IMG/VR virus record: IMGVR_UViG_3300034073_001026
Span: 1-23,423 of that record
Direction: 5' to 3' (one strand)
Source: a virus
Length of the DNA stretch: 23,423 nucleotides
Numbering within the stretch: the first letter of the stretch is position 1; the number at the start of each line of letters is the position of its first letter. Below are positions 1 through 23,423 of the stretch, piece by piece. Under the pieces are notes generated by a model. It was not told the origin of the DNA. It ran no database searches and worked only from the letters and a program-made list of their open reading frames with translations. The position numbers and the translations under genes were made by a program.

Positions 1-89
1 GTCACTCGAACCCGCGCCGCCTTCGTCAGCGCAGGCAGCGAGTAATCAGGGCCAACCGCTTTGCCCATAGGCTTCTTCGATGTCGGCAT
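1..89 (-). CDS. Truncated leftward gene, 5' end only
   Basis: The reverse strand has an ATG at 89 preceded by a strong ribosome binding site (GGAGGTG, five bases from the ATG). The frame stays open to the left edge of the window. The visible 29 or so residues begin MPTSKKPMGKAVGPDYSLPA and are rich in Lys, Ala and Pro, with no recognisable motif. It is the next leftward gene after the replication module but is separated from it by 452 bp, so it may have its own promoter. Function cannot be given. Confidence 0.7.
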   Translation of the reverse strand, partial: MPTSKKPMGKAVGPDYSLPALTKAARVRV

Positions 90-541
90 GCGTCACCTCC
101 TCGTCGAAATATAGGGGAAGGCAGGTCTACTGGGAAGGAAGAAGTGCGGGAGAGCGAGGAAGACACTCTGTCAAAGGGGTATTTACGCTCCTAGAGGCGC
201 ACGGTCGATCGGCGGGGGGTGGGGGGTCGGCGGCCCCGAAAACGGGCGGGTCGGCCCGCGGATCGCCGATAAGCCGCATTATGTTAAATCGGGGGTCAAT
301 GATTTCAACGGGTTAGCAGCCATGCGGTTATCGCATGCGAAAAAGGTAACAGGATACCCCATGCTGCACCCGCATCCATGCAGCCGACGCATGCCGACCG
401 AGGCTGCCTCGCGCGGGAGCAGGTTGCGACAGTGCCTCTGGTATACACACTCTCACACCCTCTCAGCGCCCCGCTGACAGGCATCTTGCCCGCCCGCCAC
501 CTTGCCTGCACCCATGCCGACATGCCCGTTCTCCGGCGCTC
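90..541. other. Non-coding, GC-rich structured intergenic region
   Basis: This 452-bp stretch has no convincing gene; open frames here have unnatural composition (many Cys, Trp, Ser and Arg). It lies upstream of the truncated gene at 1-89 and downstream of the gene at 542-1159. It holds a G-rich block (G runs at 214-219, 221-226, 244-246 and 248-250). It also has nested inverted repeats: ATCGGCG 208-214 with CGCCGAT 264-270, and GCGGG 246-250 with CCCGC 255-259. A small hairpin pairs CATGCG (321-326) with CGCATG (332-337). No hairpin is followed by a clear T tract. It probably carries the promoter and a structured leader for the leftward gene, but nothing is certain. Confidence 0.5.
108..136 (-). 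promoter_or_regulatory. Possible leftward promoter before the truncated gene
   Basis: On the reverse strand TTCCCA (131-136) and TATATT (108-113) are separated by exactly 17 bases and resemble -35 and -10 boxes (4 of 6 and 5 of 6 matches). Transcription would start about 12 bases before the ribosome binding site of the gene at 1-89. An alternative pair, TTGAAA (303-308) and CATAAT (278-283), has a 19-base spacer. The host consensus is unknown. Confidence 0.3.
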
Positions 542-1159
542 TCATCGGCTCTCAGTGCCGAATGCCTTCTCGAGGTCATCATCGATCTGCTCGCTGGCTG
601 TCTTCGTGACGCCGACGATCTCTGCCCCCGCCCACAGATCCTTGACCGCGTCGACCACCGTGTTCTGCATCTGCCTAAGTGCGACGGCCACCTCGCGGGT
701 TGTGTAGATCCGCCGCCCCGGCCGCAGCCTGCTGGCCTGCTCGTGGAGTGCTGCGTGCCTGATGATGCAGAAGCTGCCCTCGTCGTCCACGCAGTCCCAG
801 ATGTCCGGCGGCAGGATGTTGGCCGGGTCTGCCGCTGCTTCAGCATCCATCGCGGCCAACCCACGCAGGCAGACGATGACCCAGGCTTTGACCTTCTCTG
901 CATCCTGCTCGCCGACGGCATCATGCAGGCCGGCGCATGCCTTCGCCCACCGTGCTGCCATCTCGACCGAGATCAATTGCGGCAGGCGATCATATCCATA
1001 TTTGCCGTCGAGCCTTTCCAATTCCCTTTGCAGCGGTGCCAATATCAAATCGCATTCAATCTCTTTGGCCGTCGCTGCCCTGTGCAGGATGCGATCATGC
1101 TTGCGCTGGAACTCAGGCGGCCGCCGTGTCCTGTCCTTCTGCCGATCTGCCACACTCAT
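542..1159 (-). CDS. Hypothetical phage protein in replication module
   Basis: This 205-residue protein is not recognised. It is charged and largely helical by composition: a basic N-terminus (about residues 1-35), a central part with Trp-containing helices, and a C-terminal segment ending in an acidic helix (EQIDDDLEKAF). An in-frame GTG at 1165 is possible, but ATG at 1159 has AGGTG five bases upstream and is preferred. It is the gene after the primase-helicase in the leftward series, separated from it by the iteron-rich region 1161-1322, so a replication or packaging accessory role is conceivable. That is position-based guessing only. Confidence 0.75.
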   Translation of the reverse strand: MSVADRQKDRTRRPPEFQRKHDRILHRAATAKEIECDLILAPLQRELERLDGKYGYDRLPQLISVEMAARWAKACAGLHDAVGEQDAEKVKAWVIVCLRGLAAMDAEAAADPANILPPDIWDCVDDEGSFCIIRHAALHEQASRLRPGRRIYTTREVAVALRQMQNTVVDAVKDLWAGAEIVGVTKTASEQIDDDLEKAFGTESR

Positions 1160-1160
1160 C

Positions 1161-1322
1161 TCCACACCTCACCTCACACTCAGCCCCATCGCCCGTGGAA
1201 GCAATCCTCACCACACCACCACCTGCCCCCTAAAGGGGGGGCAGTGGTGTGGATGGTATGGTGAGGCTTTCAGCTTCCACACCTTCCACACCGATCCACA
1301 CCACACCAACACAAGGTGTGGA
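1161..1322. repeat. Cluster of TCCACACC iterons, candidate origin or control region
   Basis: The octamer TCCACACC occurs at 1161-1168, 1276-1283, 1285-1292 and 1295-1302, and its reverse complement at 1246-1253 and 1315-1322. That is six perfect copies in 162 bp, three of them in tandem at 9-10 bp spacing, roughly one helical turn. The copy at 1295 reads ATCCACA in context and matches seven of nine bases of the DnaA box TTATCCACA. The cluster lies directly after the primase-helicase stop codon. This fits an iteron-type origin or a repeated protein-binding site; no AT-rich unwinding element is obvious. Confidence 0.5.
1206..1266. other. Large imperfect hairpin downstream of primase-helicase
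   Basis: The arms CCTCACCACACCA (1206-1218) and TGGTATGGTGAGG (1254-1266) pair with one mismatch. The inner arms CTGCCCCC (1223-1230) and GGGGGCAG (1237-1244) pair perfectly around a short loop. No T tract follows on either strand, so it is not a classical intrinsic terminator. It may be an RNA-stabilising or RNA-processing structure, or part of an origin with the surrounding iterons. Confidence 0.55.
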
Positions 1323-1338
1323 ACAGCCAGCCCCTGCC

Positions 1339-3690
1339 TCACGAGATCTCCTCGAGCCTGACGCGCTCGCCGGCCACGACGACAGGGATCTCTCTGCCTG
1401 TCCTCGGATCGTGGATCTTTTCGACGGCAAGCACGCCGGTCTTTTTCCATTCCCGCAGAATGGAATTGACCCTGCCTTTTACCTTCTTGTCGCTGATGTC
1501 CCAATCAAGCCATTCAGCTAGCTTAATTCCGATCCAATCGCCTGATTGCGAATTGTCCCTGAGCGGCTTACCTGCTTCCACGGCGGCGGCGGCGATGTCC
1601 TGCATCTTGCGTGCGTCGGCGGCCTTCACCCCGTCGAATGCGTTTGGCATCTCGAACGGAACGCAGACGCCGATCCACTCGCCGTTGTCGATCTCGACGG
1701 AGATCATGCGACGGTAGACGGCTGCGTGGGCCGGCGGCGCGAGGTTTGCTTTGCCGTCGTCCACGCGGAAGATGCTGCGTGCGTCGGCCTCGTCGACACC
1801 GAGCTTGAGGGCGTCGTCCTCGGCTACACGATTGACGACGCGGGCCGCGCGGGCTGCGCCGATGAGTGCGCCGGCTCCTCTGATGCTGTCCACGCTGGCG
1901 TCATCGCCGTTGCCTTTGCGGACATGGTGAACGAGCATGACGGAGCAGTCGCCATCGCGTGCGAGCTTTCGCAGCATGGCGACGACGGCCTGCACGGCTC
2001 CGTTGGAGTTCTCGTTGACGAGGTGAACGCTGACGAAAGGGTCGAAGATGACGACGCCGATGTCGTGCTTCTTCACGCGCTGGATCATGGCGTCGAGCAT
2101 GGCGTCATTCTTCAGCAGCCCGTCGCGGTTCTCGGCGGCGAGGGTCAGCTCGAAGGTGTCTTCGCCGTCCATGAAGAGCTTGCCGGCTATGTCTGCGGGC
2201 TTGATGCCGTAATGCTTCATGGCGGCGATCGTGCGCATTTGCATCTCGGCTATCGGATCTTCGAGGTTCACGAGCCAGACGTTGGCCTGCTCTTTGACCT
2301 TGGTGCCGAGCAGCTCGCGGCCTGTTGCGATGGCGAGTGCTTCGACGGTGACGAGGCATGTCTTCCCGATGCCGCCTGCGGATGCGAGGACGCTGACGTA
2401 GTGCCGGATGTAGTCGAAGCCGTAGACCCAGCGTCGGCGGGGGATGCTGGCTGCGTCGAAGCGGGTGAAGGGCGTCGGCCATGCGTCGGGATCGGGCGGC
2501 GGGTCGGCGGCCGGGATGTCGTCGGGGATGTCGTCGGGCGTGTCGAAGGCGTCCTCGTCGGCAGCCTCTGGCGCTGCCGGAGCGGCGGCATCTTCCTCGA
2601 CGGGTGCCGACACCGTGTCGAAATCGTCGAGGCTGTCAGCGGGCTGCGCAGGGGCTGGCAGGAGGGTTTGCGCGCGCAGCTCGGCCCCATATGCGCGGAC
2701 GGCTGCCCTCATGTCGCCGCCGTGTTCGAAGAAGCAGAAGAGGTCGAAGGCGTCACCCCAGGTGAAAGAGTGCGGGCCGATCGTCTTCGCCCTGCCCAGC
2801 CCGTTGGCTGCGTCGGTCGAAGAGAGGCTGACCCAGTGGCTGCCGTAGTCACGGGTGGCGAAGGAGGCCGACGTTTGCAGCGGCGATCGATAGTGTGAGG
2901 AGGATCCGCGCCGGGTGTATCCGTACTTGTCGAGCAAGTCGGCGATGGTGTGGCGGGAGTTGAACTCGTCGACCGGGTCTGCTTCCTGCGGGCGCTCGAG
3001 GCGACGGGCTGCCCGCTCTCGTTCACGGGCCTGCCGATCGGCGGCTGCCTGCGCGATGGCCTCCTGCTCGCGCTGTTGGCGGGCGTGCATCTCCATCTCG
3101 ATGCGGCTGCCTTCGAGGTCGAAGGTTCGATCCCTGACGACCATCGTGTCGTAGTAGACGGGCGCGCCGCTGGGCTTGCGGCGGTCTGGCGGGATGTTGG
3201 GCAGATAGATGGGCTGCCCGCAGCGTGCCAGCGCGGGGTCGCATTGGATGCCGCGCTTTGCCATGAGGTCGAAGAGTGTGGCCTGGGTGTCCTCGTATTC
3301 CGCGCCTGTCAGGATCTGCTTGATCGGGATGAGGACGCGCCATTTCTGCTCGTTCTTGCTGGCGCTGGATGACGAGTAGACGATGACGGCGCAGCGGCCT
3401 GTAATCTCGTGGACGGCATCGACGACGGCCGGCTTGTCATGGTTGCCTGTGTCGATGTCGAGGGCGAGCATGCGGTATTGACCGCGTTGGCGCTGGGCCT
3501 CGTGCGATCTGCCGTCGTGCTGTCTGTAGGTAGACGGGATGATGAAATCCGACTCGAGCTTCTCGACGGCGGTCGGCGCGCGCACGCGGTTGATGATGCC
3601 GAAGAAATCGATGCCGTCGTATTCCGCGCCGGGCTGCTCGATGAGTGTGTTGTAGGCCCCGTGGGCCAGCAGAAACATGGGCTTTTGCAT
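1339..3690 (-). CDS. Bifunctional DNA primase / RepA-type helicase
   Basis: The 783-residue protein probably unwinds and primes phage DNA in the cytoplasm. Numbering counts from a GTG one codon upstream of the chosen ATG. Residues 1-200 look like a phage primase/polymerase N-terminus (LALDIDTGNHD at 76-86, then VIVYSSSSASKNEQKWRVL). Residues 245-340 resemble the degenerate DNA-binding module of phage primases (GDAFDLFCFFEHGGD). Residues 345-405 are an acidic Ala/Pro linker. Residues 425-660 form a RepA-like AAA ATPase with Walker A ASAGGIGKT (437-445), Walker B VVIFD (547-551) and the VMLVHHVRKG motif (585-594). Residues 700-784 look like a winged helix. The start has no strong ribosome binding site and may be coupled to a tiny upstream frame. 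Confidence 0.88.
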   Translation of the reverse strand: MQKPMFLLAHGAYNTLIEQPGAEYDGIDFFGIINRVRAPTAVEKLESDFIIPSTYRQHDGRSHEAQRQRGQYRMLALDIDTGNHDKPAVVDAVHEITGRCAVIVYSSSSASKNEQKWRVLIPIKQILTGAEYEDTQATLFDLMAKRGIQCDPALARCGQPIYLPNIPPDRRKPSGAPVYYDTMVVRDRTFDLEGSRIEMEMHARQQREQEAIAQAAADRQARERERAARRLERPQEADPVDEFNSRHTIADLLDKYGYTRRGSSSHYRSPLQTSASFATRDYGSHWVSLSSTDAANGLGRAKTIGPHSFTWGDAFDLFCFFEHGGDMRAAVRAYGAELRAQTLLPAPAQPADSLDDFDTVSAPVEEDAAAPAAPEAADEDAFDTPDDIPDDIPAADPPPDPDAWPTPFTRFDAASIPRRRWVYGFDYIRHYVSVLASAGGIGKTCLVTVEALAIATGRELLGTKVKEQANVWLVNLEDPIAEMQMRTIAAMKHYGIKPADIAGKLFMDGEDTFELTLAAENRDGLLKNDAMLDAMIQRVKKHDIGVVIFDPFVSVHLVNENSNGAVQAVVAMLRKLARDGDCSVMLVHHVRKGNGDDASVDSIRGAGALIGAARAARVVNRVAEDDALKLGVDEADARSIFRVDDGKANLAPPAHAAVYRRMISVEIDNGEWIGVCVPFEMPNAFDGVKAADARKMQDIAAAAVEAGKPLRDNSQSGDWIGIKLAEWLDWDISDKKVKGRVNSILREWKKTGVLAVEKIHDPRTGREIPVVVAGERVRLEEIS

Positions 3691-3746
3691 CACGCCGGCC
3701 TATGTGTAGTGTTGCCAGCGCGTGCCGCATACTCTATCTTGTGCAT
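3690..3746 (-). CDS. Possible 18-residue leader peptide before primase
   Basis: A short reverse-strand frame (MHKIEYAARAGNTTHRPA) has GGGAGAG upstream of its ATG. Its TGA overlaps the primase ATG (TGATG). Because the primase lacks a good ribosome binding site, this frame could couple its translation. A second tiny frame (3700-3768, 22 codons, GAGGT seven bases upstream) competes for the same stretch. Both could be chance. Confidence 0.25.
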   Translation of the reverse strand: MHKIEYAARAGNTTHRPA

Positions 3747-3785
3747 CGCGGATCTCTCCCATCTGCATTGTCGTACCTCGAACTT

Positions 3786-3826
3786 GACCCCGGCCGCGAC
3801 CTCCCCGCGACCGGGGTCTCTTTTTT
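3786..3826 (+). terminator. Rho-independent terminator pointing rightward
   Basis: GACCCCGG (3786-3793) and CGCG (3795-3798) pair with CGCG (3806-3809) and CCGGGGTC (3811-3818), with one C/A mismatch and a seven-base loop. TCTTTTTT follows at 3819-3826. The T tract exists only on the plus strand, yet the genes on both sides are leftward. It would stop antisense transcription, or act as a stabilising 3' hairpin for leftward mRNA just after the SSB stop codon. Confidence 0.75.
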
Positions 3827-4485
3827 CAGAAGGGGATGTCGTCCCCCAGCACGTCTTTGATGGGCTTGGCAGGCTCTTGCACGCGGGGCGCAGGGGCTGG
3901 CGCGGCGGCCGGCCCGAAGTCGTCGAGGCTGCCAGACGGGCTGCCGTCGCTGTCGAAATCGTCCAGCCCGCCGTCGCCGTAGATCGGCTGCGTCACCTGC
4001 ACGGTGTCGAGGATCATGCTGATGCCGCCCTTGCCGTCGGGGTCGACGGCCGGGAAGGCCCATGCCCGAATGCTGCCGACCGAGCCTGACCAGATGGCGA
4101 GATCCGCCAGCGGTGCCTTCGATGCGTCGATCACCTTCGGCGCGGTGTTGGCGGTGCCGTCGCCTTTGGTCCCCGTGCGCTTGGCCGTGAACGTGACGCT
4201 CTGCCCGTCCTCGGCCTTCTTCATGCCGAAGATCTTGCTGAACGCGGGCAGCTTCGGGTTCCGGCCGCGGCATCCTTCGTAGTGCTGCTTGAGCTGGCCG
4301 TGCAGTGCGCGTGCGTCTTCGGTCGGCATGGACCATGCGACAGACCATGCAGCGCCCTGCGCCGTGGGCTGGCACGGCTCGCTGGCCTGCTTGCCGGTGT
4401 TGAACCGGTATGTCTTGTCGAGCTTGGGGTAAACGAGCTTCACCCCTTTCACGAGTACTTTGAAGAAGTCATCGTTGTTCGCCAT
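3826..4485 (-). CDS. Single-stranded DNA-binding protein with SSB-type tail
   Basis: The 219-residue protein should coat single-stranded DNA during phage replication and recombination. Residues 8-170 look like the OB-fold single-stranded DNA-binding proteins of phages (T7 gp2.5-like architecture). Residues 171-205 are an acidic and Ala/Pro-rich linker with two LDDF motifs. The last residues, GDDIPF (214-219), match the C-terminal tip of bacterial SSB that docks repair and replication proteins. The ribosome binding site AAGGAGAG is part of a 28-bp repeat also found before the next upstream gene. It lies between the alpha-CTD and primase genes. The family assignment rests on fold-level resemblance and the tail. 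Confidence 0.85.
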   Translation of the reverse strand: MANNDDFFKVLVKGVKLVYPKLDKTYRFNTGKQASEPCQPTAQGAAWSVAWSMPTEDARALHGQLKQHYEGCRGRNPKLPAFSKIFGMKKAEDGQSVTFTAKRTGTKGDGTANTAPKVIDASKAPLADLAIWSGSVGSIRAWAFPAVDPDGKGGISMILDTVQVTQPIYGDGGLDDFDSDGSPSGSLDDFGPAAAPAPAPRVQEPAKPIKDVLGDDIPF

Positions 4486-4506
4486 AGATCTCTCCTTTGC
4501 TGGCGG
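4479..4506. repeat. 28-bp direct repeat, copy 1 (translation start of SSB)
   Basis: This is identical to 4766-4793. On the coding (reverse) strand it carries GGAGAG, six bases, the ATG and the first Ala codon. The two copies lie 287 bp apart. Confidence 0.9.
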
Positions 4507-4511
4507 GGTTG

Positions 4512-4772
4512 TCAGATGTGTTCCGGGTTGCTGGCCTGCGGCGGCCAGTCCTCGAGCTGCATGCCGAGGTGCAGGCCCATGTCGGCGAGTCTTTCCTTGA
4601 TCTGCATTAGGGATCTGTGCCCGAAATTTGGATGCAGCATCAGTTGCCTCTCAGTCTTTTGGACCAGATCGCCGATGTAAACGACGCCCTCGTTCTTCAG
4701 GCAGTTGGCAGCGCGGCATGGCAGATCAAGCTCGCTGGCCTTCTTCATCAGGGCTGGAATGTCGCTCGCCAT
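4512..4772 (-). CDS. Stand-alone RNA polymerase alpha subunit C-terminal domain
   Basis: The 86-residue protein is almost entirely an alpha-CTD, the helix-hairpin-helix module of RpoA that binds UP elements and activators. [20 protein letters not shown] (20-39) and [20 protein letters not shown] (48-67) align with the RpoA CTD of proteobacteria, ending in the typical [10 protein letters not shown] (69-78). Counterparts of the E. coli DNA-contact residues R265, N268 and C269 are R20, N23 and C24; G296 and S299 are G51 and S54, and K298 is a conservative Arg (R53). The RpoA N-terminal dimerisation domain is absent. It may bind phage promoters, compete with host alpha-CTD, or act as a helix-hairpin-helix factor in replication. 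Family identity is very likely; the role is unknown. Confidence 0.93.
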
Positions 4773-4793
4773 AGATCTCTCCTTTGCTGGCGG
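4766..4793. repeat. 28-bp direct repeat, copy 2 (translation start of alpha-CTD gene)
   Basis: This is identical to 4479-4506. It covers the ribosome binding site, ATG and Ala codon of the alpha-CTD gene. It suggests duplication of a translation-start cassette when one of the two genes was inserted. Confidence 0.9.
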
Positions 4794-4796
4794 TCT

Positions 4797-5582
4797 TCAG
4801 AAATCTTCGGGGTCGTCGGCGGTCATCCAGCCGGGCTGGCTGATCATGTTGACCTCGGGCCATCCGGTTGTGTAGTCGCCTTTGGCCTGCGCGTCACGGA
4901 TCTTCAGCAGTGTCTGCGTGATGATCTGCTGGCAGGTGTCGAGGTAGTCGGCATCGATCTCGTGGATGCAGACTGCGTATGGAGCGTCCTTCTCGATCGC
5001 GAAGAAGAAGAACCTGTCGGCCTCGTGGCCGGCGTTCTGTAGCACGCGCATGTAGAAGGCGGCTTGGATCGCGTAGCCATACTGGTGGACATCGCGCGAG
5101 AACTGCCGCGGGCTGGCCGACGTGCAGGTCTTCAGATCGACGACGAGGGCGTCGGCCTCGATGTAGATGTCGGGCCGGCATTTGATCTCGACGCCCGTGA
5201 TCCGATCGGTGGCGAACACGCTGCCCTCGGTGATCCGCGGGCGATCCATCCATTCGGGTGCCTGCACGAGGGCGGCATGCGCGATGTTCTTCGCGAGATC
5301 GTATTCGCCCTGCGGCAGCAGGATGTAGCCGTCGAGGTCGGCGGCCAGCTTGGCATCCTTCCACGCGGTGCCACGGCGGTCGCCGGGTCCGCAGCGGACG
5401 AGATCCTTCTCCGGCTCGAGGACGAGGGCATGCACCGCCGACCCGAGGTCGAAGGCTGCCGACTCCTTGCGAGGGGCGAGCTGCCAGTGGCGCAGGGATT
5501 TCAGATAGACGGTCTTCACATCCGAGCTGCTGATCGCAGGGTGTGCGTGGTAGGCGTCGTTCGACAGGTCTGTGCGGATCAT
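4797..5582 (-). CDS. PD-(D/E)XK exonuclease, RecE/exonuclease VIII-like
   Basis: The 261-residue protein is a likely 5'-3' exonuclease that resects DNA ends for recombination. The N-terminal LSNDAYHAHPAISSSD and the GSAVHALVLEP segment (H51) are typical of the phage exonuclease VIII-like (DUF3799) family. Catalytic positions are visible at CRPD (D138) and VVDLKT (D149, K151), followed by QYGYAIQAAFYMRVL. The frame stays open far upstream (to 6029), but that part is the resolvase gene in another frame. The ATG at 5582 overlaps the resolvase stop as ATGA and has GGGGGAAGAG upstream. No RecT-like annealing protein is seen beside it, so the SSB may take that part. Confidence 0.87.
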   Translation of the reverse strand: MIRTDLSNDAYHAHPAISSSDVKTVYLKSLRHWQLAPRKESAAFDLGSAVHALVLEPEKDLVRCGPGDRRGTAWKDAKLAADLDGYILLPQGEYDLAKNIAHAALVQAPEWMDRPRITEGSVFATDRITGVEIKCRPDIYIEADALVVDLKTCTSASPRQFSRDVHQYGYAIQAAFYMRVLQNAGHEADRFFFFAIEKDAPYAVCIHEIDADYLDTCQQIITQTLLKIRDAQAKGDYTTGWPEVNMISQPGWMTADDPEDF

Positions 5583-6013
5583 CTCTTCCCCCATCCATAG
5601 AGTGCAATGAGTGCTGCCTCGGCTCGCCCATCGTGCTTGGCGAGTTTCCACTGGTCGGCATCGTCGGGCCACGTCATCGACGCGAGCTGCCTGCTGGCTG
5701 CCTTGTCGGCGGACAGGCGCAGGGCCTTCTTCCATGCCGACGGCTCGACGAATCGTGTCGGCACGCCGGCGAAGGCGAGGCAGGCTTGCAGGATGCCGAA
5801 GCCCTCGGCGATGGTGGCGACATGTCGCACCCCGATCTTCGGCGGGTAGAAGGGGCGCTCGACCCATGCGACGGACACCTTGCCGATCGCCGACAGCAGC
5901 TCGCGCCGGCCGTCGATTGTGTCTGGCATGTCGTAGGTGGTTACCTGCCATTCGGCCACGTCGAGAGCGGCGAAAGCGCCCTGTTTGCCGGGGTCTATGC
6001 CGAGTATCTTCAT
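5579..6013 (-). CDS. RuvC-like Holliday junction resolvase
   Basis: The 144-residue protein has the RNase H-fold pattern of RuvC-type resolvases: GIDPG at 5-9 (D7), VERP (E52), a Lys/Arg-rich middle (SADKAASRQLA) and HDGRAEAALIALYG at the C-terminus (D128, E132). It should cleave branched DNA made by replication and recombination, and could help debranch DNA before packaging. Its length is slightly short of bacterial RuvC but usual for phage forms. It overlaps both neighbours by ATGA, so it is translationally coupled between the HTH regulator and the exonuclease. Confidence 0.9.
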   Translation of the reverse strand: MKILGIDPGKQGAFAALDVAEWQVTTYDMPDTIDGRRELLSAIGKVSVAWVERPFYPPKIGVRHVATIAEGFGILQACLAFAGVPTRFVEPSAWKKALRLSADKAASRQLASMTWPDDADQWKLAKHDGRAEAALIALYGWGKR

Positions 6014-6186
6014 GCGGTCTGCCTCTCAACGTAAGCCGTCAGGGCGGCGAGATCCCGCTCGGTTGCTTCCTGCTTGTTCGCCATCAGCCGCCAGAGGCGG
6101 TCGTATTTCATCCCTGTCGCCTGGGCGACGGCCGTGAGCCGCCGGTCGCCGAGCCGTTCTCGCAGTGCTTGCATCGTGTAGAGCAT
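6010..6186 (-). CDS. Small Cro-like HTH regulator at the head of the replication operon
   Basis: The 58-residue protein carries a helix-turn-helix at about residues 17-36 (LTAVAQATGMKYDRLWRLMA) flanked by short helices, the size of phage Cro-like proteins. The ATG at 6186 has GGAGGG seven bases upstream; longer upstream frames lack a ribosome binding site. It is the first leftward gene after the divergent control region, with the early operon on the other side. It could therefore repress one or both promoters, with tandem TTGACTG as a possible operator. Its stop overlaps the resolvase ATG. Confidence 0.82.
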   Translation of the reverse strand: MLYTMQALRERLGDRRLTAVAQATGMKYDRLWRLMANKQEATERDLAALTAYVERQTA

Positions 6187-6279
6187 GGTTGGCCCTCCTT
6201 CGACGCGGACCCTAACCGCATGTCGCGCGGCTGGCAACAGGGCGCGTGAGATTATTTTCGCGGGATGTGTAATTGACTG

Positions 6280-6307
6280 TTGACTGTGTCGAGGGAGTGC
6301 TTATGCT
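6280..6307 (+). promoter_or_regulatory. Rightward early promoter with tandem TTGACTG
   Basis: TTGACT (6280-6285) and TATGCT (6302-6307) are spaced by 16 bases and match sigma70 -35 and -10 boxes at 5 of 6 and 4 of 6 positions. A second TTGACT lies exactly 7 bp upstream (6273-6278), giving a tandem TTGACTG that may be an operator. Transcription would start near 6314 and feed the early operon. The opposite strand has no comparably good promoter. Confidence 0.6.
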
Positions 6308-6320
6308 GTCTGACGGCAAC

Positions 6321-6336
6321 GGGGGCTTCGGCCCCC
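6321..6336 (+). promoter_or_regulatory. UUCG-capped hairpin in the early-operon leader
   Basis: GGGGGC (6321-6326), TTCG and GCCCCC (6331-6336) form a perfect six-pair GC stem with a cUUCGg tetraloop. It begins a few bases after the predicted transcription start and has no T tract after it. It most likely shields the 5' end of the early mRNA, or may be a protein-binding or attenuation element. Confidence 0.75.
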
Positions 6337-6360
6337 ACCATCCACCAAGGGAGAGACGAG

Positions 6361-6513
6361 ATGACCGAGATCGACACCCTCAAAAGCAAGGTCGCCAAGC
6401 AGCGCAACGAGATCGCCCGCCTCGAGCAGAAGATCGCTCAGCTGGCGCTCGACAAGCTGCAAATGCACCGCGACATTCTGGCACTGAAGATCAAACTGGG
6501 AGAGCAAGCATGA
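6361..6513 (+). CDS. Early coiled-coil protein, 50 aa
   Basis: This is the first gene of the rightward early operon. The ATG at 6361 follows GGGAGAG. Almost all of the protein has heptad-type spacing of Leu and Ile with charged residues (IARLEQKIAQLALDKLQMHR), so it should form a coiled coil, perhaps as a homodimer or by binding a host coiled-coil protein. No enzyme motif is present. It overlaps the next gene by ATGA. Confidence 0.75.
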   Translation: MTEIDTLKSKVAKQRNEIARLEQKIAQLALDKLQMHRDILALKIKLGEQA

Positions 6514-6791
6514 TTGACTATTGGGTCGAATGGAAAATCGTCCTCGACGGCGGCATGTATGTCGAGCGGGACGCGATCGCCTGCTTCCGGGTTCAGCCCG
6601 GCGATCACTGGATCGAACTTGAGACGATCACCATCGACGGCTGCATCTATCACGCGAGCATCATCGAGAAGCAGATCGGCAAGCAGGCTATGGCCGACAT
6701 CATCAAGCGGGCCGAGGCATGGTGGGACGATGACGGCTATCGCAACTGGCGGTCTGACAACGAATGGAATGGAGCGCGGTTTCATGCGTGA
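6510..6791 (+). CDS. Early hypothetical protein, 93 aa, Trp-rich
   Basis: I do not recognise this protein. It mixes beta-like segments (WVEWKIVLDGGMYVERDAIA) with a C-terminal helix and a Trp/Asp-rich end (EAWWDDDGYRNW). The acidic, aromatic C-terminus could mimic DNA or bind a host protein, which is speculative. The ATG overlaps the preceding stop (ATGA) and has GGGAGAG upstream. A longer frame reaching back to 6273 is rejected because it would cross the promoter and first gene. Confidence 0.75.
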   Translation: MIDYWVEWKIVLDGGMYVERDAIACFRVQPGDHWIELETITIDGCIYHASIIEKQIGKQAMADIIKRAEAWWDDDGYRNWRSDNEWNGARFHA

Positions 6792-6945
6792 GGATCTTGG
6801 CAGAATGGCGCAGCACTTCGAGCGGCTGCAAGACGACCCGACGAAGCCCCGCCTGCGCTGCCTGCTGGCGGGTGCGGCGGCCGGCGCCATCGGCATCACC
6901 GTGGTGCCGTGGCTCGCGGCGGTCATCATCTCGTGGGGGTGGTGA
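6784..6945 (+). CDS. Small early membrane protein, 53 aa
   Basis: A short amphipathic N-terminus (residues 1-25) is followed by one hydrophobic stretch at about residues 28-51 (AAAGAIGITVVPWLAAVIIS), so it is probably a single-pass inner-membrane protein. Its early position argues against a lysis role; membrane-active superinfection or take-over proteins are alternatives. The ATG lies 8 bases inside the preceding gene and its stop shares one base with the next ATG. Confidence 0.65.
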   Translation: MREDLGRMAQHFERLQDDPTKPRLRCLLAGAAAGAIGITVVPWLAAVIISWGW

Positions 6946-7271
6946 TGACAGAGGCACAACTCGGCGAACTGATGCGCGCACAGGCTCTGAGAGAGGGCCA
7001 CAGGGCGCTTCTCCCGAAGACCGACACGCAGGCCGCATGGCAGTCGGAGCAGGCCCACGAGCGCCGCCAGATGCTCGAGGAGGCCATCTTCGAGGTGCTG
7101 CGGAAGGCAGACCGCCCGCTGGTCCTGAGAGAGATCGTGCAGGCGGTGGACCCCAGCAAGCATGACGCCATCGGGAATGCTCTGCGGCGGTTCAAGGCGT
7201 CGGGCGTGGCGCGCACGGTCTACATCCCCGACCGCATGGGGAAGACCAACATCGGATGGAGGCTCGCATGA
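6945..7271 (+). CDS. Winged-helix DNA-binding protein, early
   Basis: The 108-residue protein starts with a charged helical part. From about residue 43 it has the pattern of a winged helix: a first helix (MLEEAIFEVLRKA), a second (LVLREIVQAV), a likely recognition helix (KHDAIGNALRRFKASG) and a wing (ARTVYIPDRMGKTNIGWRLA). It may be a transcription regulator of host or phage. The ATG at 6945 shares one base with the preceding stop (TGATG) and its own stop overlaps the next ATG. Confidence 0.75.
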   Translation: MTEAQLGELMRAQALREGHRALLPKTDTQAAWQSEQAHERRQMLEEAIFEVLRKADRPLVLREIVQAVDPSKHDAIGNALRRFKASGVARTVYIPDRMGKTNIGWRLA

Positions 7272-7522
7272 AGCTGGTCGTTTTGACTGTCGTCGCAAGC
7301 ACAAGCATCACCGCCGACACAGGCTACGTTGGCATTTACAGGGACATGGACGAATGCAAGCAGATGCAGGATATCTACATCACCCACCTCGACCCGACCG
7401 CGATCATGGTGTGTGACCCCGTGACCAAGAAGCAGCCGGTGCTGATCCCGCCGCCGAGGCCGGATGGCCTGCGTGTAGCGCGTCAGCCTGTGCTGATCCC
7501 ACCAATGAGGCCGAGCAAATGA
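7268..7522 (+). CDS. Possibly exported early protein with duplicated Pro-rich motif
   Basis: The 84-residue protein opens with a hydrophobic stretch (MKLVVLTVVASTS) that could be a short signal sequence or membrane anchor. Two Cys residues (30 and 49) might pair if it is exported. The C-terminus contains the same decapeptide twice, QPVLIPPPRP (56-65) and QPVLIPPMRP (73-82), with nearly identical DNA, so it is a recent internal duplication. No family is recognised. The ATG overlaps the preceding stop. Confidence 0.65.
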   Translation: MKLVVLTVVASTSITADTGYVGIYRDMDECKQMQDIYITHLDPTAIMVCDPVTKKQPVLIPPPRPDGLRVARQPVLIPPMRPSK

Positions 7523-7599
7523 CCGAGGAGCAGATGGAGCGTATCATCATCGAGGCGTTCAAGGTGGTGTTCAGGAAGATGAGGGAGGGGAAGCTGTGA
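7519..7599 (+). CDS. 26-residue microprotein
   Basis: The frame MTEEQMERIIIEAFKVVFRK plus REGKL-type basic end has overlapping junctions on both sides: ATGA with the preceding stop and GTGA with the next start. The peptide is an amphipathic helix with an acidic N-terminus, hydrophobic middle and basic C-terminus. Its place in an otherwise gap-free operon is the main argument that it is real. The function is unknown. Confidence 0.6.
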   Translation: MTEEQMERIIIEAFKVVFRKMREGKL

Positions 7600-7988
7600 G
7601 CGACAAGCACGCACAGATGCGAGAGATGGCGCGCGACCTGATACGTGACAGCGTGATCGAGGACGCCATCGCGCAGAGGATCGCGCAGATCGTGGAGTTC
7701 ATCCACGAAGAGCGTATCAAGCCGCTGCAAGAGCGGGTCGAAATGCTGGAAGAGCAGGTCGGGGCGCTGGAGTATGAACGTGCGATGGATAAGATCGCGG
7801 TGATTGAGGGAGACGCGCCGGAGAAGCGGGTGCACTGGGCGAATGACTATGGCGACATCAACTGGGTTGGATATTGGAATGACACTCGCGAGGATGCCGA
7901 CGAAATTGGAGGGAATGGCCGCATCGCCGTGATCCGCCGCGAGTGGGTCGAAGGCCAGCCGCCGCAGTATTTCACGGAGGAGGTGTGA
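7596..7988 (+). CDS. Early coiled-coil protein, 130 aa
   Basis: It begins with GTG at 7596, overlapping the microprotein stop, with GGGAGGGG upstream. Residues 1-75 are helical with a clear coiled-coil part (ERIKPLQERVEMLEEQVGAL). The rest is a compact Trp- and Asp-rich domain (HWANDYGDINWVGYW) ending in an acidic tail. The fold is not recognised. Oligomerisation through the coiled coil is likely. Confidence 0.75.
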   Translation: MSDKHAQMREMARDLIRDSVIEDAIAQRIAQIVEFIHEERIKPLQERVEMLEEQVGALEYERAMDKIAVIEGDAPEKRVHWANDYGDINWVGYWNDTREDADEIGGNGRIAVIRREWVEGQPPQYFTEEV

Positions 7989-8416
7989 TGACCAAGAAAA
8001 GCTGCCCGCTGGGCGAGGACTGCGACCTGACGATTGCGTGGATGAAGAAGGCGGAAGACGCGCGCGACAAGATCAAGGAACTTGAGGCTGAACTGAACCT
8101 GATGAAAACGTCAGGGATCGCAGAGGTGGCCGTAAGAAACCCAAGCGTCATGGAATACATGAAGCATTGGGAAGGCCGAGCAGAAACGGCAGAGGCCAAG
8201 CTGGCGAAGGCGGTGAAGGATTTGAAAGGTTGGCTAGAAGTGTCCCAACATTGCACAATTGAGGATGGCGTCTGCTGGTGTGGGGAAGACATGAAGAACC
8301 ACCGCAATTCGACGAACTACGCGCATTCACCCGTGGATCACGGCGCTTACGTTGCTAGACGGTTGGCAGAAAGCACCCGCGCCACGCTGGCCGAGATTGA
8401 GGGAGGCAAGCCATGA
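7988..8416 (+). CDS. Early protein with coiled coil and Cys/His cluster
   Basis: The 142-residue protein starts at the ATG at 7988, after GGAGG and sharing one base with the preceding stop. Residues 20-42 and 60-82 are helical, with the AEAKLAKAVKDL segment also seen in neighbouring early genes. Residues 88-118 hold a Cys/His cluster (HCTIEDGVCWCGEDMKNH, then H113 and H118) that could bind zinc. No known family is recognised. Confidence 0.72.
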   Translation: MTKKSCPLGEDCDLTIAWMKKAEDARDKIKELEAELNLMKTSGIAEVAVRNPSVMEYMKHWEGRAETAEAKLAKAVKDLKGWLEVSQHCTIEDGVCWCGEDMKNHRNSTNYAHSPVDHGAYVARRLAESTRATLAEIEGGKP

Positions 8417-8751
8417 CCGACAACGATCTGGTGAAGCGGCTGCGAAAGCGGCAGGAGTTTGAGTTTATTGACGGATACAAGCGCATTGAGTGGGAAGATG
8501 ATGATGCTCTCGAAGCAGCCGACCGCATCGAAGTCCTGACCGAGCAGCTAGAAGCGGCCCGCTTGGATGCGAAGGAGGCGGAGGCGTATTCGGTGTGGCT
8601 GGAAGGAAAGTTGGCGAAGGCGCGAGAGGCTTTGAAGGAGGCTTGGTTCATGCTGACTGTGCCGCATCTTGATTACGAACCGGAGCCGGAAGAGCCGGGA
8701 TTGCGGCGCATCAAGACCACTCTCGCAGAACTGACAGGAGACAAGCCATGA
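8413..8751 (+). CDS. Early protein of the DLVKRLR / AADRIE type
   Basis: The 112-residue protein begins MTDNDLVKRLRKRQEF and continues DALEAADRIEVLTEQLEAAR, a pattern common in small accessory proteins of proteobacterial phages and prophages whose role is unknown. The rest is a long coiled coil followed by a Pro/Glu-rich stretch (EPEPEEPG). It shares its N-terminal pattern with the genes at 8748 and 9381, so they look like paralogues. ATGA overlaps occur on both sides. Confidence 0.75.
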   Translation: MTDNDLVKRLRKRQEFEFIDGYKRIEWEDDDALEAADRIEVLTEQLEAARLDAKEAEAYSVWLEGKLAKAREALKEAWFMLTVPHLDYEPEPEEPGLRRIKTTLAELTGDKP

Positions 8752-9104
8752 CCGACACCGACCCTGTGAAGCAAGCCCTAGCAGAGTTGCAAGACCTCGT
8801 TCGCTGCCGCTGCCATGAAGCCTACAAAGGTCGCGGGCTGCACGATCCTAACTGCCACTGCGACAGCGCCGACGCTGTGAAGGTGGTGGCCGACGATCTT
8901 GAGACGCTAGACAAAGCCTGCAAGGAATGGGCTGACGTATCACAGCGAAGCTATCAGCGCGGCAAGGCGGCAGAAGCCAAGCTAGAGATGGCTGTCTTTC
9001 TTCTCACGGATGCGATGGTGCAACTCCGCGAAGGCAAGATCAAGCAGCGGCGCAATCGGGCTGACATCATTGATCAGATGCTAGAGGAATGGAGAAACGA
9101 ATGA
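8748..9104 (+). CDS. Early protein with CxCH...HxxxCxC cluster
   Basis: The 118-residue protein starts MTDTDPVKQALAELQDL, similar to its neighbours. At residues 20-38 it has C20, C22, H23, H32, C36 and C38, which could make a small zinc-binding knuckle. The remainder is helical, including KAAEAKLEMAVFLL, shared in style with the gene at 7988. The function is unknown; nucleic-acid or protein binding is possible. It overlaps both neighbours by ATGA. Confidence 0.75.
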   Translation: MTDTDPVKQALAELQDLVRCRCHEAYKGRGLHDPNCHCDSADAVKVVADDLETLDKACKEWADVSQRSYQRGKAAEAKLEMAVFLLTDAMVQLREGKIKQRRNRADIIDQMLEEWRNE

Positions 9105-9388
9105 CCGACGACCAACACGCCCGCCTGCGTATTCTCGCCCGTGCCGCCGAGGTAACGGGCGGCGAGCGGCAGGATAGCTACGGCCCCGTCAAGATGAACC
9201 TGCAACGGATCGCCGACCTCTGGACGGCCTATCTCGACTGCGGCGTGAAGCTCAGGCCAGAGTCTGTCGCATGGATGATGGTGCTGTTGAAGGCAGCCAG
9301 AGCGGAGGCAGACGGCTATCACGAGGACAACTACATCGACGCGGCGGCCTACGCTGCCATCGCTGGGGAGTGCAGGATAGATGAGTGA
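9101..9388 (+). CDS. DUF6378-like phage protein
   Basis: The 95-residue protein has the features I associate with the DUF6378 family of phage proteins: GERQDSYGPVKMNLQRIADL (21-40), a central WMMVLLKAAR, and DNYIDAAAYAAIAGE near the C-terminus. It is all-helical with conserved acidic residues, reminiscent of MazG-type nucleotide-binding helices, though no activity is established. The ATG at 9101 overlaps the preceding stop and has GGAG seven bases upstream; an earlier in-frame ATG at 9089 is less likely. Confidence 0.8.
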   Translation: MTDDQHARLRILARAAEVTGGERQDSYGPVKMNLQRIADLWTAYLDCGVKLRPESVAWMMVLLKAARAEADGYHEDNYIDAAAYAAIAGECRIDE

Positions 9389-9677
9389 GGACGACATCGT
9401 GAAGCGCCTTCGCCATCTAGGCGATCATGCTTCCTTCGAGCCGCATATGCACCACGCGGCGGCCGATCATATCGACGACCTTCGCCGCCAGATCCAAGAC
9501 CTGCATCGTCAGGTCAACTATTGGATCGCAAGCAGCAAGCATTGGGAGAAGCTGTGGGAGCAGGCGGCCAACCGCGTGATGCAGCTAGACCCCGCCTTCG
9601 ACACCGTGTTCAAGACCAGCCCTGAGAAGGTGAAGGCGCTGCGGGATGCCATCGAGGACTGGCACGATGGCGACTGA
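9381..9677 (+). CDS. Early coiled-coil protein related to its neighbours
   Basis: The 98-residue protein begins MSEDDIVKRLRHLGDHA and contains HHAAADHIDDLRRQIQDLHR, the same layout as the gene at 8413. Residues 22-30 are His-rich. The C-terminal third is helical and acidic. It is probably a paralogue in the early tandem family; the function is unknown. Its start lies 8 bases inside the preceding gene. Confidence 0.75.
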   Translation: MSEDDIVKRLRHLGDHASFEPHMHHAAADHIDDLRRQIQDLHRQVNYWIASSKHWEKLWEQAANRVMQLDPAFDTVFKTSPEKVKALRDAIEDWHDGD

Positions 9678-10086
9678 GGGCATCCCGCATTTCAACGCGA
9701 TGCCGGTCGTCATCAGGGGAGAGCATTACCCTTCGCAGCGGGCGGCGGCGGCGGCCCTTGGCGTCACGCAGTCGGCCGTTAGTCGGATGCTGACGAACAA
9801 GGGCGAGCTGTCTGCCTGCGGCCTGCGCAAGTATGGGGCGCCCGGAAACAGGAATGCGGCTCGCGCGCTGACGATCGGGCCGCTGACGTTCGAGAGCAGG
9901 ACGAAGGCCGCCGAGGTTCTCGGCATCACCCGCAATCAGATCAGCCGGTGGATCTCGAAGCGGGCGACACCCGGCCAGCGGGAGATGCTGCTCGCCGCCG
10001 TCATGCGGCTGTCGATGAAAGAAGGCCCCCGCCGGAGCGAGGGCCAGTTTCACAGGGAGAACACATCACCGGGAGGACGACGGTGA
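9667..10086 (+). CDS. Tandem NUMOD1-like HTH DNA-binding protein
   Basis: The 139-residue protein holds two related helix-turn-helix units, YPSQRAAAAALGVTQSAVSR (21-40) and FESRTKAAEVLGITRNQISR (75-94), each preceded by a short beta strand. This resembles NUMOD1-type modules that usually accompany homing endonucleases, but no nuclease domain follows. It may be a free-standing DNA-binding protein or a remnant of a homing enzyme. The start lies 11 bases inside the preceding gene. The 3' end overlaps a hairpin and a convergent gene; the basic tail after about residue 118 may simply be read-through of that structured DNA. Confidence 0.75.
   Translation: MATEGIPHFNAMPVVIRGEHYPSQRAAAAALGVTQSAVSRMLTNKGELSACGLRKYGAPGNRNAARALTIGPLTFESRTKAAEVLGITRNQISRWISKRATPGQREMLLAAVMRLSMKEGPRRSEGQFHRENTSPGGRR
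10014..10045 (-). terminator. Leftward intrinsic terminator inside the convergence zone
   Basis: GGCCC (10024-10028) and CGC (10030-10032) pair with GCG (10037-10039) and GGGCC (10041-10045) around CGGA, with one mismatch. On the reverse strand the stem is followed by CTTCTTTC. It would end the leftward late transcript inside the 3' end of the last early gene. The plus-strand side lacks a T tract. Confidence 0.55.
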
Positions 10087-10089
10087 TGT
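10063..10089. other. Perfect 9-bp inverted repeat between convergent genes
   Basis: ACATCACCG (10063-10071) and CGGTGATGT (10081-10089) flank a nine-base loop. The repeat contains the stop codons of both convergent genes. T-rich sequence (CTTATCCTT) follows on the plus strand, so it may weakly terminate early transcription. Confidence 0.6.
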
Positions 10090-10212
10090 CTTATCCTTGC
10101 GCTCTTTCTCGATCTTGGCAAGCGTCCCGTAAACGTAGGCGTCCTTGCGCTCGCCCTTCAGCCCCATCTCTTTGGCCCGCGCCATCAGGCTGCGTTCGAT
10201 CTTCTTAGGCAT
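10066..10212 (-). CDS. Small basic protein, 48 aa
   Basis: The reverse-strand frame begins MPKKIERSLMARAKEMGLKG and continues through a Lys/Glu-rich helix to SPSSSR. The ATG follows GAGGGAGAAGGGTG and shares one base with the stop of the upstream gene (TGATG). It is highly charged and probably helical. Similar tiny basic proteins occur next to DUF6321-type genes in phages, function unknown. It overlaps the rightward early gene tail-to-tail by 21 bp. Confidence 0.7.
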   Translation of the reverse strand: MPKKIERSLMARAKEMGLKGERKDAYVYGTLAKIEKERKDKTSPSSSR

Positions 10213-10520
10213 CACCCTTCTCCCTCGTTCCTGCGACTGATCGCCGCTGCCTTGCGCCTAGCATCCGCCTTCGACGATGCGCCCCACGCCATCAGGGATT
10301 TCAGCAGCCGCGTCGGTCGTCCTTTCTCGTCGCGCTCGGGGCCTTCCATAGCACCCATGCGGGCGAGGAATGACGCGCGGCGAGGATTGTCGCCGGATTT
10401 CACGGGGGCCTTGAGATCAGAGCCGGGATTTTCGCGCTCGTAGCTGCGACGACCCTTCTCGTTCAGACCGCCGCTTTCGGACTGACCCTCTTTCCTTTGC
10501 CAAGCAGCGGTCTTAGCCAT
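10212..10520 (-). CDS. DUF6321-like phage protein
   Basis: The 102-residue, very basic protein (AWQRKEGQSESGGLNEKGRR, KSGDNPRRASFLARMGAMEG, DEKGRPTRLLKSLMAWG) matches my memory of the DUF6321 family, common in marine phages and found near structural genes. It lacks hydrophobic segments and may bind nucleic acid or be a minor virion component. It overlaps the upstream small gene by 8 bases and the downstream one by one base. Confidence 0.8.
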   Translation of the reverse strand: MAKTAAWQRKEGQSESGGLNEKGRRSYERENPGSDLKAPVKSGDNPRRASFLARMGAMEGPERDEKGRPTRLLKSLMAWGASSKADARRKAAAISRRNEGEG

Positions 10521-10671
10521 CTTTCTTCTTCTCTTTGAACCCGCCGACCTTGCGCTTCATCATGCTGTAGGTCTTCGGATCAACGGTGCTTTCGGACTTG
10601 GGCCGGCTGGTGCCCGCTTCCTTGCGCTTGGCGATGTTAGCATAGAGGCCGGGTTTCACATCAAGCTCCAT
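10513..10671 (-). CDS. Small basic KPGLYANI-type phage protein, 52 aa
   Basis: The frame starts MELDVKPGLYANIAKRKEAG and ends in a Lys-rich tail. The KPGLYANI..KR start is familiar from short phage proteins found next to DUF6321-type genes, role unknown (possibly DNA binding or virion). The ribosome binding site is weak. It is the first of three coupled leftward genes after the intervening rightward nuclease gene. Confidence 0.72.
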   Translation of the reverse strand: MELDVKPGLYANIAKRKEAGTSRPKSESTVDPKTYSMMKRKVGGFKEKKKDG

Positions 10672-10680
10672 GTCTTTGCT

Positions 10681-10708
10681 TTGTCAGCATTCTCGTGATA
10701 CCTATAGC
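10681..10708 (+). promoter_or_regulatory. Promoter for the orphan nuclease gene, probably leaderless
   Basis: TTGTCA (10681-10686) and TATAGC (10703-10708) match sigma70 boxes at 5 of 6 and 4 of 6 positions with a 16-base spacer. The ATG at 10714 is only six bases after the -10 box, so transcription should start at or next to the A of the ATG. No ribosome binding site is present, which agrees with a leaderless mRNA. Confidence 0.6.
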
Positions 10709-10713
10709 ACACC

Positions 10714-11073
10714 ATGAACCATGAATCTATCGGTCGCGCCGGAGAGTTCTTGGTGGCCCATCATCTTGAGATGGCGGGCCTGCGCGCGGTGCATGCTGAT
10801 GTAATCGGCCAGGATCTCTGGGTGCGAACGGTGTCGAACCGCATGGTCACGGTGCAGGTAAAATCCACCGCCAAAGCGATAGAGCAGGACGGCAGGTTCT
10901 ACTACACGTTCTATAACGGCACCCACATCTGGCGCGCGGATGTCTACGCTTTCGTCGCCATCGACGTTGGCCTCGTGATCTTCGAGCCGACCATGCTCAA
11001 GCGCCGCAAGATCCAGCATCACGAGTTCACCCGAGAGCGGATGCAATCTTCGATAGCACAGTTTTTTTACTGA
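10714..11073 (+). CDS. Orphan PD-(D/E)XK nuclease-like protein
   Basis: The 119-residue protein has the core pattern of small PD-(D/E)XK nucleases: GRAGEFLVAHHLEMAGL (E11), GQDLW (D34) and VTVQVKST (Q48, K50), followed by beta strands. It resembles the group I intron endonuclease / Holliday-junction-like branch. It is the only rightward gene in the leftward late module and has its own promoter, so it looks like a moron or a mobile nuclease. It could cut host or rival DNA. Its 3' end overlaps the endolysin gene tail-to-tail by 47 bp. Activity is inferred from motifs only. Confidence 0.8.
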   Translation: MNHESIGRAGEFLVAHHLEMAGLRAVHADVIGQDLWVRTVSNRMVTVQVKSTAKAIEQDGRFYYTFYNGTHIWRADVYAFVAIDVGLVIFEPTMLKRRKIQHHEFTRERMQSSIAQFFY

Positions 11074-11578
11074 CCATCGACAGGGCAACCTCAAGCGTCT
11101 CCTCGTTGCGCCGCAGCCAGCCCCTGCCGAATGTGGCGAAGGTGTTCAGGTTGCGGTAGAAGTTCTCGCGCATGATCGCCATCTTCTTGATAACGACGCG
11201 CGCATCCATCTTCTTGACCGCCGCCACGGTGGCCGCGCCCACAGCTCCGTCAGCCTCGACGCCAGCGATCCGTTGCAATGCCTTCGCCGCCCGCCCGGTG
11301 CCGCTGTTCACGGCCCAATCGAAGACAGCCCAATCGACACCGCTCGGCAGCTCGTCGCCACGCACGCGATCCCAGTACAGCTTCTTGTACAACGGGGCGA
11401 CATCCTCGACCGTCAGCTTCTTCATGGCGTCCTTGCCAGCAGGCTTGCCGATCCATTGCTCCCACACCTTGCGGGTGACGCCGAGGTTCGTTTCGCCGCC
11501 GGGGTCTTTCGGATGGTTCACATAGCCGCCCTCGTGCTTCAGCAGCATCTTGAGGCACTCGTCGAAGTTCTCTTTCAT
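11027..11578 (-). CDS. Endolysin, glycoside hydrolase family 108 muramidase
   Basis: The 183-residue protein should cut the glycan strands of peptidoglycan at lysis. KHEGGYVNHPKDPGGETNLG (14-33) is the signature of GH108 N-acetylmuramidases with catalytic Glu16. Residues about 97-160 fit the peptidoglycan-binding domain usual in this family (ALQRIAGVEADGAVGAATV). No signal sequence is seen, so export would need the holin. A good ribosome binding site (GGAGG) precedes the ATG, which overlaps the spanin stop (ATGA). It is the last gene of the lysis cassette. Confidence 0.93.
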   Translation of the reverse strand: MKENFDECLKMLLKHEGGYVNHPKDPGGETNLGVTRKVWEQWIGKPAGKDAMKKLTVEDVAPLYKKLYWDRVRGDELPSGVDWAVFDWAVNSGTGRAAKALQRIAGVEADGAVGAATVAAVKKMDARVVIKKMAIMRENFYRNLNTFATFGRGWLRRNEETLEVALSMVSKKTVLSKIASALG

Positions 11579-11913
11579 TTCTTCCTCCTGAACAGTCCGA
11601 TGAATCCGCGCAATATTTCTGGCGGGCTAGGTGCCATCCATCCGATCATAAACGCGATCCAATACCAGATTGGGATGTCCGCAAAATTGTTGATCGTGAC
11701 GGTTTCGACCGACGCGGCCTCGATCTGCTTCGTCTCCGTGATGATGTCCCGGCCAACCTCTGTGCGCTCCTGATTGGCTACAACTTGCTGGGTGTTCTCC
11801 TTGCCCGCCTGCACGTTGGCCGCAACATTCGGACCGCCGCCGCCCAGCATGCCGAGAGGCAACGCCCCGCAGCCCGTCAGCAGGATCGCCAGCGCCAGCG
11901 CCTTAGCCTTCAT
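11575..11913 (-). CDS. Candidate unimolecular spanin (lipoprotein with C-terminal TM)
   Basis: The 112-residue protein has a lipoprotein signal with lipobox LLTGC (C15), a Gly-rich and then Gln/Glu-rich periplasmic part, and a C-terminal membrane segment at about 81-94 (IPIWYWIAFMIGWMAP) followed by a basic tail. An outer-membrane lipid anchor plus an inner-membrane anchor in one chain is the layout of T1 gp11-type u-spanins, which fuse the two membranes at lysis. Its place between a holin candidate and the endolysin supports this. The ATG at 11913 has GGGAG upstream; an ATG at 11937 is less likely. Confidence 0.75.
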   Translation of the reverse strand: MKAKALALAILLTGCGALPLGMLGGGGPNVAANVQAGKENTQQVVANQERTEVGRDIITETKQIEAASVETVTINNFADIPIWYWIAFMIGWMAPSPPEILRGFIGLFRRKK

Positions 11914-12241
11914 CGCCCCGCTCCCTTGTCCTGACATACGCGCTGGCCCCCATGAACGCCGCCACCACGCCCATCTGCGCCGTGTAGAACATGGTCATCA
12001 GCCCGCTCAGAGCCTCGATGCGGTCGGTCGGCAGGATCGGCAGGATCAGCGCCAGCGTCAGCGCGACCATGCTGCCCATCGCCACCCATGCCATATGCCG
12101 CTGCTGGTCCTGCTGCTTGTCCCAGTTCTCGATCCTGAGCAAACGCTCGTGCTTCCCGATCTCGCCGTTGGTCACAACCCCGTCGCCATCCAGATCGGCC
12201 ACGTCGAGGATGCTGTCAGACTCCAGCCGCTTCGGTGTCAT
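11903..12241 (-). CDS. Holin candidate with EF-hand loop
   Basis: The 112-residue protein has two membrane segments (about 50-70 and 78-101) and a charged C-terminus, so it is the best holin candidate in the lysis cassette. Unusually, the N-terminal part contains DLDGDGVVTNGE (16-27), a complete 12-residue EF-hand calcium-loop pattern. The ATG overlaps the preceding stop and follows GAGGGG. It overlaps the spanin gene by 11 bases. The holin call is by position and topology only. Confidence 0.65.
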   Translation of the reverse strand: MTPKRLESDSILDVADLDGDGVVTNGEIGKHERLLRIENWDKQQDQQRHMAWVAMGSMVALTLALILPILPTDRIEALSGLMTMFYTAQMGVVAAFMGASAYVRTRERGDEG

Positions 12242-12996
12242 AGCTGCCCCTCGACGACAAGCACACCTTGGAACGAGGTGCTAACGGCATTGACCTGCTG
12301 CTTCGAGCAGATGGCGCGCGTCTCAAGATCCGTCTTCTCTGGCAATGCAATCGCATTGTCGAACACGAAATCGATGAACTTGTTGTTGAGCGTCACCTTC
12401 GCCGCCGTCGAGAACAGCAGGCCGTGCAGCCGATACATCAGGCGGGCCGTGATGTAGGCAGAGCTGTCAGACCCATGCGAGACGTTGCCGCGCGTGACGT
12501 ACAGAGTGTGGCCCAGCGGCACCGTGTAGAGTCCCTGCTCGGTCCGGTTGTTGCCGTTGATGATCCGCGCATAGACGTTGGCAGGAACGCCAGCCGTTAC
12601 AACGCCCGTTCCAACATAGATGCTGTCTGCCACCGTGCCCGTCAGCGCGTAGGCGGCATTGATCCGCAGATAGCTCTTCGTCGTGCTAACCGCCGTCTGC
12701 CCGTTGGTCGTCACCAGCTCGGTCTGCTCGCGGTAGTTGGCATCCAGCCCCAAGATGGACACCACCGCGTCGGTCGATGCCGAGCTGCTGGAAAGCGTCA
12801 TCACAGACGCAGACGATGGGTAAGCGTAGACGCCGCCGTGATCCCACACAGTCTCCTCGACGTTCTGCACATCCGGGTTGAACCCGAACACAAACACTGG
12901 CCGAGCGTTGGCGATCTTGCCTGCGCCCATGCGGATGCCGAACGGGATTTGGCTGGCCCGCTGCCATGTATAGAGCGCCTCAATGTCCGTCGTCAT
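12238..12996 (-). CDS. Virion structural protein (decoration or tail type)
   Basis: The 252-residue, mainly beta-strand protein has blocks I associate with a widespread structural protein of marine phages: NVEETVWDHGGVYAYPSSAS, ILGLDANYREQTELVTTNGQ, YTVPLGHTLYVTRG and the final SFQGVLVVEG. Its exact place in the particle is not known to me. The start at 12996 has GGAG eight bases upstream and overlaps the preceding stop; the longer GTG form lacks support. Confidence 0.75.
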   Translation of the reverse strand: MTTDIEALYTWQRASQIPFGIRMGAGKIANARPVFVFGFNPDVQNVEETVWDHGGVYAYPSSASVMTLSSSSASTDAVVSILGLDANYREQTELVTTNGQTAVSTTKSYLRINAAYALTGTVADSIYVGTGVVTAGVPANVYARIINGNNRTEQGLYTVPLGHTLYVTRGNVSHGSDSSAYITARLMYRLHGLLFSTAAKVTLNNKFIDFVFDNAIALPEKTDLETRAICSKQQVNAVSTSFQGVLVVEGQL

Positions 12997-13460
12997 GCGT
13001 TGTTCTCCAGATAGAGCCACGCCAGCACCGTCACGAATGCCGTCACGCTGGTGACCATCAGCGCGATCAGCAGGGCCGACACGATGGCATCCTTGATCTC
13101 AGCCTTGCGGTGGACGTGATCCGCGCGCTGCTTCCTGACCGTCGCCTCGATGCGCAGAAGCTCGTCCCACGCAGACTGCCCATAGCTAAATTGGATATAC
13201 TGCCGGAGCTGCTCGCGCTGGCCCTCAGCCTGTTTCTTCGCGGCGAAGATGGCGACGGCCTCTTGCTGCACGCTGCCGCTGAATGTCTTGTACCACGGCG
13301 GATCTTGCACCCGGCGTTCGAGGAACTCCAGATCACTGATGGCCCCCGCCCACTCGGCGAGCTGGCCGCCCATGTCCTGAAGCTCACGCCCGAACTCGAT
13401 GCCGCGCTTGATCGCGTTGAAGGCCGTGGTGGCCGCTGCGATGATCGTAACTGGGTCCAT
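12993..13460 (-). CDS. Phage protein with C-terminal membrane segment, 155 aa
   Basis: The protein starts MDPVTIIAAATTAFNAIKRG, has a long charged helical middle (about 40-125) and a single membrane segment near the end (IVSALLIALMVTSVTAFVTV). Proteins with this layout occur beside the preceding structural gene type in marine phages; their role is unknown, perhaps virion- or membrane-associated. The ribosome binding site is GGGAGGG. It overlaps the next gene by ATGA. Confidence 0.72.
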   Translation of the reverse strand: MDPVTIIAAATTAFNAIKRGIEFGRELQDMGGQLAEWAGAISDLEFLERRVQDPPWYKTFSGSVQQEAVAIFAAKKQAEGQREQLRQYIQFSYGQSAWDELLRIEATVRKQRADHVHRKAEIKDAIVSALLIALMVTSVTAFVTVLAWLYLENNA

Positions 13461-13494
13461 GCCTCAGCCCTCCCTGCTGGGGCAGGATACCACA

Positions 13495-13734
13495 TTACCA
13501 GCGAGAGGGGTAAATGCCGTTCACGCAGATGACGTGCCGCATCCCTTCCGCATCACGCGCCTTCGTGTCGGGCAGCTTGAAGGTATGCACGCCGTCGCCG
13601 CCGTAGGTCGTTCCGAGGATGCTGAAGAGAGCAGGATTCTGCGCGATGTCTAGGATCTGCCCGTCGCAGAACATCCAGTTCCTCGGAGCAAAAGAACCCG
13701 CGAACAACATCACCTGTCCAAAGTAGCCTTCCAT
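13495..13734 (-). CDS. Minimal phage tail collar domain protein
   Basis: The 79-residue protein contains the tail collar signature GQVMLFAGSFAPRNWMFCDG followed by ALFSILGTTYGGDGVHTFKL and PDTKAR. Tail collar proteins are usually 150-200 residues or part of long fibres, so this is a stand-alone minimal version. It probably sits at the tail tip or fibre. It may have lost its C-terminal half; no in-frame continuation was found after IYPSRW. Confidence 0.85.
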   Translation of the reverse strand: MEGYFGQVMLFAGSFAPRNWMFCDGQILDIAQNPALFSILGTTYGGDGVHTFKLPDTKARDAEGMRHVICVNGIYPSRW

Positions 13735-13737
13735 GTC

Positions 13738-13947
13738 TCACCCCATCTTCATCAGCACAGAAACTAGCAACATAATGATCGTGCCCGCCGTCCCGATCAG
13801 GATCGTCTCGATGCGTTTGATGCGGATGAACACCTCGCGGAACTGGACATCCACCTCCGTCTGCAAAGAGGCGACATCCTTCTCAAGGCCGTCGATCTTC
13901 GGCTCAAGCCGGTCGAGGCGCTGGTGAGCTGCGGCGACAGTATTCAT
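13738..13947 (-). CDS. XhlA-like coiled-coil membrane protein
   Basis: The protein of about 69 residues is a coiled coil (RLDRLEPKIDGLEKDVASL) followed by a C-terminal membrane segment (ILIGTAGTIIMLLVSVLMKM), the layout of haemolysin XhlA/holin-associated phage proteins. It lies among tail genes rather than in the lysis cassette, so it could be either an extra holin-like factor or a tail-associated membrane protein. The ATG at 13947 has GGAG eight bases upstream; a GTG at 13956 overlapping the preceding stop is possible. Confidence 0.7.
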   Translation of the reverse strand: MNTVAAAHQRLDRLEPKIDGLEKDVASLQTEVDVQFREVFIRIKRIETILIGTAGTIIMLLVSVLMKMG

Positions 13948-13952
13948 CCTCT

Positions 13953-14408
13953 TCACTCCGGTTTCTCAGGCCAAGTCACGTTATGCGGGAAGCCCGGCTG
14001 GCTCGTGATGTCGCGCAGGCTTTGACGATAGATCTCCCATGCAGCGGGGATGTTCGTGCCCTTCTCGGTGTGCATGATGACGATCCAGTCTGTTTGCTGA
14101 AGCATGTGGTCACGCTCAGAACGAATAGATTGAGCCTTCTCCCGTGTGCGAACCTCGGTCTCTTCAGCGGAGGCATCTGTGATGTCCCAGACCTGCGTCC
14201 ACGTCCCGTTGATCTGCTGCGGGGTGCCTTCGTTGACGTTCTTGGTGTGATTTGCAACAGGGCGTTCAACAGGCGTCAGAGGATAGACACCATAGGCTGC
14301 AAGCACTGCATCAGGGATGTTCTTCGGGAAGCTGACTTGCGGGTTATCACGGCGCAGTTGCCCGATTGAGTATTTCTCAGGCTGGCCGTTTGTGAGTTTA
14401 ACGTGCAT
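13953..14408 (-). CDS. Tail fibre assembly chaperone-like protein
   Basis: The 151-residue protein ends with the pattern of caudoviral tail fibre assembly proteins: RDHMLQQTDWIVIMH (about 99-113), WEIYRQSLRDITSQPGFP (123-140) and NVTWPEKP. The N-terminal part (LTNGQPEKYSIGQLRRDNPQ) is typical of the same group. It likely helps fold or attach the tail fibre or the propeller protein encoded just upstream in the operon. No strong ribosome binding site is seen. Confidence 0.75.
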   Translation of the reverse strand: MHVKLTNGQPEKYSIGQLRRDNPQVSFPKNIPDAVLAAYGVYPLTPVERPVANHTKNVNEGTPQQINGTWTQVWDITDASAEETEVRTREKAQSIRSERDHMLQQTDWIVIMHTEKGTNIPAAWEIYRQSLRDITSQPGFPHNVTWPEKPE

Positions 14409-14411
14409 TTC

Positions 14412-14645
14412 TTACTCCAGTTGGCTGCGGATGACATCAAGCATGATCTGCGCCTTGCGTTGCTCCAACACAGACGAAGCAAGAAGGTTTTGCAGATGCT
14501 CCTTGAAGGGCTGTAGTTCTGCGTCGTCTCCGATTTTGACGATAGCAAGTCGGAAATTGTCGATGTTCACCTGATACTCAGTCACCTCCTTAATGCGAGC
14601 ATCAAGGGCGGCAGTCAGGATTTCTTTTTTGTAGTCGGGGTTCAT
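14412..14645 (-). CDS. Hypothetical helical protein, 77 aa
   Basis: I do not recognise this protein. It is fully helical with a Glu/Leu/Gln-rich coiled-coil character (EVTEYQVNIDNFRLAIVKIG, EHLQNLLASSVLEQRKAQIM). It sits between the propeller gene and the tail chaperone. The upstream stop and this ATG are adjacent (TAAATG). GC content is visibly lower than in most of the window, like the propeller gene, so both may have arrived together. Confidence 0.7.
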   Translation of the reverse strand: MNPDYKKEILTAALDARIKEVTEYQVNIDNFRLAIVKIGDDAELQPFKEHLQNLLASSVLEQRKAQIMLDVIRSQLE

Positions 14646-15680
14646 TTATATTTCCGTAAATATAGCAGTATTACCAGTGCCAGTAGGCAATGTTGCGGGG
14701 TCGCTAAATTTAGCGCCAAATCCACTGCCGCTCCAAGGATAAGCTGCGATATATGGACTATTTACATGGGCCATAGCTATTGCATCTCCTGTTTTTGAAA
14801 AAGACAATCTCCCCACATTACCTGCGGGCAATGTTGCTGGGTCGCTGTATTTAGACCCAAATCCACTGCCGCTCCACGGGTAAACAGTAATGTACGGCGA
14901 AGTAGAATGGCCTACTGCAATATCGTCTCCAGAAGGAGAAAAAGCAACACCGCTGCCTAGCCCGGCGGGCAGAGTCGAAGGATTGCTAAACTTAGACCCA
15001 AAGCCACTGCCACTCCACGGGTAAGCAGTAATGTACGGTGAAATTTCATGAGCGACGGCTATGGCATCGCCAGAAGGAGAAAAAGCAACAGGTCGACCGT
15101 TCCCGGTAGGAAGTGTGCCGGGGTTGCTAAATTTAGTCCCAAATCCACTGCCACTCCACGGGTAAGCGGTAATATACGGCGAATTAGAATGAGCGACGGC
15201 TATGGCATCGCCAGAAGGAGAAAAAGCAACCATGTTCCCAGCGCCTGTAGGCAATGTTGCAGGGTCGCTAAACTTAGACCCAAAGCCACTGCCACTCCAC
15301 GGATAAGCGGTGATGTACGGTGAAGTCGCATGAGCGACGGCTATGGCGTCTCCCGCTGGGCTGAAGGCAACGCCAATACCTGTACCCGCTGGTAATGCTG
15401 CTGGATTGGTAAATTTAGTGCCGAAACCACTATCGCTCCACGGGTAAACAGTAATATACGGCGAAGTGGCGTGAGCTACCGCTAAATAATCCCCGGATGA
15501 GCTAAAGGCAGCACCAATGCCATTCCCCGTAGGCAAAGTTGCTGGGTTGGTGTATTTAGACCCGAAGCCGCTAGTACTCCACGGGTAAGCAGTAATGTAC
15601 GGTGAAGTTACATGAGCGACGGCTATATACTGTTTCTTGCCAGCAGCAGTAGCCGACAATGCTTTCCAGTTAAGCGGCAT
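14646..15680 (-). CDS. Seven-bladed beta-propeller, candidate receptor-binding protein
   Basis: After a 17-residue head (MPLNWKALSATAAGKKQ), the 344-residue protein consists of seven repeats of 47 residues (the last 45) with the consensus IAVAHxxSPYITAYPWSGSG, then FGSKFSDPATLPTGxG and VAFSPSGD. Seven WD40-like blades predict a closed propeller disc. It follows the tail fibre gene with a TGATG junction and precedes a tail chaperone, so it probably forms a tail tip that binds a host surface molecule. GC is lower than in its neighbours, suggesting recent acquisition. The start at 15680 has GGAG seven bases upstream; the longer frame to 15728 overlaps the fibre gene. Confidence 0.85.
   Translation of the reverse strand: MPLNWKALSATAAGKKQYIAVAHVTSPYITAYPWSTSGFGSKYTNPATLPTGNGIGAAFSSSGDYLAVAHATSPYITVYPWSDSGFGTKFTNPAALPAGTGIGVAFSPAGDAIAVAHATSPYITAYPWSGSGFGSKFSDPATLPTGAGNMVAFSPSGDAIAVAHSNSPYITAYPWSGSGFGTKFSNPGTLPTGNGRPVAFSPSGDAIAVAHEISPYITAYPWSGSGFGSKFSNPSTLPAGLGSGVAFSPSGDDIAVGHSTSPYITVYPWSGSGFGSKYSDPATLPAGNVGRLSFSKTGDAIAMAHVNSPYIAAYPWSGSGFGAKFSDPATLPTGTGNTAIFTEI
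14649..15629 (-). repeat. Seven tandem 141-bp coding repeats
   Basis: The blades of the propeller protein are also repeats at DNA level with a 141-bp period and many identical runs (for instance the stretch coding for YPWSGSGFG). They could allow copy-number change or recombination between blades. The last copy is six bases short of full length. Confidence 0.9.
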
Positions 15681-17899
15681 CACGCATCTCCCACGCGAGC
15701 GCCGTAAACCTGACTTGATACTTTCCACAACGTGATGACTGTATATCCGCTCGTGTTCAATGTAGGTGCAACACCGCCATCAGTTTTCCACACAACACCA
15801 GAGCCACCCCATGTAGCATCCGTCCATGTCAGCGTGTAGGCCGTGCCATCGTCCACCATCAATGTCACCGCCTCACCATCAGCAAAGTTCGTGGCCTTCG
15901 GTGTGCGGGATGCGCCCAGCGTGATGAGCTGAATGGAGCCGTTGCCGGGATCGATCTCGAAGGCGGCACCATCGGAGATGGTGTAAACATCTTCGAGGAT
16001 CGTGCCAGTGATGGCCGGATCAACCAGAGTATTGCTGAACGCTAGATTGCCAGAGCCATCCGTTTTCAAGAACTGGTTGGCCGTGCCATCAGCCGCAGGC
16101 AGCGTCAGAGTGAAGCTCGACGACACCGTGCCGGGCGCTTGCAGGGCGACATACTGCCCGCCGGTGGTGTCTTGCAACCGCAGATCGCCGGTCGCCGTGA
16201 TGTCAACCTGGGCGAAGGTTACGTTGTCCGTGCTGCCGACGCCTAGATTGTCTCGTGCCGTAGCCGCATCAGCAACATCCGACAGATTGTTCGATGCCGA
16301 CAGAAATCCCGATCCCGGCGTGACGCCAGTCTCCCATGCCGACCCGTTGTAGACCTTCAGCAGGTTTGACGAGGTGTTGTAGAACAGGTCGCCCGTGTCG
16401 AGGCTGGTGACAGGATCGGTATTCCCGACGCGATATTTTTCCGCGAAGGATGTCACGCCCGCCACATTCGCGGCCACCGTCGTCACGTCCGAGCTAATCC
16501 CGGCGACGGTCGTCACAGCCGCAGAGATGCCAGCCACGGTCGTCACGTTGGCGCTGTTGCCTGCGACCGTCGTGACGTTGGCAGAGATGCCAGCCACGGT
16601 GGTTACGTTCGCAGAGATGCCAGCCACGGTGGTGACATTCGACGAGATGCCCGCGACGGTCGTCACATCAGCCGAGATCCCGGCAACCGTGGACACATCC
16701 GCGATGGCAGTCGCCACCGTGCCGATGTCTGTCGCATCGCCAGCAACCGCCGTCACATCCGCCGAGATGCCAGCCACCGTCGAAACATCCGCCGCGATGC
16801 CTGCCACGGTGCCGATGGTGTCGGAGCCTGCCAGATCCGCAGCCACCGTCCCGATGTCAGTCGCATCCGCAGCCACGGCGGTCACATCCGAGTCAATCGC
16901 GGCAACCGCGCTCACATCAGCGGCGATCCCTGCCACGGTGCCGATGTCCGTTGCGTCAGCCGCAACCGCCGTCACATCGCTGTCGATGGCCGCAACTGCG
17001 CTCACATCCGCCGCGATGCCCGCCACCGTGTCAATGTTTGTCTGCTCTGCCGGGGACGGTGCCGTGAACTTCCACGTCGTGTTGCCGAGATCGTAGACCT
17101 TCAGCCGGTTGTCGGTCGTGTTCCAGTAGAGCGCGCCGTCGATCAGCGTGTTGCCGTCATTGTCCGTAGCCGGATCGCTGTTCTTCGCGCCGAGGTAGCG
17201 GTCGTCGAACTGGTCGTAGAGCGTCGTGAACGCGCTGACATCCAGCAACAGATCCCACTTGGCGACATCAGCATTCGTCGAGATCGGCAGCGTGCCGGTC
17301 GAGGTGTGCGCCGTGTTACAGAAGTAGAGGTTGTCGTTGCCACCATCCTTCACGATGTCGCGCTGGTTGTAGGCGGTGCTGGCAGCCCAGTTGCCGCGAT
17401 AGGTGCCAAGCTCCTGCGCGATGCTGAGATCGCCAGCACTGTCAAATGCGAAGATCTTGTTGGCACGGGATGCGGCAGAGATCGTGAACTCGGTGCTGGC
17501 GATGGTGTTTGTCTTCGACGCCTTGATCGAGCGGTTCAACGTCTCCTGCTGTTGCTGCACCATGAACGTCAGCTTGTCGAGCGCGGCCTCCACGCTGTCA
17601 GCCGGGAACGGATCGTTGGGCACGATGTCCAACTCTTGGATCAGATCCTGCTCGCGGATGATGACCAGCGTCTCGCCCGTGGCAGGGGCCGTGAGCATGG
17701 TGACGTTGCCGCCGCCCGCGTTGCCGACACCGCTGACAGTGTAGTGCGTCGTGATCGTCTTCGTCGTCTCGGTGCCGTTGGCAGCCCGGATGATGACCGT
17801 CAGATCGTCCTCGTCGAAGATCTTGAACGTGTAAGCGAACACGGTCGTCGAGCTGTTGCCCGCGTAGCTGACCTTGTTGGTGCTGCTCGATACGGTCAT
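15680..17899 (-). CDS. Tail fibre with T7 gp17-like N-terminus
   Basis: The 739-residue protein should be a trimeric tail fibre. Residues 1-130 match the T7-type tail fibre attachment domain (NSSTTVFAYTFKIFDEDDLT, TGETLVIIREQDLIQELDIV). Residues 165-285 hold small beta modules (DGALYWNTTDNRLKVYD). Residues 291-480 are about 19 decapeptide repeats of the TTVAGISANV type, probably a long shaft. The C-terminal 250 residues are beta-rich (NNLSDVADAATARDNLGVGS) and end in a possible tip. It overlaps the internal virion protein gene by ATGA and the propeller gene by one base, so the two adhesion proteins are made from coupled cistrons. Confidence 0.9.
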   Translation of the reverse strand: MTVSSSTNKVSYAGNSSTTVFAYTFKIFDEDDLTVIIRAANGTETTKTITTHYTVSGVGNAGGGNVTMLTAPATGETLVIIREQDLIQELDIVPNDPFPADSVEAALDKLTFMVQQQQETLNRSIKASKTNTIASTEFTISAASRANKIFAFDSAGDLSIAQELGTYRGNWAASTAYNQRDIVKDGGNDNLYFCNTAHTSTGTLPISTNADVAKWDLLLDVSAFTTLYDQFDDRYLGAKNSDPATDNDGNTLIDGALYWNTTDNRLKVYDLGNTTWKFTAPSPAEQTNIDTVAGIAADVSAVAAIDSDVTAVAADATDIGTVAGIAADVSAVAAIDSDVTAVAADATDIGTVAADLAGSDTIGTVAGIAADVSTVAGISADVTAVAGDATDIGTVATAIADVSTVAGISADVTTVAGISSNVTTVAGISANVTTVAGISANVTTVAGNSANVTTVAGISAAVTTVAGISSDVTTVAANVAGVTSFAEKYRVGNTDPVTSLDTGDLFYNTSSNLLKVYNGSAWETGVTPGSGFLSASNNLSDVADAATARDNLGVGSTDNVTFAQVDITATGDLRLQDTTGGQYVALQAPGTVSSSFTLTLPAADGTANQFLKTDGSGNLAFSNTLVDPAITGTILEDVYTISDGAAFEIDPGNGSIQLITLGASRTPKATNFADGEAVTLMVDDGTAYTLTWTDATWGGSGVVWKTDGGVAPTLNTSGYTVITLWKVSSQVYGARVGDA
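16460..17029 (-). repeat. Decapeptide repeat region of the tail fibre shaft
   Basis: About 19 repeats of 30 bp encode xVTTVAGISA-type units. Residues 291-320 and 321-350 are identical 30-residue blocks, that is, a 90-bp unit in tandem. The region is a natural hot spot for length variation. Confidence 0.85.
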
Positions 17900-20800
17900 C
17901 TCATCTCACCTCTCATGCGGGCCTGCGCCACCGCCCGGTCACGAATAGCCGCCGCCAAATTAGCATGCTCGGGCATGTTCAGCAAAACCTGAAATGCCTC
18001 GTTCATATAGGCTTGCTCGATGCTGGCGATGTAGCTGACGCGCTCGATGTCCGTCAGCCTGGTGTATTCCCGGTTGGCCCGCGAGCCGGGCGTCATAACC
18101 GCCTCCAGCGCCTCGCGGAATGTCAGCGAGCCGAAGCCGCGGATCGGGCGGGCCGGCGGCTCGACCTTTCCAAGCCGCACCCAATCGGCGATCGCGCCCG
18201 CCGTCAGCCGCACGCCGTCCTTCGCCTCCGGGTTATTGAGCGGCCACTTGCGCGTCATCGATGTCAGCCGCATCAGTTCCATCTCGACAGGGCCAGGCTC
18301 TTCTCCAGGCCGGATGCGGATGCCCGAGAAATTGTTGAACACCGCCAAGCCGGGGTTCGTATCAAGGCGAACATCAGCCTCGCCCATCACGTTGCCCAGC
18401 GTGTCGTAGACGACGGCATTCCGATCGCGCTCGTCGCGGAAGAAGCTATCCTTGGATTGCAGGGCGTCGAGCGTGCTGGCAAACTTCCTGATCGCGTCCG
18501 TCGTGCTGCCCTTCACCATGCCGACCATCGCGTAGTCGGGCGAGCCGTCGGGCAGCGCATAGACGTACGACCCGTCCTCGTTGCGCGTCAAGATGTCGTC
18601 CATCGTGTAGTATTGCAGATCCGGGTCTGGCTTCGTCACCGTGGGGTCGAAGGCACGCTGGATGGCCCGCTGGAGCGAGCTGACGGGCGACGGCACACCG
18701 ACGATGGTCGCCGCCTCTGCCGGGCTGCGGAACAGGCTGGTGAAGTCTGCGCGCCCGGCGGCGGCCGCCTCAAGCATGCTGACGACATCGCCCAAGCCGG
18801 CCAGCATGGGCAGCTCTTTGTAGTAGTTCGCCGTCGCCCCCAAGGCAGCCGTCGCCAGATTGCTGGATGCTTCCGGGTCGCGGGTGATCGTCATGCGCTG
18901 CACCGTGTCCGCCACGATGCCGATCGCCCCGCCGACAGGCTCGATGCCCTGATAGCTGATGTACGTCAGCGGACCATTCGGCCGCCCGAATGCATCGTAG
19001 AGCGGGAGGTAATCTCCGTCCTTGTCCTTCGGAAACCCGTCGCCCCGTACGACAAAGCTGTAGGGCTGCCAGCCTTGCGCCATCAGCCGCTCGCGCAGCT
19101 TCTGATCCTGCGGCATGGCCCCCGTGATCCTGCCGTCTCTGACGCCCTCGGTGATGACATAGGCTCCAGCCGCGGCCACCGTGGCGCGGGCCAGGGCGAG
19201 CTGCTTCTGGCGGGGCGTTGCCAGCTCGAACGGGATGCCGAGGATCTCCGTCGTCCGCATGATGCTGTTGGTCGGCGCGGTCGCAAACGGCAGCAGGAAC
19301 CGCCCGACGAAATTGCGCTGGAGAGCGCCGGTCACTTTGCCAAACGCGCCGAGATCGCTCTGCATCGTGTCGTATTTGGCCTTCACGTCGAGATCGTCGG
19401 CCATCGAGCGGGGGTCGAGCAGCATCATGCCGGCCTCGTCCAGCGCCTGCTCCTGCGTCTTGCCCTCGTTCAGCGCCGCCTGATACCGGCGGTTGACCGC
19501 GACGTAATGCTCGCCGCGCTGCGAGATCGTCTTCACGAACTCGTCAGCCCCGAGCAGCAGGCGGAACGGGATGCGCACCGATCGGCCAAGCGTGTTGATC
19601 GAATGCCCGAAGAAGTTGTCGGCTTGGCTCGAGATAGCGCCATAGGTTTCGACATCGAGCTTCGACGCGCTCGACGGCAGCTCCGTCCTGAAGGCGATTG
19701 ATGCCGCACGCAAAGCGTCCTTGAAACTATCCGACCAGCCCTTCATGCGCAGGAGTGCGTCCTGCATGTAGACCTGATCCTCGGGGATCGGGCCGGTTCT
19801 CAGCACCCGCTGCGTCTGCCGGCTGATCGCCCCATACATGCCCGCGATCATTTCGACAGGGAGCTGATAGGCCATGAACGATGCGGTGCCGAGGATGTTG
19901 CGGACCTGAGACGCGGGCGAACTCAGCAGGCCGGCAAGGTAAAGCTCGTGGACGACCTCTTTCGTCTTCGACATCCAGCCGCGGCGGGCCATCTCGTTGA
20001 CGCCCTTGAGGCCGTTCAGCTTCTGCACACGCAACAGGCGGTCGGCCAGCGCCTCGGTGCTTTCGCCCATGCCGGCGTCCGAGAGCATGCGCTGCGCTTC
20101 CTCAGACATGCGCTTGGCGTCCAACTCGCCGGCCACTTGGATCTTCATCGACTGCATGGCGCGAGCCATTTCAGTCTGCGATCCCTTCACCTGTAGCTGG
20201 ATGCCAGCATGGATCGCGAGCTGGCGGCGGAAGGCAAGCCGATCGGCGGCCGTCGCTTGGCCCGACTTGACGGTGACCGCGAGATTGTTGAGCCGCTGCG
20301 CGCTCTTCACGAGCAGATCACGGGCGGCCAAAAGCGTTTCTGAGTTCAAAGACCCGTCGCCGATCTTGCGGGCCAGTAGTCGGCGGGTCAGCCCCAGCTC
20401 GTCGGCCGCCGCGATGGCTGCATCCCGTGTCGTCTCTTCGTTCGACCTCACGCCGCGGGTGATCTGTAATTGCTGGTCCTTGTACGTCTCGCCGAGCGCG
20501 GTGATCGTCTTCTTCACGTCGTCGGGCGTGTTGAGATAGTCGAAGTTGAAATCGCCGCCGTCCTGCAAGCTCTTGATGGAGCCGTCGAGGTTGTCGAGCA
20601 TGCGATCGGTCATCGCCTCGTCGGCCAGCCCGGCCTCCGGCCCGAAGCCCTGCGCTTCCGCCGTGACACCGCGGCGAGATTGCGCGATCACGTCCGTCGC
20701 CAGCAAGCCGGCCTCTTCCTGCGCCTCTGCGGCCGCGTCCTGCGCGCTCTTCAGGATGTCCATGCCCTCAGGGCGAACAGCCTGGAAGCCCCGCTCGCGG

Positions 20801-21117
20801 AACTCCTGCACGCCCGCTGGCGACAGAACCTGCGGCGCGAGGGCTTCCTTCGTTGCCGTTTCGCTGAACTCGCCGGGGGCTTCCACGAGGCCGCGCTCGA
20901 CCGGCGTGGGCACGCGCTCGGCTATCCTCGGCGACGGGCCTGGAACACCTGTCTGCGGCCGGACACGGTTCAGCAGCTCAAGGATGGCCCGCGTGCCGCC
21001 GCCGGCCACACGCATCTCCTGCTCAGGCCCCTTCGCAAACTCCGTCGGCGACCCGACGAGCGAGGCGCGCTGGAGTGCTTCCTGATCTTCCGCGAGTGCC
21101 GTCGGGTCGATAGCCAT
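17896..21117 (-). CDS. Large internal virion protein (ejection protein candidate)
   Basis: The 1073-residue protein is not matched to a named family, but its size, position before the tail fibre, helical Ala/Glu-rich first 380 residues and internal hydrophobic parts are typical of podovirus internal proteins ejected into the host. Hydrophobic or amphipathic stretches lie at about 392-430 (YLAGLLSSPASQVRNILGTA, then SFMAYQLPVEMIAGMYGA) and around the FVGRFLLPFATAPTNSIM segment in the middle. The C-terminal 250 residues are acidic and mixed. No lytic transglycosylase motif is obvious. The start follows AGAGG. Ejection function is inferred from context. Confidence 0.8.
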   Translation of the reverse strand: MAIDPTALAEDQEALQRASLVGSPTEFAKGPEQEMRVAGGGTRAILELLNRVRPQTGVPGPSPRIAERVPTPVERGLVEAPGEFSETATKEALAPQVLSPAGVQEFRERGFQAVRPEGMDILKSAQDAAAEAQEEAGLLATDVIAQSRRGVTAEAQGFGPEAGLADEAMTDRMLDNLDGSIKSLQDGGDFNFDYLNTPDDVKKTITALGETYKDQQLQITRGVRSNEETTRDAAIAAADELGLTRRLLARKIGDGSLNSETLLAARDLLVKSAQRLNNLAVTVKSGQATAADRLAFRRQLAIHAGIQLQVKGSQTEMARAMQSMKIQVAGELDAKRMSEEAQRMLSDAGMGESTEALADRLLRVQKLNGLKGVNEMARRGWMSKTKEVVHELYLAGLLSSPASQVRNILGTASFMAYQLPVEMIAGMYGAISRQTQRVLRTGPIPEDQVYMQDALLRMKGWSDSFKDALRAASIAFRTELPSSASKLDVETYGAISSQADNFFGHSINTLGRSVRIPFRLLLGADEFVKTISQRGEHYVAVNRRYQAALNEGKTQEQALDEAGMMLLDPRSMADDLDVKAKYDTMQSDLGAFGKVTGALQRNFVGRFLLPFATAPTNSIMRTTEILGIPFELATPRQKQLALARATVAAAGAYVITEGVRDGRITGAMPQDQKLRERLMAQGWQPYSFVVRGDGFPKDKDGDYLPLYDAFGRPNGPLTYISYQGIEPVGGAIGIVADTVQRMTITRDPEASSNLATAALGATANYYKELPMLAGLGDVVSMLEAAAAGRADFTSLFRSPAEAATIVGVPSPVSSLQRAIQRAFDPTVTKPDPDLQYYTMDDILTRNEDGSYVYALPDGSPDYAMVGMVKGSTTDAIRKFASTLDALQSKDSFFRDERDRNAVVYDTLGNVMGEADVRLDTNPGLAVFNNFSGIRIRPGEEPGPVEMELMRLTSMTRKWPLNNPEAKDGVRLTAGAIADWVRLGKVEPPARPIRGFGSLTFREALEAVMTPGSRANREYTRLTDIERVSYIASIEQAYMNEAFQVLLNMPEHANLAAAIRDRAVAQARMRGEMR

Positions 21118-21125
21118 GCTTGCCT

Positions 21126-21317
21126 CTATTTCGCCTTGCGGAATTGCTCCGGCAGCTCTTCCTCAAGCTCTGCCCCGAAGACCTCGGGCGGCTCGCCCCA
21201 GTAGGCCAGCTCGATGTAGTTCTCGCGGGTCATGGGGATACCGAACTTGCGCATCACCGCCAACACGCCGTCTTCACTGCTGCCAGGTTGGCGGGTTGAT
21301 TCCACCGGCTGCTTCAT
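21126..21317 (-). CDS. Small phage protein, 63 aa, acidic C-terminus
   Basis: The ATG at 21317 has AGGAGG seven bases upstream and lies 44 bp inside the preceding gene. The protein has a short helix-turn pattern (EDGVLAVMRKFGIPMTRENY) followed by IELAYWGEPPEVFGAELEEE and a Lys-rich end. The ENYIELAYWG..PP..AELE pattern recurs in phages between internal virion genes; its role is unknown, perhaps an assembly factor. Confidence 0.8.
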   Translation of the reverse strand: MKQPVESTRQPGSSEDGVLAVMRKFGIPMTRENYIELAYWGEPPEVFGAELEEELPEQFRKAK

Positions 21318-23423
21318 TGACCATCCTCCTCGCTTCGTCGATCTCGATCTCACCGTTGCGGTATCTGTTCCAGATGCCGTCGATTATCTGCGCGTTTCTT
21401 TCTGTCTTGAACGTGTCCGGGAACAACCCGCGCACGGCCTCCCAGGTGATGGACTGCATCTGCCGTGGCAATATACCACGCTCCTGCGCCGCGCGTCGAT
21501 ACGCTTCGGCATAGAGGCCGTAGTTTCCAGACACCCCGCTGACAGACGATCCCTTCGTCGTGCCGCGGCCGGCGACGGTGATGTTCTTGAAATTGTGGTC
21601 TACTTCCAAAGAGTTGCCAGAGAGCGGGCGAAGCAGGCCGGCGGCCACCGCATGCGTGTCGATCGTCACGTCGCCATATGGCGAATTGGGGTCGTAGATG
21701 TTGTTGTAGAAATTGCGAACCTTGTGGCGCTCGCCCATCAGCCCCGAGATCGTGCGCACGTCGCCGTTCGACTCGATCGAGCCGATGGCCTTGCCGATCT
21801 CGTTCAGCGACCCCCATGCGACCCGCGATGGCGAGCCGTCTAGGTTCGTGGCGACATCTAGGAAATCGCCCTCTGGCGACACGATGCGGTAATCCGGCGA
21901 CGTGTAGGTCTGATCGTGCAGCCGGACGAACAGGGCGCGCAGGGTGTTCTGCACCGCTGGATCGGGGTCTGTGATCTGGTCGTAGGTTTTCCCGCGGATC
22001 ACGTCGAGCAGCGGCTCATACTGCGGCTTGTTCAGCGACGGGATGTTGCGGAATGTCTGCTCCATCTCAGGCGTGAAGGCGAGCGGCGTGCCGCCCTTGG
22101 GCTTGACGACATCAAGCACCCGCTGCGCTAGGCTGACGTTCTGATACCAATCCTTCTGCGGCGAAAGCGCGGCCAGCGCCCCAGCGATCGAGGTGTCGGG
22201 GACGTTGTATTCCTGCGACCAGCGATCGGTGATGTTGCGCGCGCCGTCATACCAGAGCTGACTGCGCTGGCGCGTAGCTGCCGGCACCTGATCGTGCAGA
22301 TAGAGCAGGTTGTCTTTGACATGCGTGATGAACTGCTCGGCGGTTTCATCCACCGATGCGGCTGGGTTGGGCCGCATGTTGGGATAGTCGCGGGTGATGT
22401 TGACGTTGAAATCGTAGACCTTCGGATCTCTCTTCAACTCATCCAGGCCGACGATCAGCTCGCCCGTGTAGGGGTCTTCTGTCGCCTTGGCTGCGGTCGG
22501 GAAACGGGTAGAGATCCGCCCCGGCAGGCCGCCTAGCGTTGGCACTGCCGCCGCCTGCTCGCCCTCGCCCATCAACCGGCCCGCAGCGGCCAGCGCACGA
22601 TCGACAACCGGGCCGACAGGGTTGCTGTAGAGCGTGCTGCCTTCGCGGGCGATGCGGGCCTGAGCTTCCTGCCCCAGCTCTTCGATCGTCTGCCGGATGC
22701 CGGGGATCGCCCCCCTCATAGCGCGCCCGCCGGCCGCCGTCAGCGGGATGGCCTCGAGGACTGACAGGCCGGCCTCCAGCGCGCCCAGAGCGGCCGTCAC
22801 GTTGTCGCCGCTATCCAGACCGCGGGTGAATGTCTGATAGCCCTCCTGGCCGCCGTAGACGGCCCCCAGAGGCGTCAGGTCGGCCAGCCCTATGCCGAGA
22901 TCTCGCGTGGCATTCGGGTTGCCCACGACGCTCTCAGCGAGCTGTCGGGCGAAGAACGGATCTGCTCCGACACCCTCGAAGATCTGGCGCAGGACATCTG
23001 CGTGCCCTTCGCGGATGGTCAGATCGCGCGGCTCAATCGTGCCCGTGCCGGCGGCGGCAACCTCTTCCGGCGTCATCTGCGGGCGGGCTGCACCCGGCGG
23101 CAGGGCCGGCGCAATGCCAGCCGCTTGCAACTCAGGCTCCGTGAAGCCGGCAGCCAAGTAGTCCTCGTACACGCGCGGCATCTCTTGCTCGAATGCGCGG
23201 ATCTCGGCCGTCCGATCCGGCTGCGTCCAGGCGGCGGTCGCCTCATCAAAAACTTGATCCGGCGGCTGCTTGCCGACATCCTGCGGCGGCACGGGGTCGA
23301 CGACCTTCTCCTCGCCGATCTTCGTGTAGCCGCCCGACGGCAGGCGCATCAACACGTTGTTGACGCCGCGCTGCTTGTCGTACTGGATCTGCTTGTTTTT
23401 GAGCTGCTCCGGCTTGATGCCCG
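21274..23423 (-). CDS. Virion-associated protein with DNA-glycosylase-like domain, 5' end missing
   Basis: The frame runs to the right edge without a stop, so the true start is outside; the GTG at 23355 is only an internal codon. Residue numbers count from there. Residues 1-150 are Pro/Glu-rich; 150-270 are helical with Ala/Gly-rich amphipathic stretches typical of internal virion proteins. Residues about 340-670 form a compact domain with IAGALAALSPQKDWYQNVSL (390-409), KVRNFYNNI (545-553) and VTIDTHAVAAGL (563-574). The last motif looks like the catalytic-loop region of HhH-GPD DNA glycosylases (VDTH motif), but the helix-hairpin-helix itself is not evident. It may be an ejected enzyme; its position favours a virion role. 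Confidence 0.78.
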   Translation of the reverse strand, partial: GIKPEQLKNKQIQYDKQRGVNNVLMRLPSGGYTKIGEEKVVDPVPPQDVGKQPPDQVFDEATAAWTQPDRTAEIRAFEQEMPRVYEDYLAAGFTEPELQAAGIAPALPPGAARPQMTPEEVAAAGTGTIEPRDLTIREGHADVLRQIFEGVGADPFFARQLAESVVGNPNATRDLGIGLADLTPLGAVYGGQEGYQTFTRGLDSGDNVTAALGALEAGLSVLEAIPLTAAGGRAMRGAIPGIRQTIEELGQEAQARIAREGSTLYSNPVGPVVDRALAAAGRLMGEGEQAAAVPTLGGLPGRISTRFPTAAKATEDPYTGELIVGLDELKRDPKVYDFNVNITRDYPNMRPNPAASVDETAEQFITHVKDNLLYLHDQVPAATRQRSQLWYDGARNITDRWSQEYNVPDTSIAGALAALSPQKDWYQNVSLAQRVLDVVKPKGGTPLAFTPEMEQTFRNIPSLNKPQYEPLLDVIRGKTYDQITDPDPAVQNTLRALFVRLHDQTYTSPDYRIVSPEGDFLDVATNLDGSPSRVAWGSLNEIGKAIGSIESNGDVRTISGLMGERHKVRNFYNNIYDPNSPYGDVTIDTHAVAAGLLRPLSGNSLEVDHNFKNITVAGRGTTKGSSVSGVSGNYGLYAEAYRRAAQERGILPRQMQSITWEAVRGLFPDTFKTERNAQIIDGIWNRYRNGEIEIDEARRMVNEAAGGINPPTWQQ

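What the first reader, a model, noticed from the sequence alone, without database searches (positions are those of the whole stretch)
4512..4772. Phage-encoded stand-alone RNA polymerase alpha-CTD
Seen: an 86-residue gene that is essentially only the RpoA C-terminal domain, with counterparts of the DNA-contact residues R265, N268, C269, G296 and S299, K298 as Arg, and the terminal LGM..E.WPP. Known: alpha-CTD binds UP elements and activators and is normally tethered to RNA polymerase through the RpoA N-terminal domain, absent here. Inference: the phage may decoy activators, occupy UP elements, recruit host polymerase to phage DNA, or reuse the helix-hairpin-helix in replication, since it sits between SSB and exonuclease genes.
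Basis: partly seen in the sequence, partly recalled or inferred. Interest (0 to 1): 0.88.

Follow-up and report, generated by a model that had tools for sequence, protein, structure and literature searches.

The report
Phage-carried tail of RNA polymerase
This virus of bacteria carries a stolen, free-standing copy of the part of the host's RNA polymerase that grips DNA in front of genes, probably to disturb or redirect host gene reading; other phages carry relatives of it, and no test of what they do was found.

Summary
Window 4512-4772, minus strand, encodes an 86-aa protein that is only an RNA polymerase alpha C-terminal domain (PF03118 E 3.7e-18; the AlphaFold model matches Caulobacter alpha-CTD on AT-rich DNA, Z 13.8). 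It derives from an alphaproteobacterial rpoA: a sister phage (L001, 92-94% identical in the flanking segments) has a 153-aa version that still holds RpoA from about residue 170 on. The gene is an insertion: in six of six related contigs covering the site the exonuclease gene directly precedes the SSB gene, and a 33-nt start-site module is doubled around it. It is not a lone oddity: 106 viral contigs encode alpha-CTD relatives; of the 80 kept none is a full RpoA, R265 is invariant in 60 of 60 distinct proteins, two are sigma-region-4 fusions, and isolates such as Bacillus phage Goe8 have one. Some are already annotated; my searches listed no functional study. Best reading: a trans-acting promoter-DNA binder that uncouples host polymerase from its own alpha-CTD contacts (0.4); recruitment to phage promoters is the main rival.

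The parts
4512..4772 (-). Stand-alone alpha-CTD gene, 86 aa (stop codon included)
4474..4506 (-). 33-nt module (ribosome-binding site, start codon and first codons of the SSB gene), one copy of the direct repeat
   Evidence: (94% identity to the other copy)
4761..4793 (-). Second copy of the 33-nt module, serving the alpha-CTD gene
   Evidence: the core GCCAGCAAAGGAGAGA occurs without mismatch only at these two places in the window
3826..4485 (-). SSB / gp2.5-like ssDNA-binding and annealing protein, directly downstream of the alpha-CTD gene
   Evidence: phrog_112 E 3e-7
4797..5606 (-). Exonuclease VIII-like PDDEXK nuclease, directly upstream in transcription order
   Evidence: phrog_412 E 2.3e-64; PF12684 3.8e-25
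5579..6013 (-). Holliday junction resolvase, next gene upstream on the same strand
   Evidence: phrog_1770 E 7e-25
6010..6237 (-). Small HTH regulator heading this run of genes
   Evidence: phrog_18104 E 2e-6
1339..3693 (-). Primase/helicase-type protein downstream
   Evidence: phrog_906 (DNA polymerase/primase) E 2.2e-42; AAA_25 1e-39

Best explanation
The gene is the C-terminal piece of an alphaproteobacterial rpoA, captured by a phage and cut down to the DNA-binding domain. It lies among the phage's DNA-metabolism genes. The free domain should not enter core RNA polymerase because the assembly domain is missing, but it should still bind the minor groove of AT-rich promoter-upstream DNA and the alpha-CTD partners there (sigma region 4, activators). 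I think it most likely works in trans as a competitor: it occupies UP elements and/or alpha-CTD partners so that the host polymerase loses its own alpha-CTD help at strong host promoters such as rRNA promoters, which frees polymerase for phage genes. Shown: host origin, truncation, insertion, retained DNA-contact residues, purifying selection, absence from related contigs. From established knowledge: the N-terminal domain assembles alpha into polymerase, and isolated alpha-CTD can bind promoter DNA. Inferred: operon structure and timing of expression, sufficient amount, competition in the cell, benefit to the phage.
For: DNA-contact face largely intact here; R265 identical in 60 of 60 distinct viral proteins and in 36 of 36 at <70% core identity, a position outside the search motifs. 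Predicted fold superposes on alpha-CTD bound to AT-rich DNA (9zum, Z 13.8, rmsd 2.2, 79 aligned) and on alpha-CTD with sigma region 4 on UP/-35 DNA (3n97, Z 13.4, rmsd 1.1, 74 aligned). Purifying selection. No T7-type RNA polymerase (PF00940) in the window record or in 8 related contigs, one of 49.8 kb; of all 23 records searched 1 had it (G014) (contigs may be fragments). Precedents, read as passages: isolated B. subtilis alpha-CTD at 5 uM binds promoter DNA (PMC2801614); T4 Alt and ModA modify alpha R265, ModA is highly toxic to E. coli and ModA-modified polymerase cannot use UP elements (PMC2988021); LUZ19 Rac makes the cell cut RpoA in the linker, releasing an 89-aa alpha-CTD, and Rac induction lowers uridine incorporation by 76% (PMC7552054). 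In Bacillus phage Goe8 the alpha-CTD gene is annotated near both genome ends, 1959-2591 and 156106-156738, among small genes; in SPO1-like phages the terminal repeat holds host-takeover genes (recalled, no call).
Against: No functional data. A single alpha-CTD binds DNA weakly (5 uM was used in the EMSA of PMC2801614), so competition needs high expression, which is unknown. The window copy has lost K291 and E302, so its affinity may be lower. The T4 review says that Alt overexpression does not affect E. coli growth and that modification of one alpha raises some T4 early promoters, so loss of alpha-CTD contacts need not shut the host down. Related contigs lack the gene. The same residues would be kept if the protein helped phage promoters instead.
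Confidence: 0.4

Rival explanations
1. Recruiter or co-activator: the free alpha-CTD sits beside sigma region 4 (or a phage regulator) on phage promoters and stabilises the host polymerase there, an activator made of polymerase's own part.
For: Acidic D259/E261-type residues, part of the sigma region 4 contact (recalled), are kept as E/D in the window, and 261 is acidic in 50 of 60 viral proteins. Two of 60 viral proteins fuse a sigma region 4 domain to the alpha-CTD: L039 E 1.1e-8 and L046 E 8.4e-12; L071, L075 and L091 carry weak HTH matches below the Pfam cut-offs.
Against: Such fusions give the alpha-CTD a partner that the bare window protein lacks. No strongly AT-rich tract near these genes: the only stretch with a 20-mer of at least 80% AT in the window is at 14641.
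Confidence: 0.25
2. DNA-metabolism accessory: the helix-hairpin-helix domain was re-used to hold duplex DNA for the exonuclease, annealing protein or resolvase next to it.
For: Position between exonuclease and SSB; exonuclease or annealing genes within two ORFs of the alpha-CTD gene also in L005, L024, L026, L033, L064, L075 and L097. Among 55 near ORFs at least 6 match exonuclease families, against up to 3 of 55 ORFs lying 2 kb or more away (listed families only).
Against: That excess is not significant (p 0.49 for 6 against 3) and the far ORFs are also of the DNA-metabolism kind. Six related contigs have the exonuclease-SSB pair without the gene. Other viral copies lie near portal (L048), ferredoxin (L078) or terminase (L058, L091) genes.
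Confidence: 0.12
3. Passenger: a recently acquired cassette with little or no function, on its way to loss.
For: Present in 2 phages and absent from the site in 6 of 6 related contigs that cover it; N-terminal part lost between L001 and the window; dN/dS 0.36-0.41, higher than in five neighbouring genes (0.04-0.33).
Against: Purifying selection (p 0.0014) at dS 0.55; open frame, own ribosome-binding site, contact residues kept; the tree suggests several captures of the domain by phages.
Confidence: 0.13
4. Decoy for alpha-CTD-directed factors: it soaks up enzymes of rival phages or of host defence that act on alpha-CTD, such as R265 ADP-ribosyltransferases of the Alt/ModA kind.
For: R265, the T4 Alt/ModA target (PMC2988021, passages), is the one residue outside the search motifs that does not vary among 60 viral proteins.
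Against: I looked for no such enzyme here and know of none for this host; R265 is also the DNA-binding residue, so its invariance is explained without this.
Confidence: 0.05

Closest known systems
C-terminal domain of bacterial RpoA (PF03118), nearest to alphaproteobacterial RpoA
   Same: Fold, length and most 265-determinant residues; the sister protein P0002 aligns collinearly with alphaproteobacterial RpoA over its residues 8-148 (52% identity, E 4e-47)
   Different: Not joined to the RpoA N-terminal domain; the two sister phages are only 66% identical to each other; K291L, E302Q and an end ...WPPQxxNPE not seen in the eight host RpoA rows or E. coli
Phage proteins annotated as RNA polymerase alpha C-terminal (uncultured Caudovirales; Rhodococcus phage Finch; Mycobacterium phage Mithril; Bacillus phage Goe8 QDP42789.1)
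   Same: Phage-borne alpha-CTD domain outside rpoA
   Different: Those so named are longer (98-240 aa; Goe8 210 aa); Goe8, V16 and Mazun have other parts attached; the window protein is the bare domain. They were not placed in one tree with it
LUZ19 Rac (phiKMV-like phages)
   Same: Leads to a free alpha-CTD of about the same size (89 aa) in the infected cell (PMC7552054, passages)
   Different: Rac is an acetyltransferase that provokes cleavage of host RpoA; here the domain is encoded directly
T4 Alt / ModA
   Same: Aim at the same alpha-CTD and R265 function (PMC2988021, passages)
   Different: Enzymes that modify host alpha; no such domain in the window protein
Spx-alpha-CTD complex of Bacillus
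   Same: Shows that an isolated alpha-CTD binds promoter DNA and a partner (PMC2801614, passages)
   Different: The isolated domain there was a laboratory construct of the host's own alpha

Membership tests
RNA_pol_A_CTD domain (PF03118) | Match to the family profile above the curated cut-off | tested here: met
   65.4 bits against 23.8
RNA_pol_A_CTD domain (PF03118) | alpha-CTD fold | tested here: met
   AlphaFold2 model, pLDDT 77.7, pTM 0.62; 9zum Z 13.8, rmsd 2.2 over 79; 3n4m Z 13.5, rmsd 0.9 over 73
RNA_pol_A_CTD domain (PF03118) | 265 DNA-binding determinant R265, N268, C269, G296, K298, S299, E302 (list recalled) | tested here: met
   5 of 7 identical, K298 as Arg, E302 as Gln
RNA_pol_A_CTD domain (PF03118) | Binds UP-element DNA | not testable with these tools
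   Needs EMSA or footprinting
RNA polymerase alpha subunit (RpoA) | N-terminal assembly/dimerisation domain | tested here: not met
   86 aa, first residue equivalent to E. coli 246. tblastn with RpoA N-terminal domains finds no place in 91 viral loci except a partial remnant in the one contig seen as L001, L013 and L021 (that match runs a few codons upstream of the start codon)
RNA polymerase alpha subunit (RpoA) | Incorporation into core polymerase | not testable with these tools
   Needs pull-down
Phage alpha-CTD proteins outside rpoA (this work's grouping) | PF03118 domain in a viral contig without full RpoA N-terminal domain and without neighbouring ribosomal genes | tested here: met
   60 of 60 distinct proteins match PF03118; RplQ and RpsK queries hit 0 of 91 viral loci but 80 and 77 of 80 host loci
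General helix-hairpin-helix repair proteins (HHH_5) | Match to HHH profiles | tested here: not met
   The window protein matches only PF03118 at E <= 0.01 (member 1); 11 of the 60 members scanned match HHH_5
Alpha-modifying takeover enzymes (Alt, ModA, Rac) | ADP-ribosyltransferase or acetyltransferase domain | tested here: not met
   Only PF03118 found in the 86 aa

The most novel reading that the evidence does not exclude
Phages have repeatedly captured the host polymerase's alpha-CTD and turned it into a class of trans-acting promoter-binding takeover proteins: bare domains as in the window, a tandem domain, and fusions to sigma region 4 or HTH-like domains. The window and its sister L001 show the step from host rpoA fragment to minimal free alpha-CTD. 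Such proteins would act by mimicking a piece of the polymerase rather than by modifying it.
Probability: 0.35. Interest if true: 0.82.

Novelty: new variant of a known kind. Interest (0 to 1): 0.62.

Why it matters
Phages are known to cut or chemically modify the polymerase's alpha-CTD; carrying a free copy of that same domain would be a third route to the same target, and it seems common: 106 viral contigs matched, the 80 kept among them carry the domain outside a full rpoA, and isolates such as Bacillus phage Goe8 have it. If the free domain rewires transcription, it is a 9.7-kDa tool for turning off UP-element and activator support in trans, and it would make directly testable how much host transcription depends on alpha-CTD during infection. 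The sigma-region-4 fusions hint at minimal promoter-binding factors assembled from polymerase parts.

Tried and rejected
Chance or frame artefact: rejected. Host DNA in viral contigs: rejected for the 91 loci tested; adjacent ribosomal genes and a full RpoA N-terminal domain are absent, with positive controls in 80 of 80 host loci (77 of 80 for RpsK) (the RpsD query was uninformative because it hit no host locus either). Three of the 80 kept proteins (L023, L069, L091) run off the 5' end of their contig. Records filed as phages that carry an annotated rpoA (Salmonella, Acinetobacter) look like host DNA and were not used.

Published precedent in Erythrobacter phage vB_EliS-L02 (PMC9127768, passages): its ORF 40 product, read from OL955261, has no PF03118 match at E <= 1, so I do not count it. 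Passages of PMC7824862, PMC8515928 and PMC8785237 held nothing on a phage-encoded alpha-CTD.

Special link to recombination genes: it first seemed striking, but the control is similar in kind with a non-significant excess. For the near set I gave the scan 55 of the 142 ORFs listed, nearly all of 100 aa or more, picked by hand; the far set took up to two of the longest ORFs per locus. Only the 25 most frequent families are shown for either set, so this is a rough comparison.

Promoter and AT-tract scan: nothing decisive. PHROGs has no family for the window protein.

Tree: only 70 columns, 37 distinct host rows picked by similarity, E. coli the only other cell, bootstrap not settled; I left out 20 of the 60 viral rows as near-duplicates or odd. 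It supports window + L001 as one clade (97/89) and needs 5 changes between virus and cell, at least 3 forced by starred branches, which I read as several captures. An earlier run had lost the host rows through a faulty filter and was discarded.

Ascertainment: P293, N294, G296, K298, S299 and E302 lie inside the motif used to find the relatives, so their constancy is biased; R265, N268 and C269 do not. Plasmids: 81 records match, 20 listed, several annotated as RNA polymerase subunit alpha; lengths not checked, none followed. Alphaproteobacterial chromosomes: 182 of 190 genomes have a PF03118 match and 7 have two; second matches in those 7 are weaker or partial, one in a 77-aa frame (G166) that might be a stand-alone copy; not followed.

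Papers: nine searches on the topic and one on Goe8 listed no functional study of a phage-encoded alpha-CTD. Searches listed only part of their hits, and only open-licence PMC papers are held.

Full report
What is there. The record is a 23,423-base virus contig, 61.8% GC. On its minus strand lies a run of genes: small HTH protein, Holliday junction resolvase, exonuclease VIII-like nuclease, the 86-aa protein in question, gp2.5-like SSB/annealing protein, primase/helicase. The 86-aa protein is an RNA polymerase alpha C-terminal domain and nothing else: Pfam PF03118 at E 3.7e-18 over residues 7-63, PDB alpha subunits from E 7.5e-29, no PHROGs family. Window residue i equals E. coli alpha residue i+245. 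R265, N268, C269, G296 and S299 are identical and K298 is Arg; K291 is Leu and E302 is Gln. The AlphaFold2 model from a 60-sequence alignment (pLDDT 77.7, pTM 0.62) matches Caulobacter alpha-CTD on AT-rich DNA (9zum, Z 13.8, rmsd 2.2, 79 aligned) and E. coli alpha-CTD with sigma region 4 on UP/-35 DNA (3n97, Z 13.4, rmsd 1.1, 74 aligned).

Where it came from. A sister phage contig, L001, has the same order of these genes and 91.8% and 94.5% DNA identity in the two aligned segments on either side (the first of these also covers the alpha-CTD core). Its gene codes for 153 aa. Residues 8-148 of that protein align in one piece with alphaproteobacterial RpoA (52% identity, E 4e-47), and Pfam weakly sees the remnant of the dimerisation domain (RNA_pol_L, E 2.8e-4, 21.0 bits, below its cut-off of 24). 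In E. coli numbering L001 keeps about residue 170 onward with a shortened linker, and the window keeps about 246-250 onward. Both share sequence absent from the eight host RpoA rows and E. coli in the same alignment (SELDLxCR, LMxxKExLADM, WPPQxxNPE), and a tree joins them (97/89). I conclude that they descend from one captured rpoA fragment and that the window version has lost the N-terminal remnant.

How it sits in the phage. The SSB gene was used to find eight viral loci: one is L001's contig, six others hold the site, and one (L020) lacks the upstream part. In six of six the exonuclease gene ends just before the SSB start with nothing between, and 0 of the 7 contigs other than L001's has a PF03118 match, including one of 49.8 kb. 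In the window a 33-nt module with ribosome-binding site and start codon occurs twice, before the alpha-CTD gene and before the SSB gene (94% identity; its 16-nt core has no other match without mismatch). The related contigs without the gene show one such module, and L001's SSB module resembles that of L016. So the gene is an insertion with its own start-site module. A similar arrangement brackets the alpha-CTD gene in L005 (48-nt repeat, 92%) and L033 (21 nt, 86%), but not in L064 or L097; in L005 and L033 an exonuclease of another family lies directly upstream.

Selection. Between window and L001 the last 80 codons differ with dS 0.55 and dN 0.20 (ratio 0.36; 0.41 over all 86), while SSB, exonuclease, resolvase, HTH and 460 primase codons have dS 0.05-0.28 and ratios 0.04-0.33. 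Synonymous change exceeds nonsynonymous per site with p = 0.0014. The alpha-CTD alleles are therefore older than their surroundings, as if the cassette had been exchanged between phages, and the protein is constrained, though less than its neighbours.

A wider family. A profile of six phage sequences found 106 viral contigs with relatives, of which 80 were kept; these give 59 distinct proteins, 60 with the window's. All 60 match PF03118. None of the 80 is a full RpoA: queries with RpoA N-terminal domains hit only the L001 contig among 91 viral loci, ribosomal neighbours hit none, while the same queries hit 80 of 80 (RplQ, N-terminal domains) and 77 of 80 (RpsK) host loci. R265 is identical in 60 of 60, and in 36 of 36 after reduction to <70% core identity; N268 in 48 and C269 in 45 of 60; these positions lie outside the search motifs. 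V287 and R317, part of the activator-facing 287 determinant (recalled), are not conserved. The attached parts vary: two proteins carry a sigma region 4 domain above the Pfam cut-off (L039 E 1.1e-8; L046 E 8.4e-12), one has two alpha-CTD stretches (L048), several have weak HTH matches. Named phage isolates have such proteins too: Bacillus phage Goe8 (210 aa, PF03118 4.3e-22, annotated near both genome ends), Ruegeria phage V16 (288 aa, 1.2e-10) and Microbacterium phage Mazun (141 aa, 1.7e-13). BFVD lists phage proteins already named RNA polymerase alpha C-terminal. So the kind is annotated but, by the searches listed under Tried and rejected, I found no functional description.

What it most likely does. 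The domain should not join core polymerase without the N-terminal assembly domain (established knowledge). It should still bind DNA: isolated B. subtilis alpha-CTD does so at 5 uM (PMC2801614, passages). Phages already interfere at this point: T4 Alt and ModA modify R265, with ModA toxic to the cell but Alt not (PMC2988021, passages), and LUZ19 Rac causes cleavage of RpoA in the linker, releasing an 89-aa alpha-CTD and depriving polymerase of it (PMC7552054, passages). I therefore favour a trans-acting competitor that uncouples host polymerase from UP elements or activators (0.40). Recruitment to phage promoters is next (0.25), supported by the sigma fusions and the kept acidic 259/261 residues. 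Use in DNA metabolism (0.12) is weakened because related contigs lack the gene and because the excess of exonuclease genes beside it is small (at least 6 of 55 near against up to 3 of 55 far, p 0.49). A passenger (0.13) or a decoy for alpha-directed enzymes (0.05) remain possible; 0.05 is left for the unforeseen.

Limits. Two sister sequences only; fragments of genomes; host unknown beyond Alphaproteobacteria by rpoA affinity; no expression data; the tree rests on 70 columns; relatives were found by a motif that includes part of the DNA-binding loop.

Noticed in passing
L039:3476-4180 and L046:3605-4177: Viral proteins that fuse a sigma-70 region 4 domain to an alpha-CTD (E 1.1e-8 and 8.4e-12), the two polymerase parts that lie side by side on promoter DNA. 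A scan with L046 found no further relative.
   Followed up: partly
L048:3569-4276: Viral protein with two alpha-CTD stretches.
   Followed up: no
L071:3800-4618, L075:3713-4225, L091:2-634: Viral proteins with weak HTH matches, below Pfam cut-offs, next to an alpha-CTD.
   Followed up: no
L005:2850-2897 and 3245-3292: 48-nt direct repeat (92%) brackets the alpha-CTD gene, so that the exonuclease and alpha-CTD proteins end in the same ten residues.
   Followed up: partly
L236:1072-1704 (Bacillus phage Goe8): Phage isolate with an alpha-CTD protein annotated near both genome ends, 1959-2591 and 156106-156738; a workable test system.
   Followed up: partly
L099:41542-42063 (Erythrobacter phage vB_EliS-L02): Annotated and published as an RNA polymerase alpha C-terminal domain protein, but no PF03118 match at E <= 1; probably a wrong label.
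   Followed up: yes
phages collection: AFYI01000003, AGRM01000003, CAKLQH020000003, CAKLQF020000004: Records filed as phages that hold an annotated host-type rpoA; likely host DNA.
   Followed up: no
window 17896-21117 and 21274-23355: Two large proteins, one like an internal virion protein (phrog_6651, E 3.7e-15), one with DUF7178 (E 1.1e-25).
   Followed up: no
window 6238-6310: Divergent intergenic region with a TTGACT-16-TATGCT match on the + strand; the natural place to test for an effect of the alpha-CTD protein.
   Followed up: no
G166:C9:319097-319234: Weak second PF03118 match (26.5 bits) in a 77-aa frame of an alphaproteobacterial genome, possibly a stand-alone copy in a chromosome or prophage.
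   Followed up: no

Follow-up and report, generated by a model that had tools for sequence, protein, structure and literature searches.

In a viral DNA stretch of 23,423 nucleotides (IMG/VR record IMGVR_UViG_3300034073_001026, positions 1 to 23,423; hereafter the window), we identified a gene for a seven-bladed propeller protein of 344 amino acids (14646 to 15680, minus strand) that probably serves as an exchangeable tip adhesin, or head, of the tail fibre. The case for a fibre-tip adhesin comes from the genetic context, namely an exchangeable slot behind the fibre gene, a leader peptide and a putative dock. In the mechanism that we propose, the C-terminal domain of the fibre would act as dock and the short N-terminal leader of the head as plug, the seven-bladed ring would turn the variable loops of its top face towards the host surface, phages would exchange head genes as a whole through recombination either at the leader or within the fibre gene, and a companion gene would provide a dedicated folding or assembly helper for this propeller. 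Four parts of this mechanism are inferred, namely that head and fibre physically dock, that the head is present in the virion, that it binds a receptor, and what the companion does. With heads that appear to be interchangeable and plugged in by a common leader, related aquatic phages probably alter their adhesion target by swapping one gene. We give about even chances to the broader reading of a plug-and-socket slot in aquatic phages of different tail types, in which unrelated heads are swapped whole via matched dock-leader pairs and the propeller head always travels with its own partner, an undescribed fold-dedicated chaperone or adaptor.

Structure of the propeller gene

The head protein consists of a 17-residue leader (MPLNWKALSATAAGKKQ; 15630 to 15680, minus strand), the proposed plug, followed by seven WD40-like blades with an exact spacing of 47 residues. 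On the same strand, blades 1 to 6 occupy positions 15489 to 15629, 15348 to 15488, 15207 to 15347, 15066 to 15206, 14925 to 15065 and 14784 to 14924, and the blade 7 repeat of 45 residues, whose last strand is predicted to close the ring with blade 1, occupies 14649 to 14783. Self-identity of the protein is 0.73 at lag 47, compared to at most 0.18 at the other lags tested and 0.15 in 2000 shuffles, which places the blade periodicity far beyond chance. The gene lies directly after the tail fibre gene (15680 to 17899, minus strand; 739 amino acids, with PHROG tail protein and tail fibre matches), base 15680 being common to the propeller ATG and the fibre stop TGA in a TGATG overlap (15678 to 15682, minus strand) whose offset is the same in most related loci. 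Its GC content is 50.8% compared to 61.8% for the window, with a GC3 of 0.41 compared to 0.77 for the fibre gene.

These results bear out an earlier note on this DNA in its description of seven 47-residue WD40-like blades, encoded directly after the tail fibre gene in DNA of lower GC. The note had also described the blades as near-identical and preserved at the DNA level, suggesting recent expansion, and here our data disagree: identity between blades is only 56-83% for protein (mean 70%) and 59-82% for DNA (mean 69%), and synonymous sites have diverged almost to saturation (pS 0.65), for which reason a recent expansion was rejected. The likeness of the blades is kept mainly by selection at the protein level and not by recent copying, and blades 3, 4 and 5, with DNA identities of 79-82%, may be somewhat younger than the rest.

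Predicted fold and relatives of the propeller

AlphaFold modelling with 16 relatives yielded a closed seven-bladed propeller (pLDDT 89.6, pTM 0.89), in which residues 1-12, within the leader, are the only disordered part. In the model, strand two of blade 1 comes first in the chain, and residues 336-343, which form the final strand, fill the vacant place; judging from this strand order, the ring would be closed by its last strand in the usual way. The earlier note had called for a structure prediction of a seven-blade propeller, and since the model shows no open or different fold, the predicted closed ring is strongly supported. The PDB structures most like it are symmetric seven-bladed designer proteins of the WD40 type (E 1e-17 for the best), and among viral models (BFVD) it matches phage 'WD40/YVTN' proteins and a POR1 protein best. 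Sequence searches with the head protein gave no match above cut-off to the Pfam WD40 family (PF00400) and no relative in the PDB; one relative, L166, passes the Pfam WD40 cut-off on its whole-protein score.

Exactly 7, 14 or 21 blades are present in 92 of 115 distinct complete relatives and, in double and triple propellers, the spacing between units of seven (about 50-54) is longer than that within them, which together supports closure in sevens. Little weight was put on variants with 5, 6, 12 or 13 blades, as assembly collapse of repeats could yield them. Compared to L138 (3751-4779), L139 (3934-4824) lacks exactly one blade of 46 residues, in frame, with 99.6% identity upstream, and this loss is either real or an assembly collapse. 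The first propeller of L004 (1786-2548) has 5 blades and that of L003 (692-1733) has 7, with the same leader and fibre end in both. Two propeller genes per phage, each with its own leader, were seen in L003, L011, L018 and L019, and other phages carry this propeller as a direct fusion to structural N-termini.

A bacterial origin of the propeller was rejected, since the search returned only three genome matches, all of them MAG contigs, and the two contigs that were read (L167 and L169) have phage-like neighbours. In these two, a Tepidiforma and a Fimbriimonadales MAG respectively, the phage-like genes flanking the propeller gene are 91-93% identical; the propeller parts, with 7 and about 5 blades, have no DNA match between them, and both genes have a common C-terminal tail in place of the N-terminal leader.

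Variable residues on one face of the ring

Among 425 distinct blades, positions 7, 38 and 36 are the most variable, and these lie in the B-C and D-A loops. With the faces assigned from strand order, which puts the B-C and D-A loops on one side of an antiparallel four-stranded blade and the A-B and C-D loops on the other, the variable residues are concentrated on one face of the ring: entropy is 2.41 bits in the top loops (BC, DA; blade positions 7-8 and 34-39) and 1.07 bits in the bottom loops (p 0.004), and the top loops also differ from all other blade positions (p 7e-5). The bottom A-B turn is fairly variable as well (pN/pS 0.4-0.8). Compared to the closest relative, L088, the share of differing residues is 79% in B-C and 62% in D-A, intermediate in the A-B turn (54%), and 5% and 6% in the C-D loop and the leader. 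The two propellers have a DNA identity of 67%, compared to 83-89% in the aligned neighbouring stretches, so that the head was probably replaced or evolved fast. Blades at the same position in both (identity 0.654) are hardly more alike than blades at different positions (0.643), and no one-to-one match is present.

Proposed dock, leader and exchangeable heads

The C-terminal 116 residues of the fibre (15683 to 16030, minus strand) form the proposed dock. IMG/VR contains 351 relatives of it, and identity is 88-100% for the best 80 of these 351. Its model (pLDDT 88.5) was folded from an alignment from which a GenBank-derived row was excluded, and a structure search with it gave no significant match, the best being 9f4a (E 0.005), with the N-terminal part of CBA120 TSP4 at 0.013. 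In the fibre shaft (window positions 16473-17037), repeats of about 10 residues of the DVTTVAGISA type are seen as 30-nt tandem repeats. Behind the dock, a head ORF that bears a leader is present in 77 out of 77 readable loci, mostly with a one-base overlap with the fibre stop, where the leader ORFs were chosen by a loose pattern and then checked by eye. The leader type in this slot, ML-x-K-K-A-L-x-A-x-A, spans about 11 residues and, across head classes, leaders are 47% identical compared to 16% for the heads; a short sequence rich in Ala and Ser, as this leader is, nevertheless carries less weight when shared than a folded domain would. At propeller loci elsewhere, a fibre end '...FVFTADGTNWLGSVAGQNYL' is paired with the leader MFSSNTSQV, and a fibre end '...TTFYGFTAGQVLS' with the leader FAARKLMSASGG, and reading these by eye suggests that fibre ends and leaders form matched pairs. 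Leaders of the form 'PGVWTL......K.GLWPTAG', found before the propeller of L011, L018 and L019 in phages without this dock, are possibly another anchoring tag.

Behind the common leader, the heads of the 77 loci, classified from sequence pattern with at least one representative of most classes checked against Pfam, comprise DUF7483 in 47 loci and DUF7483 combined with LamG in one more; 17 loci carry this propeller, LamG and a lactonase/SGL-type propeller account for 5 each, and a kelch-like repeat and Lcl_C for one each. The alternatives to the present head, i.e. LamG lectin, DUF7483, Lcl_C and the lactonase-type propeller, are binding-type modules; the literature searched held nothing on DUF7483. 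Different heads occur on fibres that are 94-97% identical. L142 and L154 share 93.7% identity over 3267 nt, up to a point some 10 codons past the start of the leader ORF, after which LamG is present in the one and DUF7483 in the other; L090 and L100, also with different heads, are 96.9% identical across 2206 nt, and L088 (propeller) and L163 (DUF7483) 95% across 2832 nt. Variation by recombination, as suggested in the earlier note, is thus retained mainly in the form of whole-head swaps, and only weakly as blade loss (L139). Diversity-generating retroelements, with a reverse transcriptase and a template repeat close by, are another known means of varying adhesins. The slot layout is the same in the cultured Roseobacter phage CRP-1 (gp42 as dock, gp41 as DUF7483 head) and Synechococcus phage S-CREM2 (gp115, gp116), which carry other heads than the propeller, and a PF16778-type chaperone homologue, in the window the tail assembly chaperone at 13953 to 14408 (minus strand), lies downstream of the heads in 51 out of 51 loci with enough sequence.

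Two further types of repeat head, lactonase-like with WDIST and kelch-like with GVFGGG repeats, sit in the same slot (L102, L111, L113, L114, L116, L106), and propeller-like heads may therefore have arisen there several times. Six slot loci have an endonuclease-like ORF between fibre and head, with the head leader about 620 nt past the fibre stop in L108, L124, L125, L150 and L153 and about 500 nt in L152. These inserted ORFs are a cysteine-rich, HNH-like one (by eye), of which a 90-residue piece had no match in Pfam, and a GIY-YIG one (PF22945); homing endonucleases could drive head exchange.

A companion gene associated with the propeller

Abutting the propeller stop, a companion ORF of 77 amino acids (14412 to 14645, minus strand; GC 49.1% compared to 61.8% for the window) was found that occurs only with stand-alone propellers. 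Relatives of it lie behind the head in 15 of 15 propeller slot loci and in none of 47 slot loci with other heads or, after clustering, in 8 of 8 clusters with a propeller and in 0 of 37 with another head (p 5e-9). Likewise, 45 of 48 clusters of stand-alone propellers have the companion, compared to none of 10 clusters of fused ones. IMG/VR contains 444 relatives and, for the best 80 of these 444, propeller blades are located at most 400 bp upstream in 74 of 76 informative loci, or in 75 of 76 when one further locus with blades at 512 bp is counted. For the companion, no family in Pfam passed the cut-off, PHROG gave no consistent family, and the matches in the PDB were weak, probably due to chance and unconvincing. 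Genes for phage fibre chaperones are often found directly behind their client gene, which makes a dedicated helper the first guess, and help with the folding or assembly of this propeller is its most likely role, a structural adaptor being possible. Slot, leader and companion were found nowhere described in the literature searched.

Alternative explanations and significance

The preferred reading as a fibre-tip adhesin has to be weighed against a protein that decorates the virion, on head or tail, or acts as a general sticking protein, with loose binding to surfaces or polymers instead of receptor binding at the fibre tip. Lectin-like and propeller modules are able to serve as decorations, and this propeller does appear in other settings, fused to other structural proteins or N-terminal as in L167 and L169; its strict place behind the fibre dock, the common leader and the swaps at the slot nevertheless make such a role unlikely. 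The slot shared with lectin-type heads, the diversification of one face and the fusions to phage structural N-termini also argue against a protein outside the virion, be it an assembly factor or an intracellular or host-directed protein that stands in the late operon by chance. We consider this explanation improbable, even though WD40 propellers usually are scaffolds for protein contacts and no proteomics of virions with a propeller of this kind turned up in the literature searched.

Least probable of all, in our estimate, is an enzyme acting on host surface polymers, for instance a propeller that cleaves sugars or resembles a lactonase. Enzymatic propellers do exist, as in the K1F endosialidase tailspike, and 6-phosphogluconolactonases are among the structure matches of the present one. 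An enzyme site was rejected, as 17 single propellers contain no blade-specific conserved residue and hence no asymmetric active site is visible; the location of the most variable residues on one face also counts against catalysis. For most uncultured aquatic phages, host range is unreadable from sequence because it is not known which part does the recognising. A constant dock and leader would pinpoint that part, heads could be catalogued across hundreds of contigs, and it would become testable which head binds which host. Companion and propeller, in turn, offer a specific, unexplained two-gene module for study.

Comparison with known systems

Beta-propellers have been proposed as host-recognition parts for phi11 gp45 (five-bladed), PRD1 P2 and phiKZ gp131C (seven-bladed) (PMC4901313); that paper does not portray them as 47-residue repeats of high symmetry encoded by a plug-in gene of their own. 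A propeller as the receptor-binding part of a phage therefore has precedents, so that, of the earlier note's proposal of a receptor-binding tip of unusual design, the fibre-tip adhesin is supported by context and the unusual design is not. WRAP and other highly repetitive WD40 propellers, the group of the best fold matches (7bid, 2ymu), share seven blades and high internal symmetry with the head. In WRAP the blades hardly differ and show no synonymous changes (PMC6805158), whereas synonymous sites between the present blades are near saturation (pS 0.65). PHROG 19311 is the same repeat family (E 3e-20) with an empty function field, and phage proteins annotated 'WD40/YVTN repeat-like' have the same fold (BFVD). 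MW202701.1 is 61% identical and its genes are arranged similarly, a dock, the companion and a tail assembly chaperone included; its annotation reads only 'wD40 repeat protein'.

The T-even phages offer a close parallel in arrangement, with gene 38 following gene 37. In T-even phages and S16, gp38 is a separate adhesin that caps the distal fibre protein gp37 and determines host range, with an N-terminal attachment part and a variable distal part (PMC6851490). The present head is likewise encoded by a separate gene directly after the fibre gene, here with a one-base overlap, and likewise combines a proposed N-terminal attachment part with a variable distal part. Pfam, PHROG and fold comparison gave no sequence or fold relation to gp38 and no polyglycine sandwich or glycine-rich motifs. 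Attachment here would be via a short leader instead of a helical bundle, the whole head fold changes and not the loops alone, and an extra companion gene is present. By analogy, the head would work like a gp38-type tip adhesin that stands outside the gp38 family.
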